Shown here: positions 1 to 64,000 of the stretch, piece after piece
How the letters are laid out: each line of letters starts with the position of its first letter
How positions within the stretch are numbered: position 1 is the first letter of the stretch
Assembly: GCA_024643325.1 (NCBI GenBank)
Contig: JAHEND010000034.1
Coordinates: forward strand, 1 to 64,000
Origin: Sediminicola sp.
GTDB taxonomy: Bacteria; Bacteroidota; Bacteroidia; Flavobacteriales; Flavobacteriaceae
Reading direction: 5' to 3'
Length of the DNA stretch: 64,000 nt
Translations under genes and position numbers: made by a program
Notes under the pieces: generated by a model
Told to the model about the DNA's origin: nothing
Seen by the model: the letters and a program-made list of their open reading frames with translations, nothing else
The model's database searches: none

Positions 1-289
1 GTAAAAAAACAGCTGTAGCTGAAATATTACTCTCTAATGCCAGTAATTTAGAGGGCTGCTCGCCAGTTAAACCACCCTCCCAATGGGAAAATTTATAGTT
101 AGGTGCTGCTACTGCAGTAATTGTGATAGTTTGTCCTGCTTTATAAGGAGGGCTATCGCTAAATAAAATAGTGCCTCCAATATCAGGGCTAACAGCGGTT
201 GTCACATTTAACGAGACTAAATCAACATCTTCATTTTTGGTACATGAAAACATTAAGAATATCAGTGCGTAAACAATTGGATTTCTCAT
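1..289 (-). CDS. Lipoprotein with InlB-type repeat, 3' end cut off
   Basis: A reading frame begins at the ATG complementary to 287-289 and stays open to the left edge of the window, so only about 96 N-terminal residues are visible. Residues 1-16 form a lipoprotein signal (hydrophobic stretch ending L-M-F-S-C), with Cys16 as the expected lipidated residue, followed by a charged K-N-E-D linker. Residues around 30-95 contain G-G-T-I, a Y-K-A-G-Q-T-I-T-I-T-A segment and F-S-H-W-E-G, the pattern of the divergent InlB B-repeat domain common in Bacteroidota cell-surface proteins. It is therefore probably an outer-membrane-anchored surface protein of unknown ligand. It is divergent from the SusC gene and shares its long upstream region. 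Function beyond surface location is inference. Confidence 0.72.
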   Translation of the reverse strand, partial: MRNPIVYALIFLMFSCTKNEDVDLVSLNVTTAVSPDIGGTILFSDSPPYKAGQTITITAVAAPNYKFSHWEGGLTGEQPSKLLALESNISATAVFL

Positions 290-688
290 AAGTAATTTGA
301 TTAAAAAACAAATATAGGACGAATTAAAATCGAAAAACAAAAACATCATTTTGTTAAATAAAAATGAATTAATTCGTAAAAAAATAAGACAAAAAAACAC
401 ATTATTTAATTATAGCGGTTAAATAACAAACAATACGCAAAAAATTTACATATTATATAAGAAAAATTTCAAATTAAAATATATAAATCAATTATTTAAC
501 AAAGGGAATACTTTACGTTATTGAAATCTTAAAATAAGTTATATTTATTTATATTATTATTATAATTTATGATCCAAATACATTTTTTCTGTTAAAAGCA
601 ATAAAATGTTAAATAATTATTAATAAAATCTTGCTTTAGTTGATAAATAAGTAGACTTTTACGAGCTAATTTTTAAATAAACCTAATA
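290..688. other. AT-rich divergent intergenic region with repeated 9-mer
   Basis: This 399-base gap separates the left-edge lipoprotein gene from the SusC gene and has no plausible gene. It is extremely AT-rich. The 9-mer GTTAAATAA occurs at 353-361, 418-426 and 608-616 on the plus strand and at 492-500 on the minus strand. A weak match to the Bacteroidota promoter (TTG near 519, TATATTTA about 16 bases later) is present but the spacer is short and the last base is wrong, so no promoter is called. It probably carries the control region for SusC/SusD. Confidence 0.5.
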
Positions 689-3600
689 ATGAAAACAACT
701 TTAAATGGTATTTTAACGCTATTATTGGCGTTAGTTGTGCAAGTATCTTTTGCGCAAGAAAAGACAATTTCAGGTACTGTTTCAGATCAAAACAACATTC
801 CATTGGGAGGTGTAAACATCCTTATACAGGGCACATCTAATGGAACACAATCAGATTTTGATGGGAACTTTACCATTAATGCTAGTGTAGGACAAACATT
901 AGTTTTAACATATATTGGAATGAAACAAACTACCGTTGTAGTAGGTTCTAGCAATGTAATGAACATTCAAATGCAAGAAGACGCACAAGCTTTAGAAGAA
1001 GTTGTGGTTTCAGCACTTGGTGTAACAAGAGAGAAAAAAGCGCTTGGTTACTCACAACAAACTGTTAAAGGTGAGAACTTAGTTCAAACTAAAGAGGTAG
1101 ATTTAAACACAGCACTCTCCGGAAAAGTAGCTGGAGTTCAAATGGTAGGTGCTCCTTCTTCAACATTTGATCAAGGTCTTCTTAGATTAAGAGGTGAAAC
1201 TGGTGTTCTATATGTAGTTGACGGTGTAAAGGTTTATTCTCAGTCTGATATTAACACTGATAATATAGGAAACATTTCTGTACTTAAAGGTGCGGCTGCA
1301 ACAGCTCTTTTTGGAGTAGATGCAAGAAATGGGGTTGTTTTAATAACATCTAAGACTGCTACTGCTGGCCAAGGAAGCTTATCAATTGACCATACAACCT
1401 CAATGACTTCTGTTTCTTTATTGCCAAATTATCAAAATGAATACGGTGGAGGTTACTATCAAGAGTGGGATACTTTTGAATATAACCCCGCAACTGATCC
1501 AGCCGAATGGGCTTCATTTGAAGGTCAAAAAATACCCTATTATGCAGCAGATGAGTCTTGGGGTCCGAGATTAGATGGTACTTTAGTAAGACATTGGGAT
1601 TCTTGGATTCCTGGTTCTTCTACTTTTGGGGAATTAAGACCTTGGTCTCCAAACCCAGATAACGTAAAAAACTTTTTCCAAGACGCTATTACAAATAACA
1701 CTTCATTGAACTGGTCTAAAGGTGGAGATGACTATAAAGTGTCTGCGTCGGTAAGAAATATTAATACTGAATTGGTTCTCCCAAATACTTTTAGAAACCA
1801 AATAGATATTAACTTGAACGCTTCTTTTGATTTTAGTGAAAAACTAAATATGTATACTACGGTGAACTATCAAACCCGTGTTACTGAAAATGAACCAGCA
1901 CAAGGTTATGGGAGTTCTTTAGGTTCTAATTTTAATCAATGGTGGCAACGTCAATTAGATATGGATAGGCTAAAAGACATGTATGTTCAGAATGGAAATT
2001 ATTATAGCTGGAACATTCGTTCTCCTAGAAATTCTAGGCCATTATATTGGGACGCACCTCACTTTGGTGTTGATAATAATAACTCAAACCAAAGAAAAGA
2101 TGTACTATTCGGTAACTTTGGATTGAATTATCAATTGAATGGAAACATAAAAGTGAATTTAGAAGCAAGAAGAAGAAACAATAATTATTTTTCGGATTCT
2201 AGAACTGCTTTTGGTGGATTAGAAGTGCCATCTTATTCTGAATCTCGATCAAGATATGAGCAGAATGAATTGTTTGGTTTTGCTTCATATAATAACAGAT
2301 TTTTAGGAGATGCATTAGATATTGATGTTAAAGCTGGTTTCCAATTACAAGAAAATAAATCTGTTTCTACCTCTGCCTCTTCTGTTGGAGGGCTATCTGT
2401 TCCTGATTTTTATAGCATAGCTACTTCTGTTGACAGACCTTCTTACGGTACTACGTTTACAAACTCTAAAGTGAATTCTTTGTTTTCTTCAATGTCTTTA
2501 GGCTATGATAGCACTTTTTACTTAGATGCATCTTATAGATTAGACTGGGGTTCTACAGCGAATCCTGAGAACAACAGATTAGAAACTTACGGACTCTCTG
2601 GGGTTTTTATCTTTCACAAATTTTTAAATATTGATGCAATTTCTTTTGCTAAATTAAGAGCGGGTGTAGCACAAGCACCTATATTCCCATCGCCTTACCA
2701 AACAACTTCTATTTATAATGTTGGTAATCCATTTAATGGGAATGCGTCTTTCTCAGTTCCAAACACACAATCAAACCCAATGTTATTGGGGGGAACTAGA
2801 AATGAAACAGAATTAGGTCTTGAAATGAAATTCTTAAAAAACCGACTAGGATTAGACTTAACTTATTTTCAACGTGAAGATTCTGAGTTACCTGTTGCCA
2901 TACCAGTATCTGGTGCCTCTGGATTTACTGGACTTTCTATTAACTCAGGACAAACTTCTTCTAATGGAATTGAATTAGCTATTTCAGGAACACCAATTCA
3001 AACTAAAAATATCACTTGGGATTTAGCAGTTAATTTTGGTACATTAGAAAAGAAAGTAGATTATATCTATGAGGGAATTGATAAAAATATTCTAGGAACA
3101 TTAAGCTGGTACTCTCTTCAATTGCAAGAAATCGCTGGAGAAGAATGGGGAACATTTGTTGGAAGAAAAAGAAAAATTGACGAGAGCGGAAACTTCATAC
3201 TAAACTCTAATGGTTCTCATGTAATTGAAAGCAATCAAAACTTAGGAAATATTTTACCAGACTTCACTGGAGGATTTTCTTCTACATTCAGATATAAAAA
3301 TTTCTTTTTATTTACTGGATTAGATTTTCAAAAAGGAGGTTTGTTCTACTCTACAACAAACATGTTTACCAACTATTCTGGACTTCATGCTGACACTGCA
3401 GGAAACAATGACCTTGGTAATCCATTAAGAGACGATCCATCTGTTGGTGGTGGTGTACATGTAGTTGGTGTGGATGAAACTGGTGCTCCAGTAGATACTT
3501 ATGTAGAAGCTCAAACTTACTTTGGAGGATTATTTGGAGCCCATGATGCTTGGCTATACGACGCTACTTATATTAAATTACGCCAAGTAAGATTAGGATA

Positions 3601-3817
3601 CACTTTACCTAATAGTTTGTTGTCAAAAACACCTTTTAAAAAGGTAGATCTTTCTGTTATTGGTAACAACCTATTACTTCTTTATTCTGATGTTCCAGGA
3701 TTAGACCCTAGTGAAATTGAAGGAAGTGGTTCTTTAACAAGCCCATATAGAGCTGTAGAGGGTGGACAATTACCACCAGCAAGAACAATTGGATTAAACG
3801 TAAAAATTAACTTTTAG
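689..3817 (+). CDS. SusC/RagA-family TonB-linked outer membrane transporter
   Basis: The 1042-residue protein is an outer-membrane TonB-dependent importer that works with the SusD-type lipoprotein encoded 11 bases downstream. A signal peptide covers residues 1-22 (ending F-A-Q). Residues about 27-105 are a carboxypeptidase-regulatory-like domain (I-S-G-T-V-S-D ... D-F-D-G-N-F ... Y-I-G-M). A plug domain follows, with the SusC signature L-K-G-A-A-A-T-A-L-F-G then N-G-V-V-L-I-T-S-K near residues 200-222. The rest is a 22-strand-type barrel ending in an aromatic residue (K-I-N-F), as needed for outer-membrane assembly. Length is typical for the family. Substrate cannot be read from sequence: no glycoside hydrolase or sulfatase lies nearby, so a peptide or other oligomer is as likely as a glycan. 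Confidence 0.95.
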   Translation: MKTTLNGILTLLLALVVQVSFAQEKTISGTVSDQNNIPLGGVNILIQGTSNGTQSDFDGNFTINASVGQTLVLTYIGMKQTTVVVGSSNVMNIQMQEDAQALEEVVVSALGVTREKKALGYSQQTVKGENLVQTKEVDLNTALSGKVAGVQMVGAPSSTFDQGLLRLRGETGVLYVVDGVKVYSQSDINTDNIGNISVLKGAAATALFGVDARNGVVLITSKTATAGQGSLSIDHTTSMTSVSLLPNYQNEYGGGYYQEWDTFEYNPATDPAEWASFEGQKIPYYAADESWGPRLDGTLVRHWDSWIPGSSTFGELRPWSPNPDNVKNFFQDAITNNTSLNWSKGGDDYKVSASVRNINTELVLPNTFRNQIDINLNASFDFSEKLNMYTTVNYQTRVTENEPAQGYGSSLGSNFNQWWQRQLDMDRLKDMYVQNGNYYSWNIRSPRNSRPLYWDAPHFGVDNNNSNQRKDVLFGNFGLNYQLNGNIKVNLEARRRNNNYFSDSRTAFGGLEVPSYSESRSRYEQNELFGFASYNNRFLGDALDIDVKAGFQLQENKSVSTSASSVGGLSVPDFYSIATSVDRPSYGTTFTNSKVNSLFSSMSLGYDSTFYLDASYRLDWGSTANPENNRLETYGLSGVFIFHKFLNIDAISFAKLRAGVAQAPIFPSPYQTTSIYNVGNPFNGNASFSVPNTQSNPMLLGGTRNETELGLEMKFLKNRLGLDLTYFQREDSELPVAIPVSGASGFTGLSINSGQTSSNGIELAISGTPIQTKNITWDLAVNFGTLEKKVDYIYEGIDKNILGTLSWYSLQLQEIAGEEWGTFVGRKRKIDESGNFILNSNGSHVIESNQNLGNILPDFTGGFSSTFRYKNFFLFTGLDFQKGGLFYSTTNMFTNYSGLHADTAGNNDLGNPLRDDPSVGGGVHVVGVDETGAPVDTYVEAQTYFGGLFGAHDAWLYDATYIKLRQVRLGYTLPNSLLSKTPFKKVDLSVIGNNLLLLYSDVPGLDPSEIEGSGSLTSPYRAVEGGQLPPARTIGLNVKINF

Positions 3818-3828
3818 AAAATAATAAA

Positions 3829-5250
3829 ATGAAAAATACTATAAAATATTTAGGAGTTTTAGCACTTTCTCTTGGTTTGTTAGGCTCTTGTGAAACTATT
3901 GACTTTGGTAATGAAAATCTAAATCCAAATCAACCTTCAAAAGCATCTACAGCCGCATTATTAACAAGTGCCTTAAGATCTCTTCCTTCTCACGTGAGTG
4001 AAGTAAATGGAAATATGTGGGTACAATATATCTCACAAGTAACATATACTGAAGAATCTAGATACTCAACAACTCAATGGTCTTATGACGGCTGGTATTC
4101 AGGAGCATTAAAAGACCTTCAAGAAATAATTGATTTAAATACCCTAGATGCTGTTGCTTATTCTGGTGGTGGAACTTCTGCCAATCAAATAGCTGTAGCT
4201 AAAATCTTAAAAGCGTATTATTTTCAATTTATGACTGATACGTGGGGAATGATTCCTTTTAACGAAGCTTTATTAGGTGTAGATAACATTACACCTGCTT
4301 TTGACACTCAAGAAGCCATTTACACTGCTGGTTTTTCATTATTGGATGAAGCTTTATCTTCAATGAATAACTCTGGTACTCTTAACGGAGACATTTTATT
4401 TAATGGAGACATGAGTAAATGGGCAAAATTTGCGAATACGTTAAAAATCACCATGGCAATGAGAATTGCAGATGTAAATGAGTCTTTAGCAAAAACTAAG
4501 TATACTGAAGCAATTGCTGGTGCTATTGGGAGTGTATCTGAAAATATTGAGTACCCATATTTATCAGAAGACACCAATGACAACCCTTGGCAAGATCGTT
4601 TTGAAACACGTGAAGATTATGCATTAAGTGATGTATTTGTAGCGCATTTAAGTAATAATAATGATCCAAGAATTACTGAATACGCAGAATTACCTGCTTC
4701 AGGGGGAGAATACACAGGCGTACCTTATGGCGTTGCTAATCCAAATGTATTACAAGCAGAGGTTTCTTTCATTGATAGTGATATTATCTATGATGGAACT
4801 CAGAGAGGTGGTGTAATTTACTCTTATGCCCAAGTTGCATTTACAGTAGCTGAAGCTGCTGTTAGAGGGTGGACTTCTGAATCTGCTGCAGATTGGTATA
4901 AAAAAGGAATTCAAGCTTCAATGGATCAGTGGGGAATTAGCCCAACAGACGCAGCTTCATACATAGAACAATCTGAGGTAAAGTTTAACTCAACAAAGGC
5001 CATGGAACAAATTGCCACTGAAAAGTGGGTTTCTTTATACCTACAAGGTTTTGAAGCGTGGGCTGAGTGGAGAAGATTAGACTATCCACAATTAACTCCA
5101 GCTCCAGATGCATTAACAGGTTCAGGTATACCAAAAAGATATGGTTACTCTGCTAACGTAGCAACTTTAAATGAAGCAAATTACAATGCTGCAGTTTCTG
5201 CTCAAGGAGCAGACAATCAAGACACCAAATTGTGGTGGGATATAAAATAA
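3829..5250 (+). CDS. SusD/RagB-family surface lipoprotein
   Basis: This 473-residue protein is the lid and substrate-binding partner of the SusC transporter immediately upstream, and is surely cotranscribed with it. The N-terminus is a lipoprotein signal with lipobox L-L-G-S-C, Cys21 being lipidated. The text N-P-N-Q-P-S-K-A-S after it, the TPR-like helical body (W-V-Q-Y ... D-T-W-G-M-I-P-F-N-E-A) and the C-terminal R-R-L-D-Y-P ... P-K-R-Y-G-Y-S segment place it in the SusD-like_2 branch (the group often paired with RagA-like SusC proteins). Bound substrate unknown. The gene ends 37 bases before a strong terminator, so the SusC/SusD pair forms a two-gene unit. Confidence 0.93.
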   Translation: MKNTIKYLGVLALSLGLLGSCETIDFGNENLNPNQPSKASTAALLTSALRSLPSHVSEVNGNMWVQYISQVTYTEESRYSTTQWSYDGWYSGALKDLQEIIDLNTLDAVAYSGGGTSANQIAVAKILKAYYFQFMTDTWGMIPFNEALLGVDNITPAFDTQEAIYTAGFSLLDEALSSMNNSGTLNGDILFNGDMSKWAKFANTLKITMAMRIADVNESLAKTKYTEAIAGAIGSVSENIEYPYLSEDTNDNPWQDRFETREDYALSDVFVAHLSNNNDPRITEYAELPASGGEYTGVPYGVANPNVLQAEVSFIDSDIIYDGTQRGGVIYSYAQVAFTVAEAAVRGWTSESAADWYKKGIQASMDQWGISPTDAASYIEQSEVKFNSTKAMEQIATEKWVSLYLQGFEAWAEWRRLDYPQLTPAPDALTGSGIPKRYGYSANVATLNEANYNAAVSAQGADNQDTKLWWDIK

Positions 5251-5286
5251 AATTCAATTTATTGTTTTTATATTGTTAGTTAATTA

Positions 5287-5315
5287 AAGCACCTACAATT
5301 GTAGGTGCTTTTTTT
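5287..5315 (+). terminator. Intrinsic terminator of the SusC/SusD unit
   Basis: A perfect 10-base stem (5287-5296 AAGCACCTAC with 5301-5310 GTAGGTGCTT) closes an AATT loop and runs into a T tract to 5315. It lies 36 bases after the SusD stop codon and 15 bases before the next start. Confidence 0.9.
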
Positions 5316-5329
5316 ATTAAATTTAGATT

Positions 5330-6004
5330 ATGAAAAACTTAATTATACTCTTATTTTTTCCTGCTTTAATTTGGGGACAAAACATTTCTATAGATCCTAG
5401 AAATTTCAACTCGGGCAACATAGAACTTACCAGGGCTGTAAACGAAAATAGAAATATTAAAGGACATCCATATTTAGAGGAAGATTTTTCCATTTCTACC
5501 ATTGAATTTAAGAATGGAACAACCTATGAAGGATTGATTAGATTCAACATTGGTAAAGATATTTTTGAGATGAAAAGCAATACTTCTGAGGAAATCTATG
5601 AATTTAAATTAAAACCAGGGATTCGCATTACGCTCTCTGGGAAAACTTTTGAAGCTAAACTACTCAGCAGTGAGAAAAGCTTAGCTACTTTTGAGATTCT
5701 AGTAAATGACATGCCTTATTCGCTTTATAAATACCATAAGAAAATTATTAAAGAACCCCGAAAAGACGGTATAGCTATGCCAAGTTCCAACCAAGGTAAC
5801 AATAGTGATGCATTTTGGAGTGAGCAATCTTCTCTGATACTCATGGCAAAAAATCAGGTTTACGAAATAGAAAAATCTCATAAAAGACTACTCAAATCAG
5901 GAATAGTTGATCCTACCAAATACAATGAGATTACAAAGAAAAAGAAATTCAAACTAGATAAAACAGTAGATGTTATAGCATTGGTTAAAGCACTCAACCA
6001 ATAA
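5330..6004 (+). CDS. Secreted protein of unknown function
   Basis: I do not recognise this 224-residue protein. Residues 1-16 are a clear signal peptide (K-N-L-I-I-L-L-F-F-P-A-L-I-W-G) ahead of Q-N, so it is exported. The central part, about residues 45-125, looks all-beta, with alternating hydrophobic residues around I-E-F-K-N-G-T-T-Y-E-G-L-I and I-T-L-S-G-K-T-F-E-A. The C-terminal 60 residues are Lys-rich and helical, ending in a K-K-K-K-F-K-L-D-K segment. No cysteine pair, lipobox or catalytic motif is visible. It stands alone between two terminators, so it is transcribed by itself. A role at the cell envelope is all that can be inferred. Confidence 0.75.
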   Translation: MKNLIILLFFPALIWGQNISIDPRNFNSGNIELTRAVNENRNIKGHPYLEEDFSISTIEFKNGTTYEGLIRFNIGKDIFEMKSNTSEEIYEFKLKPGIRITLSGKTFEAKLLSSEKSLATFEILVNDMPYSLYKYHKKIIKEPRKDGIAMPSSNQGNNSDAFWSEQSSLILMAKNQVYEIEKSHKRLLKSGIVDPTKYNEITKKKKFKLDKTVDVIALVKALNQ

Positions 6005-6043
6005 GATGAACCTATTCTCATAAAAAATACACATATTCAAAAA

Positions 6044-6070
6044 CCCCCTGCCAAAAGCAGGGGGTTTTTT
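6044..6070 (+). terminator. Intrinsic terminator after the unknown secreted gene
   Basis: An 8-base perfect stem, CCCCCTGC at 6044-6051 and GCAGGGGG at 6057-6064, closes a CAAAA loop and is followed by six T residues. Flanking A residues on the left extend the stem. Confidence 0.9.
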
Positions 6071-6073
6071 GTT

Positions 6074-6081
6074 TACTTTTG
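6074..6081 (+). promoter_or_regulatory. Bacteroidota -7 box just before rlmB
   Basis: TACTTTTG matches the TAnnTTTG -7 element of the Bacteroidota primary sigma factor exactly. It ends only 4 bases before the rlmB ATG, so the expected transcription start falls at or beside the start codon, implying a leaderless or nearly leaderless message. No TTG -33 element is found at the expected distance, where the preceding terminator lies. Confidence 0.55.
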
Positions 6082-6085
6082 CATC

Positions 6086-6826
6086 ATGGAGAAACAAACG
6101 TATATATACGGCATTAGAGCTGTTATTGAGGCCATTGAAGCCAAAGAGACCTTAGATAAGATATTTATCCAAAAAGGACTACAAGGAGACTTGATTAAGG
6201 CCCTAGAAAACCTGATTAGAAAGCAAGGTTTAAACACTTCTTATGTGCCTGTTGAAAAGCTAGACCGATTGGCCAAGCAACACAACAACCACCAAGGAGT
6301 TGTAGCGAGCATTTCTCCCATAGAATTCCACGAACTCGATCCTTTTGTAGAAAGTGTCTTGGAAACAAAAGAAGCCCCTCTTTTCTTACTCTTAGATCAA
6401 TTATCAGATGTAAGGAATTTTGGCGCCATCATAAGAACTGCCTCTTGTACGGGAGTAGACGCCATTATCATTCAAAAAAAAGGTGCTGCACCAGTGACTG
6501 CAGACACTATAAAAACTTCTGCAGGCGCAGCTTTTCAAGTCCCTATTATTAAAGTAGATCACTTAAAAGACGCCGTTTTTCATTTACAAGCCTGCGGTAT
6601 TCAAGTAGTCGCAGCTACAGAGAAAGCGAAAAACGACTTATATGAAGTTTCTTTTACAGGCCCCACCGCTATTGTTATGGGTTCTGAAGACATAGGAATA
6701 ACACCCTCCATTTTAAAAGTGGCCAACGCCCAAGCAAAGTTACCCATGCAGGGACCTATTAGCTCATTAAATGTATCTGTTGCCTGTGGTGTATTCTTAT
6801 ACGAAGCGGTGAGACAAAGAAAATAA
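6086..6826 (+). CDS. rlmB: 23S rRNA 2'-O-methyltransferase (TrmH/SpoU family)
   Basis: The 246-residue protein methylates the 2'-hydroxyl of a guanosine in 23S rRNA (G2251 in E. coli numbering) using SAM. The N-terminal substrate-binding domain starts Y-I-Y-G-I-R-A-V-I-E-A. The SPOUT knot has all three motifs: D-V-R-N-F-G-A-I-I-R-T-A (about residues 104-115), M-G-S-E-D-I-G-I (about 199-206) and L-P-M-Q-G-P-I-S-S-L-N-V-S-V-A (about 219-233). Size and motifs are normal for RlmB; TrmH-type tRNA methylases are similar, but the N-terminal domain favours RlmB. One base separates its stop from rarA, so the two are cotranscribed. Confidence 0.92.
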   Translation: MEKQTYIYGIRAVIEAIEAKETLDKIFIQKGLQGDLIKALENLIRKQGLNTSYVPVEKLDRLAKQHNNHQGVVASISPIEFHELDPFVESVLETKEAPLFLLLDQLSDVRNFGAIIRTASCTGVDAIIIQKKGAAPVTADTIKTSAGAAFQVPIIKVDHLKDAVFHLQACGIQVVAATEKAKNDLYEVSFTGPTAIVMGSEDIGITPSILKVANAQAKLPMQGPISSLNVSVACGVFLYEAVRQRK

Positions 6827-6827
6827 T

Positions 6828-8105
6828 ATGAATGAACCATTAGCAGAAAGAGTCCGCCCAAAGTCCTTAGAGGGCTATATGAGTCAAACTCATTTGGTGG
6901 GGCCTGCTGGTGTATTGACCAAACAAATAAATGCAGGTGTTATCCCTTCGATTATTTTATGGGGACCTCCAGGAACTGGAAAAACTACCTTAGCCAATAT
7001 TATTGCCTCCCATACACAACGTCCATTTTACGCCCTAAGCGCTATTAATTCAGGGGTGAAAGAAGTGAGGGAGGTCATTGAAAAAGCCAAACAATCTGGT
7101 GGCTTATTTACCACCAAAAACCCGCTATTATTTATAGATGAGATCCATAGATTTAGTAAGTCTCAACAAGACTCCCTATTAGCAGCAGTAGAAAAAGGAT
7201 GGGTTACTTTAATTGGAGCTACCACAGAGAATCCGAGTTTTGAGGTGAATGCTGCTCTACTCTCTCGTTGCCAAGTTTACACGCTCAAAGCTTTTGAAAA
7301 ATCAGATCTAGAAGCGCTATTGAATAACGCTATAAAGATAGATCCATGGCTTAAAGAGAAAGAAATTATCCTCAAAGAAACCAATGCACTTTTTAGGGCA
7401 AGTGGTGGTGACGCTAGAAAATTGCTCAATATTTTTGAATTTCTTGTCACCCAAAATCCAAATAAAAAAGTAGTCATCACAGATGAGTTTGTGACAAGCA
7501 ACACACAAAATAACACTGCTTTTTATGACAAATCGGGAGAACAACATTACGACATTGTTTCTGCATTTATAAAATCTATTAGAGGTTCAGATCCCAATGC
7601 AGCAGTTTACTGGCTAGCCAGAATGATCGTTGGAGGAGAAGACGTGAAATTCATTGCCAGGAGAATGGTTATATTGGCTTCTGAAGATATTGGAAATGCC
7701 AATCCAACTGCCCTTGTACTAGCAAATACCTGTTTCCAATCGGTACATACCATTGGTCACCCAGAAGCAAGAATTATCTTGAGTCAGTGTGCGGTATATT
7801 TAGCCACTTCTCCAAAGAGCAATAGCAGTTATTTGGCCATAGATCAAGCGATTGCTACTGTTAAAGAAACTGGAGATTTACAAGTACCCCTAGCACTGAG
7901 AAATGCACCCACCAAACTGATGAAAGAACTGGGCTATGGAGACAGCTACCAATACTCACACAACGGACCAAACGCATTCATAGCACAAGAGTTTCTCCCA
8001 GAAGCCATATCAGGAACCGTATTTTACCAACCCGGAGACAACCCTAGAGAGAAAGGGAGTCGGGATTTTCTTAAAAACAGGTGGAAAGATAGATACGGAT
8101 ACTAA
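6828..8105 (+). CDS. rarA: Replication-associated recombination protein A (AAA+ ATPase)
   Basis: RarA (MgsA) is a clamp-loader-like ATPase that acts at stalled replication forks. The 425-residue protein has a Walker A motif G-P-P-G-T-G-K-T at residues 46-53, a Walker B F-I-D-E-I-H-R-F with Asp104 and Glu105, a sensor 1 region (G-A-T-T-E-N-P-S-F) and the family C-terminal part ([14 protein letters not shown] ... [11 protein letters not shown]). Start follows the rlmB stop by one base. It ends 16 bases from the convergent HAD gene with no obvious terminator between them. Confidence 0.95.
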
Positions 8106-8121
8106 ATAAATTCCTAGCCTG

Positions 8122-8811
8122 TTATAGAAACTTCTTTAATTCTTCTAAACTTTGCACTATTTCACAATGCTCATGTACAGATTCTCCGTGAGCGTTAAAA
8201 TGAATAACCTCAAAGCCAACTTCTTTAGCACCTAAAATATCTGCTTCTAAACTATCTCCAATCATTAAAGATCTAGCTGCAGTAACATTTGCTTTTTCAA
8301 GCGCTAATTCAAAAATTTGAGGGTGTGGCTTTTTTACCCCTGCCAGTTCCGAGTCCATAACAACGTCAAAATAATGATCAATATGGGCATTTTCCATTTT
8401 CTTGCCTTGCACTTCAGAAAATCCGTTGGTAATGATGTGCAAATTGTAATGTGGTTTCAGGTACTCCAATATTTCTATAGTTCCAGGAAACAAATGATTG
8501 TAAGTCGTTAGCACAGCCATATACTGGTCTGCTAACTCGTGAATGAGTGCGTCTGTTGCAGGGTATTCAAGCGTGTCAAAGGTAAACTTCAAACGTTCAT
8601 AACGCAAGGTTTCTTTGGAAACGGTGCCGTTCCTGTACATACGCCAATACTGAAGGTTAATAGGGATATAGGCTTTTAAAAATGTATCTAATGAAATGTC
8701 CACGCCATATTCATTGAGTAAACGTTCAAAAGTAAGGGCTGAATTTTTTTCAAAATCCCAAAGGGTATGGTCTAAATCAAAAAATATATCTGAAATCTTT
8801 CCTTTAAACAT
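8122..8811 (-). CDS. HAD-family hydrolase, YjjG-type noncanonical nucleotidase
   Basis: The 229-residue protein is a haloacid-dehalogenase phosphatase. The catalytic D-x-D-x-T motif is at Asp12/Asp14 (F-F-D-L-D-H-T-L-W-D-F), motif II Ser/Thr is in I-I-T-N-G-F, motif III Lys in V-K-K-P-H-P, and motif IV in M-I-G-D-S-L-E-A-D-I. The D-H-T-L-W-D-F-E-K-N-S start is characteristic of YjjG, a 5'-nucleotidase that removes damaged pyrimidine nucleotides; that specificity is inferred. A TACCTTTA box on its strand (8825-8832) sits just upstream and may be the -7 element, although a suitable -33 element is not seen. Confidence 0.88.
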   Translation of the reverse strand: MFKGKISDIFFDLDHTLWDFEKNSALTFERLLNEYGVDISLDTFLKAYIPINLQYWRMYRNGTVSKETLRYERLKFTFDTLEYPATDALIHELADQYMAVLTTYNHLFPGTIEILEYLKPHYNLHIITNGFSEVQGKKMENAHIDHYFDVVMDSELAGVKKPHPQIFELALEKANVTAARSLMIGDSLEADILGAKEVGFEVIHFNAHGESVHEHCEIVQSLEELKKFL

Positions 8812-8936
8812 TGCTTTTTTTTGCTAAAGGTACTATTTAATTTTGCTTTGCCTAGTCCAAAAAACTACTCTCTAAATGGTTTACTCTGCTTTAGATAAAT
8901 CTCTTTTACAGGCAATCCATTCTCAGAAAAAGAAAA

Positions 8937-10232
8937 CTATTTACTAAACTGAGCCAAATATTTTTGGAAAGTCTCTTTCCAAATATGGGCTTTTTCTCCT
9001 CCCAACAATTCATTAGAGAAAACTACGTTAAAGTGAGCCCCCACCTCTTTTGTTGCCTGATACAAGGGAGTCATGATTTTTAAGGCATCTAAAGTACTTT
9101 TCTCCTTTAATAAGGCGTAATCATGCACAGCAAAGGGGTGTACTTTAATGGGCAATTGAACCTCAAGGTAAATGTCATAAAAGAAAAATGGGCTGGCAGT
9201 ACCAGCTCTAAACCCAAGCTCATGAGTGTAACCCATAGAATAGTCGTTATGAATTTCAGCGTCTACCAAGTCCCTGTAAGAAACCGGTATATCTACCCTA
9301 TTATATCGCATTCTTGAAGCCTTTATAGGTCTGTTGACTACATTGGCCAAATGCTTCTGCTCATCCATTAAAACTTTAGGTGCGCCAAAAGATGCGTATG
9401 ACGCCGCCAAAGCTACTTCAAAATGGTCTGCTACAGATTTTATAAGGGCTTTAAAAGCATTGTTATAAGGAGACACATTTTTGTCATAAGTCCCATATTC
9501 TGCAAATTGAAAAAAGAAAATGGCCTTAGCTTTATACTGTCTTAAAAGAATCCCTAAAAAATCAAAATTATCATAGGGGTCTTTTTTAAAGCGCAGCCAC
9601 ACCCCTATCCTAGTGAGAAGCCTTGTAAATTTTAGGCCCGACAAATCCACAAAAAAACCAGATATTCCTCTGATAAGGCCACGGTATGCAAATGCGTGAG
9701 AGCTAGTCACATCTATTAATGGGGTAAAGCAATATGTCCTTTTAGACCTTATAAGATCAGGGAATTTTTCTTGAATGGCATTAAAAAAAAGCCCTGCCCA
9801 TTGGTCCACCACTGGTAGGGTTAAAAACTCGTTCACATAACCCACACTTTCTTTTGGGGGAAAGCGCCCATGAATGTCCTTCACATGAGGTAAATACTCC
9901 TCGTAACGAGATAGCATATAGAAACTGGCGGCAAAAATATCAAAAGGGATACTACTCTTGTCCCCCACAGGAAAAAAACAGGGTACCCCATTCCAATCAC
10001 TCACTTTAATAGAATGATCATTGATACCTTGCTCAAAGAGAAGCGAATGAGATCTAATAAAAAACTCATTCTGTAGGGCTTGTTTGGTGTAGGTTAATTT
10101 TGGTCCCTCATGTTTTATAAAGTCCGACACTTCAGTGGTAAAAGCAACTTCTATCCCTAACAATCGCTTACATATATGGTTGGCAATATAAGTAAGTCTC
10201 GGGGTGATTTTATACGTGTATATCAGGAGCAT
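8937..10232 (-). CDS. Polysaccharide deacetylase-like protein with DUF7033
   Basis: This 431-residue protein belongs to a Bacteroidota group with an N-terminal DUF7033-type region (about residues 1-150, including the R-Y-E-E-Y-L-P segment) followed by a NodB/polysaccharide-deacetylase-like barrel. The segment T-P-L-I-D-V-T-S-S-H-A-F near residue 172 resembles the first barrel strand carrying the metal-binding Asp, but the canonical H-x-x-x-H motif is not obvious to me, so catalytic activity is uncertain. Family members are thought to act on cell-wall or exported polysaccharide. No signal peptide is seen. It lies 68 bases downstream of radC on the same strand; a cotranscript is possible. Confidence 0.7.
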   Translation of the reverse strand: MLLIYTYKITPRLTYIANHICKRLLGIEVAFTTEVSDFIKHEGPKLTYTKQALQNEFFIRSHSLLFEQGINDHSIKVSDWNGVPCFFPVGDKSSIPFDIFAASFYMLSRYEEYLPHVKDIHGRFPPKESVGYVNEFLTLPVVDQWAGLFFNAIQEKFPDLIRSKRTYCFTPLIDVTSSHAFAYRGLIRGISGFFVDLSGLKFTRLLTRIGVWLRFKKDPYDNFDFLGILLRQYKAKAIFFFQFAEYGTYDKNVSPYNNAFKALIKSVADHFEVALAASYASFGAPKVLMDEQKHLANVVNRPIKASRMRYNRVDIPVSYRDLVDAEIHNDYSMGYTHELGFRAGTASPFFFYDIYLEVQLPIKVHPFAVHDYALLKEKSTLDALKIMTPLYQATKEVGAHFNVVFSNELLGGEKAHIWKETFQKYLAQFSK

Positions 10233-10300
10233 CTAAAAGAGAATATGATTCAAAAAACACATAACCAAAGGAGCGTTAATCTAGGTTTAAAATTAAACAA

Positions 10301-10996
10301 TTATAGCAATTGCTGGTCTGCAAAACTAAAGTATTCATTTTTACCTACAATAATATGGTCCAATAACAGCATATTTAACAACTTAGCCGCGTCTTTTAAT
10401 TTAAGTGTTAAAGTCTTATCAGCAGCAGAAGGCGTCAGATTTCCTGTGGGGTGGTTGTGGGCCACTATCATGGCGGTAGCTCCCCATTTTAAGGCTTGTT
10501 GCAACACCAATCTAATATCTACAACCGTAGCCGTAAACCCACCTTTACCCAGTAAAGACCGTTCTAAAACTACATGGGCATTGTCCAAATAAAGCACCCA
10601 AAATTCCTCAGGAGCCAATCCAATGAGTACTGGTTTTAATACTGAAAAAGCCGCTGCACTTGAAGAAAGCGACAAGGGTTTTGAAGGGATAAGAGGTAAC
10701 AATCGGTACCCCAAATCCAAGGAAGCCTTAATTTTTACAGCTTTTACCTTCCCCACACCTTTAAAATCCATTAAATTTTCTACCGATAATTCAAAAAGTT
10801 TTTGAAGGTCATTACCAGAGCGAATTAAAAGGCTTTTGGCCAAAGAAAGGGCAGATTGCCCCACAGATCCATTACCAAGAACAATCGCTAATAGTTCTGC
10901 ATCTGTCAATTTTTGCCCTCCCAAACGGAGGTACTTTTCTCTGGGCTGGTCTTCAACAGACCAAGACTTCATACTCGTGTTTTTAGCATAAACCAT
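10301..10996 (-). CDS. radC: RadC family JAB/MPN-domain protein
   Basis: The 231-residue protein has the RadC layout: an N-terminal helix-hairpin-helix region (D-A-E-L-L-A-I-V-L-G-N-G ... F-K-G-V-G-K-V-K-A) and a C-terminal JAMM metalloprotease-like domain with the metal motif H-N-H-P-T-G-N-L-T-P-S-A-A-D. Despite the name, a role in DNA repair is not established for the family. The start is uncertain: the first ATG adds eight residues before M-K-S-W-S-V-E-D-Q-P-R-E-K, and the ATG whose first base is at 10972 would also give a normal N-terminus. Confidence 0.9.
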   Translation of the reverse strand: MVYAKNTSMKSWSVEDQPREKYLRLGGQKLTDAELLAIVLGNGSVGQSALSLAKSLLIRSGNDLQKLFELSVENLMDFKGVGKVKAVKIKASLDLGYRLLPLIPSKPLSLSSSAAAFSVLKPVLIGLAPEEFWVLYLDNAHVVLERSLLGKGGFTATVVDIRLVLQQALKWGATAMIVAHNHPTGNLTPSAADKTLTLKLKDAAKLLNMLLLDHIIVGKNEYFSFADQQLL

Positions 10997-11097
10997 AAAT
11001 AAAGATAACCAGTATGGTAAAAAAAGGAGCGTAAACCAGATAAACTACACATAAATTAGATTATCGGTCAAAAAAACTTACTTAAAAACAAAAAAAC

Positions 11098-12453
11098 TTA
11101 TGAGATCCTTTGGGCTAAAGCTTTAAAATCTGTACCACCATAATTACCAGAACTCATGAATAACAGCACTGTTCCTTCTAGAGGTAAATCTCTTAAAAAA
11201 ACAGCCAAACCTTCTGTTGTAGTTTCTATTTGAAGTGCATTAGCATTAAAGGCTTTTTTAATTACCTCAGCAGAGATCGGGTCCCGATCTTTAATGGCTA
11301 ATACGGCTGGCTCGTAGAAAACCATACCGACATCGGCCTTGGCCAAAGCATTTTTATATTCCTTGAGAAAAGAAGCGTCTAAGCTGCTATAAGTATGTAA
11401 TTCAAGTACCACAACCAACTTTCTATCTGGATACTGCTCCTTAACCGCTGCAGTAGTGGCCTTTACCTTACTGGGGGCATGAGCAAAATCTTTATAAATA
11501 GCTGTTTGATTGTTCTTAGCGACCAATTCTAATCGTTTAGAAGCCCCTTTAAAACTACTAATGGCCTCGTAGAAATCTAGGGCATCTATCCCCATATGCT
11601 GGCATACCCACTTGGCGCCTGCCAGATTATTAAGGTTGTGCTTTCCGAAAATTTCTAATGGCAAAGGACCCTCCTCTGTTTCCAGATAAGTCACGCCATT
11701 ATCTATAAAAGATTCTGGAGTGCTGTAAGCAATTTTACGAATGGTGTTGGTGGCTTTTTCAACCATTTCGTGAAGCAGCGCGTCTTCTTGATTGTAGCTC
11801 AGACTGCCTCCCGCTACAATACTGTCAATAAAGGATTCGAAGGGCGCGCAATAGGATTCAAAAGTGGGAAACACATTAATATGGTCCCAGGCAATACCAC
11901 TCAACAACGCAATATGTGGCTTGTAATGTAAAAACTTAGATTGAGGGTCTATGGGAGAGGAGAGGTATTCGTCCCCCTCTAATAACATAAAATCGTTCTG
12001 TTCAGTGAGGTGAACCATCTTGTCAAAGCCGTCTAATTGCGCTCCCACCATAAAGTCTATGTCTTTTTCATGGTAATGCATAACATGAAGAATCATAGAA
12101 GTAATGGTTGTTTTTCCATGACTTCCCCCTATGACCACGCGTGTTTTATGTTTTGAATGCTCGTATAAAAATTCAGGGTAAGAATACACTTTTAAACCCA
12201 ATTCTTGGGCTTTGGCAAGCTCAGGATTCCCTGATTTCGCATGCATCCCTAAAATAATTACGTCTATATCCGAGTGAATATTTTCAGGCTGCCAACCCAT
12301 TTTTAAGGGAAGTAAGCCAACGGCTTCTAAACGGCTTTTAGAAGGTTCAAAAATGACATCGTCACTGCCGCTAATCCCATGACCCGCTTCGTGTAATGCC
12401 AGTGCTAAATTATGCATGGCACTTCCTCCAATGGCTATAAAATGTATTCTCAT
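11098..12453 (-). CDS. mpl: UDP-MurNAc:tripeptide ligase, murein recycling
   Basis: The 451-residue protein is a Mur ligase of the Mpl type, which joins the recycled tripeptide L-Ala-gamma-D-Glu-meso-DAP to UDP-N-acetylmuramate. The N-terminal Rossmann domain starts I-H-F-I-A-I-G-G-S-A-M-H-N-L-A, the exact Mpl form of the Mur ligase start (MurC has G-I-G-G-x-G-M-x-G-I-A). The ATP loop is G-G-S-H-G-K-T-T-I-T-S near residue 108, and the central H-x-x-x-x and C-terminal V-V-L-E-L-H-T-Y-S-S-L segments fit. The start is 4 bases after the obgE stop, so the genes are cotranscribed. Confidence 0.9.
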   Translation of the reverse strand: MRIHFIAIGGSAMHNLALALHEAGHGISGSDDVIFEPSKSRLEAVGLLPLKMGWQPENIHSDIDVIILGMHAKSGNPELAKAQELGLKVYSYPEFLYEHSKHKTRVVIGGSHGKTTITSMILHVMHYHEKDIDFMVGAQLDGFDKMVHLTEQNDFMLLEGDEYLSSPIDPQSKFLHYKPHIALLSGIAWDHINVFPTFESYCAPFESFIDSIVAGGSLSYNQEDALLHEMVEKATNTIRKIAYSTPESFIDNGVTYLETEEGPLPLEIFGKHNLNNLAGAKWVCQHMGIDALDFYEAISSFKGASKRLELVAKNNQTAIYKDFAHAPSKVKATTAAVKEQYPDRKLVVVLELHTYSSLDASFLKEYKNALAKADVGMVFYEPAVLAIKDRDPISAEVIKKAFNANALQIETTTEGLAVFLRDLPLEGTVLLFMSSGNYGGTDFKALAQRIS

Positions 12454-12457
12454 AGTG

Positions 12458-13486
12458 TTATTTTCCAGAACCCATAGATTCCTTTTGATCGTGTATCATT
12501 TCCCAAAGAGTGTCTTTGAGCGGCATAATGCCTTTTTGCGCCACTGCAGAGAAGAATAAAAATGGGGTATTTCCCAATACGGGTTTTAGTAAACCTGAAA
12601 TTTCCGCTTCTAATTCCTCATCCAACATATCACTCTTAGAGATAGCGACCAAACGGTCTTTATCTAGCAATTCGGGATTGTATCTTCTCAGCTCATCTAA
12701 TAAAACGCCGTACTCTTTTACAATATCATCACTATCTGCAGGGATTAAAAATAGAAGAGTCGCATTGCGCTCTATATGCCTTAAAAAGTAGTGTCCCAGA
12801 CCTTTACCTTCCGCTGCTCCTTCAATAATTCCAGGAATATCTGCCATGACAAAACTCTTAAAATCTCTATACTCCACAATTCCTAAATTGGGTTTTAGAG
12901 TGGTAAATGCATAAGAGGCTATTTTTGGTTTGGCAGAGGTAATCACAGAGAGCAGGGTAGATTTTCCTGCATTGGGAAAACCAACCAATCCAACGTCTGC
13001 CAACACTTTTAATTCAAGGGTAAAAGACCCTTCTTTTCCTGGGATTCCAGGCTGTGCGTATCTGGGTGTTTGATTCGTAGAAGACCTGAAGTGCCAGTTC
13101 CCTAGACCCCCTTTTCCTCCTTCTAGAAGTACAATTTCTTGGTCGTGCTCAGTCACTTCATACAAAGGCTCCTGGGTTTCTCCATCTTTAACAACAGTTC
13201 CCAAAGGCACCTCTAAATAAACGTCATTTCCATCCGTACCAAAACTCCTGTTTTTGCTACCATGGCCTCCATGCTCCGCACTAAAGTGTTTTTTGAATTT
13301 ATAATGAACCAGTGTCCAAAGGTGCTTATTGCCCTTTAATATAATGTGTCCCCCTCTTCCTCCATCGCCACCATCGGGTCCTCCCTTGGTGATGAATTTC
13401 TCCCTGTGTAAATGTATAGATCCCTTTCCTCCATTTCCTGAGGTTAAAAAAACCTTTACATAATCTACGAAATTTCCTTCTGTCAT
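12458..13486 (-). CDS. obgE: Obg-family GTPase, ribosome assembly
   Basis: The 342-residue GTPase binds the large ribosomal subunit and couples its maturation to nucleotide levels. Residues 1-160 form the glycine-rich Obg fold ([14 protein letters not shown] and [12 protein letters not shown]). The G domain has P-loop G-F-P-N-A-G-K-S-T near 168, the switch segment [17 protein letters not shown] and S-K-S-D. The variable C-terminal extension of longer Obg proteins is absent, as is usual in Bacteroidota. It sits between adk and mpl on one strand. Confidence 0.96.
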
Positions 13487-13519
13487 GGGGTAATGATTAA
13501 ATAATTTGTGGGGTAATTT

Positions 13520-13534
13520 GGCCTATTCTAGGCC
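13520..13534 (-). other. Short hairpin between adk and obgE
   Basis: GGCCTA, a TTC spacer and TAGGCC form a perfect 6-base inverted repeat in the 72-base gap between adk and obgE. No T tract follows on the minus strand, so it is more likely a weak pause or processing hairpin than a terminator. Confidence 0.3.
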
Positions 13535-13558
13535 GATGCTTTAAACAGTACTTTTCTA

Positions 13559-14134
13559 TTATAAACCACTAATAATAGCAGAAATTCTCTTTGTTATTTC
13601 TGAAATTTCTCCAATGCCGTTCACCGCATAAAACTTATTTTGGGCCTTATAAAAAGCTTCTAAAGGCGCTGTTTTAAGGTTGTATTCCTGAAATCTATTT
13701 CTAATTTTTGTTTCGTCCTGATCGTCCGGTCTTCCACTTTCTTTACCTCGTTCTAACAGTCTAGCGGTTAAAACGTCCTCGTCTGCTTCCAAGGCTATAG
13801 TAGCTGAAATTTCCATTGACTTAGACTTTAAAAAAGCATCCAAGGCTTCTGCTTGGGCGGTTGTTCTTGGAAATCCATCAAAGATAAATCCTGCAGCTGC
13901 TTGGTTTTCATTCACCTCTGCCTCCAACATTTGTATGGTCACAGAATCTGGAACCAAATCTCCTTTATCCATATAAGACTTGGCCAATTGACCTAAAGAA
14001 GTATTTTGAGAAATGTTAGCTCTAAAAACATCTCCAGTGGAAATATGCTTTAATTGGTAGGTTTCTTTTAAAAAGGCCGCTTGGGTTCCTTTTCCTGCGC
14101 CTGGTTTCCCAAACAAGACAAGGTTGGTTTTCAT
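13559..14134 (-). CDS. adk: Adenylate kinase, short-LID form
   Basis: Adenylate kinase interconverts ATP+AMP and 2 ADP. The 191-residue protein has P-loop G-K-P-G-A-G-K-G-T at 9-17, the AMP-binding T-G-D-V-F-R and G-F-P-R-T motifs, and R-G-K-E-S-G-R-P-D-D. The LID is the short version without the zinc-binding cysteines, which explains the small size. It is divergent from purK, with 134 bases between them holding -7 boxes in both directions. The gene order adk-obgE next to purK/purE puts purine synthesis beside adenylate balance. Confidence 0.95.
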   Translation of the reverse strand: MKTNLVLFGKPGAGKGTQAAFLKETYQLKHISTGDVFRANISQNTSLGQLAKSYMDKGDLVPDSVTIQMLEAEVNENQAAAGFIFDGFPRTTAQAEALDAFLKSKSMEISATIALEADEDVLTARLLERGKESGRPDDQDETKIRNRFQEYNLKTAPLEAFYKAQNKFYAVNGIGEISEITKRISAIISGL

Positions 14135-14161
14135 GGGGTTTTATTTAGTTAATTAAAGGCA

Positions 14162-14169
14162 CAAAGATA
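14162..14169 (-). promoter_or_regulatory. -7 box for adk
   Basis: The minus strand reads TATCTTTG, an exact TAnnTTTG match, ending 27 bases before the adk start codon. A TTG -33 element at 17-23 bases is not present, so the call rests on the -7 element alone. Confidence 0.45.
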
Positions 14170-14224
14170 GTGTTTTGATTTCGCTTTTTTAAAAGGACAG
14201 ACCGGCTTTATAATAATTATCTCG

Positions 14225-14232
14225 TATTTTTG
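14225..14232 (+). promoter_or_regulatory. -7 box for purK
   Basis: TATTTTTG matches TAnnTTTG exactly and lies 36 bases before the purK ATG, giving a leader of about 30 bases. No TTG at the right distance upstream. Confidence 0.45.
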
Positions 14233-14268
14233 TAGCACAAGCACAAAATAACCCTAAGGGCCTTATTA

Positions 14269-15432
14269 ATGAGTACAAACTATTTTTCTTCTAATTTCAC
14301 TCTCGGCATTCTCGGTGGCGGACAACTAGGCAAAATGCTTTTGCAGGAAACCAGAAAATGGGACATTCAAACAAAAGTATTAGATCCCTCTAAAGACGCT
14401 CCGTCTAGATTGGCTTGCAACCATTTTGAGCAAGGAGATTTAATGGATTATGAGACTGTTTTTAATTTTGGAAAAACCGTAGACCTACTCACCATAGAAA
14501 TTGAAAATGTAAATATTGATGCCCTAGAGGCGCTTGAAAAAGACGGAATCACTGTGTATCCCTCCTCAGATAGTCTTAGAAGTATTGCCAACAAGGGCAC
14601 CCAAAAACTGTTTTACACAGACCATCAGATACCAACGGCACCTTTCAACAGGTTTGCCTATAGCTCAGAAATTGAGGACAGTATTGCTCATGGGGGACTG
14701 TCTTTCCCTTTTGTATGGAAGTCTGCTCAATTTGGTTATGATGGTCAGGGCGTAAAAGTCGTGAGACAAGCTTCGGATTTAAAAGGACTCCCCAACGTAG
14801 CTTGCATTACAGAAAATCTCATTGCATTCGAAAAAGAATTGGCAGTAATTGTCTGTAGAAACCCTAGTGGAGAAAGTGTGCACTATCCTGTTGTTGAGAT
14901 GGAATTTCACCCTGAGGCCAATCAGGTAGAATACGTTTTGTGTCCTGCAAGAATCACAGATCACTTGGCCGAAAAAGCGATAGAGGTGGCCTTAAAAACT
15001 TCTGAAGCTTATGGCCATGTTGGGCTCTTAGCGGTGGAAATGTTTTTGACAAAAGAAGGCGATATTTTGGTGAACGAAGTTGCCCCTAGACCGCACAATT
15101 CAGGGCACTACTCTATTGAAGGGAGTTACACAAACCAATATGAACAACACCTCAGGGCCATACTGGACCTTCCTTTAGGAAACACCGCTAGTAAAGTAGC
15201 TGCTGTAATGGTCAATCTCGTAGGCGCAGAGGGACACACTGGTGCTGTGGTGTATGAAAATATGAAACACATTTTAAGCCTTGACGGAGTAACACCACAT
15301 ATTTACGGAAAAAAAGAAACCCGGCCCTTCAGAAAAATGGGGCATGTAACTATAGTGCACCCAGATATGCAAACCGCAAGAGAGATGGCAGAAACCGTTA
15401 AAAAAAGTATTGCCGTAATTAGTAAGAAATAA
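14269..15432 (+). CDS. purK: N5-carboxyaminoimidazole ribonucleotide synthase
   Basis: PurK uses ATP and bicarbonate to convert AIR to N5-CAIR in purine synthesis; PurE, encoded 93 bases downstream, then isomerises the product. The 387-residue protein begins with the PurK signature L-G-I-L-G-G-G-Q-L-G-K-M-L and has an ATP-grasp core (V-W-K-S-A-Q-F-G-Y-D-G-Q-G, V-N-E-V-A-P-R-P-H-N-S-G-H-Y-S-I-E). Length is typical. A slightly later Met is not available, and this ATG gives the normal N-terminus. Confidence 0.95.
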   Translation: MSTNYFSSNFTLGILGGGQLGKMLLQETRKWDIQTKVLDPSKDAPSRLACNHFEQGDLMDYETVFNFGKTVDLLTIEIENVNIDALEALEKDGITVYPSSDSLRSIANKGTQKLFYTDHQIPTAPFNRFAYSSEIEDSIAHGGLSFPFVWKSAQFGYDGQGVKVVRQASDLKGLPNVACITENLIAFEKELAVIVCRNPSGESVHYPVVEMEFHPEANQVEYVLCPARITDHLAEKAIEVALKTSEAYGHVGLLAVEMFLTKEGDILVNEVAPRPHNSGHYSIEGSYTNQYEQHLRAILDLPLGNTASKVAAVMVNLVGAEGHTGAVVYENMKHILSLDGVTPHIYGKKETRPFRKMGHVTIVHPDMQTAREMAETVKKSIAVISKK

Positions 15433-15525
15433 TTTGTATGCAGAGAATAATCATCCAATATTTAAAATAGTAAAGAGTATTCACCTCAGCAACAACAGTC
15501 TAAAAATAGTCTTAAATAATAATAC

Positions 15526-16011
15526 ATGAAAAAAGTAGCCGTAGTTATGGGAAGTACCAGCGACCTTCCTGTTATGCAAGAAGCCATAGACTTTTTAAAA
15601 TCCTTTAATATAACCGTGATGGTAGACATAGTTTCTGCCCACAGGACCCCTGAAAAACTATTTAGTTTTAGTAAAAATGCTCACCTAGAGGGTATTGGCG
15701 TTATTATAGCGGGTGCGGGTGGTGCGGCACATTTACCAGGGATGGTAGCTTCATTGTCGCCATTACCTGTCATAGGCGTACCCATTAAAAGCAGTAATTC
15801 TATAGACGGTTGGGATTCTGTACTGTCTATATTGCAAATGCCGGGCGGGGTGCCTGTTGGCACTGTGGCACTGAATGGTGCCAAGAATGCGGGCATTCTC
15901 GCCGCCCAAATACTCGGGAGCAGTGATCCTGCAATTCTGGACAAAATGATTGCTTATAAGGAAGCTCTTAAAGAAAAAGTGATCGAAGGCGCAAAATCAG
16001 TTCAGTCATAA
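15526..16011 (+). CDS. purE: N5-CAIR mutase
   Basis: The 161-residue class I PurE converts N5-CAIR to CAIR. The key motifs are V-V-M-G-S-T-S-D-L-P-V-M at the N-terminus, V-S-A-H-R-T-P-E-K with the catalytic His, and the glycine-rich G-A-G-G-A-A-H-L-P-G-M. It follows purK with a 93-base gap and no terminator, so the two are likely cotranscribed. The last 15 bases of the gene, including the stop, are repeated 35 bases further on. Confidence 0.95.
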   Translation: MKKVAVVMGSTSDLPVMQEAIDFLKSFNITVMVDIVSAHRTPEKLFSFSKNAHLEGIGVIIAGAGGAAHLPGMVASLSPLPVIGVPIKSSNSIDGWDSVLSILQMPGGVPVGTVALNGAKNAGILAAQILGSSDPAILDKMIAYKEALKEKVIEGAKSVQS

Positions 16012-16047
16012 AAAGTAGCGAATGCACTAAAACAGTTCAGTCATAAA
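15998..16047. repeat. 15-base direct repeat at the purE stop
   Basis: CAGTTCAGTCATAAA occurs at 15998-16012, spanning the purE stop, and again at 16033-16047. The 35-base offset is not a multiple of three. It looks like a small local duplication; no role is apparent. Confidence 0.6.
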
Positions 16048-16101
16048 GAGCAAGCTGCTCCTGCTTAAAACTGAATATTCATACAAAACACCTGTCAGCC
16101 C

Positions 16102-18138
16102 ATGTCTAAAAATCCTTTATTAGTCCCATTTGAAACGCCTCCATTTCATTTGATCAAAAACGAGCATTACAAACCAGCATTTGAGACCGCTATAAGTCTC
16201 GCTAAAGAAGAGATTGCTGCTGTAAAGGAGCAATCAGAAGCCCCTACTTTTGAAAATACTGTAGCAGCCCTAGATTATGCAGGACAGACATTGGGACATA
16301 TTTCAAGCATATTTTTTAACCTCAATTCAGCAGAAACCTCACCCGAAATGCAACAAATTGCACAAGAAGTGTCTCCACTTCTCACTGCTTTTAGCAATGA
16401 CCTGAGTTTAGATCCTGAATTATTCAAAAGGGTAAAATCAGTTTACGAACAGAAGGACAGTCTATCCCTAGATACAGAATCTCAAAGATTATTAGACAAA
16501 TCTTATAAATCTTTCGTGAGGAATGGCGCACTACTCAACGAAGCCGAACAACAAACACTCAGAGAAATAGACAAAAACCTCTCTAGACTTCAATTGGAAT
16601 TTGGGGAAAACGTCTTAGCAGACACCCAAGTATTCTCCCATCACATAACAGATGAATTAGAATTAGATGGGCTACCAGACAGTGTCAAAACTGCAGCAGA
16701 GGACTTGGCGAAAAGCAAAGAAAAAGAAGGCTGGCTGTTTACTTTAGATTACCCAAGTTATGTGCCTTTTATGAAATTCTCTACCCAGCGTAGCTTACGT
16801 GAAAAAATGTACAAAGCATTTACCAGTAAAGGATTTCAAAAGAACGAAAACAATAATGAAGCTATTGTTTTAGATATTGTTAGACTCAGACACCAAAGGG
16901 CGCAATTACTAGGATATGAAAACCACGCACAATATGTCTTAGAAGAAAGAATGGCCAAAAGCCCTGCTACAGTATTTGATTTTTCGCAAAACATCTTGGA
17001 CAAAGCCTTACCTGCCGCTAAAGCAGAAATGGAAGCCTTAAAAACTTTTGGAAAAGAGCAACTTGGCTTAAAGCACCTAGAAAAATGGGATGGCTCCTTT
17101 GTAGGAGAAAAACTCAGGCAAGCGACTTTTAATTTTGAAGAAGAAGTACTCAAGCCATACCTACCACTACAAGCTTGTGTGAAGGGCATGTTTGATATTG
17201 CCCACATACTCTACGGTTTAAACTTCAGTGAAGTCAATGACATACCGGTGTACCACAAAGAGGTGTCTACTTATAAGGTTTATGACAATACAGGTGCTTT
17301 TGTGTCCTATTTTTACACAGACTTTCACCCAAGACCAGGAAAAAGAGGGGGCGCATGGATGACCTCCTTTAGGTCCCAGTATAAAAAAGACGGCCAAGAC
17401 TACAGACCACAAATAGCCATAGTGTGTAATTTTAGTTCGCCTACCTCCAAAACACCTGCATTACTCACTTTTCAAGAACTCACTACCCTGTTCCACGAGT
17501 TTGGTCACGCATTACACGGCATGCTGGCCAACACCACTTATCCAAGCCTATCAGGTACCTCTGTATCTTGGGATTTTGTAGAACTACCCAGCCAAATCAT
17601 GGAAAATTGGTGCTATGAAAAAGAAGCCTTATCGCTGTTCGCCAAACACTATAAGGATCAATCATTAATCCCCATGGAATTAGTTCAAAAAATAAAAGAT
17701 CAAGCGACTTTTCTAGAAGGAATGGCTACCTTAAGACAACTGAGTTTTGGTCTCTTAGATATGGCCTGGCACAGCAGTAATCCAGATGAAATAAAAGATG
17801 TTGTAGCTTTTGAAAATGAAGCATTTAAGGGAACTGACCTATACCCTTCCGTAGCAGAAAGCTGTATGAGTACCGCTTTTTCCCATATTTTCCAAGGAGG
17901 CTATGCCGCAGGATACTACAGCTATAAATGGGCAGAAGTACTAGATGCAGACGCCTTTGAAAAATTTAAAGAAGCAGGTATATTTAATTCTAAAGTAGCG
18001 ACAGACTTTAAAGAATTCATTCTTTCAAAAGGAGGCTCAGAAGACCCTATGGTATTGTACAAAAAATTTAGGGGCAGCGAACCCAAACCAGAAGCATTAC
18101 TTAAAAGAGCCGGTTTATTGAATGAAGCAAAGTGCTAG
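16102..18138 (+). CDS. M3-family peptidyl-dipeptidase (Dcp-like)
   Basis: The 678-residue protein is a zinc metallopeptidase of family M3 that degrades short peptides. The zinc site H-E-F-G-H is at residues 465-469, followed by the M3 signature A-L-H-G-M-L and the downstream Glu in S-W-D-F-V-E-L-P-S-Q. The N-terminal helical part (S-A-E-T-S-P-E-M-Q-Q-I-A, V-R-N-G-A-L-L) resembles peptidyl-dipeptidase Dcp more than oligopeptidase A. No signal peptide is present, so it should be cytoplasmic. The gene stands 90 bases after purE on the same strand. Confidence 0.92.
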   Translation: MSKNPLLVPFETPPFHLIKNEHYKPAFETAISLAKEEIAAVKEQSEAPTFENTVAALDYAGQTLGHISSIFFNLNSAETSPEMQQIAQEVSPLLTAFSNDLSLDPELFKRVKSVYEQKDSLSLDTESQRLLDKSYKSFVRNGALLNEAEQQTLREIDKNLSRLQLEFGENVLADTQVFSHHITDELELDGLPDSVKTAAEDLAKSKEKEGWLFTLDYPSYVPFMKFSTQRSLREKMYKAFTSKGFQKNENNNEAIVLDIVRLRHQRAQLLGYENHAQYVLEERMAKSPATVFDFSQNILDKALPAAKAEMEALKTFGKEQLGLKHLEKWDGSFVGEKLRQATFNFEEEVLKPYLPLQACVKGMFDIAHILYGLNFSEVNDIPVYHKEVSTYKVYDNTGAFVSYFYTDFHPRPGKRGGAWMTSFRSQYKKDGQDYRPQIAIVCNFSSPTSKTPALLTFQELTTLFHEFGHALHGMLANTTYPSLSGTSVSWDFVELPSQIMENWCYEKEALSLFAKHYKDQSLIPMELVQKIKDQATFLEGMATLRQLSFGLLDMAWHSSNPDEIKDVVAFENEAFKGTDLYPSVAESCMSTAFSHIFQGGYAAGYYSYKWAEVLDADAFEKFKEAGIFNSKVATDFKEFILSKGGSEDPMVLYKKFRGSEPKPEALLKRAGLLNEAKC

Positions 18139-18207
18139 GGTATTTTTGAAGTAAATATCAAGCCTCTAGTATGAAGCTTAAAAGTTATGTTTTTTAAACC
18201 ACCAAAG

Positions 18208-18561
18208 CTACTGCATATCTTCATAGGCTTTGTAGCCGCCTGTAAGATTCACAACTCTTTTAAAACCAAGATTATCTAGCCTAGAAGCGGCCATTTTGGA
18301 ACGCTTACCACTACGACAGTACACATAAATCTTCTTGCGTTTGCTTATGCTGTCAAAAGCCCTATTAAAGTCAGCAGACAACCAATCTATATTCACGGCA
18401 TTAGGCAGGTGACCTCCCTTAAATTCTGCAGGGGTCCGAACGTCTATTAAAAGACTTCTTCTGTTAATTTTAGCCGCCGACGGAGACATTTCCTTGTCGC
18501 TATGTTGTGCAACAACAAAAAAACTACTTAAAAATAACAGACTAAAAAGGACTTTTTTCAT
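18208..18561 (-). CDS. Exported rhodanese-like protein
   Basis: This 117-residue protein has a signal peptide (residues 1-18, ending V-V-A-Q) and a single rhodanese domain. The active-site Cys82 lies in Y-V-Y-C-R-S-G-K-R-S, a six-residue loop typical of sulfurtransferases; the upstream I-D-V-R-T-P-A-E-F-K-G-G-H motif is intact. A periplasmic sulfur-transfer or thiol role is likely, but the donor and acceptor are unknown. It lies downstream of the UbiA-like membrane gene on the same strand with a 73-base gap. Confidence 0.88.
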   Translation of the reverse strand: MKKVLFSLLFLSSFFVVAQHSDKEMSPSAAKINRRSLLIDVRTPAEFKGGHLPNAVNIDWLSADFNRAFDSISKRKKIYVYCRSGKRSKMAASRLDNLGFKRVVNLTGGYKAYEDMQ

Positions 18562-18634
18562 AAATATGAGATTTTTTAAATAGAGGAGTTTTAAATGAGT
18601 CAGCTTTTACCAAAACATTTATTGCTTCCTAAAA

Positions 18635-19504
18635 TTACAAAAAGGATTCAAAAACCCACCAAAGCAAAGCGAACAATATTGGAATACCCTCTACCCAAAA
18701 ATTAGTAAAATAGCTACTTGAATGCTTGCCAGAAGAGAAAATCCCTGAAATCAGCAGCAGCGTAATCATTAGAGAAAGCCCCACCATTTGCAAAGGCCAT
18801 TTCAATATAGCACCAGCAAATAAATGGCCTCCTAAAAAAAGGAGGGACCACAAAAGTCCAATATTTTTAGTCTTTTTAACCCCAAAGCGCTGTGGAAGTG
18901 TGGCCAATTGAGGGGTATCTTTTAAATAATCCCTCAGTTCAAAAGGAACCATTAAAGCCAGCACCAAGAAAAAATGAGACAGAAACAAGGTCAAAACACC
19001 TATAAATCCAAAAGGGTTGGATGGGCTTGAAATCTGCAAAACCATTTTAACCCCTACTGTAGCAAGCGGCAATACCACAGTCGCAAGTGCCCAAACAAAA
19101 GCAACAATATAAATTTTCATGCCCTTTACAGCCCTAAGGTTTTTTTGGGCTGGCAATACAGGTAGCCCATAAAGGGCGGTAAAAACAACTAACATCAGTA
19201 ATACCAAATAGGCCAATGCGTTTAAGTATAACAACCCGTATAAGCCAAGCGCTCCACATAAAAAACTCAATATTTGCATGGGCATAAAAGACCTATGGGT
19301 CACTTTCAAATAAAAGGGACCACCCAAGCCATATTTGATAAAATTATAGCCCATAACAGTTCCGGAAAACAACACAATCCCCAAAGCATTGGACCATAAA
19401 ATGTTTAAGCCTTTAGCGCCCACATAACTGAGGGACACCACGGCAAAAGCCACGTGGACACTAGCCTTTAAATAAAAATCAAAAATTCTTCTCATTCCAC
19501 GCAT
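18635..19504 (-). CDS. UbiA-superfamily-like membrane protein, degenerate active site
   Basis: The 289-residue protein has about eight transmembrane helices. The segment [20 protein letters not shown] in the middle strongly resembles the second Asp-rich motif of UbiA prenyltransferases (D-x-x-x-D followed by T-L-P-x-x-x-G). The first motif N-D-x-x-D-x-x-x-D is not there: the equivalent region reads G-Y-N-F-I-K-Y-G, keeping the Asn but none of the Asp residues. Prenyl transfer by the usual mechanism is therefore doubtful. The start could be either the ATG at 19504 or the one whose first base is 19495 (M-R-R-I-F-D-F-Y). Confidence 0.68.
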
Positions 19505-19601
19505 TCCACAAAAGTAAACAAACTGTTTATAAGCCCTTAAATTGGTTAAAAAGTTTGGCGAAGACTTGTGAAAAAGGCGTTATAATTCCTCTTTTTATTA
19601 G

Positions 19602-19609
19602 TAATTTTG
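19602..19609 (+). promoter_or_regulatory. -7 box for gcvP
   Basis: TAATTTTG matches TAnnTTTG and lies 38 bases before the chosen gcvP ATG, inside the region that a longer reading of the gene would count as coding. This supports the shorter start. No TTG at the expected -33 distance. Confidence 0.45.
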
Positions 19610-19647
19610 TGCATCTTTTTTACAAATCTAATATAACGATTTCGCTT

Positions 19648-22494
19648 ATGAAAACAGATGTTTTTGCATTACGCCACATTGGTATACAAGGGGAAGAACA
19701 ATCCCAAATGTTAAAGACAGTTGGGGTAGAAAGTCTAGACCAACTTATTTTGGAAACTATCCCTGCAGACATTCGTCTGAAAAAGGCGTTGAATTTAGCA
19801 CCTGCAATGAGCGAACACGATTACTTGTCTCATATAGAGGCTTTATCTCAAAAAAATCAAGTATTTAAATCATATATAGGTTTAGGGTACCACCAGAGTA
19901 TTACACCCTCTGTGATTAAGAGAAATATATTAGAAAATCCAGGATGGTATACTGCATACACGCCTTACCAAGCAGAAATTGCTCAAGGTAGGTTAGAGGC
20001 ATTAATCAATTTCCAGACTATGGTTTGTGAATTGACCGGAATGGATCTCGCCAACGCCTCTCTATTGGATGAGAGTACCGCAGCAGCAGAGGCCATGACC
20101 ATGCTCTATGACCTAAGAACGAGAGACCAGAAAAAACAGGAGGCCATGTCCTTTTTTGTTTCTGAAGATATTTTACCACAAACCCTTTCTTTATTAGAAA
20201 CTAGGGCTACACCACTGGGTATTCAATTAGAGGTTGGCCCAATAGATGCATTTACATTTGAATCCCATTTTTATGGTGCCATACTACAGTATCCTGGAAA
20301 AAATGGGACAATTGGCGCCGTAGACCAGTTTATGGAAAAAGCCAAGGCAACAGAAATTAAAGTGGCTTTTGCAGCAGACATATTGAGTTTAACCATGCTT
20401 ACAGCGCCCGGAGAATTTGGTGCAGATGTGGTGGTTGGAACCACACAACGCTTTGGAATTCCTTTAGGCTATGGGGGGCCACATGCAGCATTTTTTGCTA
20501 CAAGAGAAGACTATAAAAGGAGTATTCCTGGAAGAATCATTGGACTCACAAAAGATACTGACGGATTGCCAGCCTACCGAATGGCACTGCAAACCAGAGA
20601 GCAACACATCAAAAGAGATAAAGCGACTTCTAACATCTGTACCGCACAAGTACTTTTAGCTGTAATGGCTGGAATGTACGCGGTGTATCATGGACCTCAA
20701 GGCTTGTTGTATATTGCTCAGGGAATACACCACAAGACAGTTGCAGTGTCTAATGCACTTGAAAGTTTGGGCTATACCCAGCAGAACAAAAATTATTTTG
20801 ACACCCTATTGGTGTCGGCGCCAGCCAAAGAAATAAAAGCATTAGCAGAAGCCCATAAAGTCAATTTCCATTACGTTGCAACGGATCAGATAGGGATTTC
20901 TATTAACGAGGCCACTTCCGTGGCCGATGCACAAGAGATTGTAGCCATTTTTGCAGCCGCTAAAGGACAGACCCCACCCACTATCTCAATAGATAACGAA
21001 ACAAAAGTGCCCCAGCACTTGGCAAGAAAAACAGCTTTTTTAAGCCAAAAAGTATTTAACACCTACCACTCTGAAACGGCACTAATGCGTTATATAAAAC
21101 AATTAGAACGCAAGGATTTGGCTTTGAATCACTCCATGATTTCTCTGGGCTCATGTACCATGAAACTCAACGCGGCTACAGAAATGTTACCCCTTTCATG
21201 GGCACAATGGGGAAGCATACATCCTTTTGTACCTGTTAAACAAGCAGCTGGTTACCATGAAGTATTACAGCAATTAGAATTACAACTCAACGAAATCACT
21301 GGCTTTGCTGGAACTTCGCTACAACCAAACTCTGGAGCGCAGGGAGAATATGCAGGACTAATGACTATTAGAGCATACCACGCCTCTAGGGGAGAAAGTC
21401 ACAGGAATATATGCCTGATACCGGCGTCCGCCCACGGCACAAATCCAGCCTCTGCAGTGATGGCCGGAATGAAGGTTGTGGTAACAAAAACAGATGAAAA
21501 AGGAAATATAGACGTAGAAGACCTCAGAGAAAAAACCATTGCCCACAGTAGTGAATTGGCTGCACTCATGGTCACTTATCCTTCTACTCACGGAGTATTT
21601 GAATCTTCTATTAGAGAAATTACTGGCCTTATTCACGAGCACGGAGGGCAAGTGTATATGGATGGTGCCAACATGAATGCGCAGGTAGGATTGACCAATC
21701 CAGCCACTATTGGCGCAGACGTTTGTCACTTAAACTTGCACAAAACCTTTGCTATTCCTCATGGAGGAGGAGGTCCTGGTGTAGGCCCCATCTGTGTGGC
21801 GCCTCAATTGGTACCGTTTTTACCTACTAATCCAGTTATAGCTACTGGTGGTGACCAAGCCATTACTGCTATATCTGCAGCACCATGGGGCTCTGCCTTA
21901 GCCTGTCTTATTTCATATGGTTACATTAAAATGTTGGGAGAAGCCGGATTAACCCATGCTACTAAAATTGCTATTTTAAATGCCAACTATATTAAGGCTA
22001 GATTGAATGGCTCTTTTGAAGTGCTTTACACAGGTGAGCAAGGAAGAGCTGCCCATGAAATGATTATAGATTGCAGACCGTTTAAAGAACATGGAATAGA
22101 GGTAACTGATATAGCCAAAAGACTCATGGACTACGGATTCCATGCCCCAACAGTATCTTTCCCTGTGGCAGGGACTATGATGATTGAACCTACTGAAAGT
22201 GAAGATTTACCAGAATTAGATCGTTTTTGTGATGCCATGATAGCTATTAGAAAAGAAATAGATGCCGCTCACATAGACATACCTAATAACCCACTCAAAA
22301 ATGCGCCGCATACTCAAGCAATGCTTACTGGTGACCAATGGGATTTCCCTTACAGCAGACAGCAAGCTGCCTTCCCTTTACCATATGTGTCCGACAACAA
22401 GTTCTGGCCAACAGTAAGAAGGGTAGACGACGCTTACGGAGACAGGAACCTGATCTGTACCTGTACACCGATTGAAGCATATGCAGAGGCATAA
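19648..22494 (+). CDS. gcvP: Glycine dehydrogenase (decarboxylating), P-protein
   Basis: GcvP is the PLP-dependent P-protein of the glycine cleavage system, which splits glycine into CO2 and an aminomethyl group passed to the H-protein. The 948-residue protein is the fused, full-length form with N- and C-terminal halves in one chain. The PLP lysine is Lys699 in H-L-N-L-H-K-T-F, followed by the glycine-rich G-G-G-G-P-G-V-G-P. The start was set at 19648 ([12 protein letters not shown]), the normal N-terminus; the frame is open 31 codons further upstream but that part overlaps the -7 box. gcvT and gcvH are not nearby. Confidence 0.96.
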
Positions 22495-22534
22495 ATAATA
22501 CTGAACATCGTATATTTTAGATATTGACGCTTTA

Positions 22535-22580
22535 CATAGGTTACATTTTTTTTATCTTGTGATAAATTATGTAACCTATG
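22535..22580 (+). promoter_or_regulatory. Nested inverted repeat covering the KAS III start codon
   Basis: CATAGGTTACAT (22535-22546) and ATGTAACCTATG (22569-22580) are perfect 12-base inverted repeats. Between them TTTATC (22551-22556) and GATAAA (22561-22566) form a second 6-base repeat around a TTGT loop. The right arm ends in the start codon of the ketoacyl synthase gene. As RNA this is a long hairpin that hides the start codon; as DNA it is a symmetrical operator-like site. The arms are seen directly; the role is inferred. Confidence 0.65.
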
Positions 22581-23639
22581 AAAGTGAGTATTAAGGGAAG
22601 CGGTAGCTATATTCCGCCTCTAATAACCCCAAATGAAGCTTTTAATTCACATACGTTCCTTCAAGAAAATGGCCAGGCATTTGAGCAAGAAAATGGGGTA
22701 ATCATTGAAAAGTTCAAGGCCATTACTGGTATTGAAAATCGCAGGTATGCCCCAGATCACTTAAATACCTCTGATTTAGGCTTTTTAGCGGCTCAAGAGG
22801 CTATTACAGACGCTCATATTGATCCTGAGACCATTGACTACATTATTTTTGGTCATAATTTTGGTGACGTTTCTACTCCAGGTGAACAAGGGGACACTTT
22901 ACCTTCATTGGCCTCTAGGGTAAAACACTTGCTGCGTATTAAAAATCCTTCTTGTGTAGCCTATGACTTACTATTTGGCTGCCCAGGCTGGGTAGAAGGA
23001 GTAATTCATGCCCAGGCATTTATGAAAGCTGGAATGGCTAAAAGGTGCTTAGTGATTGGCGGTGAAACCCTCTCAAGGGTTTTGGATCCTCATGACAGAG
23101 ATTCCATGATCTATGCAGACGGCGCTGGAGCTACAATTCTTGACATAGAAGACCCTCAGGGGGGAAGCATCCTCTCTCATGCATCAGAAACCCACTCTTT
23201 TGAAGAAGCCCACTTCTTATTTTTTGGCTGCTCTTACAAACAAGACGCGTCCAAAAATGAAAAATACATAAAAATGTACGGCCGCAAAATTTATGAATTT
23301 GCGGTGACCCATGTCCCCGTAGCCATGCAGAAATGTTTGGACGCTAGTGGGCACAATATTGGAGATCTCAAAAAGATATTCATTCACCAAGCCAATGAAA
23401 AAATGGACGCTGCTATTGTAAAGCGTTTTTACAGACAGTATAAAACCCCTGTCCCAAAAGGCATTATGCCCATGAATATTCATGAATTTGGAAACAGCTC
23501 CGTAGCTACTATTCCAACTCTTTTTGACATGGTAAAACGCGGTCAATTAGAGGGACACGAGATTAAAAAAGGAGATATAGTCATGTTTGCCAGTGTGGGA
23601 GCGGGAATGAATATAAACGCATTTGTATATAAGGTATAA
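22578..23639 (+). CDS. 3-oxoacyl-ACP synthase III family protein
   Basis: The 353-residue thiolase-fold enzyme belongs to the KAS III (FabH-like) group, which condenses an acyl-CoA with malonyl-ACP. The catalytic triad is present: Cys135 in L-L-F-G-C-P-G-W, His in I-F-I-H-Q-A-N-E-K-M, and Asn in F-G-N-S-S-V-A-T. It is about 20-30 residues longer than housekeeping FabH and has the Flavobacteria-specific start I-K-G-S-G-S-Y-I-P-P, so it is probably a second, specialised KAS III and not the fatty-acid initiator. It precedes a methyltransferase and a glycosyltransferase, hinting at a lipid or glycolipid product. Its start codon is inside an inverted repeat. Confidence 0.9.
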   Translation: MKVSIKGSGSYIPPLITPNEAFNSHTFLQENGQAFEQENGVIIEKFKAITGIENRRYAPDHLNTSDLGFLAAQEAITDAHIDPETIDYIIFGHNFGDVSTPGEQGDTLPSLASRVKHLLRIKNPSCVAYDLLFGCPGWVEGVIHAQAFMKAGMAKRCLVIGGETLSRVLDPHDRDSMIYADGAGATILDIEDPQGGSILSHASETHSFEEAHFLFFGCSYKQDASKNEKYIKMYGRKIYEFAVTHVPVAMQKCLDASGHNIGDLKKIFIHQANEKMDAAIVKRFYRQYKTPVPKGIMPMNIHEFGNSSVATIPTLFDMVKRGQLEGHEIKKGDIVMFASVGAGMNINAFVYKV

Positions 23640-23677
23640 TAGAGGAATTAGAAATAAACTATATTTTTAACATCAAG

Positions 23678-23749
23678 GATTATTTAAGTGCCAAATACTT
23701 TTTAAGCGACGATGATTATTTAAGTATCTAATACTTTTTAAGCGCCGAA
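23678..23749. repeat. Two tandem 36-base repeats
   Basis: Two adjacent copies of a 36-base unit, 23678-23713 and 23714-23749, agree at about 31 positions; both contain GATTATTTAAGT and AATACTTTTTAAGCG. The second copy holds a perfect small dyad, AAGTAT-CTA-ATACTT. A fragment resembling the unit continues after 23749. They fill the gap between the KAS III gene and the methyltransferase gene. Confidence 0.7.
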
Positions 23750-23804
23750 TATTTTTTACCGCTATTAAAAGCAATGGCACTTACTTATTCCTTTAATTTG
23801 TCTT

Positions 23805-24329
23805 ATGTACAAAAAATACTTTCCAGAAAAGAGGTATAAAATAACCCTAGCTTTTTTACAAGAGCATATTTCAACCCAGGAAACCATTCTGGACTTAGGG
23901 GTAGAAAATCCATTAAGTGAACAAATGCGAGCGCTTGGTTACCCTGTAAAAAATACTTCAGGAGAAGATTTAGATATTGACCAAAGTGCTTTAATTCACT
24001 CCGACGCTTCAGTAGTCACCGCTTTTGAAATCTTTGAACACCTCTTAAACCCCTTTCAGGTGCTACAGCAAATTAAATCTAAAAAAATAGTGATCAGTGT
24101 ACCTTTAAGACTTTGGTTTGCCGCTGCATACAAGAGTAAGACAGACCCTTGGGACAGGCATTACCACGAATTTGAAAGCTGGCAGCTAGATTGGCTCTTA
24201 GAAAAAACAGGCTGGGAGATTAAAGCGGCTAAACGCTGGACTAATCCAACTAAAAAATTAGGGATTAGACCCCTTTTAAGGTGGTTTACCCCACGGTATT
24301 ATATGGTGTATGCAGAAAGAAAATTTTAG
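23805..24329 (+). CDS. Class I SAM-dependent methyltransferase-like protein
   Basis: The short (174-residue) protein has a Rossmann-type methyltransferase core: motif I as I-L-D-L-G-V-E-N near residue 28, an acidic end of strand 2, and F-E-I-F-E-H-L-L-N-P near residue 75, the type-11 methyltransferase motif. The usual G-x-G-x-G is reduced to L-G-V-E-N-P, so SAM binding may be altered. Substrate unknown. The gene ends 7 bases before the chosen glycosyltransferase start, so the two are cotranscribed, and both may modify the same lipid or saccharide. Confidence 0.75.
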   Translation: MYKKYFPEKRYKITLAFLQEHISTQETILDLGVENPLSEQMRALGYPVKNTSGEDLDIDQSALIHSDASVVTAFEIFEHLLNPFQVLQQIKSKKIVISVPLRLWFAAAYKSKTDPWDRHYHEFESWQLDWLLEKTGWEIKAAKRWTNPTKKLGIRPLLRWFTPRYYMVYAERKF

Positions 24330-24336
24330 CACAGAA

Positions 24337-25191
24337 ATGAAGGTATATATTGTCATTCCCGCACATAATGAAGGGATATTTTTAAAGGGCTGTCTCGAGT
24401 CTATTTGCCTTCAAACTTTGGCACCCAAACAGGTCATTATCGTGAATGATCATTCTTCAGACAATACTTACGAAATAGCAAAGGGATTTGCTGAAAAACA
24501 TCCATTTATAACTGCTATAAACCACCGAAGTTCAAGCCTACATATGCCAGGAAGCAAAGTGGTAAAGGCATTTAATTATGGCCTAGAACAGTTAGATCAA
24601 TCGTATGATGTTTTACTCAAATTAGACGCAGACATACTACTCCCTGAAAATTACCTAGAGCGCATTTGTACGCATTTCAAAAACAATCCTTCTCTTGGTA
24701 TTTGTGGTGGATTTGCCTATGAACAAGACCACAAAGGACAATGGCTTTTAAATCACCCCATGGACAAGACGCACATTCGCGGGGCATTTAAGGCCTATTC
24801 AAAAGCTTGCTTTACTGCAATGGGCGGTCTAAGGGTGGCTATGGGATGGGATACCGTAGACGAACTTTTAGCCCAATACCACGGTTTTGAATTAAAGACA
24901 GAGGAACAATTAGCGGTAAAGCACTTAAGACCTATAGGCAGTGCATACAATAAAAGGGCCAAATTACTCCAAGGAAAAGCCATGTACGGCATGAGATATG
25001 GGGTACTAATTACCCTGATAGCCGCATTAAAAATGGCTGTAAAGCAAAAACGTTTTATGGCCTTCTTCCACCATATGGGTGGCTTTTTTGAGGCCAAAAA
25101 AGAAAACGCCCCTTTCATGGTAAACCACGAAGAAGGCGTTTTTATCAGGCGCTTAAGATGGAAAAATATCAGGTCTAAAATCTTAGGCTAA
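24337..25191 (+). CDS. Family 2 glycosyltransferase
   Basis: The 284-residue protein is a GT-A-fold inverting glycosyltransferase. It starts M-K-V-Y-I-V-I-P-A-H-N-E, the normal GT2 beginning; nucleotide-binding Asp residues are in I-V-N-D-H-S-S-D, and the D-x-D metal motif is K-L-D-A-D-I-L. The later W-D-T-V-D-E segment supplies the likely catalytic base. An ATG at 24310 would add nine residues and overlap the previous gene by 20 bases, so 24337 was preferred. There is no multi-helix membrane domain. Acceptor unknown; context with the KAS III and methyltransferase genes suggests a lipid-linked product. Confidence 0.85.
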   Translation: MKVYIVIPAHNEGIFLKGCLESICLQTLAPKQVIIVNDHSSDNTYEIAKGFAEKHPFITAINHRSSSLHMPGSKVVKAFNYGLEQLDQSYDVLLKLDADILLPENYLERICTHFKNNPSLGICGGFAYEQDHKGQWLLNHPMDKTHIRGAFKAYSKACFTAMGGLRVAMGWDTVDELLAQYHGFELKTEEQLAVKHLRPIGSAYNKRAKLLQGKAMYGMRYGVLITLIAALKMAVKQKRFMAFFHHMGGFFEAKKENAPFMVNHEEGVFIRRLRWKNIRSKILG

Positions 25192-25261
25192 GCCCAAACC
25201 ATCCCATGATTTTTTTCTGACAGCCTTTTTAATAGGCCCTTATATTGAAAAAAAAATATGA

Positions 25262-26917
25262 TTACTCTAAGACCTGAGTGAGTGGCTTTCCAGTGGTACC
25301 GTTTGGAAATGCAATGCCTAACATGGCAGCTATTGTTGGAGCAATATCTGGAATCTCTGATCTTTCATAACTAGCCCCACGTTTAAACCCTTTTCCAAAA
25401 AATAATAAGGGGGTGTGGGTATCGTAAATTTGAGGAGACCCATGGGTAGAGCCTGTCTTAGAATAACTAATTACAGCAGGTTTTAAAACAAAAAGAACAT
25501 CTCCAGATCTTTTGGAGTTATACCCATTTTGAAGGATATAAGGAATGCCTTTAGTATATTCCTCTCCCCACATTTGATAAGCGGTATAAGTTCTTTCCAC
25601 AGCAGAATCTTGTAAAATAAATTGAGCCAAATCTTCTTGCATCTCCCTTAAATCAATGTCTAACTGAGTAGCTAAACCCCTATTCAAAAACACTTGATAA
25701 TTAGAGATATTCTCAATGAGATCCTCTGATCCGAAGCGGTCTACCACATAGGCATTAAGCTTATCCTTAAATACTTTTGAATCAAAATATCCTGAAGGAA
25801 TTTTTAAATCCTTTAAATAGCTAGGCACTTGCACAGCCGCATGATCTGCCGTTAAAAATAGACTGTAATTACCGGGGCCTACTTGAGCATCTAAAGCTTT
25901 GAGTAATCTTTCTAAGTCTAAATCTAATCGGTAGTAAGTGTCTTCTATTTCCCGTGAATTAACCCCAAACTGGTGTCCAACATAATCGGTACTAGAAAAA
26001 CTCACAGCCAGAAAATCTGTATCTAAACCCTTACCTAGATTCTCTCCTTTTAGCGCTGCCAAGGCAAAATCAGTAGTAAGGCTATTGCCGTAAGCTGTTG
26101 CTTTTAAAATATCATATGCACCATTGGCTTCCCAAAGCGACACTAGATCATGTGGAAAAACTGCCGTAGTTTCACCTTTGTATGCCCCTTCATAATTGTT
26201 TTTATCTAAACCACTCTGGATATAGGCTTTTTCAGACTTTAGTAGATTCCAAGGCTTTTTGTATTGCTGAGGTACTTTGCTGTTAAATTGGGTGACCCAA
26301 GAGGGCAAGGATTCCATGTAAAAAGTACTGCTAATCCAACTGCCTTCATTTTTCCCATGAAACCAATATGCAGCATCTGCTGTGTGTCCCCCAGGCAAGA
26401 CCGCACCCCTGTCTTTCAATGCAATAGCAATCACTTTTGATCTGGACTGGGTATGTAATTTTAGCTGATCTGAGATGGTGGTGGTTAACAATTGCTTGGG
26501 AGACATTTGCCCTGCTGAGGAAGCAGTTCCTACAGAAGCGTAAGTATTATCTGCTGCACAATACACAGACGCTCCAATTTCCTTATCGTACCAATCATTC
26601 CCAATAATCCCATGAGACGCTGGAGTGGTTCCCGTGTAAACAGATGCATGACCAGGGCCTGTACTTGTAGGGGCATAATTATAATGATTGTTTTTAAAAT
26701 TAAAACCTTCTTTAACTAGGCGCTTAAACCCACCCTCTGAATATCCGTTCCAAAAACGAGAAATATAGTCATAGCGCATTTGATCAACTACGATACCAAC
26801 CACTAATTTTGGTCTTTCGAATTCATTAGATTTTACTGGGTTTTTCTGCGCCTTAACAGTCAGTGATAAGAGTACAGAAAAACAAAAAAATAACTGTTTA
26901 TTAAAACGTGGTTTCAT
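25262..26917 (-). CDS. pafA: PafA-type alkaline phosphatase
   Basis: The 551-residue exported protein (signal peptide about 1-23, ending V-K-A-Q) is a zinc phosphate monoesterase of the PafA group. The nucleophile is Thr86 in A-P-T-S-T-G-P-G-H-A-S, Asn107 is in G-N-D-W-Y-D, and Lys168/Arg170 in A-L-K-D-R-G-A-V-L-P; the spacing between these matches known PafA enzymes. Zinc ligands appear in V-V-D-Q-M-R-Y-D and S-S-T-D-Y-V-G-H-Q-F-G and T-A-D-H-A. It should release phosphate from organic phosphomonoesters in the periplasm. The upstream region holds a -7 box and a 12-base inverted repeat. Confidence 0.93.
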   Translation of the reverse strand: MKPRFNKQLFFCFSVLLSLTVKAQKNPVKSNEFERPKLVVGIVVDQMRYDYISRFWNGYSEGGFKRLVKEGFNFKNNHYNYAPTSTGPGHASVYTGTTPASHGIIGNDWYDKEIGASVYCAADNTYASVGTASSAGQMSPKQLLTTTISDQLKLHTQSRSKVIAIALKDRGAVLPGGHTADAAYWFHGKNEGSWISSTFYMESLPSWVTQFNSKVPQQYKKPWNLLKSEKAYIQSGLDKNNYEGAYKGETTAVFPHDLVSLWEANGAYDILKATAYGNSLTTDFALAALKGENLGKGLDTDFLAVSFSSTDYVGHQFGVNSREIEDTYYRLDLDLERLLKALDAQVGPGNYSLFLTADHAAVQVPSYLKDLKIPSGYFDSKVFKDKLNAYVVDRFGSEDLIENISNYQVFLNRGLATQLDIDLREMQEDLAQFILQDSAVERTYTAYQMWGEEYTKGIPYILQNGYNSKRSGDVLFVLKPAVISYSKTGSTHGSPQIYDTHTPLLFFGKGFKRGASYERSEIPDIAPTIAAMLGIAFPNGTTGKPLTQVLE

Positions 26918-26918
26918 A

Positions 26919-27000
26919 ATTGATTTGTTTACTCAAAAATAAGACTTTTAGAGGTAAAGCTTGAACTTATAAAGTAAAATCATTGTTAAAACAAATCAAT
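26919..27000. promoter_or_regulatory. pafA -7 box framed by a 12-base inverted repeat
   Basis: On the minus strand TATTTTTG (26934-26941) is an exact -7 box 16 bases before the pafA start, with TTC 21 bases upstream as an imperfect -33 element. ATTGATTTGTTT at 26919-26930 and its exact reverse complement AAACAAATCAAT at 26989-27000 frame this promoter. A separate hairpin, ACCCTTT-TGT-AAAGGGT, lies at 27005-27021. The rest of the 257-base divergent gap to the permease gene has no other clear signal. Confidence 0.45.
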
Positions 27001-27174
27001 CGCTACCCTTTTGTAAAGGGTTCAACCGAAAAAAATATTTCATCATTATCTTTAAATCCTTTGGGACATAGATAGACTTAAAAAGAAAAATCGCATGGCT
27101 AGTTAAAAGCTTATTAGTATTTTTACTTGAGATTCAAGGGGGTAAATAATACGCCTTAGATTTTAAATAGCATC

Positions 27175-27912
27175 ATGAAGCACCTTGCAGCGATTGGACA
27201 GTATTTTTTAATGATACGAGAGGTTTTTAAAAAGCCTACTAAGTGGAAAGTCATGCGGGGATTAATCCTTAAAGAAATTGATGAACTTATTTATGGCTCC
27301 ATGGGGATTGTCATTTTTGTTTCTTTATTTATTGGGGGTGTAGTAACCATTCAAACCGCCCTTAATCTCAATAGTCCTCTGATTCCGAAAAACTTAATTG
27401 GATTTGCTTCCAGACAATCGGTCATTCTAGAATTTGCTCCAACTTTTACCTCTATCATCATGGCTGGAAAGGTAGGGTCATTTATTACTTCCAGTATTGG
27501 ATCCATGCGTGTTACCGAACAAATAGATGCCTTGGAGGTTATGGGAATAAATTCACTTAACTACTTGGTGTTTCCTAAAATAATTGCCCTACTTATGTAT
27601 CCATTCGTGATTGCTATTGCTATGTACTTGGGTATTTTTGGTGGATTTTTAGCTGGGGTTTTTGGTGGATTTTCTACTGCTGCAGATTTTATTGAAGGGG
27701 TGCGAATAGACTTTGTGCCTTTTCATGTAGCCTATGCATTTATAAAAACCATGTTTTTTGCATTTATTATTGCAACGGTACCTTCATTTCACGGGTATTA
27801 TATGAAAGGTGGTGCCTTAGAGGTTGGTAAAGCAAGTACCACTTCCTTTGTTTGGACGGCTGTAGTAATCATCACTACAAATTATATACTCACACAACTT
27901 TTACTGGGCTAA
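27175..27912 (+). CDS. MlaE/YrbE-type ABC transporter permease
   Basis: The 245-residue membrane protein is the permease of an Mla-type lipid transporter, which moves phospholipids between the inner and outer membranes. It has five or six hydrophobic helices and the family segments F-A-P-T-F-T-S-I-I-M-A-G-K-V-G-S, E-Q-I-D-A-L-E-V-M-G-I-N, and A-T-V-P-S-F-H-G-Y-Y-M-K-G-G-A-L-E-V-G. Its stop overlaps the ATPase start (TAATG). The MCE substrate-binding protein is not in the window. Confidence 0.92.
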   Translation: MKHLAAIGQYFLMIREVFKKPTKWKVMRGLILKEIDELIYGSMGIVIFVSLFIGGVVTIQTALNLNSPLIPKNLIGFASRQSVILEFAPTFTSIIMAGKVGSFITSSIGSMRVTEQIDALEVMGINSLNYLVFPKIIALLMYPFVIAIAMYLGIFGGFLAGVFGGFSTAADFIEGVRIDFVPFHVAYAFIKTMFFAFIIATVPSFHGYYMKGGALEVGKASTTSFVWTAVVIITTNYILTQLLLG

Positions 27913-28679
27913 TGATAGAGGTAGAAAACATACACAAGTCTTTCGGAGACAACAAAGTGCTCAAAGGAATTTCTACCAGCTTTGAAAAGGGAAAAACTTC
28001 TTTAATCATAGGTCAAAGTGGTTCTGGAAAAACAGTTTTTCTAAAATGTCTTTTAGGGCTCTTTGGATTAGATTCCGGGAATATTTTATACGATAAAGAC
28101 AACTATGCCAAACTGACTTTAAAAAAGAAAAGAAAACTCAGAGAAAAAATGGGGATGGTCTTTCAGGGTAGTGCTTTATTTGATTCTATGGACGTTGCAA
28201 GTAATGTGCGTTTTCCATTAGATATGTTTACCAAACAGACAGAGGAGGAAAAAAATGAAAGGGTACAAAGTGTTTTAAAACGGGTGAATATCGTTAATGC
28301 TGAGTCTAAATTCCCCTCAGAAATTTCTGGTGGCATGCAAAAAAGGGTTGCTATTGCTCGGGCTATTGTAATGAATCCAAAATATTTATTCTGTGACGAA
28401 CCCAACTCTGGATTAGATCCAAAAACGGCCATTCTTATAGATAACCTTATTCAAGAAATTACCGATGAATACCAAATGACTACGGTAATAAACACCCATG
28501 ACATGAATTCTGTCATGGAAATTGGAGAAAAAATAGTCTTCCTACAAGAAGGCTTAAAAGCTTGGGAAGGCACTAAAGAAGACATCTTTAAAACAGATAA
28601 TGAAGCAGTAACAGATTTTGTTTACTCCTCTGAATTATTTAAAAAAGTAAGGAAAATGTATATTGAAGGCAAGCACTAG
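27912..28679 (+). CDS. MlaF-type ABC transporter ATP-binding protein
   Basis: The 255-residue ATPase powers the MlaE permease encoded immediately upstream. It has Walker A G-Q-S-G-S-G-K-T, a Q-loop (V-F-Q-G-S-A-L-F-D-S), the signature S-G-G-M-Q-K-R and Walker B F-C-D-E-P-N-S-G-L-D, followed by the switch His in N-T-H-D. The start at 27912 (M-I-E-V-E-N-I-H-K-S-F) was chosen because it gives the TAATG overlap with the permease; an in-frame ATG 60 bases earlier lies in the permease gene and codes nonsense. Together they form a two-gene Mla unit. Confidence 0.94.
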   Translation: MIEVENIHKSFGDNKVLKGISTSFEKGKTSLIIGQSGSGKTVFLKCLLGLFGLDSGNILYDKDNYAKLTLKKKRKLREKMGMVFQGSALFDSMDVASNVRFPLDMFTKQTEEEKNERVQSVLKRVNIVNAESKFPSEISGGMQKRVAIARAIVMNPKYLFCDEPNSGLDPKTAILIDNLIQEITDEYQMTTVINTHDMNSVMEIGEKIVFLQEGLKAWEGTKEDIFKTDNEAVTDFVYSSELFKKVRKMYIEGKH

Positions 28680-28736
28680 ATATAATTTAAACACTATTTA
28701 ACCTGATCCTTTACTGCCACCTTAATGAACACTTAT

Positions 28737-29354
28737 TTAACGGCCATGATTGTCTGCGATTAAAAATGCTACTTTGGCGTTGGGCTGAAACAAATAAGTT
28801 TTACCAGAGGACATCTCTATGCACTCATAACGTTTGACCCTCTTAGGTCCTTTCTTAAATATCTTACCATTATAAATTTTAAATAAAGTGCCTTCTGAGA
28901 GTTCAAAGAGGTGATTTTCTTGAGGAGGATTGAGGTCATATTTAGAAAAAGCTACAGAAAGCGCTGCGTCTGTATCTGTACTGGCCTTTGGATTTTTAAA
29001 ATGTCTGGCCAGATAAGGCAACAAATCTAAAGGAAAAACCTCCGGTCTTATAAAAGGCAACATCAGGTTTCTAAAAGTCTGCTTCCATTCAATCCCATGG
29101 GGTTTAATATGGTACCCAAAATCTTCAAAAGCCACCAAATGGGCTATTTCGTGTATTAATGTCATTAAAAACCGGTAAGGGTTTAATGACGCATTAATCG
29201 TAATAGCGTGTTTACCTTGGGTATTTCTGCGATAATCTCCGTGTCTGGTCACCCTTGTATTGACAATTTTTAAATGCACTTCATGGGTTTGAATCAAAGA
29301 CATGCATGGGATTACTGCTTGGAGTGGTAAGTATTTTTCTAAAATCTCATTCAC
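28737..29354 (-). CDS. SprT-like zinc metallopeptidase domain protein
   Basis: The 205-residue protein has the SprT-like metal site H-E-I-A-H near residue 85, with a further His in K-P-H-G-I-E-W-K. SprT-like domains relate to SPRTN proteases, but bacterial roles are mostly unknown. The basic C-terminal part (K-K-G-P-K-R-V-K-R-Y-E-C) may bind nucleic acid; this is inference. The start appears to be GTG at 29354-29352, because it gives the usual family N-terminus (N-E-I-L-E-K-Y-L-P) and the only nearby ATG is in another frame. Confidence 0.82.
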   Translation of the reverse strand: MNEILEKYLPLQAVIPCMSLIQTHEVHLKIVNTRVTRHGDYRRNTQGKHAITINASLNPYRFLMTLIHEIAHLVAFEDFGYHIKPHGIEWKQTFRNLMLPFIRPEVFPLDLLPYLARHFKNPKASTDTDAALSVAFSKYDLNPPQENHLFELSEGTLFKIYNGKIFKKGPKRVKRYECIEMSSGKTYLFQPNAKVAFLIADNHGR

Positions 29355-29399
29355 GGTTCTAAATTAAGGCTTTTAGAATTATCTTTACTTAAAAAAAAG

Positions 29400-30281
29400 A
29401 TGGCAGTAAAAGAAATAGAATTGGTAATTCCTCCAAGAAACCCTCACTTTGTTGGAGACGGTTTTAGGGTTCAGAACTTTATTCCGTCGGCCTACGGCCT
29501 AGACATGCAAAGGATGAGTCCGTTTATTATGTTGGACTACAACGCGCCATTTCACTTTCCAGCTACAGACACGCCTAGAGGTGTTGGCGTGCACCCACAC
29601 CGTGGTTTTGAGACTGTGACATTGGCCTATCAGGGCAGTGTGGCTCATCATGATTCCGGAGGAAATCAAGGGATTATTGGTCCTGGAGGTGTACAGTGGA
29701 TGACGGCTGCTTCTGGGGTACTACACAAAGAATACCACGAAGCGGAATTTGCTAAAAAAGGCGGCATTTTTCAGATGGTACAACTGTGGGTAAACCTGCC
29801 TGCTGCCTATAAAATGAGTCCTCCAAAATACCAAGGATTCTCTGAAAAAGAAATTCCTACAGTGCATTTGGAGGGTGCAATGGGACATGTGAAAGTAGTG
29901 GCTGGCAACTACCAAGGAACTCAGGGAGCTGCAGATACTTTTACAGAAGTACATCTGTATAATGTACATCTAAATGATCAAGGGAAAGCCAGCTTTTCAT
30001 TTCCTGCCCAACAGAATACAGCAGTTTTAGTATTGTCTGGAAGTATCAATGTCGCTTCCCATCAAGAAAGTATCGCGGAGAATCACTTGGTGCTTTTCCA
30101 AAACAAAGGGGAGTCTTTTGAAATTAGTGCTAACCAAGCCACTGACTTACTTGTATTAAGCGGCAGTCCAATAAATGAACCTATAGCTGCCCAAGGGCCG
30201 TTTGTCATGAATACTCAGGCAGAAATTGCCGAGGCTATTAGGGATTTTCACACGGGTAGTTTTGGGGTACTAGAAGACTAG
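29400..30281 (+). CDS. Pirin family protein
   Basis: The 293-residue bicupin has the pirin metal site in the N-terminal cupin: H-P-H-R-G-F-E-T-V-T near residue 62, a following His-H-D, and H-K-E-Y-H-E later. Some pirins act as quercetin dioxygenases or as redox-sensing regulators; which applies here cannot be told. Length and both cupin halves are normal. The gene stands alone, divergent from the SprT-like gene by 45 bases. Confidence 0.92.
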   Translation: MAVKEIELVIPPRNPHFVGDGFRVQNFIPSAYGLDMQRMSPFIMLDYNAPFHFPATDTPRGVGVHPHRGFETVTLAYQGSVAHHDSGGNQGIIGPGGVQWMTAASGVLHKEYHEAEFAKKGGIFQMVQLWVNLPAAYKMSPPKYQGFSEKEIPTVHLEGAMGHVKVVAGNYQGTQGAADTFTEVHLYNVHLNDQGKASFSFPAQQNTAVLVLSGSINVASHQESIAENHLVLFQNKGESFEISANQATDLLVLSGSPINEPIAAQGPFVMNTQAEIAEAIRDFHTGSFGVLED

Positions 30282-30397
30282 AAAAATAAACCAATAGACG
30301 CTGTAATAAAAAAAACATTTGACACTATTTTAAAAGCAAGTCTATAAACATTCTATAACCCAGGAAAAATAACATTTAGAATTAAAAGTTGCCCAAA

Positions 30398-31078
30398 CTA
30401 GGGGGTTGAATTACTTACTTGCAACATTTTACCATTGTAAAGCGTGTGTCCATTGAGGCTAAAATCTACTATATACGCCCCCATTTGCTCAGGTGTTGTT
30501 GGCGGCTCGTATCCTGGAAAAGCCGCTGCCAACATTTCTGTCCTAACCGCGCCAATGGCCAATACATTAAAAGACGGCCCAGTTTCTTTAAATTCTTCTG
30601 CCCACAATTCTGTAAGGGTAATGACAGCACCTTTACTAGAACTGTAAGCCGCTAGACCTGGGAATTTTGAACTTCCTTGAACACCTCCCATAGAACTTAC
30701 GGTCACCACATGTCCTTTTCCCATAAAAGGAATGAGCGCTTTGGTTAGGGCAGCTACACCAAAAACATTCACTGCGTACACCTGTAAAAAGTCTTCCGTA
30801 GTGGTTTCTAAAAAAGGCTTGTTCACAAGGGCTCCTGCATTGTTTACCAGTACATCTAAATGCCCTCCCCATTGCTGCTCCACAAATGCAGCTGTTTTTT
30901 TAATGTCGTTTTCGTTAGAAATATCAAATGGAAAAGCATATAATCCGTCTAATTTTAACGCATCTATGGGTGCCGGATTTCTAGAAAGCGCCAACACTTG
31001 GTGTCCTTGTGCCACATATATTTTGGCCATTTCAAAACCAATTCCCCTACTTGTTCCAGTAATTACAATATTTGCCAT
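30398..31078 (-). CDS. Short-chain dehydrogenase/reductase
   Basis: The 226-residue oxidoreductase has a classical SDR fold: cofactor motif T-G-T-S-R-G-I-G near residue 7, N-N-A-G near 80, catalytic Ser in V-S-S-M-G-G and Tyr/Lys in A-Y-S-S-S-K-G. Substrate unknown. It starts 6 bases after the rlmN stop, so the two are cotranscribed. Confidence 0.9.
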   Translation of the reverse strand: MANIVITGTSRGIGFEMAKIYVAQGHQVLALSRNPAPIDALKLDGLYAFPFDISNENDIKKTAAFVEQQWGGHLDVLVNNAGALVNKPFLETTTEDFLQVYAVNVFGVAALTKALIPFMGKGHVVTVSSMGGVQGSSKFPGLAAYSSSKGAVITLTELWAEEFKETGPSFNVLAIGAVRTEMLAAAFPGYEPPTTPEQMGAYIVDFSLNGHTLYNGKMLQVSNSTP

Positions 31079-31084
31079 ACCTTT

Positions 31085-32134
31085 TTATTTAATTTTTACA
31101 TCTTGCTTATTGGCCAATTGACCACAAGCTGCGTCTATATCTTTTCCTCTAGAACGTCTTACCGTACAAGTAATGTTGTGCCGCTCGAGAGTATTCACAT
31201 AAGCCTCAATTGCTGCTTGGGAAGCTTGTGAAAACATGCCGTCTTCTATTGGGTTGTATTCGATTAAATTCACTTTAGCAGGTGCGAATTTACAGAATTC
31301 AACGAGTGCATCTATTGCGGCTTTGTTGTCATTAATCCCCTTCCAAACAACATATTCATAAGTGATCCTGCTCTTGGTCTTTTCGTACCAAAACTGTAGG
31401 GCCTCTCTGAGTTGCTCCAAAGGGAATGTTTCATTAAAAGGCATGATGCTTGTCCTCACCGAATCTATAGCGGAATGAAGAGAAACAGCTAATTTAAATT
31501 TAACCCCGTCTTCTGCCATCTTACGGATCATTTTAGGTATCCCAGAGGTAGACACTATAATACGCTTGGGAGACATGGCTAAACCCTCTGGATCCGTAAT
31601 TTTATCAATGGCTTTGAGTACATTGTTATAGTTCATTAATGGCTCTCCCATACCCATAAAAACAATATTGCTTAGTGGCCTGTTGAAATACAATCGGCTT
31701 TGTTGGTCTATGGCCACCACCTGATCATAAATCTCGTCTGGTTGTAAATTACGCATACGTTTTAATCTAGACGTCGCACAGAATTTGCAGTCTAAACTAC
31801 AGCCCACTTGACTAGACACACAAGCAGTTGTTCTTGTTTTAGTAGGGATTAAGACAGATTCCACCACTAAGTTGTCATGGAGGCGTACTGCATTTTTAAT
31901 CGTACCGTCATTAGAACGCTGCATTTGATCTACTCTAATATGATTGATCACAAAATGAGTTTCTAAAAAAGCCCGGGTCTCTTTGGAGATATTGGTCATA
32001 GACTCAAAAGAATGAGCCCCTTTTTGCCAAAGCCATTCATACACCTGATTGCCCCTAAAGGCAGATTGGCCCTGAGATACAAAGAATGCCCTGAGGGCCT
32101 CTTTGTCTAACGCTCTTATGTCTTTTTTTACCAT
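31085..32134 (-). CDS. rlmN: 23S rRNA/tRNA adenine C2-methyltransferase
   Basis: RlmN is a radical-SAM enzyme that methylates C2 of A2503 in 23S rRNA and A37 in some tRNAs. The iron-sulfur motif C-S-L-D-C-K-F-C (C-x3-C-x2-C) is present, with the methyl-carrier Cys in D-A-A-C-G-Q and the other catalytic Cys in T-T-A-C-V-S-S-Q-V-G. The protein is 349 residues from the ATG at 32134-32132; an in-frame GTG four codons upstream is a less likely start, since homologues begin near K-K-D-I-R-A-L. Confidence 0.94.
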   Translation of the reverse strand: MVKKDIRALDKEALRAFFVSQGQSAFRGNQVYEWLWQKGAHSFESMTNISKETRAFLETHFVINHIRVDQMQRSNDGTIKNAVRLHDNLVVESVLIPTKTRTTACVSSQVGCSLDCKFCATSRLKRMRNLQPDEIYDQVVAIDQQSRLYFNRPLSNIVFMGMGEPLMNYNNVLKAIDKITDPEGLAMSPKRIIVSTSGIPKMIRKMAEDGVKFKLAVSLHSAIDSVRTSIMPFNETFPLEQLREALQFWYEKTKSRITYEYVVWKGINDNKAAIDALVEFCKFAPAKVNLIEYNPIEDGMFSQASQAAIEAYVNTLERHNITCTVRRSRGKDIDAACGQLANKQDVKIK

Positions 32135-32167
32135 ATCTTCCACCACCTAAAGGTATTAATAAAATGC

Positions 32168-32207
32168 AAAAAGCCTGACTTTACCTAGGGCTATGTCAGG
32201 CTTTTTT
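32168..32207 (-). terminator. Intrinsic terminator of queA
   Basis: AGCCTGAC (32172-32179) pairs with GTCAGGCT (32195-32202), flanked by A and T runs that lengthen the stem to about 12 pairs. Read on the minus strand it lies 16 bases after the queA stop and ends in a T run. Confidence 0.8.
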
Positions 32208-32222
32208 GTACACTAAATAAAA

Positions 32223-33272
32223 TTATAAAATAAGCATTGCGTCTCCGTAGGAGTAAAACTTATATTTTTCTTCAATCGCTACTTTGTAGGCCTCTTTCAT
32301 TAAATCATGCCCCATAAAAGCAGAGATCATCATTAATAAAGTAGACTTAGGTAAATGAAAATTAGTGATCATACAATTCGCAATACTAAATTCATGTGGA
32401 GGGAAAATAAATTTATTGGTCCAGCCCTGATAGGTATTTAATGTCTGTTGGGAAGAAACTGCTGTTTCCAAGCTTCTCATCACGGTAGTTCCTACTGCAC
32501 AAATACGTTTCTTCTGAGTCTTTGCATGATTGATAGTCAGAGTGGCTTTTTCATCAATGATCAACTCTTCACTGTCCATTTTATGTTTAGACAAATCTTC
32601 TACTTCAACAGGGTTAAATGTACCCAGACCCACATGAAGGGTAACCTCTGCAAAATCTACTCCTTTTATTTCTAAACGTTTTAATAAGTGCTTAGAAAAA
32701 TGCATCCCGGCAGTGGGTGCCGCAACAGCACCTTCGTGTTTGGCGTAAATGGTTTGGTAACGATCTTCATCTTCTGCCTCAACCTCTCTTTTAATATACT
32801 TCGGAAGTGGTGTCTCTCCTAGGTCCCTTAATTTTTTTCTAAAATCTGTATAAGAACCATCGTATAAGAAACGAAGCGTTCGCCCTCTAGAAGTGGTATT
32901 GTCTATAACCTCAGCAACCAAACTCTCGTCTTCACCAAAGTATAATTTATTTCCTATTCTAATTTTTCTAGCTGGATCTACCAACACATCCCAAAGACGC
33001 TGCTCTTCATTGAGCTCTCTTAGTAAGAAAACTTCAATACGAGCACCAGTTTTTTCTTTATTTCCGTATAGGCGTGCTGGAAACACTTTTGTATTATTAA
33101 GCACCATTACATCTCCTTCATCGAAATAATCAATAATGTCCTTAAACATCTTGTGCTCAATAGTTCCTTTTGCCCTATCAATCACCATTAATTTAGACTC
33201 ATCTCTATTTTCTGCAGGATACTCTGATAAAAGTTCATCAGGTAATTCAAAACCAAAGGCGGATAATTTCAT
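32223..33272 (-). CDS. queA: S-adenosylmethionine:tRNA ribosyltransferase-isomerase
   Basis: QueA transfers the ribosyl part of SAM to preQ1-modified tRNA to make epoxyqueuosine. The 349-residue protein has the family segments [37 protein letters not shown] and [10 protein letters not shown]. Length is usual. It has its own perfect Bacteroidota promoter and a terminator, so it is a single-gene unit that uses SAM made by the nearby MetK. No preQ1 riboswitch was found. Confidence 0.95.
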
Positions 33273-33297
33273 AGTTTTTTTTCTAATTTAAAGATGG

Positions 33298-33329
33298 CAA
33301 ATATACAACCCAAGGCATAGCCTTGTCAA
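33298..33329 (-). promoter_or_regulatory. queA promoter with dyad in the spacer
   Basis: On the minus strand TTG (33329-33327), a 21-base spacer and TATATTTG (33305-33298) match the Bacteroidota sigma-A promoter exactly. The -7 box ends 25 bases before the queA ATG. The spacer contains CAAGGC-TAT-GCCTTG, a perfect 6-base inverted repeat that overlaps most of the space between the two elements. Confidence 0.75.
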
Positions 33330-33382
33330 GCAAAAGCGGGTTTAATTACATATTATGAGGGTTCATAGGGCCTCCCAAAGAC

Positions 33383-34636
33383 CTATACTGCAGCTACTTT
33401 TATTCCCAGGGTGTTCATGTCCGTCCAAAAATCCGGATAAGATTTATTCACCACCCCAGCGTCTTCAATGGCAATGGGCACTCTTAATGCCAAAGGGGCA
33501 AAGGCCATAGCCATTCTGTGATCGTGATAAGTGCCAATGGTTACATGCGGTTTTATACTTCCATCAAAAGCAGCTAAATGCAAACTTTTTTCTGTGATAT
33601 GAAGCCCTGCACCCAACTTACCTAGTTCGTTCTCTAATGCCAGTAAACGGTCGGTTTCTTTTATTTTAAGGGTGTGTAATCCGGTGAGTTCACAAGCCAC
33701 CCCCAAGCCAAAACAACTCACTGCGATGGTTTGTGCTATATCTGGTGCATTGGCTAAATCCCAAGAAAGCCCGTTTTCTAAAATAGCGTCACTGGGAGCA
33801 GCTACTTTAGCCAATACTAATTGGTCCTTTTTAAAAGTTGTTTGAACCCCTAAGTGGCTGTAAATATCACGGAGCACTGCGTCTCCTTGTAAACTATCAG
33901 AGGAATATGAACTCAGGGAAACTTCACTCCCAACATCTGACAAGGCAATCAATGAATAATAATAAGATGCAGAGCTCCAATCAGACTCCACGACTATGGT
34001 TTGTGAAGGGATATTTCCAGCTGGAAATACCTTAATTTCTTTGCCTTCAAACATTGTTTTCACTCCAATTTTTTCTAATAACTTCAGGGTCATTTTGATA
34101 TAAGGCACCGAAGTGATTTTACCTTCCAATTCTAGGGTTAATCCATTTTTTAAACGAGCGCCCACAAGTAATAAAGCAGAAATATATTGGCTACTCACTC
34201 CAGCATTTAATTGAACCTTTTCTCGGGCTATTTCACTTCCTTTTATTGCCAAAGGCGGATACCCTTCGTTTTTCAAATAACTAATATTTGCACCCATATT
34301 TCTCAATGCGTCTACTAAAATACCAATGGGTCTTTCTTGCATTCTTTCAGATCCAGTAAGTGTCACAGAAACACCTGGCTGTGTGGCGTAATATGCCGTT
34401 AAAAAACGCATAGCAGTTCCCGCATGGTATATATCTACCGTACCCTGCATACTAGCCACCCCTCTTTGCATGGCCTGAGCGTCCTCTGAATTGGACAAGT
34501 TATCTATGCTAAGTACCGGGAAAAGCGCTTGCAACAATAACAATCTGTTGGTTTCACTTTTAGATCCAGTAATGGCAATCTGTGATTTTAATAAGTTTGT
34601 GCTAGGCCCTTGTAGGGAAAATGTTGGATACGTCAT
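33383..34636 (-). CDS. aroA: 3-phosphoshikimate 1-carboxyvinyltransferase (EPSP synthase)
   Basis: AroA joins PEP to shikimate 3-phosphate, the sixth step of the shikimate pathway. The 417-residue protein has G-S-K-S-E-T-N-R for the substrate Lys and Ser, H-A-G-T-A-M-R-F-L-T-A, and K-E-T-D-R and H-D-H-R-M-A-M-A near the C-terminus. It is somewhat divergent from class I enzymes at the N-terminus (L-L-K-S-Q-I-A-I-T-G-S-K). It is last in the long minus-strand run that starts with pheA, separated from the MazG-like gene by 81 bases without a terminator. Confidence 0.94.
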   Translation of the reverse strand: MTYPTFSLQGPSTNLLKSQIAITGSKSETNRLLLLQALFPVLSIDNLSNSEDAQAMQRGVASMQGTVDIYHAGTAMRFLTAYYATQPGVSVTLTGSERMQERPIGILVDALRNMGANISYLKNEGYPPLAIKGSEIAREKVQLNAGVSSQYISALLLVGARLKNGLTLELEGKITSVPYIKMTLKLLEKIGVKTMFEGKEIKVFPAGNIPSQTIVVESDWSSASYYYSLIALSDVGSEVSLSSYSSDSLQGDAVLRDIYSHLGVQTTFKKDQLVLAKVAAPSDAILENGLSWDLANAPDIAQTIAVSCFGLGVACELTGLHTLKIKETDRLLALENELGKLGAGLHITEKSLHLAAFDGSIKPHVTIGTYHDHRMAMAFAPLALRVPIAIEDAGVVNKSYPDFWTDMNTLGIKVAAV

Positions 34637-34717
34637 AAGCGTGTGGTGAAGTGTTTAGGGCCATTCATATAAAACCCCTATGAAAAATAGTTTATCTTCT
34701 TGACTGACAAAAAGTTC

Positions 34718-35044
34718 TTATTTTAATTTTTGATTGTTATGATGTCTATTGTGATCCCTCAAAGTTTTAAGATCTAGCTTTTTATCAAAGGCCTCTTGCA
34801 GGTTTACACCCGTCTGATTGGCCAAACACAGCACTACAAAAATCACGTCTGCCAGCTCCTCCCCTAGATCCTTATCTTTATCTGAAGGCTTTTCAGATTG
34901 CTCTCCATAACGCCTGGCAATAATTCTAGCTACCTCACCAACTTCTTCCGTGAGCTGTGCCATATTGGTGAGTTCATTAAAATAACGAACCCCATGATTA
35001 TTAATCCATTTATCTACCACTTCTTGGGCATTTTTAATATCCAT
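34718..35044 (-). CDS. MazG-like nucleotide pyrophosphohydrolase
   Basis: This 108-residue all-alpha NTP pyrophosphatase has the paired acidic metal sites E-E-V-G-E (about residue 31) and G-E-E-L-A-D-V (about 63), as in house-cleaning MazG-like enzymes. It probably hydrolyses an unwanted nucleotide. It starts 2 bases after dtd, so they are cotranscribed. Confidence 0.88.
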   Translation of the reverse strand: MDIKNAQEVVDKWINNHGVRYFNELTNMAQLTEEVGEVARIIARRYGEQSEKPSDKDKDLGEELADVIFVVLCLANQTGVNLQEAFDKKLDLKTLRDHNRHHNNQKLK

Positions 35045-35046
35045 AA

Positions 35047-35499
35047 TTATTCTTTTTGTTGACTATCTATTACAATGGTCACAGGACCGTCATTAATCAA
35101 TGATACTTTCATATCTGCACCGAATACACCCCTACCAATTTTTTTCCCTAGCGACTTTTCCATGGCCTCTGCAAACGCTACGTAAAGCGGCTCTGCCACC
35201 TCAGGTTTCGCTGCCTTAATATAAGAAGGCCTATTCCCCTTCTTGGTTGCAGCGAATAAAGTAAACTGACTCACCAGTATTAATTCCCCTTGAACATCTT
35301 GCAAAGAAGCGTTCATTTGTCCGGAATCGTCTTCAAAAATCCTAAGTTGACTTATTTTTTTCACCAACCAGTCTATGTCTTCTTCGGTGTCTGTATGCGT
35401 AATACCTAAGAGTACCAAAAGTCCATTTGAAATACTGGCTACTGCTTTTCCTGAAACCACTACACTAGCTTCCAATACCCTTTGAACAACTACCCTCAT
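35047..35499 (-). CDS. dtd: D-aminoacyl-tRNA deacylase
   Basis: DTD removes D-amino acids (and glycine from tRNA-Ala) by hydrolysing the ester bond to tRNA. The 150-residue protein has both signatures: S-Q-F-T-L-F-A near residue 78 and the C-terminal N-D-G-P-V-T with the cross-subunit Gly-Pro. It overlaps rsgA by 4 bases (ATGA). It may link to the aromatic genes upstream because D-Tyr-tRNA is a classic substrate, but the placement may be chance. Confidence 0.95.
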   Translation of the reverse strand: MRVVVQRVLEASVVVSGKAVASISNGLLVLLGITHTDTEEDIDWLVKKISQLRIFEDDSGQMNASLQDVQGELILVSQFTLFAATKKGNRPSYIKAAKPEVAEPLYVAFAEAMEKSLGKKIGRGVFGADMKVSLINDGPVTIVIDSQQKE

Positions 35500-36458
35500 G
35501 ATCCTTGGTGAATATCCTGTCTATAGTTACCCTCCTCATCTTGTAACATTTGCACATAACTCCTATATCTAGAAATAGATAAGGTTTCATCCTCAACACC
35601 CTGCTTTATGGCACATTTAGGTTCTTCTAAATGCAGGCAATTGTGAAACTTACAATCTTGTTTCAAAGCAAAAAACTCTGGAAAAAAATTACCAATATCA
35701 TTGGGTTCCAAATCTACAATACCAAAACCTTTAATTCCTGGAGTATCTATAATATGACCGCCAAAACTTAAGTCGTACATCTCTGCAAAAGTAGTAGTGT
35801 GCTGTCCTTGCATATGCTGCTGTGAAATTGCTGCAGTCTTGAGGTCTAACCTATTTTCAATGGCATTGACTAAGGTAGATTTACCCACACCGGAATGACC
35901 TGAAAATAGCGTCACCTTATCTTTCATGAGTGCTTTTAACTCTGCCACATTATGACCTGTCAAAGCAGACACCTCTAGACATTGATAACCAATTTGTGTA
36001 TACAAATGTGTTAGATATTTTATTTCGTAAAGTTCGTCTTGGGTATAGCTATCTATTTTATTAAATAAAAGCACCGATTCAATCCCATAAGCTTCTGCAG
36101 AAACCAAAAAACGGTCTATAAAAGCAGTATGTGTTGGAGGGTTATTTAAAGTAATCATCAAAAATACCCGATCCAAATTAGCCGCAATAATGTGGGTTTG
36201 CTTAGAGAGGTTAACCGATTTCCTTACGATATAATTTTTTCGATCATCAATAGCATGAATAATCCCCTGAGGGGCAGACTCATCCATACTCCCTTGAGGC
36301 TCTAACTCAAAAGATACGACGTCTCCTACGGCAATTGGATTGGTGCTTTTAATCCCTTCAATCCTAAACTTACCCTTAATCCTACATTCATAAAACGAAC
36401 CGTCTTTACCCTTTACGGTATACCAGCTTCCTGTGGATTTATAAACGGTTCCCTTCAT
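35496..36458 (-). CDS. rsgA: Ribosome small-subunit-dependent GTPase A
   Basis: RsgA is a circularly permuted GTPase that checks late 30S maturation. The 320-residue protein has an N-terminal OB domain (residues 1-75), then the motif order G4 (L-L-F-N-K-I-D), G5, G1 (G-H-S-G-V-G-K-S-T) and G3 (D-T-P-G-I-K-G-F-G), followed by a zinc-binding C-terminal part C-K-F-H-N-C-L-H ... C. It sits 12 bases after the GIN-domain gene and overlaps dtd. Confidence 0.95.
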   Translation of the reverse strand: MKGTVYKSTGSWYTVKGKDGSFYECRIKGKFRIEGIKSTNPIAVGDVVSFELEPQGSMDESAPQGIIHAIDDRKNYIVRKSVNLSKQTHIIAANLDRVFLMITLNNPPTHTAFIDRFLVSAEAYGIESVLLFNKIDSYTQDELYEIKYLTHLYTQIGYQCLEVSALTGHNVAELKALMKDKVTLFSGHSGVGKSTLVNAIENRLDLKTAAISQQHMQGQHTTTFAEMYDLSFGGHIIDTPGIKGFGIVDLEPNDIGNFFPEFFALKQDCKFHNCLHLEEPKCAIKQGVEDETLSISRYRSYVQMLQDEEGNYRQDIHQGS

Positions 36459-36470
36459 AAATGATTCCTA

Positions 36471-37145
36471 TTAAGATCTAAAACGGATCCTACCTCCTGC
36501 AAATTGTTTTTTAGTCACTTCTTTGGGGTTTCCATAAACATCTACATCTCCCCCAGCCTTTACATTGACGTCTACTCTTTTTGTCGCAAAAATGACCGCA
36601 TCTCCCCCAGCAGTTACTTTAATATTGGTAATACTAGTCTTGAGCTCTTTTGCCCTTAAAATTGCGCCAGTATTCATATTAACGTCGTGAACATCTACAG
36701 TACCAGAGGCTTCTATAATACCACCAGTCACAGCTTTAGAGGACAAATAATCTACTTCAAGTCCCAAGCTAATGGCTGCACCCTCTTGAACTCTTAAGCT
36801 TAAGGAGGTTTGAGAAATCAATTCATTAGCAGTAATGCGAGCACCTTCATTCCCATCTATCACATCTAATTCTTTGTAATAAACTTCTACAAAAGTATTC
36901 TCTCCTTGGAATTTCTTTTCCAACATCATACGGACCTTTAAGACCCCATCCTTATTGACCAATTGAATGTCATTCGCATGAGGTCCCTTAATCAAGACCT
37001 TATTGTCGTTAGATTTGATGAGGTTTACGGCAATTAAATCGTAGACTTTAATTTCGTGAAAATCTCCCACATTTCGCTCCAAAAATCCCTGCCCCATGGC
37101 AAAGAATCCACAAAGAAATGTCACTAAAACAATGTATTTTTTCAT
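36471..37145 (-). CDS. Exported GIN-domain (DUF2807) adhesin-head-like protein
   Basis: The 224-residue protein has a signal peptide (1-19, ending F-A-M-G-Q-G) and a beta-helix-like DUF2807 domain, with repeated short beta strands such as V-K-A-G-G-D-V-D-V-Y-G near residue 200. This family is common in Bacteroidota envelopes and is called a putative auto-transporter adhesin head, though function is unproven. It is inserted between the aromatic genes and rsgA, with an 83-base gap before it, and has no evident metabolic link to them. Confidence 0.88.
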   Translation of the reverse strand: MKKYIVLVTFLCGFFAMGQGFLERNVGDFHEIKVYDLIAVNLIKSNDNKVLIKGPHANDIQLVNKDGVLKVRMMLEKKFQGENTFVEVYYKELDVIDGNEGARITANELISQTSLSLRVQEGAAISLGLEVDYLSSKAVTGGIIEASGTVDVHDVNMNTGAILRAKELKTSITNIKVTAGGDAVIFATKRVDVNVKAGGDVDVYGNPKEVTKKQFAGGRIRFRS

Positions 37146-37228
37146 AGGTTTTGTTTTTCACAACCAGAAGCTGCAAGTTATTAAATCATTACCTAATAAA
37201 GACAAGTGTTTTAAGGATATGTTACAGC

Positions 37229-38311
37229 TTAGTCCTTCAAGATTTTCTCTTGGTGGTTAATTGACTCTTGGTGAATGGCTTTGAACATTTTTAAAACAAA
37301 CTCTTCACTTAGTCCTTTGGACTCTCCCTCTAAAATCATCTTTCCTAAGATCTCATTCCAACGATTACTTTGTAAGACCGCCACATTTTGAGATTTTTTA
37401 ATTTCTCCAATGGCATCTGCCACTTTCATTCTTTTTGAAAGCATGTCAATAAGTTGGTTATCAATCACATCTATCTGAGCCCTTAAAGTATTTAACTCCA
37501 CATTGTAATCTGTTTCAGCAGAAGACTCTTTTCTAATCTTAAGGTCTTTCATGATCTGAACCAAAGAGGTAGGGGTAACCTGTTGTGCGGCATCACTCCA
37601 AGCATTGTCAGGATCAAAATGTGTCTCAATCATTAGACCGTCAAAATTTAAATCCAAAGCAGTCTGAGAAACATCAAAAATCATATCGCGCTTCCCTGTT
37701 ATGTGAGAAGGATCATTAATGATAGGCAAATCTGGAAATTTCTGCTGCAATTCAATAGCAATTTGCCATTCTGGAATATTTCTGTACTTCGTTTTCTCAT
37801 AGGTAGAAAATCCTCTATGAATTACACCTAAATTTTTAATATTGGCATTGGCTAAACGCTCTACCGCACCTAACCATAAGGCTAAATCTGGATTTACTGG
37901 GTTTTTCACCAATACAATCTTATCCGTTCCCTCCAGGGCGTCTGCAATTTCTTGGATAATAAAAGGGCTCACTGTGGAACGCGCACCAATCCATAAAAGA
38001 TCTACATCGTGCTCCAAAGCCAATTCTACATGAGCTTTGTTAGCGACCTCTGTAGCCGTTTTTAAACCCGTTTCTTTTTTTACTTTTTGCAACCACTTTA
38101 AACCTAATGCGCCAACCCCTTCAAACATTCCTGGCTTAGTACGAGGTTTCCAAATCCCGGCTCTAAAATAATTTACATCCGTGTCTTTTAACTCATGTGC
38201 AATTTTTAATACTTGCTCTTCCGTTTCAGCGCTACAAGGCCCTGCAATTACAAGCGGATGATCTAAATTCATGGCATCTAACCAGTTTCTCATTTGTTTT
38301 GAATTTTCCAT
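37229..38311 (-). CDS. Bifunctional DAHP synthase / chorismate mutase
   Basis: The 360-residue fusion covers the first shikimate step and a later branch step. Residues 1-260 are a class I-beta DAHP synthase (V-I-A-G-P-C-S-A-E-T, K-P-R-T-K-P, D-P-S-H, G-L-M-I-E-T-H), and about 265-360 are an AroQ-type chorismate mutase (L-R-A-Q-I-D-V-I-D-N-Q-L, L-S-K-R-M-K-V-A-D-A-I-G). Fusion lets the mutase domain sense prephenate and chorismate and feed back on DAHP synthase; this allosteric idea is known for the family. It is fourth in the pheA-led run. Confidence 0.94.
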   Translation of the reverse strand: MENSKQMRNWLDAMNLDHPLVIAGPCSAETEEQVLKIAHELKDTDVNYFRAGIWKPRTKPGMFEGVGALGLKWLQKVKKETGLKTATEVANKAHVELALEHDVDLLWIGARSTVSPFIIQEIADALEGTDKIVLVKNPVNPDLALWLGAVERLANANIKNLGVIHRGFSTYEKTKYRNIPEWQIAIELQQKFPDLPIINDPSHITGKRDMIFDVSQTALDLNFDGLMIETHFDPDNAWSDAAQQVTPTSLVQIMKDLKIRKESSAETDYNVELNTLRAQIDVIDNQLIDMLSKRMKVADAIGEIKKSQNVAVLQSNRWNEILGKMILEGESKGLSEEFVLKMFKAIHQESINHQEKILKD

Positions 38312-38355
38312 TACTTATGTATTTAATCTTGTTAGGTTTTTAAAAGGCTTTTGCC

Positions 38356-39219
38356 TTATTTATGTTGAGGGGCAAGCCCATTTAAAATATCTTTAATTCT
38401 GTTTGTCTGTTCCATTTGAGCGTAAAGCCCATTAAAATCATTGGCTTCTACCAAAGATTTAAAATGTTCTAAATTTTTTATATACTCTGAAAGCGCCGCC
38501 ACCACAGCTGTTTTATTGTCTTTAAATATAGGTGCCCACATGGCAGGGGAACTCTTCGCCAGACGCACCGTACTTTCAAAACCACTACCTGCCATGTCAA
38601 AGATATCTCTTTCATTTTCTTCTTTCTCCATGACTGTCTTTCCCAACATAAAGGCGCTAATATGTGACAGATGAGACACATAAGCAATGTGAACATCATG
38701 TGCTGCTGCGTTCATATAACGAATACGCATACCCAAGGCTTGAAATACCTCTAAGGCCATTTCTTGTAATTTAAAAGCCGTTTGCTCTACTTCACAGATT
38801 ATCTGTGTCTTTCCTTTAAATAGGCCCGCTATCGCGGCCGATGGCCCTGAGAACTCTGTCCCAGCAATAGGGTGCGCTGCCAAGTAATTTCTTCTGTTGG
38901 GATGGTCTTTAACCGACTCACATAAGCTGGACTTTGTGGAACCGGCATCTACTACTACTGTATGTGCAGACACATGATCCAATACGAGCGGCAACACTTT
39001 TAAAGTGGCGTCTACCGGAATAGCTATAAACACAATATCTGCCGCTGCCACATCTTCTAAACGCCCTATCTCATCTATCACGCCCAAGGACAAAGCTTCC
39101 TTTAAGTAGTCTTCATTTTGGTCAATCCCGATGCGTTTCGCCTCAGGATAATGTTCCTTGATATCTTTAGAGAAAGAACCTCCAATTAAACCAACTCCTA
39201 TAACACAAACTACTTTCAT
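38356..39219 (-). CDS. tyrA: Prephenate dehydrogenase
   Basis: TyrA oxidatively decarboxylates prephenate to 4-hydroxyphenylpyruvate, the tyrosine branch. The 287-residue protein has an NAD-binding G-V-G-L-I-G-G-S-F near residue 8 and the prephenate-binding segment H-P-I-A-G-T-E-F-S-G-P and H-D-V-H-I-A-Y-V-S-H-L-S-H. No ACT domain is attached. It starts 2 bases after the aminotransferase stop. Confidence 0.94.
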   Translation of the reverse strand: MKVVCVIGVGLIGGSFSKDIKEHYPEAKRIGIDQNEDYLKEALSLGVIDEIGRLEDVAAADIVFIAIPVDATLKVLPLVLDHVSAHTVVVDAGSTKSSLCESVKDHPNRRNYLAAHPIAGTEFSGPSAAIAGLFKGKTQIICEVEQTAFKLQEMALEVFQALGMRIRYMNAAAHDVHIAYVSHLSHISAFMLGKTVMEKEENERDIFDMAGSGFESTVRLAKSSPAMWAPIFKDNKTAVVAALSEYIKNLEHFKSLVEANDFNGLYAQMEQTNRIKDILNGLAPQHK

Positions 39220-39221
39220 AC

Positions 39222-40370
39222 TTAATTCTTCACACGTTCAATAGCTTCTTTTATAATCGTTTTGTCTACACAAAGAGAAAAACGAACATAGCCTGCACCG
39301 CCGGCTCCAAAAATGGTTCCTGGGGTAATGAATAAATCTTTTTCATGTAACAATGCTTCTATAAAAGCTTCTGCATCTGTTACACCCACTGGTAATTTAG
39401 CCCACACAAATAAGCCCACCGCCTTTGGATCGTAAGTACAGCCCAAAGCGTCTGCCAATTCATAGGTGAGTGCCCTTCGCTCCTCATATACTTTATTTAG
39501 TGATGCATACCAATCGTCAGCTACATCGAGTGCCGCTATGGCTCCCTTTTGTATCGGATAAAACATCCCTGAATCCATATTACTCTTCACCTTAAGCACT
39601 GCATTAATAATGGCTGCATCTCCCAAAACCATTCCTACACGCCACCCGGCCATATTAAACGTCTTACTCAAAGAATTTAACTCTATTACATGTCCCTTTG
39701 CACCTGGAATGGATAAGATACTCTGAGGCGCCTTGTTTAAAATAAAACTATAAGGGTTGTCATTGACCAAAAGAATATCGTGCTTTTTGGCAAAGGCTAC
39801 CAATTCTGTAAGTGCTGCTACAGAGGCCACTGCCCCAGTGGGCATATGAGGGTAAGACAGCCACATGAGTTTTATCTGAGTAAGATCTAACTGCTCCAAA
39901 GCGGCTATATCTGGCAACCAATTTTTGTCTAAAGAGAGCCTATAAGGAATGACCTTAGCGCCAACCAAATCAGAAACTGACTGATAGGTAGGGTACCCTG
40001 GATCTGGAATAAGCACCCCATCTCCTGGGTTTAAAAAGGCCATACTAATGTGCATGATCCCTTCTTTTGAACCCATCAATGGCAATATCTCAGATGCAGC
40101 ATCCATAGAAACACCAAACTGTCTTTTATAAAAAGATGCCATGGCTTCTCTAAGCTCAGGCAGTCCCTGATACGATTGATATTGGTGTGCATTCTCCGCG
40201 GCCGTGGCAGCTATTAAAGCCTGTGTAACTTTTGGATCTGGTGCCAAGTCTGGACTCCCAATTCCCATATTAATAATAGGTTTTCCCGCTGCCATTAGGC
40301 CTCTCACCTCTCTTAACTTTCTAGAGAAGTAATATTCTTGTACCGTATCTAAACGTGTGGCTGTTTTCAT
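39222..40370 (-). CDS. Class I/II aminotransferase of the Phe/Tyr operon
   Basis: The 382-residue PLP enzyme has the PLP lysine in S-L-S-K-T-F-N-M-A-G-W-R-V-G and the substrate Arg in Y-V-R-F-S-L. Placed between pheA and tyrA, it most likely does the final amino transfer to phenylpyruvate and hydroxyphenylpyruvate; aspartate or another keto acid is also possible. It overlaps pheA by 4 bases (ATGA) and abuts tyrA, so translation is probably coupled. Confidence 0.9.
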   Translation of the reverse strand: MKTATRLDTVQEYYFSRKLREVRGLMAAGKPIINMGIGSPDLAPDPKVTQALIAATAAENAHQYQSYQGLPELREAMASFYKRQFGVSMDAASEILPLMGSKEGIMHISMAFLNPGDGVLIPDPGYPTYQSVSDLVGAKVIPYRLSLDKNWLPDIAALEQLDLTQIKLMWLSYPHMPTGAVASVAALTELVAFAKKHDILLVNDNPYSFILNKAPQSILSIPGAKGHVIELNSLSKTFNMAGWRVGMVLGDAAIINAVLKVKSNMDSGMFYPIQKGAIAALDVADDWYASLNKVYEERRALTYELADALGCTYDPKAVGLFVWAKLPVGVTDAEAFIEALLHEKDLFITPGTIFGAGGAGYVRFSLCVDKTIIKEAIERVKN

Positions 40371-41203
40371 AATTCTCTAGCATTAGTGTATTCTCCTAAG
40401 ACCCTAAACTCAGCGGCCATAATTTCCAAAATAGCCCTTGCTTTGGCATAGTCTTCATATTGATCAAAAGTAACGTCTACAAAAAAAGCATACTTCCATG
40501 GAAGGTCTATTACTGGAAGTGATTGGATTTTTGTTAAATTTAAGTGGCAGTCACTCATCACATTGAGTACTGCAGCCAGGCTCCCTCTTTTATGGTCAAG
40601 CACAAAACGAAGCGATGCTTTATTAATTTCCTCTTGAGGAATTTCCTTAGAGGTTGTTTTTACAATAATAAAACGGGTGGCATTGTTTTTAATAGTCTGT
40701 ATGTCAGAAGCTAATACATCTAGGCCATATAAACCAGCAGCAACTTTAGGCGCTATAGCAGCAATACCCTTTAGTTGACCAGATTGAATTCGTTGAGCTG
40801 TTTCAGCAGTATCTACATCTTCTACCAATTGAATGTGTGGGTGTTTTTTAAAAAACTCATGACATTGTAATAAGGCCATAGGATGAGAATGCACCGCCTT
40901 AATATCCTCTATTCCCTGTCCTGGTAAAACCATAAGATGGTGGTGAATATTTAAGTAGTATTCCCCAATAATATGTAAGTGATGGTCAAACACCAAAGCA
41001 TAATTCGGTATAATAGAGCCCGCAATGGAATTTTCAATAGCCATAATACCCTTATCTGCCCTACCATCTATAAGTTCCTGAACTAAGGCCGGAAAAGACA
41101 TACAAGGAAGCATCTCCTGATCAGATCCATAACAATCTATAGCCACCTGATGGTGGTTAGAGCCTTTTATGCCTTGAATGGCTATTGTCATTTTTTCTTT
41201 CAT
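40367..41203 (-). CDS. pheA: Prephenate dehydratase
   Basis: PheA turns prephenate into phenylpyruvate. The 278-residue monofunctional enzyme has the catalytic N-A-T-R-F motif near residue 185 and a C-terminal ACT domain (S-L-R-F-V-L-D-H-K-R-G-S-L ... L-T-K-I-Q-S-L-P-V). The classical Phe-binding motifs G-A-L-V and E-S-R-P are changed to G-S-L-A and Q-S-L-P, so feedback by Phe may be weak. It is the first structural gene after the aromatic attenuator. The start could also be the ATG at 41191-41189 (M-T-I-A-I-Q-G-I-K-G). Confidence 0.93.
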   Translation of the reverse strand: MKEKMTIAIQGIKGSNHHQVAIDCYGSDQEMLPCMSFPALVQELIDGRADKGIMAIENSIAGSIIPNYALVFDHHLHIIGEYYLNIHHHLMVLPGQGIEDIKAVHSHPMALLQCHEFFKKHPHIQLVEDVDTAETAQRIQSGQLKGIAAIAPKVAAGLYGLDVLASDIQTIKNNATRFIIVKTTSKEIPQEEINKASLRFVLDHKRGSLAAVLNVMSDCHLNLTKIQSLPVIDLPWKYAFFVDVTFDQYEDYAKARAILEIMAAEFRVLGEYTNAREL

Positions 41204-41211
41204 TTTTAATC

Positions 41212-41303
41212 AAAAAAAAAATCCCGCAACAGCGGGACTCTTAATAAGGTATATCGTTCACAATATCCTAGAAAAGCCCCGTACTTCTATTAAAATAGAA
41301 GTA
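41212..41303 (-). promoter_or_regulatory. Aromatic amino acid transcription attenuator
   Basis: On the minus strand, in transcript order, three elements appear. Hairpin 1:2, TACTTCTAT (41303-41295) with ATAGAAGTA (41290-41282), lies over the Phe/Tyr codons. Segment CGGGGCTTTT (41281-41272) can pair over 10 positions (two G-U) with AAGAGTCCCG (41242-41233), an antiterminator. The terminator pairs AGTCCCGC (41239-41232) with GCGGGATT (41227-41220) around TGTT and ends in ten Ts, 9 bases before the pheA start. Antiterminator and terminator share AGTCCCG, so they exclude each other. A ribosome stalled on the aromatic codons would free the antiterminator; one reaching the stop at 41268 would cover it. 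Pairings are read directly; regulation is inferred. Confidence 0.88.
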
Positions 41304-41342
41304 AAAGTAAAAACGGTTCCAGAAATTTGTGCTAAGTGTCAT
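41268..41342 (-). CDS. Phe/Tyr leader peptide (24 residues)
   Basis: A 25-codon frame starts at the ATG complementary to 41342-41340 and stops at TAG (41270-41268). Residues 11-17 are F-Y-F-Y-F-Y-F, residue 7 is Phe, 8 is Trp and 24 is Phe: six Phe, three Tyr and one Trp in 24 residues. It lies just upstream of the terminator in front of pheA. This is the classic composition of an attenuation leader for aromatic amino acid synthesis. The peptide itself need not have a function. Confidence 0.88.
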   Translation of the reverse strand: MTLSTNFWNRFYFYFYFNRSTGLF

Positions 41343-41355
41343 ATTTTCTCTTACG

Positions 41356-41389
41356 AAAAGCTAATGTAATTATTATATTTAAAAGACAA
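41356..41389 (-). promoter_or_regulatory. Promoter of the pheA leader
   Basis: On the minus strand TTG (41389-41387), a 23-base spacer and TAGCTTTT (41363-41356) fit the Bacteroidota promoter with one mismatch in the last base of the -7 box. Transcription would start about 41349, a few bases before the leader start codon at 41342. Confidence 0.55.
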
Positions 41390-41536
41390 TGAATTCAATT
41401 GATTTTTTTTGAATTTTACCATTTAAGCCATTTTTATTAAGGAATTGCCGTAAAATCAATTTTAAAACTGAGAATAATAGAAGTTAAGATCAAAATAGTT
41501 TGGTATTTTCAAATACAGATCTAAGAAGTGAATCTT

Positions 41537-42490
41537 CTAAAACACCTCAGCAGCTATGGCTTCTATATTACTGGATTTACCCATGGAATAATAATGCAAA
41601 ACGGGTACGCCGGCAGCCTTGAGTTCTTTAGACTGCGCAATGGCCCACTCAATTCCTACCTGTCTTACGGCGGCTTTGTCTTTTGCGTCAGAGACTGCGT
41701 CTATGAGGTCTTGAGGCAAGTCTAGACTGAATACCTGAGGTAAGAGTTGCAGGTGTTTTTCTACTGCAATGGGTTTAATACCCGGAATAATAGGTACATG
41801 TATCCCAATTTCTTTAGCGGCTGCTACAAACTCAAAGTACTTTTGGTTGTCAAAAAACATTTGGGTTACTACGTAGTCTGCGCCTGCGTCTACCTTTTCT
41901 TTAAGTCTTTTGAGGTCTTGCTTTAAGGAAGGTGCTTCCATGTGTTTCTCTGGATAACCAGCTACACCAATACAAAAGGAGCTCGAATGGGTGCTTTCAA
42001 TTTCTTCATGCAGGTACTTTCCAGCACCCAAGTCTTTTATTTGCCCCACTAAGTCCTTGGCATAAGTATGCCCCCCTGGAGTGGCTTCAAAATAACGTTG
42101 GCCTGCCATGGCATCGCCCCTAAGGGCCATGACATTTTCAATTCCTAAGTATTGGCAATCTACTAATAAATACTCAGTTTCTTCTTTGGTGAAACCACCA
42201 CAAAGTACATGAGGAACCGTGTCTACCCCATATTTATGCTTAATGGAGGCGCAAATACCAACGGTACCTGGTCTCATTCTGGTAAGTTTTTTTTCTAATA
42301 AGCCCTCCTTCTTTAAATAGACAAATTCCTCTCTAGAGGTGGTCACATCTATAAAGGGGGGATTAAAGGCCATCAGTGGGTCTATATTGTTGTAAAGCTC
42401 CTGAATATTCCCACCTTTAACTGGGGGTACTATTTCAAAAGAAAACAAGGTTTTCCCTTTTGCGGCTGCTATGTGCTGGGTGATCTTCAT
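41537..42490 (-). CDS. metF: Methylenetetrahydrofolate reductase
   Basis: MetF makes 5-methyl-THF, the methyl donor for MetH. The 317-residue protein has F-S-F-E-I-V-P-P at the N-terminus with the catalytic Glu, G-N-x-type A-L-R-G-D near residue 108 and A-D-Y-V-V-T-Q-M-F-F-D. The ATG at 42490 was chosen: it follows the metH stop by 2 bases and gives the normal start M-K-I-T-Q-H-I; a longer reading would overlap metH by 31 bases. It is the last gene of the SAM-I riboswitch operon. Confidence 0.93.
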   Translation of the reverse strand: MKITQHIAAAKGKTLFSFEIVPPVKGGNIQELYNNIDPLMAFNPPFIDVTTSREEFVYLKKEGLLEKKLTRMRPGTVGICASIKHKYGVDTVPHVLCGGFTKEETEYLLVDCQYLGIENVMALRGDAMAGQRYFEATPGGHTYAKDLVGQIKDLGAGKYLHEEIESTHSSSFCIGVAGYPEKHMEAPSLKQDLKRLKEKVDAGADYVVTQMFFDNQKYFEFVAAAKEIGIHVPIIPGIKPIAVEKHLQLLPQVFSLDLPQDLIDAVSDAKDKAAVRQVGIEWAIAQSKELKAAGVPVLHYYSMGKSSNIEAIAAEVF

Positions 42491-42492
42491 AT

Positions 42493-45400
42493 CTATATGT
42501 CTGCTAAATTTGGGGCCAACCACTTCTTGGCGGTGGCTACAGGAATATCTTTTCTATAGGCAAAATCTTCCAATTGGTCTTGGGTAATCTTACCTACACC
42601 AAAGTATTTGGCTTCTGGGTGGGCAAAATAATACCCTGATACAGAGGCTGCTGGCCACATTGCCAAACTCTCCGTTAGACTAACACCTATCTTTTCTTCT
42701 ACCTCTAGTAGTTTCCAAAGCGTGATTTTCTCTAAATGATCCGGACAGGCAGGGTATCCTGGGGCTGGTCTGATCCCTTTGTACTCCTCTGATATCAATG
42801 CATTAGGATCTAAGGATTCCTGGGCTGCATACCCCCAATGCTCTTTTCTTACTTTTAAATGTAAGTATTCTGCAAAGGCCTCTGCTAGTCTGTCTGCCAA
42901 GGCTTTTACCATGATGGAGTTATAGTCGTCTAAAGCAGCCTGATAGGTCAAAGCCATTTCTTCTGATCCAAAACCTGCGGTTACACAAAAGGCCCCCATA
43001 TGGTCTTGAACGCCTTCATTTGGAGGGGCTATATAATCTGAAAGGGCTCTGTGTGCTACCCCTTCTTTTTTCTTGATTTGCTGTCTAAGGGTCCTGAAAA
43101 TATAAGTAGTATTGGTGTCTTTTTGAACGGAGATGTCGTCTGAGCCAGAACGTTCCGCAGGAAATATTCCAAACACCGCTTTTGCCGTAAATTTCTCTTC
43201 TGAGATAATTTTTTCCAACATGGCTTGGGCTTCTTCAAAAAGACTACTTGCCTGTTCTCCCACCACAGCATCTGTTAGAATGTCTGGGAAACGTCCGTGT
43301 AACTCCCAACTTCTAAAAAATGGAGTCCAATCTATAAAAGGCACTAAGTCTCTTAAATCTTGCTTTTCAATGACTTGAATACCTAATTGATTGGGCGCTG
43401 GAGCAAGGTCTTTTTTGAAATTTAACTTCAAGGCGTTCTCTCTTGCCTGTGCTAGAGACATATATTCTTTGGTTTTAGACCTGTTTAGGAATTGATCTCT
43501 AAACTGATCGTAGTCTTGTTTTAGTTTGGCTTTATAAGAGGCTGAAGTATCTGGTTGCAACAAATCTCCCACCACGGTCACCGCCCTAGAGGCGTCATTG
43601 ACATGCACTACCGTTTGCCCGTACTGAGGGGCAATTTTCACTGCGGTATGTGCTTTGGAAGTAGTAGCTCCACCAATGAGTAGCGGCATGGTGAACCCCT
43701 CACGTTGCATAGCTTCTGCTAAGAAAACCATCTCATCTAAAGAAGGCGTAATGAGCCCGCTGAGTCCAATGGCGTCTACCTGGTGCTCTTTAGCAGCGGC
43801 AATAATTTTATCTGGTGGTACCATTACCCCCAAATCTATAATCTCATAATTATTACAAGCCAATACCACACTCACAATATTTTTCCCAATATCGTGCACA
43901 TCTCCTTTCACGGTGGCCATGAGTATTTTTCCAGCAGATTGTGAGGCCGTAGCGTCATAATCTACTTGTAGTTTTTTAGCTTCTTCTATATATGGAAGCA
44001 AATAAGCCACTGCCTTTTTCATTACCCTGGCAGATTTCACTACCTGTGGCAAGAACATTTTTCCACTACCAAAAAGATCACCTACTACATTCATTCCTGT
44101 CATTAAATGCCCCTCTATAACTTGAATAGGCGCAGAAACAGTATTTCTAGCAGCTTCTACATCTTCAATAATATAGGTGTCTAAGCCTTTAACAAGTGCT
44201 CTGGTAATTCTATCCTGAAGAGGTTCTTCTCTCCAGGAGAGATCTACCTTGCTTTCTTTTTTGGTACCTACAAATCCTTCTGCAAAATCCAACAAGCGTT
44301 CGGTAGCATCTGCTCTTCTATTGAGAATCACATCTTCTACATGCTCTAAAAGCTCTTTTGGAATGTCTGAATACACCTCCAACATTGCAGGATTTACAAT
44401 TCCCATATTCATCCCTGCTTTAACTGCATGGTACAAAAATACCGAGTGCATGGCTTCCCGCACTGGATTGTTTCCTCTAAAGCTAAAAGACACATTACTC
44501 ACCCCGCCACTTACGGATACCCCGGGAAGGTTTTCTCTAACCCATTGGGTCGCTTTAATAAAATCTATGGCATTTAATTTATGCTCGTCCATACCTGTTG
44601 CTACAGGAAAAATATTTAAATCGAAAATAATATCTTGGGCCGGGAAATCTATTTGTTCTACCAATAAGTCATAAGACCGCTTTGCAATTTCAATCCTACG
44701 TTCGTAATTGTCTGCCTGCCCTACCTCATCAAAGGCCATAATAATCACGGCAGCCCCATAATTTTTAATTTTGAGAGCCTGCTCTAAAAAGAGGGCTTCT
44801 CCTTCTTTTAAAGAGATAGAGTTTACCACACATTTTCCTTGCACTACGCGGAGTCCAGCTTCTATAATAGGCCACTTAGAACTATCAATCATAATAGGCA
44901 CTCTGGAAATATCAGGCTCAGCAACTACTAAATTTAAGAAATTAACCATGGCTTCCTCTCCGTCTATGAGTCCGTCGTCCATATTAATATCTATGATTTG
45001 AGCCCCGTTTTCTACCTGCTCTCTGGCAACTGCTAAGGCCTGGTCGTAAGATTCCTCCTTAATGAGTCTCAGGAACATCTTAGAACCTGCTACATTCGTA
45101 CGCTCCCCAACATTGACAAAATTTAAATCTGGAGTGAGCACCAAAGGCTCTAATCCAGACAACTGCATAGGTCCCATTTGCTTTGGGCTGATTTTTCTGG
45201 GAGACGCTTTGGCGGCTATAGCGGCTATAGCTTCTATATGTGCTGGCCTTGTTCCACAACAACCCCCTACAATATTCACCAATCCTAAATCTACATATTC
45301 TTGAATTTGAGCAGCCATTTCAGCGGCACTTTCATCATAGCCCCCAAAAGCGTTTGGCAATCCTGCATTCGGGTGAGCAGAAACCCCAAATGGGGCTTTT

Positions 45401-46206
45401 TTAGCCAATACTTCTAAATGAGGCAATAAAGCCTTTGCCCCCAAAGCACAGTTAAAACCAACAGACAAAAGATCTGAATGTGATATGGAAATTAAAAATG
45501 CTTCTGCTGTTTGCCCAGAAAGGGTTCTTCCTGAGGCATCTGTTATGGTACCACTCACCATGACTGGGGTGGCTATATTTCTCTCTGCTTTTACCTCATC
45601 AATAGCGTATAATGCTGCTTTTGCATTCAAGGTATCAAAAACCGTTTCTACCAATAAAATATCTACTCCTGCATCCAATAAGGCTTCTACTTGCTGCCTA
45701 TAGGCGATTCTCAGGTCTTCAAAACTAACGGCTCTATACCCTGGATTGTTTACATCTGGAGACAGGCTAGCAGTTCTGTTAGTAGGCCCTATACTTCCTG
45801 CCACATACCTGGGCTTAGAAGGATCCAAAAGGGTATATTTTTCAGCTGCTTTTAAAGCAATTTTAGTGGCCTCATAATTGAGCTCATATACTAAATCTTC
45901 CATGTAATAATCTGCCATAGCAATGGTAGTACATGAGAAGGTATTGGTTTCTATAATATCTGCACCCGCCGCTAAATACTTTTCATGAATGGATTGAATG
46001 GCCTCTGGCTGGGTAAGGGTGAGTAAGTCGTTATTTCCCTGAAGCGGATGCTCGTATGTGGCAAACCTACTCCCTCTGTAATCTTCTTCAGTAAATTTAT
46101 ACTCCTGAATCATGGTACCCATAGCACCATCCAGTACCAAAACCTTTTCTTTAACAAGGTCTTTTACTAATGGCTTCTCTAGGGTATATTGGGGTATGTT
46201 ACTCAA
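42493..46206 (-). CDS. metH: Cobalamin-dependent methionine synthase, full length
   Basis: MetH moves the methyl group from methyl-THF to homocysteine through cobalamin. All modules are in one 1237-residue chain: homocysteine domain with zinc Cys in G-G-C-C-G-T, pterin domain ([12 protein letters not shown]), Cap, cobalamin domain with D-V-H-D-I-G-K-N and the axial His, and the SAM-dependent reactivation domain ([11 protein letters not shown]). The start is unusual: no ATG lies near the N-terminus, and the frame opens with TTG at 46206, 12 bases after the upstream stop. It needs vitamin B12, so the organism must make or import it. Confidence 0.95.
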
Positions 46207-46218
46207 AATAATATTTTT

Positions 46219-47400
46219 TTAAAGGGTCGCTTTTTCAATGGCTTGTGATACGTCTTTGATAATGTCTGCTATATTTTCTAATCCTACAGACACTCTGATC
46301 AGACCATCTGTAATACCGCATTCTAACCGAGCTTCTGGAGATAATTTGGCATGTGTGGTGCTAGCTGGATGGGTTACTATACTTCTGGAGTCTCCTAGGT
46401 TTGCAGAGAGCGATAGCATTTGAATACTATTAAAGAATTTCTTTCCAGTGACTAAACCACCTTCTAATTTAAAAGCAACTACAGCGCCACCGGCCTTCAT
46501 TTGCTTTTTAGCCACCTCATATTTAGGATGAGACTTCAAGAAAGGATACTTGACCATTTTTACCGAATCATGGGCTTCTAAAAATTGCGCTAAACCTAGG
46601 GCATTATCGCAATGACGGTCTACTCTTACCGCCAAAGTTTCCAAACTTTTAGAAAGTACCCAAGCATTAAAAGGAGACATGGCTGGTCCTGATATTCTTG
46701 AAAATCTATAAATTTTATCTATTAAAGTTGCTTCCCCTACGGTAATTCCTCCAAGTACCCTTCCTTGGCCATCAATGAGTTTAGTGGCAGAATGCACCAC
46801 CAAATGAGCGCCAAAAGAAATGGGTTGTTGTAAATATGGAGAAGCAAAACAATTGTCTACAATTAAAATAAGGCTGTGTTTCTTCGCTATATCACCAATC
46901 ATTTGAAGGTCTAAAATATCTACGCCTGGATTAGTAGGAGACTCTACATAGATCACTTTTGTATTGGGCTTAATTAACGCCTCTATGGATGTGGCAGAAT
47001 CATTTACATTGAAGAGATCTGTACTTATTTGCCATTTTGGGAAAAAATTCTGGTATAAGCTCATTGTAGAACCAAACACACTGCTACAAGACACAATATG
47101 ATCTCCACTTTCTAACAACGCTGCAAAAGTACTGTATACTGCGGCCATTCCAGACGCAAAAGCAAAACCCGCTTCTGCCCCTTCCATCTGACAAACTTTG
47201 CTTATTAATTCAGAAGTATTCGGATTGGCATATCTGGAGTAAATATTCCGGTCTTTCTCTTCTGCAAAGGAAGCTCGCATGTCTTCTGCGTCTTCAAAAA
47301 CAAAGCTAGAAGTTAAATACAAAGGAGCAGAATGCTCAAGATTCCCGCTACGGTCCATTTGCATTCTAATAGCATTGGTTTCAAATTCTCTTTCTTCCAT
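46219..47400 (-). CDS. MetZ-like O-succinyl/acetylhomoserine sulfhydrylase
   Basis: The 393-residue PLP enzyme of the Cys/Met metabolism family has the PLP Lys in H-S-A-T-K-L-I-D-G-Q-G-R-V-L-G-G, which matches MetZ. MetZ makes homocysteine directly from an acylated homoserine and sulfide. Cystathionine gamma-synthase or lyase activity is an alternative that cannot be excluded. A second family member (MetY type) heads the same operon, so the two may differ in substrate or condition. Confidence 0.82.
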   Translation of the reverse strand: MEEREFETNAIRMQMDRSGNLEHSAPLYLTSSFVFEDAEDMRASFAEEKDRNIYSRYANPNTSELISKVCQMEGAEAGFAFASGMAAVYSTFAALLESGDHIVSCSSVFGSTMSLYQNFFPKWQISTDLFNVNDSATSIEALIKPNTKVIYVESPTNPGVDILDLQMIGDIAKKHSLILIVDNCFASPYLQQPISFGAHLVVHSATKLIDGQGRVLGGITVGEATLIDKIYRFSRISGPAMSPFNAWVLSKSLETLAVRVDRHCDNALGLAQFLEAHDSVKMVKYPFLKSHPKYEVAKKQMKAGGAVVAFKLEGGLVTGKKFFNSIQMLSLSANLGDSRSIVTHPASTTHAKLSPEARLECGITDGLIRVSVGLENIADIIKDVSQAIEKATL

Positions 47401-47445
47401 ATATATCTATTCAATTAATCTCCCCTTTCAGTACCTGCACCATGG

Positions 47446-50400
47446 TTAATTCTTCTCCACAATTCTTAAAATGTCTCCAAAGACTCCTCTTGCGGTGACT
47501 GTGGCACCTGCTCCGGCGCCTTGAATAACAATAGGCTGGTCTCCATAAGATTCTGTATATATTTCAATAATAGAATCTGCTCCTTTTACCTGACCTAAGG
47601 GGCTTTGTTTGGGCACTTTACAAAGTCCCGCACTGAGTTGACCTTTCTCTTTTTGCAAATCACCCCCTAAAACCCCTACATATCTCAGAACCTCATCTGG
47701 GGCTAAACCTGCTTTTATCTCTGCAAATATAGGATCTAATTTAGACATTTGTGCTAAGAATCCGGGGGCATCTAGTGCCTGTAATCCTTCTGGGATTAAA
47801 TTTTCAATCACCTCCTCTGAAAACTCATTCTTTAAGTCTAATTCTCTCGCCAAAATAAGTAGTTTCCTACCCACATCGTTTCCGCTGAGGTCTTCCCTTG
47901 GGTCAGGCTCCGTATATCCATTATTTAAAGCCTCTTGTACGACTTGTGAAAAAGGGATTTCTGCTGTTGAAAAAGTATTGAATATATAGCTCAACGAGCC
48001 TGAGAATACCCCTCTAATCTGAGTGATGTTTTCACCAGAAAGATGGAGTAATTTAATGGTGTCTATCAGGGGTAGTCCAGCACCTACATTGGTCTCATAT
48101 AAGTATTGCTTTTGATACGCTCCTAGGGTTTCCCTCAGGGATTTGTATTGATTAAACGGTAAGGTATTGGCAATTTTATTAGAAGAAACCAGGTCAAACC
48201 CATAACGCACAAAGCCTTCGTAATGCTGAACAAAAGAGGTGCTTGCTGTATTGTCTACCAGTATTAAATTTTCTAAATGCTGCTCCTGGGCGTACGAAAA
48301 GAGTTTTTCAAAATGTACCGCTTCTCCTAAAGAATTGAGGTCTGAACGCCAATCTTGTGAAGCCGTTCCAATTCCTTGTGCATTCAACAACATCTTTTTG
48401 GAATTTAAAAGGGCAAAAACCTGAAGTTTAATTCCTTTTCTCGCTTCAATTTGAGGGGCAGTCTTTAAAATTTGGTCAATGAGAGCACCGCCTACTTGTC
48501 CCACACCTACTACAGCTATATTCACTTTTTTAGGTTGTCCAAAAATCTGAGCATGCATAACGTTCAGTGCCTTGTTTAGGTCTTTTTTAAGCAAGACCAA
48601 AGAAACATTTTTACCCGTAACCGTATTGTTAAAAAGCAAAGGCACTATCTGGTTTTTAATAAGCGCATTATAAGGTTTGTGAAAAGAGCTCAAATCTTGA
48701 CCCACAATAGAAATAACAGAGACCTGATCTACTGCATATATTCTATTGACATCCTGGGCGTAAAAATCTTGCTCAAATTCTCGCTCTAGGGAAATAATGG
48801 CCTCGGTAGCGTCTTTTGCGGCTACCACCAAACCAATGCCTCTTTCAGAAGAACCCTGAGAAATAATACTGACACTAATATGGGCATTCCCCAGGGTTTT
48901 AAAAATACGGGCATCTACTCCTGCTTTTCCCAACAAACCGCGTCCTTCTATGTTAATAAGGGTCACATCTGCTATCACTGAGAGGGATTTAATACCCGCC
49001 TCAGTGGGTGTAGCACTAATGAGCGTTCCTTCGTTGTCTGCCTTAAAGGTGTTTAGAATTCTAAGGGGAATGTTTTTTTCAATGAGCGGAATAATGGTTT
49101 TAGCATGTAGTATTGTAGTCCCAAAATTAGCCAACTCATTGGCCTCGCTATAAGACAAAGCGGCAATTTTTTCTGCCTCTGGCACCAAGTTGGGGTCTGC
49201 GGTATAAATCCCGTCTACATGGGTGAAGTTCTGAAGCTCTCCAGCGTCTAAAAAACTTGCGATTAGGGCAGCTGAATAATTACTCCCATTACGGCCTAGC
49301 GTAGTGGTTTCTCCTTTTTCATTAGAACCAATAAAACCAGTAAAAACGGGAATATTCTGAGGTGCTAATGCCTCATAAGCAGCTAAAACTGCTTTTTTTG
49401 ACAGGGCCTCTTTTACAGATGCATTTCCAAAGTCACTATTGGTTTTTATCAATGCCCTGGTATCTAAAAGTTGTGCGTCTATTCCTTGCTGTGAAAGTAA
49501 ATAAACCAGTGTTTTTGCAGCGAGTAATTCTCCAAAAGACAAGACTTGGTCTTTGGTCTTTTCACTGTAATCTTTAATGAGGGTTACCCCAGCTAAAATC
49601 TGACTCAGTTGTTCAAATTCATGGGCCAAAATAGGCTCCTTTAATGGCGTGGTTTGTTGGGCTTTGAAAAAATCCAGGGCAGGATGGTAGTCCTGGCCTT
49701 GGGACGCAAGTTCCAACAAACGCTCTAATTGGTCAGTAGCATTGTCTCTGGCAGAAACCACCAAGGCGATGGGTTGCTGGGCTTCTTTTTTAGCCCCTAC
49801 AATCTCAATGACTTTAGAAAGGCCCTCTCCATTGGCCAATGAAGTGCCACCAAACTTTAATACCTGCACCTTGGCTGTCGCTGCTTGGGGTTTAAAAATA
49901 CCTGCTAAAAGGACCTCTAACTGCTCAAATTCTAACAAAAAGGCATCGTGCCCATGCACAGAAGTAATTTCTCCATAGGTTACATTGGACTGAGATTGTG
50001 CCAGTTGCTTAAACGTTTCTTTATTTTCAGTGGCCGTAAAAAACAAATCTGAGTCTACCCCTATAATGTGAATATGAGTGTCACTCTCTTGTAATTTTCT
50101 AAAAGCCTCCGGACCATTTTTGGTAATGTCTATAGATCTTAACAGCTGATTCACCAATTTATACGCAGACAACTGAAACCTTGACTGCAATTTTTCTCCA
50201 TGATGGGTAAGCCAACTCTCGACATTGAATACCTGAAGGGCTTCATTGGTGCTTCTATTAAAGCGCTGGTTAAAAGATTCAGGAGTTCTGTAACACAACA
50301 TAGCGTGCATGCGCGCATCGTGAACTGGTTGCTTGGAATTTAATAGAAATTGTTCCTGTATTTGACAATTGGCAATGAGCCAATCGGTAGATTTCCAATC

Positions 50401-50838
50401 AGATGCTACAGGAATTAAATGCGACGTAATGTCTGGATTTAAAGCCGCCATTTCCCAGGCAATTCCACCTCCGAGAGACCCACCTATAATTGCGTAAAGC
50501 TTTGAAACTCCTAAAGCTTCCAAACCCAATAAAAATAACTGCGCTATGTCTTTGGCTACAAATTGTTTGTACGCATCTATCACAAAACCGTCGTATCCAT
50601 TGCCTGGAATATTAAAAGCCAAGACTGCATACCGATTGGTATCAATACATTTTTCGGGGCCAATCAAGGCAGACCACCAACCGTCATCTCCCGCTACGTT
50701 GGAGTTTCCTGTAAGGGCATGGTTCACTAAAACAACCGGCGCCTGGTCTAAAGGAAGACCAAAGTGCTCATAGCTCAAGGAAATATCTTGTGTATGATTC
50801 GACTGTGTTTTAAAGGCTTTAATAGCGAGCTTTTTCAT
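47446..50838 (-). CDS. MetX-aspartokinase-homoserine dehydrogenase fusion
   Basis: This 1130-residue protein joins three enzymes of the aspartate-to-methionine route. Residues 1-315 are an alpha/beta hydrolase of the homoserine O-acetyltransferase type, with nucleophile Ser121 in G-G-S-L-G-G and probable acid Asp264 and base His297 (H-G-H-D-A-F). Residues about 323-610 are aspartokinase (V-L-K-F-G-G-T-S), then an ACT region to about 765, and residues about 770-1130 are homoserine dehydrogenase (V-V-G-V-G-Q-V-G-G; G-G-D-L at the end region). Only aspartate-semialdehyde dehydrogenase is missing for conversion of aspartate to O-acetylhomoserine. MetX residues look complete, so activity is likely but inferred. 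Confidence 0.92.
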   Translation of the reverse strand: MKKLAIKAFKTQSNHTQDISLSYEHFGLPLDQAPVVLVNHALTGNSNVAGDDGWWSALIGPEKCIDTNRYAVLAFNIPGNGYDGFVIDAYKQFVAKDIAQLFLLGLEALGVSKLYAIIGGSLGGGIAWEMAALNPDITSHLIPVASDWKSTDWLIANCQIQEQFLLNSKQPVHDARMHAMLCYRTPESFNQRFNRSTNEALQVFNVESWLTHHGEKLQSRFQLSAYKLVNQLLRSIDITKNGPEAFRKLQESDTHIHIIGVDSDLFFTATENKETFKQLAQSQSNVTYGEITSVHGHDAFLLEFEQLEVLLAGIFKPQAATAKVQVLKFGGTSLANGEGLSKVIEIVGAKKEAQQPIALVVSARDNATDQLERLLELASQGQDYHPALDFFKAQQTTPLKEPILAHEFEQLSQILAGVTLIKDYSEKTKDQVLSFGELLAAKTLVYLLSQQGIDAQLLDTRALIKTNSDFGNASVKEALSKKAVLAAYEALAPQNIPVFTGFIGSNEKGETTTLGRNGSNYSAALIASFLDAGELQNFTHVDGIYTADPNLVPEAEKIAALSYSEANELANFGTTILHAKTIIPLIEKNIPLRILNTFKADNEGTLISATPTEAGIKSLSVIADVTLINIEGRGLLGKAGVDARIFKTLGNAHISVSIISQGSSERGIGLVVAAKDATEAIISLEREFEQDFYAQDVNRIYAVDQVSVISIVGQDLSSFHKPYNALIKNQIVPLLFNNTVTGKNVSLVLLKKDLNKALNVMHAQIFGQPKKVNIAVVGVGQVGGALIDQILKTAPQIEARKGIKLQVFALLNSKKMLLNAQGIGTASQDWRSDLNSLGEAVHFEKLFSYAQEQHLENLILVDNTASTSFVQHYEGFVRYGFDLVSSNKIANTLPFNQYKSLRETLGAYQKQYLYETNVGAGLPLIDTIKLLHLSGENITQIRGVFSGSLSYIFNTFSTAEIPFSQVVQEALNNGYTEPDPREDLSGNDVGRKLLILARELDLKNEFSEEVIENLIPEGLQALDAPGFLAQMSKLDPIFAEIKAGLAPDEVLRYVGVLGGDLQKEKGQLSAGLCKVPKQSPLGQVKGADSIIEIYTESYGDQPIVIQGAGAGATVTARGVFGDILRIVEKN

Positions 50839-50853
50839 ATAAAATAGAATAAA

Positions 50854-50879
50854 GTGCCTACTCTTATAAAAGTAGGCAC
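50854..50879 (-). terminator. Hairpin between metY and the fusion gene
   Basis: GTGCCTACT (50854-50862) and AGTAGGCAC (50871-50879) form a perfect 9-base stem with an 8-base loop. On the minus strand TTTATTCTATTTT follows, an interrupted T run. It may act as a partial terminator or RNA-stabilising hairpin between the first and second gene. Confidence 0.6.
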
Positions 50880-50886
50880 GTTATGG

Positions 50887-52188
50887 TTATACCAATTGGG
50901 TGGCTTTAATAGTTTCAAAAACAGTGGTTAAATCTGCCTTTAGATCCTCTATATCTTCTAATCCAACAGAAAGTCTAATTAAGTCTTCCGTTACACCAGT
51001 AGTCAATTGAGCCTCTGGTGACAATTGCTGGTGCGTGGTGCTCGCAGGGTGTATAATTAATGATTTGCTGTCTCCTATGTTTGCCAATAAAGAGAATAAT
51101 TTGGTCTCATTGGCTACTTTTTTAGCAGATTCAAAACCGCCTTTTACTCCAAAAGTAACAATGCCACTTTGTCCCTTAGGTAAATAACTTTGGGCTAATT
51201 CACGGTAGGCACTAGAGGCCAAACCTGGGTAGTTTACCCAAGAAACCAATTCTTGTTCCTCTAACCATGAGGCCAAGGCTAAGGCATTTTCTGAGTGCTT
51301 GGCAATTCTAATGGTCAAGGTTTCTAAACCTTGTAAAATCTGAAAGGCATTGAAAGGGCTAATGGCCGCTCCATAATCTCTAAGCCCCTCAATTCTCACT
51401 TTGGCAATAAAGGAAGCTGCTCCTAAAGCCTCGTGATAAATAAGTCCGTGATAACCCGCAGAAGGTTCAGTAAATTCTGGGAATTTTCCATTGCTCCAAT
51501 CAAAGGTTCCAGCATCTATAATCGCCCCGCCCAAAGCCGTTCCGTTTCCATTAATATATTTGGTGAGCGAATGAATCACAATATTAGCCCCGTGTGCAAT
51601 AGGATTCAACAGTGCTGGAGTAGCTACCGTATTGTCTACAATAAAAGGCACTTTAGCGGCTTTAGCATGGGCTGCAATTGCCTTTAAATCCAATACATCT
51701 AATTTTGGATTTCCCAATGACTCTGCAAAGAAAGCCCTAGTATTTCCCTGAACGGCTGCCTCAAAATTGGCCGGATCTGAAGGGTCTACAAAAGTGGTCG
51801 TAATGCCCAACCTAGGTAGGGTCACGTTAAGTAAATTATAGGTTCCCCCGTACAAACTATTAGAGGCCACAATATGGTCTCCCGCTTTTAAAAGCACTAG
51901 TAAGGAGGTCGCAATGGCTGCGGTTCCAGATGCAGTGACCACAGAAGCAATACCGCCTTCTAAAGCAGCCAAACGCTGTTCTAAAATGTCTGTGGTAGGG
52001 TTGTTAATTCTGGTGTAAATATTTCCTGGCTCTGCCAAAGAAAATAAATTAGCCGCATGCTCTGCGCTGTCAAAGACATAGGCAGTACTCTGATAAATGG
52101 GTACAGCCCTTGTGCCTCCAGTTAATTTTGGATCGTGCCCAGCATGTAATGCGTTTGTGGCAAATTGGTTGTTGTTTTCGGTACTCAT
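50887..52188 (-). CDS. metY: O-acetylhomoserine sulfhydrylase (MetY type)
   Basis: MetY makes homocysteine from O-acetylhomoserine and sulfide. The 433-residue length and the PLP lysine in H-S-L-T-K-Y-I-N-G-N-G-T-A-L-G-G mark the MetY branch and not MetZ. A-L-H-A-G-H-D-P at the start is also typical. It is the first gene of the five-gene met operon and directly follows a SAM-I riboswitch. The product of the downstream MetX domain is its substrate. Confidence 0.93.
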   Translation of the reverse strand: MSTENNNQFATNALHAGHDPKLTGGTRAVPIYQSTAYVFDSAEHAANLFSLAEPGNIYTRINNPTTDILEQRLAALEGGIASVVTASGTAAIATSLLVLLKAGDHIVASNSLYGGTYNLLNVTLPRLGITTTFVDPSDPANFEAAVQGNTRAFFAESLGNPKLDVLDLKAIAAHAKAAKVPFIVDNTVATPALLNPIAHGANIVIHSLTKYINGNGTALGGAIIDAGTFDWSNGKFPEFTEPSAGYHGLIYHEALGAASFIAKVRIEGLRDYGAAISPFNAFQILQGLETLTIRIAKHSENALALASWLEEQELVSWVNYPGLASSAYRELAQSYLPKGQSGIVTFGVKGGFESAKKVANETKLFSLLANIGDSKSLIIHPASTTHQQLSPEAQLTTGVTEDLIRLSVGLEDIEDLKADLTTVFETIKATQLV

Positions 52189-52207
52189 GATTTTTGTTTT
52201 TAATGTT

Positions 52208-52312
52208 AAAAAAATAATTAAAAAGCCAAACCCCCTCTAGCGGCGCCACTAGATGGGTAAAAATCGAAAAAGTTACATAAGAAAGTTCGCTTACAGACGG
52301 TAAGCATTCCGG
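52208..52312 (-). terminator. Expression platform of the SAM-I riboswitch
   Basis: Downstream of the aptamer on the minus strand there are two hairpins. GCTTAC and GTAAGC pair at 52305-52289 around a 5-base loop. Then CCCATCTAGTG (52257-52247) pairs with CGCTAGAGGGG (52242-52232), with one A-G mismatch and a G-U pair, followed by GTTTGGCTTTTT and TTTTTTT runs to about 52208. The second is terminator-like and 44 bases or more before the metY start. Which hairpin is exclusive with the aptamer was not resolved. Confidence 0.6.
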
Positions 52313-52413
52313 TTATCTATTCTCAAATGAGATAGAATGTAGCACCTTCTTTGCATAAAACAAAGGGTTGCTAAGGCTTCACAGGGTCTAATCCCTCCAC
52401 CTTTCTTGATAAC
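52313..52413 (-). ncRNA. SAM-I (S-box) riboswitch upstream of metY
   Basis: Read on the minus strand from 52413, the aptamer contains ATCAAGAAAGGTGGAGGGA, then GACCC, TGAAGCC, TAGCAACC and AAGGTGCTA, the conserved S-box nucleotides in order. P1 is GTTATC with GATAAC at the two ends. SAM binding should favour termination before metY when SAM is plentiful. The next gene is the metY-led operon, which makes methionine, the SAM precursor. A -7 box (TATCTTTG, minus strand 52447-52440) lies 27 bases upstream of the aptamer. Binding is inferred from the sequence match. Confidence 0.92.
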
Positions 52414-52439
52414 TATTCAATAATTGTTTGAACTTATTT

Positions 52440-52447
52440 CAAAGATA
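52440..52447 (-). promoter_or_regulatory. -7 box for the SAM-I leader
   Basis: The minus strand reads TATCTTTG, an exact -7 element 26 bases before the riboswitch. No TTG stands at the usual -33 distance. A GTGAGT/ACTCAC hairpin lies upstream, just after the metK stop. Confidence 0.5.
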
Positions 52448-52486
52448 CTGCAAGTGAGTTAAAGCACCCACTCACAGCGACTTATA

Positions 52487-53743
52487 TCACAAATCAAAGG
52501 CTTTTTGTACCTCTGACACTTTATCTAATTGTTCCCATGTAAACAGGGTCACTTCTTTCTCTACTCTACCGTTGTAAGGAGATTCAAAAACTTTGGTTAC
52601 TTTTCTAGGGGTTTTTCCCATATGGCCGTAAGCAGCCGTTTCTAAATAAATAGGGTTGCGCAATTGCAAACGCTCCTCAATAGCATGCGGACGCATGTCA
52701 AAAATTTCGCTTACTTTTTTAGCTATTTCACCATCTGTTAGGCCTGTGGCCGATGTCCCATAAGTATCTACATAAATACTCGTAGGCTCCACGACTCCAA
52801 TAGCATAACTGAGTTGTACCAAAATTTCTGAAGCCACTCCAGCTGCTACTAAATTCTTAGCCGCATGTCTGGCGGCATAGGCCGCAGAACGGTCTACCTT
52901 GGAAGGATCTTTCCCACTAAAAGCACCTCCTCCATGGGCCCCTTTACCCCCGTAGGTATCTACAATAATTTTTCTCCCTGTAAGACCCGTATCTCCGTGA
53001 GGACCACCAATCACAAACTTACCCGTAGGGTTTATGTAATAGGTAATTTGATCATTAAACAAGGCCTGTACATGAGCCGGAAACTTTGCTACTACTCTTG
53101 GCAAAAGCTTTTCAATAATATCTTTTTTGATTGTCTCTAACATGGCCTGATCGTCTTCTAAAAAGGGATCGTGCTGGGTAGAAACTACAATTGTGTCAAT
53201 TCGTTGTGGTTGATTGTCGTCTGAATATTCAATAGTCACCTGGGCTTTAGCATCTGGTCTGAGATAAGTAATCTGGGTTCCCTCTCTTCTCATTGCGGCC
53301 AATTCCTCTAATATTTTATGAGAAATATCTAAGGCCAAAGGCATGAAGTTCTCTGTCTCTTTAGACGCATAACCAAACATCATTCCTTGATCGCCCGCAC
53401 CTTGCTCTTCTTTAGCACCCCTGTCTACTCCTTGATTAATATCCTGAGACTGCTCGTGTATTAAAGAAATAACCCCACAAGAGTCTCCACTGAACTGATA
53501 CGCCCCTTTGGTATAGCCAATTTTGTTAATCACATCTCTGGCTATTTGCTGAACGTCTAAATAGGTATTGCTTTTTACTTCACCCGCCAATACTACTTGT
53601 CCAGTAGTCACTAAGGTTTCACAAGCCACTTTGCTCTGAGGATCAAAGGCTAAAAAATTGTCTAAAAGGGCGTCTGAAATCTGATCCGCAATTTTATCTG
53701 GGTGTCCTTCACTCACAGATTCTGAAGTAAATAAATAAGCCAT
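52487..53743 (-). CDS. metK: S-adenosylmethionine synthetase
   Basis: MetK makes SAM from methionine and ATP. The 418-residue protein has [12 protein letters not shown] near the N-terminus, the [12 protein letters not shown] loop, [12 protein letters not shown] and [16 protein letters not shown]. Its own leader carries a SAM-II riboswitch, so SAM would repress its own synthetase. A separate promoter makes it independent of the metY operon. Confidence 0.97.
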
Positions 53744-53820
53744 AGCATCAATTTTTAAAGTGTGCGAGGGCGAATTTGACTTGTTAGCGGGGTTTTTTCA
53801 CTATATAGAATCTATGGTGA

Positions 53821-53893
53821 ACTGCTTTAGCACTTTTTTTTACATCAGCCTGGGCTTTGTAAAGAGGTTGCAATCAGTCAAATCCTTCCTCTT
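53821..53893 (-). ncRNA. SAM-II riboswitch upstream of metK, with inserted hairpin
   Basis: On the minus strand from 53893, P1 is AGAGG with CCTCT, closing loop GATTTGACTGATTGCA, the SAM-II core (consensus GAUUUaACcgUaUUGCA). The 3' end GTGCTAAAGCAG supplies the conserved GCUAAA and a CAGT that pairs with ACTG in the loop, giving the pseudoknot. This ACTG/CAGT pairing replaces the ACC/GG pairing of known aptamers, i.e. a compensatory change. Between P1 and the 3' segment a hairpin, TTTACA/TGTAAA with inner AGCC/GGCT, is inserted. The following gene is metK. A long-loop SAM-II form has been described; I rely on memory for that. Confidence 0.82.
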
Positions 53894-53906
53894 AATAAAT
53901 ATGAGG

Positions 53907-53937
53907 CAAATGTATAACAGCTTTATTCTATAATCAA
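53907..53937 (-). promoter_or_regulatory. Perfect Bacteroidota promoter for the metK leader
   Basis: On the minus strand TTG (53937-53935), a 20-base spacer and TACATTTG (53914-53907) match TTG-N17-23-TAnnTTTG exactly. Transcription should start near 53900, just before the SAM-II aptamer at 53893. Confidence 0.8.
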
Positions 53938-53956
53938 AAAAATAAGCGCTTTTTTT

Positions 53957-56644
53957 CTATAAATCGTATTTGAGCTTAAAAACTACATACCTGGGTTGCA
54001 CCATATAAGCAGAAGAACTGATAAACAAGTCATTGAATCCATCTTGATTCAAAGCCTCTGTATTCAGTGCATTGGTCACTTGAATATTATACTCCCAATT
54101 GCTGTCTTTTTTTTGATAAGAGAGGTTGGCATTTAGAAAGGCATATTCATTGTCTGCTGTTTCTGCAGCATCTCTGTAATGGTAATAATCGTAATCTGCG
54201 GTGAAAATAAAGGACTTTAAAAACAACATATCTAATTTTGCGAAAGGCCTGTCGGTATAAAAAGTACTTAACCTGCCTGCGTTGTTATAATCATTTACGG
54301 TATAAGAATAACCCAATTCTAGATTAGGTGCCGCACTGAAATTTGTTGCTAAAGACCCTCTATACGTCTGGGTAAAAGATTTAGACACTCTAGGGGTATT
54401 GTTTATGACATTGTTTAAAATAGACTGAGAAAAGTTGGCCCTACTACTCACTTTAATTTTTCCAAAGGTTCTTTGATAATTCGCTGAACCTGTATAAGTC
54501 TCGTCTGGTAGTGCGGCATTAATGGTGGTATTCACCTGATTAATCCCTGTAATGACCCCTGCATTTTTAAAGGCATCTATTCTTTTATTGTACGCGAAAT
54601 TGGCAAATACGTTTTGAAAATTAAACATATTAAAACTAAAGAAATTTAAACTAGCGCTGTGGTATAGTGCACTTTCTAAATCTCTATTCCCCTGGTAAAT
54701 AGCGTTGTAATTGCTAAACACATATCCAGCTGCCAAATTATTAATATCTGTAAACTCTCTAGCAATGCTGTAGTTCAAACGAATATTTTCTGACTTTCTC
54801 ATCTGAAAATTAACAAACAAATCAGGCACAATATTAGTCAGATTGTCGGTCACTGAACTACCCAATTGGGTATTGGTTGCCTTGTAACTGTGCACGTTAA
54901 ATCCAGGATTAAAGGTGAATTTTCCTGTAATTACTTTATAATGAAATCCTGCATAGAGATCCTGAAAATCAAATCTTACCTCATTTTTAAACAAATTATC
55001 CTCTAAAAACGCCGTGGTATTTCCCTCTAATAACTCGAAAATAGAAGACTGGAAGGACTGCTTACTCAGCGTAGTTCCTATACTAAAATTTAAATTACTC
55101 TTGGGGCCTGTTACTAGATAATAATCTAGCTTAGCATCTAATTTATTGGTGGTGACTTCCTGTGCTTGATTAATGTTAAACCCAAGACCATTTCCAACCA
55201 ATGGTAATACGCCATTAAAAGGCTCCTGCGTTCTGACCGCATTGTAAAAAGGATCTTCCTTTTGGTACATATGTTGCCCTTGAAAAGCAAATATATGCTG
55301 ATCAGAAAGGGTATAATACAGCCCTGTATTCTGGGTCACTGTAATAGGATCCTGTGTTTTGTTTTCCACAATATCTTCATTGACTATCGCCCTAGAAGAA
55401 AGGAGTCTTTGCTCCTCCTGGGAAGATTGTTTCAATAGCACATCATAGTCCCACTGCAATTGAGAAGAGGGCTTATACCTAGCACTAAACTTACCCAATC
55501 CTAAAGTAGCTTTTTGGTCCGTATTGGTGGTAGATTGCTCTGTTTGGTTAGACACTATAAACTGCCGAGCGGTAATGGTTTCCAAGAGGGTTCCTGTATA
55601 GGAATATATGGCAAAACCACTGAGATCCAAGGCGGGTGTGGCAGCGTAATTAAAATTAGCCGCCCCAAATTTTGTGTCTATGGCTTTGGCCCTATTGTTT
55701 TGTAGCAATGATATGCCCAATGAATTATTAGTGGCATTAAACTGAGTACCCCCTGCCCTACTAAAATTGGCCATGCCTCCCGTGAAATTAAAGAAATCTC
55801 TGGGCGTAAAAGGCAGTTCACCAATGTTGTTAACATCTGTGATGAGGTTTACAGAAAACTTTGGACTGTAAAAAAAGACTTTAGGGTGTGCCAAGAAGGT
55901 ATTGTCCAAACCTTTCCCTGCGGTGATTTCTCCAAACCAAAAGCGTTCCTTCCCTTCTTTGAGCTTAATATTAATAGCCACATTATCTTGGTTGTTGGTC
56001 ACCCCACTTAACTGGCTTACCTCAGAATAATTCCTGAGCACCTCTACCTTAGAAACCGCATTGGCCGGAATATTCTTTGTAGCTAATTTGGTGTCTCCGT
56101 CAAAGAAATCTTTACCGTTCACCATAATTTTTCCCACTTTTTTTCCCTCAGCCTCTATTTCACCGTCGTCATTGATTTCTAAACCTGGTAATTTTTTAAT
56201 GACATCTCCCAACTTTTTTTCGGTACCACTCACAAAAGAGTCTGTGTTATAAACAATCGTATCACCTTGAATGGTCACCGGAATTTCATAGGTAAGCTCC
56301 ACCTCATCTAAGGCCTCTGCTTGAGCCTCTAAAACAACGTCTTTTAAAAAATCTTGCAAAGTAGTCGTAACCAAATACTCTTTTGGAGTAAAACCAATAT
56401 AACTCACCTTGACCCTATAAGTGGTATTGGCGTTCACTATAATTTTATAGCGCCCATTGGGATCTGTAATACCAAAGCCATCTAGTGACTTAGTAGCTTC
56501 ATTAATGGCCACCACATTGGCCATATCTAAACCAACACCTGAGGAATCTTTAACGACTCCAGTAATAGTTACTTTTTGTGCTTGAACCAATTGTACTAGG
56601 CCAAACACGAGTGTAGCCAAGACATATTTTAAATTTTTATTCAT
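53957..56644 (-). CDS. Outer membrane beta-barrel (TonB-receptor-like) protein
   Basis: The 895-residue protein has a signal peptide (1-22, ending V-Q-A-Q) and an N-terminal carboxypeptidase-regulatory-like domain (I-T-G-V-V-K-D-S-S-G-V ... D-P-N-G-R-Y ... Y-I-G-F-T-P-K-E), then a long beta-rich barrel ending in V-F-K-L-K-Y-D-L. It belongs to the outer membrane beta-barrel family near TonB receptors; a clear TonB box or SusC plug signature is not seen. Its start overlaps the stop of the GLPGLI gene by one base (TAATG), so the two work as a pair. Confidence 0.85.
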   Translation of the reverse strand: MNKNLKYVLATLVFGLVQLVQAQKVTITGVVKDSSGVGLDMANVVAINEATKSLDGFGITDPNGRYKIIVNANTTYRVKVSYIGFTPKEYLVTTTLQDFLKDVVLEAQAEALDEVELTYEIPVTIQGDTIVYNTDSFVSGTEKKLGDVIKKLPGLEINDDGEIEAEGKKVGKIMVNGKDFFDGDTKLATKNIPANAVSKVEVLRNYSEVSQLSGVTNNQDNVAINIKLKEGKERFWFGEITAGKGLDNTFLAHPKVFFYSPKFSVNLITDVNNIGELPFTPRDFFNFTGGMANFSRAGGTQFNATNNSLGISLLQNNRAKAIDTKFGAANFNYAATPALDLSGFAIYSYTGTLLETITARQFIVSNQTEQSTTNTDQKATLGLGKFSARYKPSSQLQWDYDVLLKQSSQEEQRLLSSRAIVNEDIVENKTQDPITVTQNTGLYYTLSDQHIFAFQGQHMYQKEDPFYNAVRTQEPFNGVLPLVGNGLGFNINQAQEVTTNKLDAKLDYYLVTGPKSNLNFSIGTTLSKQSFQSSIFELLEGNTTAFLEDNLFKNEVRFDFQDLYAGFHYKVITGKFTFNPGFNVHSYKATNTQLGSSVTDNLTNIVPDLFVNFQMRKSENIRLNYSIAREFTDINNLAAGYVFSNYNAIYQGNRDLESALYHSASLNFFSFNMFNFQNVFANFAYNKRIDAFKNAGVITGINQVNTTINAALPDETYTGSANYQRTFGKIKVSSRANFSQSILNNVINNTPRVSKSFTQTYRGSLATNFSAAPNLELGYSYTVNDYNNAGRLSTFYTDRPFAKLDMLFLKSFIFTADYDYYHYRDAAETADNEYAFLNANLSYQKKDSNWEYNIQVTNALNTEALNQDGFNDLFISSSAYMVQPRYVVFKLKYDL

Positions 56645-57609
56645 TAATTGCGAATCATAATTCTTGTGCCTCCTGATCTTCCTCTACCTCTAAATTGTTC
56701 CGACATTTCCAATGCCTTTTTAGTCATGGTCTCATGGTATTCTTTTTGTGAAACTTTCTTACCCTTTTTAGGTGCCTCAATGGCTATTTTCTCTTTAGGA
56801 TTGATCGTTATTTTAGAACATAAAATAGCCGTTCTTCCCTCTGATACTTCTAAAATAAGACCTGGTAATCCCCAATACTCTCCTGGGCCCTGACTAATGG
56901 GAATATCCAAGGTATACCATGCTGTAACAGTTACTTCATTGGGAATTTCTATTCTAGAAGACAGAGAATTATCTGTTTCTGAATCACTTTTTTCATTGGC
57001 TATTGTGGTCAAGGAATCCTTATTACCCCTGGCAACTCCATCCTTAGTTTTTGTTGAATCCTTGCCTACAACTCCTGTCCTTTCACCTCTTTGACCAGGC
57101 CTCATTCTACTAAAAACAGACCTCATAGTAGTGTCTAATTGTTTTACAGCAGTAGCTTTATAACAAGTATACTGCCCTATTTGCTTGGTTTCTGCAGTTA
57201 AAGTCCAAGCCAATGGCTTTAAGGTATCTTCTACCAAAAAAGGCTTTCCAAAAATATCTGTTTCATTGGTGTAAGTCTGAGCTTGAATGTTCTTATAGTA
57301 AACGCCTGAACCCCCACCTAAACCCATAAATCGCATTCCTACTCTACCTCCTGTACCTGGTTGGTCTAGTTTTTGCTCTTCCTCATAAGTAGAAGCTGTT
57401 CTATTGAAATTCAATATAAAAGTCTTTTCTAGCATAGATTTCATTCGCTCTTGAATCATCTTCTTTTGGGCTTCAGGCATCTGTCTACCTCCGAAATTCA
57501 TGTCTACCGTAGATTTAGACATATAGGTAGCCGTCCCTTGAAAGTCTTGGGCTACTCCAACTGTTTGTGCAATTATGACTATAAAAAGCGTCTTAAAAAA
57601 TGTGTTCAT
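56644..57609 (-). CDS. GLPGLI family protein
   Basis: This exported 321-residue protein (signal peptide ends V-G-V-A-Q) carries the family motif G-L-P-G-L-I near residue 237, preceded by Y-T-L-D-I-P-I-S-Q-G-P-G-E-Y-W. A low-complexity Lys/Ser/Thr/Asp segment lies around residues 170-210. The family is found in Bacteroidota, usually beside an outer-membrane barrel or peptidase, as here. Function is unknown. The 203-base gap before it, shared with the deoxynucleoside kinase gene, shows no clear promoter. Confidence 0.9.
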   Translation of the reverse strand: MNTFFKTLFIVIIAQTVGVAQDFQGTATYMSKSTVDMNFGGRQMPEAQKKMIQERMKSMLEKTFILNFNRTASTYEEEQKLDQPGTGGRVGMRFMGLGGGSGVYYKNIQAQTYTNETDIFGKPFLVEDTLKPLAWTLTAETKQIGQYTCYKATAVKQLDTTMRSVFSRMRPGQRGERTGVVGKDSTKTKDGVARGNKDSLTTIANEKSDSETDNSLSSRIEIPNEVTVTAWYTLDIPISQGPGEYWGLPGLILEVSEGRTAILCSKITINPKEKIAIEAPKKGKKVSQKEYHETMTKKALEMSEQFRGRGRSGGTRIMIRN

Positions 57610-57812
57610 AATGATTAATTGTTTAGACTTTGACTAAAGGATTGATAATAAGTTTAATCTAAAGTCAAAAAAAACACATCCAAAAAAGAAGAAAGCCCTT
57701 CACCCTAAAATCGCAAACACTTTTAGTCATTTAGATTTTATAAAATTGCAGAAAATAGGTATCTTGTTGCCCCCTTTAAAAAAGGACCAAGACCTAACAA
57801 AGACCTAAACGT

Positions 57813-58427
57813 ATGCATGTAGCTATTGCTGGAAATATTGGCGCAGGAAAAACCACGCTCACCAAACTACTCTCTAAACACTATAAATGGGATGCACACT
57901 TTGAAGAAGTAGAAGATAATCCATACTTAGATGATTTTTACAATCAGATGGAACGTTGGAGTTTTAACCTCCAAATTTTCTTCCTCAATAGCAGATACAG
58001 ACAAATTCTAGAGATTAGAGAATCTTGCAAGAACATTATCCAAGACAGAACCATTTACGAAGACGCTTTCATATTCGCACCTAACTTACATGCCATGGGG
58101 CTTATGACCAATAGAGATTTTAACAACTACAAGCAGTTGTTTGAGCTCATGGAAAAATTAGTGCAACCACCAGAACTAGTTATTTACCTGAGGAGTTCAG
58201 TTCCTAACCTAGTGAGCCAAATCCAAAAAAGAGGCCGTGAATACGAAAATACCATCTCCATAGACTACCTCAGCAGGCTAAACGAACGCTATGAAGCTTG
58301 GGCACACGGCTACACCAATAGTAAATTATTGGTCATAGACGTAGACCCTCTAGATTTTGTAGCCAACCCAGAAGACCTGGGATCTATCATTGAAAAAATA
58401 GATGCCGAGATTAATGGTTTGTTTTAA
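57813..58427 (+). CDS. Deoxynucleoside kinase
   Basis: The 204-residue kinase phosphorylates deoxynucleosides for salvage. It has P-loop G-N-I-G-A-G-K-T-T at 7-15, the catalytic E-E-V-E-D-N-P-Y near 36, the D-R-T-I-Y-E-D motif near residue 78, and the R-x-R-x-E-Y-E-N lid-like segment R-G-R-E-Y-E. Substrate base preference cannot be set. It converges on the Gre-like gene with 2 bases between stops. Confidence 0.92.
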   Translation: MHVAIAGNIGAGKTTLTKLLSKHYKWDAHFEEVEDNPYLDDFYNQMERWSFNLQIFFLNSRYRQILEIRESCKNIIQDRTIYEDAFIFAPNLHAMGLMTNRDFNNYKQLFELMEKLVQPPELVIYLRSSVPNLVSQIQKRGREYENTISIDYLSRLNERYEAWAHGYTNSKLLVIDVDPLDFVANPEDLGSIIEKIDAEINGLF

Positions 58428-58429
58428 AC

Positions 58430-58882
58430 TTAAATCACCTCCAAAACTTTTATCTCGTTACCTCTAAAAGAAAAGGATTCTCCGGGTTTCTTGCCTAGTA
58501 GTAATTGCCCTATGGGGCTTTGGGGAGAGATGCAATAGATGTTTTTTTGTTGATGGGAAAAGGCATCGGCCGGGACGGCCAGAAAATAGCTTGCCAAAGA
58601 TGTGTGTACCAATGCACCGGGGGCTATTTGAGCGATAGTAGCCCTGTTTTTTAAGCTGCCCAATGTCTTTAGATCTTGGTCATTGCGTTCGCGTTGCTGG
58701 GCGAGCTTTTCACGTTCTAACTGAATCATGGCCCTACCCGTTTCGTGTTTGTCTCCTGCAGAACTCTTACCTTCACTGTCCAACGCTTCCAATAAAGATT
58801 GGTCTTGTACCAAATAGTCATTGGCTTTTTGGCGTAAAAAAGATTCACAATGGGTAAATACTGCAGATTTAAGGGCTTCCAT
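58430..58882 (-). CDS. GreA/GreB C-terminal-domain-like protein
   Basis: The 150-residue protein has a C-terminal half resembling the Gre FKBP-like domain (I-S-P-Q-S-P-I-G-Q-L-L-L-G-K-K-P-G-E-S-F near residue 118). The N-terminal part is helical and charged, but the acidic tip that Gre factors insert into RNA polymerase is not clearly preserved. It may bind RNA polymerase without cleavage activity. Databases often mislabel this type; I cannot give a firm function. Confidence 0.7.
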   Translation of the reverse strand: MEALKSAVFTHCESFLRQKANDYLVQDQSLLEALDSEGKSSAGDKHETGRAMIQLEREKLAQQRERNDQDLKTLGSLKNRATIAQIAPGALVHTSLASYFLAVPADAFSHQQKNIYCISPQSPIGQLLLGKKPGESFSFRGNEIKVLEVI

Positions 58883-58895
58883 ATAGTGGTGATTT

Positions 58896-58928
58896 AAAAA
58901 AGCCCATAGTAGGTGAACTATGGGCTTT
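58896..58928 (-). terminator. Intrinsic terminator of hppA
   Basis: AAAGCCCATAGT (58899-58910) pairs with ACTATGGGCTTT (58917-58928), 12 perfect pairs around a 6-base loop. On the minus strand it follows the hppA stop by about 30 bases and ends in a T run (58901-58896). Confidence 0.85.
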
Positions 58929-58957
58929 TATGGGGATAACCCCTTATGTTTGAATGG

Positions 58958-61363
58958 TTATTTACGTACGTCCATTTTTTGAATTTCTATGGAAATCTCA
59001 CTACCGGATTGGCTGTCAATGTCTGCCTGAAAGGCAGCCAACTCTTCCTGTACACTGGCTTCTGTTCCTTCAAATACACGCTCTACTGTTTTGGTTTCAC
59101 CATTTTCAGTAATAGTGTAAACTACACTTGCAGACACCTCATCCTGATCATTGCTGCTCGCATTTACAGAAACAGAAATTTCTTTATGAGACTCATGCAA
59201 TCCCTCTGTAGTGTGACCCTCTCCTAAAATAGGCGCAATCACAAGTCCTACCAGACAGGTGAGCTTAATTAGAATATTCATAGAAGGTCCTGAAGTATCT
59301 TTGAATGGATCTCCCACGGTATCTCCAGTCACGGCAGCTTTGTGCGCGTCTGAGCCTTTGTAGGTCATTTCTCCGTTAATCATGACACCAGCCTCAAAGG
59401 ATTTTTTAGCGTTGTCCCAGGCACCACCAGCGTTGTTTTGGAAAATAGCCCACATAACTCCACTCACACAAACACCAGCCATATAGCCTCCTAAAGGTTC
59501 TGCACCGAATATAAGTCCTATTAATATAGGGGTGATGATGGTAATTAATCCAGGTAGAATCATTTCCTTAAGAGCTGCTTTGGTAGAAATGTCAACACAT
59601 TTAGCGTATTCAGGTGTTCCGGTTCCTTCCATGATTCCAGGAATTTCACGGAACTGTCTTCTCACTTCTTGTACCATTTCCATAGCTGCTTTTCCAACAG
59701 ATTGCATGGCTAAGGCGGAGAAGACCACTGGAATCATTCCTCCAACAAATAACATGGCCAACACGTCTGCCTTAAATATATTGATCCCGTCAATACCAGT
59801 GAAAGTCACGTAGGCAGCAAATAAGGCCAAGGCAGTTAATGCCGCAGAGGCAATAGCAAAACCTTTACCAACTGCTGCGGTGGTGTTCCCTACCGAATCT
59901 AAAATATCTGTACGCTCCCTTACTTCTGGGGCCAATTCACTCATTTCTGCTACCCCTCCGGCGTTGTCTGCGATGGGTCCAAAGGCGTCTATAGCTAATT
60001 GCATGGCTGTGGTGGCCATCATGGCCGATGCCGCAAGCGCTACTCCATAAAAACCTGCCAATTCATAAGATCCGTATATGGCAGCTGCAAACAAAATAAC
60101 CGAAGAAAAAGTAGATTTCATTCCCACCGCTAATCCTGCAATAATATTGGTGGCAGCTCCAGTAGAACTGTTTTCTACAATATCCATTACTGGCTTTTTA
60201 CCCAAAGAAGTGTAGTAAGCAGTTACAAAAGAAATTAAGGCACCTACTGCCAGTCCAATACAGGCTGAATAAAAAACGTTAATGGATGGAATGTCTTTGA
60301 TACCCTCTCCAAAGAAATTCATCTGTAGAGTAGCAGGAAGCATCCAATCAATTAAGAACCAAGAGGCTACTAAGGTCAGGGCAATGGCTACCCAGTTTCC
60401 TGTGTCTAATGCGCGTTGCACTTGAGATTCTTTAGCGTCGTTGGAGGAAATTCTCACTAAGAAAGTTCCTACTATTGAGGCTAAAATTCCTACACCTGCT
60501 ATTACAACAGGTAATAAAATAGGGCCCATATTGTTGAATACATCTGTGAAGGATCCTCCAGCAGACATGTCTTTAATCAAGTAATTACCTAATACCATAG
60601 CGGCTAATACGGTGGCTACATAAGAGCCAAAAAGATCTGCTCCCATACCGGCTACATCGCCTACATTGTCTCCTACGTTGTCTGCAATAGTGGCTGGGTT
60701 TCTAGGGTCGTCTTCAGGAATTCCTGCTTCTACTTTCCCTACTAAGTCTGCACCAACGTCTGCTGCTTTGGTATAAATACCACCACCCACACGAGCGAAA
60801 AGTGCAATAGATTCTGCCCCTAAAGAGAATCCAGCGAGGGTTTCTAGTACCACGGTCATATTATCGTAAAAACTTCCTTCTGCCCCCATGAATTGGCCTA
60901 AGAAAAATAAGAACAATAAACTAAGGCCTAACACCGCCAAACTAGCTACTCCTAGACCCATCACAGTACCTCCACTAAAAGACACCTTTAGTGCTTGTGG
61001 TAAGCTGGTCTTGGCTGCTTCTGCTGTTCTTGCGTTGGAGTCTGTAGCAATTCTCATCCCTATATTCCCCGCTAAAGCAGAAAGAATGGCTCCAAAAATA
61101 AAGGCGGGAACAATCATCCAACTGGTGGTTTCTACCACTAAGGATATTCCGTATAATGCCACAGAGGCTATAACCACAAAAATGGCTAAAAGCCTGTATT
61201 CTGCTCCTAAAAAGGCGAGCGCTCCTTCCTTGATGGCTTTAGAAATGCCTTGCATTTTTTCATCGCCAGCGGCTTGTTTTTTTACCCATGCCATTTTAAC
61301 AAACATGAATAATAATCCTAAAACAGCTAAGGCTATAGGAAGAAAAATAATATTAGATTCCAT
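58958..61363 (-). CDS. hppA: K+-dependent membrane pyrophosphatase with C-terminal tail
   Basis: The 801-residue integral membrane enzyme couples pyrophosphate hydrolysis to H+ or Na+ pumping. It has about 16 helices, the substrate site [20 protein letters not shown] and D-N-V-G-D-N-V-G-D. The segment [10 protein letters not shown] has Ala where K+-independent pumps have Lys, so it is K+-dependent and may pump Na+. After the last helix (about residue 710) lies a hydrophilic tail of about 90 residues, Ser/Glu-rich, absent from most relatives. Confidence 0.94.
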
Positions 61364-61429
61364 AAATAAGTAATTGAGTTTAAGTTTAGTTTATGTTATA
61401 AGCCCCCTAATGTAGCAAAATATGCGTTA

Positions 61430-61461
61430 AAAAAAAAGGCGCCCCTGCGGGGCGCCTTTTT
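61430..61461 (-). terminator. Intrinsic terminator of ppa
   Basis: GGCGCCCC (61438-61445) pairs with GGGGCGCC (61449-61456) with a TGC loop, flanked by A and T runs. On the minus strand it is 20 bases after the ppa stop and ends in eight Ts. Confidence 0.88.
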
Positions 61462-61480
61462 ACAAATTTCTGCATTTCGG

Positions 61481-62008
61481 TTACTTAATAGTTACCTCTG
61501 CTAATGGAACGTCTGAATCTTTAAAACGATTCACACACTTGGCCACAATTTCTTTAGCCTCATGAACGTCACCCCATCCACCAACGTCAACTTTTTTCTT
61601 CTCTAAGTCTTTATACACTTTAAAGAAGTGCTCTATCTCTTTAATCAAGTGAGGGTTTAAGTCAGATAAGTCATTGGCTTTATTCCAATTCGGGTCAGAA
61701 ACCGGCACACAAACTACTTTTTCATCTGGGCCTTTTTCATCTGCCATGTGGAACACACCAATGGGTTTCACTTCCATGACACAACCTGGAAAAGTAGGCT
61801 CAGTAACTAGTACCAACACATCTAATGGATCTCCATCTAAGGCCAATGTTTCTGGTACAAATCCGTAATCTGCTGGGTACATCATTGAAGAAAAAATCAT
61901 TCGGTCGTAACGGATTTTCTTCAACTCAAAATCGTACTCATATTTATTTCTACTTCCTTTTGGAATCTCAATTAAAACATCAAAAGAGGTAATGTCTTTT
62001 TCGCTCAT
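61481..62008 (-). CDS. ppa: Soluble inorganic pyrophosphatase
   Basis: The 175-residue family I pyrophosphatase has the motif D-G-D-P-L-D-V-L-V-L near residue 76 with the metal-binding Asp residues, plus K-Y-E-Y-D at the start and D-x-x-K-K-V-D-V-G-G-W-G near 142. It is cytosolic and hydrolyses the PPi made by biosynthesis (SAM and tRNA charging included). A membrane pyrophosphatase gene lies directly downstream, which would use the same substrate for ion pumping. Confidence 0.96.
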   Translation of the reverse strand: MSEKDITSFDVLIEIPKGSRNKYEYDFELKKIRYDRMIFSSMMYPADYGFVPETLALDGDPLDVLVLVTEPTFPGCVMEVKPIGVFHMADEKGPDEKVVCVPVSDPNWNKANDLSDLNPHLIKEIEHFFKVYKDLEKKKVDVGGWGDVHEAKEIVAKCVNRFKDSDVPLAEVTIK

Positions 62009-62037
62009 ATTATTTAATCTATTTATTTTTCAGGGGG

Positions 62038-62045
62038 CAAAAATA
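62038..62045 (-). promoter_or_regulatory. -7 box for ppa
   Basis: The minus strand reads TATTTTTG, an exact TAnnTTTG match, 29 bases before the ppa start. No TTG at the proper -33 distance. Confidence 0.45.
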
Positions 62046-62186
62046 CGGCCTATCCATGGTTTATACTAACTACTTGGTTGTTTTTTTTATTCCAGTGCTT
62101 GAAAAACAGATACTGGCTCAAATTCGAAAAGCATTTTTAAAAACTCCTTTAAGCAAGACTCTTTAAAAAGCCCTCTGGCAAAACCC

Positions 62187-64000
62187 TTAAAATCCAAATC
62201 CAAAACTCCCGGTAATACTAAAAGGTCTAGCTTCAGGTACATCCAGGTAATTTCCCCTAAAGTTGGCGTCTATTCTAAAGACCTTAAATATATTACCAAT
62301 CCCCACACTGTACTCCCAATAAGCGTTTTTATTCGGGGCATTTAAAGTAAGTCTACTCGGGGCGTTTAAAGAAATGTTTTCTTCAGAAAGTGTTCCCCAC
62401 ACGCCTCTAACCCCTATGATTTCCCTGAGATTTAAAGCCCTTAAAAAAGGAATTCTTGAAAAGAGACGGCCGTTAAAATTATGTTCTAAATGGCCAGACA
62501 CATAAGTGTCAGTCACAAATTCATAAAAGTCTAGATTGGGAAAGGTGTTGTAAATAGTAAATAAGGTTTGGTTTCCTGGTACCACATGTAATAGTGCCAA
62601 AGGAAGCGGATCAAAAGTCCTTCCCGCTTCTATACTGGTTCTAAGGGTCCCTATGCCTCCTATTTGCCAGGGTCTGGTGTAAGACAGTTGTACCCTATTG
62701 AAATTAAAGTCCGAATCCAATAGGTTTTTTTGACCGTGAATATACTGAACCATTAAGCTTGGGTAATCTTCATTCACCGGTTTTGGATCTACCCCATAAC
62801 CAATCACTTTTCTTCCTGGAGTATATAGCATTCTAGCCGTGAAATCTAGCTGGTTCAAACTGTTTTTACTTCCTAGTATGGTGGGTTCATAGACAAAATC
62901 TAATGGGAATAATTCAGGCAAAGCTGCCTGGACCCTTCTATAGGATGCACCCAGTGACATAGTTAAATTTTTCACTGGCTCAGCACTCAAAGTGAAAGCA
63001 GTAAGGTTTATCTGAGATAACTTATCATTATTTCCGACCGTAAAAACAGAGGAAGAGGCAATGCTACGGCCCATTAAATCATTGGTAGCCGTAAGGCTCA
63101 AGCCCAATTGCTCTATATCCCTTCTATGACCTCCTGAAATAAGGAGTCGGATTTTAGGGTCTAGAATGGCTTGAGCAAAAAAGCCATGTTTAAATTTTTT
63201 ATCAGAAAAACCATAAGCCACATAGCCTTCTAAACGCCAAAGGTCATTTTGACCCCTAAAAGTTCTAGCACCCGCTCTAAGTCTATTTCCCTCTGCTTGG
63301 TTGTATCCAAAAATACTATAGACATCTCCAATATCTATATTTTGCCTGTTTAACTCAATATACCCAGACTCCAAAATAGAGACAAAATTATAGTATGTCT
63401 TGAACTTTGGCACTGTTTTAAGGGTATCTATTAATTTGTAAATACCCGCCTCGTCCTTATTGAGAGTTTCTAATCTGTTGGTTGCCCAAAAACTCGAATC
63501 GCGTTCAAACAACTCTGGCCTTAAGGCGTTATAATCTTCTGTATAAAAGCGCCTTGATTTCGGAATGTCAAACTCAAAACCATCGTAAACAGTTGTGCGT
63601 TTTCCGTAAACACCCTTAGATTTTTCTTTATTGCTATAGCTAAAGTCTGACAACATGGACTCTCGTTTTAACAAAAAAACTGAATCACTTAAGACTTCAA
63701 AATCTTGCTCCACATACAACTCTTTGACCCAGTTTAAATTGGCGCTTTTGGTCATGGCCATGTTTATTTTAGCAATGGCAAAGGTGCTATCATTGACCCA
63801 AAAATCTCCTTTAAAGGTCAACTCACTCTTTCTCCTAGGGTAGTAGATAATATTATAGCACCATTTCTCTCCAATAAAAGTAGAGTCTGCCAAAACATAA
63901 TTATAGGTCTCAATACCTGTTTTGGAGAGCGGAGAGGTAAATGACTTTCCAAAAAAGTTTAGGTAATTGTCGTAAATATCATAAGTAGCATACAGGTCTT
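62187..64000 (-). CDS. DUF5686 outer-membrane protein, 5' end cut off
   Basis: The frame is open from its stop at 62187 to the right window edge, so about 603 C-terminal residues are visible and the start is missing; the TTG at 63893 is not a start, as the frame continues upstream with D-L-Y-A-T-Y-D-I-Y-D-N-Y. The visible part has a beta-rich stretch (G-D-F-W-V-N-D-S-T-F-A-I-A-K) and a barrel ending S-F-G-F-G-F, as in DUF5686 proteins of Bacteroidota, which usually carry an N-terminal carboxypeptidase-regulatory-like domain. Likely an outer-membrane protein of unknown function. Confidence 0.82.
   Translation of the reverse strand, partial: DLYATYDIYDNYLNFFGKSFTSPLSKTGIETYNYVLADSTFIGEKWCYNIIYYPRRKSELTFKGDFWVNDSTFAIAKINMAMTKSANLNWVKELYVEQDFEVLSDSVFLLKRESMLSDFSYSNKEKSKGVYGKRTTVYDGFEFDIPKSRRFYTEDYNALRPELFERDSSFWATNRLETLNKDEAGIYKLIDTLKTVPKFKTYYNFVSILESGYIELNRQNIDIGDVYSIFGYNQAEGNRLRAGARTFRGQNDLWRLEGYVAYGFSDKKFKHGFFAQAILDPKIRLLISGGHRRDIEQLGLSLTATNDLMGRSIASSSVFTVGNNDKLSQINLTAFTLSAEPVKNLTMSLGASYRRVQAALPELFPLDFVYEPTILGSKNSLNQLDFTARMLYTPGRKVIGYGVDPKPVNEDYPSLMVQYIHGQKNLLDSDFNFNRVQLSYTRPWQIGGIGTLRTSIEAGRTFDPLPLALLHVVPGNQTLFTIYNTFPNLDFYEFVTDTYVSGHLEHNFNGRLFSRIPFLRALNLREIIGVRGVWGTLSEENISLNAPSRLTLNAPNKNAYWEYSVGIGNIFKVFRIDANFRGNYLDVPEARPFSITGSFGFGF

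Follow-up and report, generated by a model that had tools for sequence, protein, structure and literature searches.

The region upstream of pheA in Sediminicola sp. raises the question of whether a single leader peptide can report on the supply of two end products, phenylalanine and tyrosine, of the operon that it precedes. We analyzed a window of 64,000 nucleotides (the whole stretch of DNA under study, from contig JAHEND010000034.1) together with the corresponding loci of other genomes. Judging from these sequence comparisons, we hold with considerable confidence that the pheA-aminotransferase-tyrA-DAHP synthase/chorismate mutase operon is controlled by a ribosome-mediated transcription attenuator. 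Sensing of Phe by this attenuator appears near certain, and sensing of Tyr appears likely. The features on which the argument is built are collected in Table 1.

Table 1. Features of the pheA leader region and of the operon that follows it, in window coordinates.
Feature	Position	Strand	Details
Candidate promoter, Bacteroidota type	41389-41361	minus	TTG 41389-41387, 18 nt, TACATTAG 41368-41361
Leader peptide ORF	41342-41268	minus	24 codons + stop, MTLSTNFWNRFYFYFYFNRSTGLF; kept in relatives
Control codons F-Y-F-Y-F-Y-F, residues 11-17	41312-41292	minus	Distance to antiterminator strand conserved
Hairpin over Phe/Tyr codons, probable pause hairpin	41303-41282	minus	41303-41295 with 41290-41282, 9 bp, codons 14-16
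Antiterminator 5′ strand (region 2)	41281-41272	minus	Within leader codons 21-24, CGGGGCTTTT
Shared strand (region 3)	41242-41233	minus	Pairs with region 2 (antiterminator) or region 4 (terminator), AAGAGTCCCG
Intrinsic terminator	41242-41212	minus	11-pair stem 41242-41217, 4-nt loop, T-run to 41212
pheA, prephenate dehydratase	41203-40367	minus	PF00800
Class I/II aminotransferase	40370-39222	minus	PF00155; downstream, same strand, in 110/110 loci
tyrA, prephenate dehydrogenase	39219-38356	minus	Downstream in 106/110 loci (flank of L109 short)
DAHP synthase-chorismate mutase fusion	38311-37229	minus	Domain assignment in window

An earlier, sequence-only reading of this locus had claimed an operon shared by both end products, and the gene content bears this out, as pheA, the aminotransferase and tyrA are all present and make Phe and Tyr. 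For the DAHP synthase, the linkage count is 0/110 in loci whose compared flanks end before the gene. A gene for EPSP synthase lies further downstream in the window, with other genes in between. Besides the ATG at 41203, pheA has a second in-frame ATG at 41191 on the minus strand, and this may be the true start because many relatives' PheA proteins align only from residue 4-6.

The leader peptide had been described as 24 codons long, with the alternating run at residues 11-17, Trp8 and two further Phe, and all of these are found as placed, the three outside the run being Phe7, Trp8 and Phe24. Leu occurs twice in the peptide, at residues 3 and 23. The window thus contains a short ORF rich in codons for the end products upstream of pheA, and dinucleotide shuffles of the window's upstream region gave an ATG ORF with at least seven aromatics in eight residues in 2 of 5000 cases. 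The codon pattern of the run (TTYTAYTTYTAYTTYTAYTTY) has a single occurrence in the 1.96-Mb draft genome, which is the pheA leader itself, and the folding stability of the leader-region RNA exceeds that of all 200 shuffles (z -4.1). Promoters of the Bacteroidota type are defined by the motifs TTG and TAnnTTTG. The candidate site ahead of the leader departs from the second motif at one position, and promoter-like sites with at most one mismatch in that motif lie within 90 nt before the leader in 94/124 genera, where 13.4 would be expected from base-shuffled sequence; exact matches are found in 18/124 genera, with 0.8 expected on the same basis.

Two sets of relatives were compared. The family set has 149 genomes, each with a genus label of its own, of which 130 yielded pheA; statistics were computed on this one-per-genus set. 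The named set, the best 80 of 548 matches, comprises loci of Maribacter, Zobellia, Arenibacter, Flagellimonas, Muricauda/Allomuricauda, a Cellulophaga and other bacteria. Its loci overlap genome loci, for instance in the pairs L003/L038, L006/L066, L008/L080, L009/L085 and L010/L108, whose contigs have equal length. A script that looked upstream of pheA for ATG ORFs of 8-45 codons with at least five aromatics in eight residues found a leader in 124 of the 130 family genomes with pheA and in 79 of the 80 named loci. Additions by eye (L027, L044 and L121, in which the leader is cut by the search frame or the contig end) bring these counts to 126/130 and, among the best 80 of 548 matches, to 80/80. 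Four family genomes (L133, L173, L191 and L196) have no leader in the 450 nt searched upstream of pheA, or 382 nt for L191. Eight additional same-family loci, fetched from 13 new ones, all have both leader and terminator.

These counts lie far from chance. Stretches of eight residues with at least five aromatics occur in 90% of the 268 upstream regions compared (from the family and beyond it, with the short loci L044 and L121 left out), compared with 5.2% of 5360 shuffles and 17.9% of antisense sequences, and at a threshold of at least seven the corresponding values are 67.5%, 0.02% and 0%. An intrinsic terminator lies between the leader and the first gene, in the window as in the relatives, where each of the 203 leaders found by script has one behind it; at the lowest score among the 124 genera, a hairpin with a T-run is found in 124/124 family leaders and in 11/620 shuffles. 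The residues upstream of the run vary widely among relatives, and F and Y swap. The Phe/Tyr alternation stressed in the earlier reading holds for the window (FYFYFYF) but is not conserved, as FYFYFFF is common in relatives; what is conserved is the mixture. An alignment with other Flavobacteriaceae had been proposed as a check on that reading, and it came out in its favor, with a conserved aromatic frame and compensatory changes in the stems.

Outside the family sets, pheA was matched in 33/119 class genomes and 66/118 order genomes, and 52 non-family loci were fetched, namely all 30 class-set matches and 22 of 45 further order-set matches. The aromatic scan was passed by 31 of the 52, comprising 20/29 from other orders (14 family labels) and 11/23 from the same order, and a comparable terminator follows 28 of these 31 leaders. 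Three of the non-family leaders are doubtful: L252, from a 0.6-Mb genome and without a terminator, L227, with a 198-nt gap, and L224. Loci L233 and L234 show weak hairpins only. The scan was negative in all seven loci fetched for family label f2 (of 18 matches) and in all four for f13. In f69, which comprises 0.6-Mb genomes, it failed in four of the five loci fetched (of 17 matches), and the fifth lacks a terminator. These tiny genomes of the same order (L249 and L251-L254) have kept pheA, and leader-terminator control has apparently been lost from them.

The terminator claimed ahead of pheA is confirmed in the window, and 8 bases separate the end of its T-run from the ATG at 41203. Its 5′ arm is region 3, which can instead pair with region 2 over 10 positions, and this alternative pairing, in which two pairs are G-U, is exactly the one claimed earlier. 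The antiterminator therefore excludes the terminator, and the two covary. When terminator arms were permuted among the 124 leaders, the observed pairing of regions 2 and 3 was reached 0 times in 1000 (z 14.7), and with a 7-base core score, 93% of the 124 leaders score no lower than the 95% level obtained with shuffled leaders. Leader types differ by one column in where the MAFFT alignment puts region 2, and covariation was therefore counted on pairing-anchored segments. After 11 of the 124 leaders (core score <9) had been left out of the spacing, covariation-pair and hairpin counts, 113 were usable. In these, the third pair of regions 2 and 3 is A-T in 62, G-C in 49 and G-T in 2, and at the pair that is U-G in 31 terminators, A-U is lost in at most 2 antiterminators. 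The arms AGTCTCG and AGTCCCG tend to accompany CGAGAC-type and GGGAC-type leaders, respectively, and the two AACCCGG arms accompany CCGGGTT. Since regions 2 and 4 were chosen as the positions that pair best, these pair percentages lean towards pairing; the permutation of arms is the fairer control, with the reservation that related sequences are not independent. A pairing score over the whole leader, compared with mononucleotide-shuffled leaders, was replaced: it placed region 2 inside the aromatic run for some leaders, and only 54% of the 203 beat the 95% level and 17% the 99% level.

The position of the control codons is as regular as the pairing. In the 113 usable leaders of 124, aromatic codons occupy 93-100% of positions at 12-23 nt upstream of region 2, 6% at 9-11 nt and 0% at 3-8 nt, and of the 452 codons at 12-23 nt, 443 encode Phe or Tyr. 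The same edge is seen in 78 usable of the 79 named leaders (best 80 of 548 loci). Outside the family it is softer, with 71% at 12-14 nt, 29% at 9-11 nt and 0% at 0-8 nt in 21 usable of 28 leaders. A somewhat different rule for region 2 was used for the named and outside-family spacing (1/79 and 7/28 dropped). The position of the last aromatic codon has an SD of 1.3 nt relative to region 2, 5.3 relative to the ORF end and 3.7 relative to the terminator arm, the first value being helped by the exclusion of aromatics starting at most 8 nt from region 2, of which few exist. The control codons are thus so placed that a stalled ribosome, given the 12-nt footprint assumed in our folding, would spare the antiterminator strand, and the conserved spacing is what the footprint of such a ribosome would demand. 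This provides a testable rule, namely that the run of control codons stops 12 nt upstream of the antiterminator strand.

Folding models agree with this placement. In the window model, with the ribosomal A site at any of codons 2-17 and a 12-nt footprint assumed, the antiterminator forms with a probability of 0.97, which falls to 0.78 at codon 18, 0.35 at 19, 0.10 at 20 and 0 from 21. Of 118 leaders modeled with a stalled ribosome at the run, 117 have the antiterminator above 0.5; six of the 124 had been left out because region 2 was not assigned downstream of the run. In full-length RNA at equilibrium, the terminator is favored in every state (0.64-0.90), and the switch must therefore be kinetic. 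Kinetic switching is usual for attenuators. The earlier reading had also claimed a hairpin over the Phe/Tyr codons. This hairpin is present and has a folding energy of -7.7 kcal/mol, where synonymously recoded leaders average -2.1. It lies right next to region 2 but does not sequester it, and in the folding model it leaves antitermination unblocked: without a ribosome, the window's antiterminator is again at 0.97, and the textbook 1:2 protector role is not seen. Across the 118 leaders, region 2 is held by upstream pairing at 0.28, compared with 0.05 for shuffled upstream sequence, and modeled protection exceeds 0.5 in only 30 of them and lies below that value in the window. The 34 nt before region 2 are more stable than in synonymously recoded leaders in 110/113 genera, which indicates that RNA structure shapes codon choice.

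Taken together, these observations suggest the following course of events. Transcription would start just upstream of the leader, from a promoter that we infer to be the candidate site in Table 1, and a ribosome would begin to translate the leader peptide. RNA polymerase would probably pause at the hairpin over the Phe/Tyr codons, which would let the ribosome keep pace. When charged tRNA-Phe (and, by the codon evidence, presumably tRNA-Tyr) is plentiful, the ribosome would reach the leader stop and cover region 2, region 3 would pair with region 4, and RNA polymerase would stop at the terminator in the cell. If either charged tRNA is scarce, the ribosome would halt at codons 11-17 with its leading edge not quite reaching region 2. 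The latter could then pair with region 3 before region 4 is made, so that no terminator would form and the operon would be transcribed.

Several other readings of the same region have to be weighed. Since metF lies upstream of the leader in the window and in the same direction, the terminator could be an ordinary metF terminator that happens to stand beside a chance aromatic ORF. We find this barely credible, as a metF match lies upstream in only 5 of 110 loci, so that the leader and terminator, found in nearly all relatives compared, are not part of metF; the promoter-like site ahead of the leader and the conservation of the element contradict it as well. It is also conceivable that a small molecule, and not tRNA charging, makes the aromatic peptide stall the ribosome, a reading that a conserved aromatic-rich leader peptide would fit too. 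Arrest peptides carry specific motifs, whereas here F and Y replace each other among relatives and the upstream residues vary widely, and leaders of similar layout with His and Trp codons stand before hisG and trpE in the same genome, all of which makes nascent-peptide arrest very improbable. A sensor of all three aromatic amino acids, in which Trp codons would count because the operon's DAHP synthase feeds the Trp branch, would fit the presence of Trp in 85/124 family leaders, most often 27-29 nt before region 2 (34/113). We regard it as unlikely, given that Trp is missing from 39/124 family leaders and from 25/31 leaders outside the family, that it fills 0 of the 452 last control codons, and that a separate WWW leader precedes trpE in the same genome.

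The most serious question is whether Tyr counts at all. The attenuator might answer Phe only, with the Tyr codons serving to break up poly-U, with its risk of polymerase slippage or termination, and to form the hairpin. The aroR leader of Corynebacterium glutamicum (Phe-Tyr-Phe), which according to the portion of the report consulted answers to Phe and not to Tyr availability (PMC11802643), offers a precedent, and Phe fills 277 of the 339 last three control codons. Every one of the 242 leaders found by script has both Phe and Tyr (124 from the family, 79 named from the best 80 of 548, 31 outside the family and 8 extra), but a random draw of F and Y at the observed proportions would rarely lack Y, so this co-presence alone is weak evidence. 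Against Phe alone stands the composition of the four control codons in 113 genera, where 308 of 452 are Phe, 135 are Tyr and 9 are others, with the remaining one-base neighbors of Phe contributing Ser 4, Ile 1, and Leu, Val and Cys 0. Tyr is moreover kept in the slot 21-23 nt before region 2 in 81/113 genera and in 67/78 named leaders (best 80 of 548 loci), it is nearly as frequent as Phe outside the family (31 Tyr and 40 Phe among 84 control codons of 21 leaders), and tyrA is downstream in 106/110 loci. The codon data thus argue that both amino acids count, and we regard sensing of Phe alone as possible rather than probable. We lean, by a modest degree, toward an attenuator that would act as a two-input OR gate, both in Flavobacteriaceae and in further orders of the class. 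Phe and Tyr codons would then be interchangeable sensors, set 12-23 nt upstream of the antiterminator strand by a ruler the length of a ribosome, and a lack of either amino acid would open the whole operon for both.

The same genome contains leaders for other amino acids. A His-rich leader, MTQTHTHHHFIYCAQAR (HTHHH), precedes hisG (L271:1215-1269, 0-based on the reverse complement of the locus; G000:C15), its stop lying 28 nt from a 12-pair terminator and 78 nt from hisG. A Trp leader, MIQNNTNNWWWNNLQRTL (WWW), precedes trpE (L272:1278-1335, 0-based offsets; G000:C29), its stop lying 25 nt from a terminator and 123 nt from trpE. Each is probably an attenuator for its operon. The gap from leader stop to terminator is 25-26 nt for the pheA leader, and each of the three operons thus has a peptide that matches it, in one common leader-terminator layout (gaps of 25-28 nt). 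Because His and Trp leaders accompany the pheA leader in this genome, the sequences suggest that leader-peptide attenuation is an ordinary means of amino-acid sensing in the group.

Riboswitch control of pheA was searched for as well, and no riboswitch or T-box was found upstream of the gene at the Rfam gathering score. Elsewhere in the window, SAM (79 bits) and SAM-II (65 bits) riboswitches lie 1.4 kb apart at 52310-52415 and 53817-53897 on the minus strand. The first precedes an ORF resembling a PLP enzyme of Cys/Met metabolism (50887-52188) and the second an ORF resembling S-adenosylmethionine synthetase (52487-53743), both named by eye. A 1130-aa ORF at 47446-50838 on the minus strand appears by eye to join a homoserine acetyltransferase-like part to an aspartokinase-homoserine dehydrogenase, and a Homoserine_dh domain was found in it.

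The principle of attenuation is textbook knowledge, and its combined Phe-and-Tyr version seems little studied. The closest classical relative is the E. coli pheA attenuator (pheL; RF01859 Phe_leader), which likewise places a leader peptide, a hairpin, an antiterminator and a terminator before the gene for prephenate dehydratase. Its leader has Phe codons and no Tyr codons, and its transcription unit does not include tyrA. The leader in the window differs in having Tyr codons and in having tyrA in the operon, and it scores 15.7 bits against RF01859, where the cut-off is 55 and the best of 12 relatives (of 270 loci) reaches 29.7. For RF00512 Leu_leader, a 301-base search gave 25.2 bits (E 0.0029) for the window, short of the cut-off of 50, and no Rfam family covers the element at gathering cut-offs in the window or at permissive E-values in the window and the 12 relatives. 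The enterobacterial ilvGMEDA and thrABC operons have multivalent attenuators in which the codons of several end products share one leader. They resemble the pheA leader in this respect and differ in amino acids and genes.

The existence of the element is not new, because a structured 5′ element upstream of pheA has already been reported in the Flavobacteriaceae, for Flavobacterium psychrophilum, together with strong indications of attenuation by leader peptides upstream of amino-acid operons, and with the observation that the pheA and hisG elements are present in other genera without Rfam hits (PMC9723704). That element shares gene and family with ours and, as far as the available part of the report allows one to say, is very probably the same; the leader sequence, its Phe/Tyr composition, the covariation of the antiterminator and the spacing of the codons are not in the part of the text seen (PMC9723704). 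A literature search that took in few subscription papers and articles without their supplements found no description of mixed Phe/Tyr codons, covariation or spacing for the pheA element, and none of a biosynthetic operon with a Tyr-sensing attenuator. Our analysis thus turns a passing remark into a defined regulatory element, present in 126 of 130 family genomes with pheA, which could become an Rfam family.

Leader peptides and comparable ORFs have been described more widely, including sORFs reminiscent of leader peptides in Bacteroides thetaiotaomicron, in the part of that report consulted (PMC7366714), and leader genes in general, in a source seen in part that cites a 2010 survey by Lopatovskaya (PMC4833913). 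As described in the text seen, the uORFC-13-1 motif is a candidate uORF with Phe codons and a terminator before aroF, the gene for DAHP synthase; it differs in coming from Acholeplasma and environmental sequences (24 examples) and in requiring at least one Phe codon, with a Tyr codon unmentioned in that text (PMC8632094). The nearest parallel is the aroR leader before aroF in C. glutamicum, which likewise mixes Phe and Tyr control codons before an operon of the aromatic pathway. It differs, according to the part of the report consulted, in being actinobacterial, in preceding a DAHP synthase operon and in having three aromatic residues (PMC11802643). Next to it, the pheA leader offers a simple test of whether one leader reads two end products.
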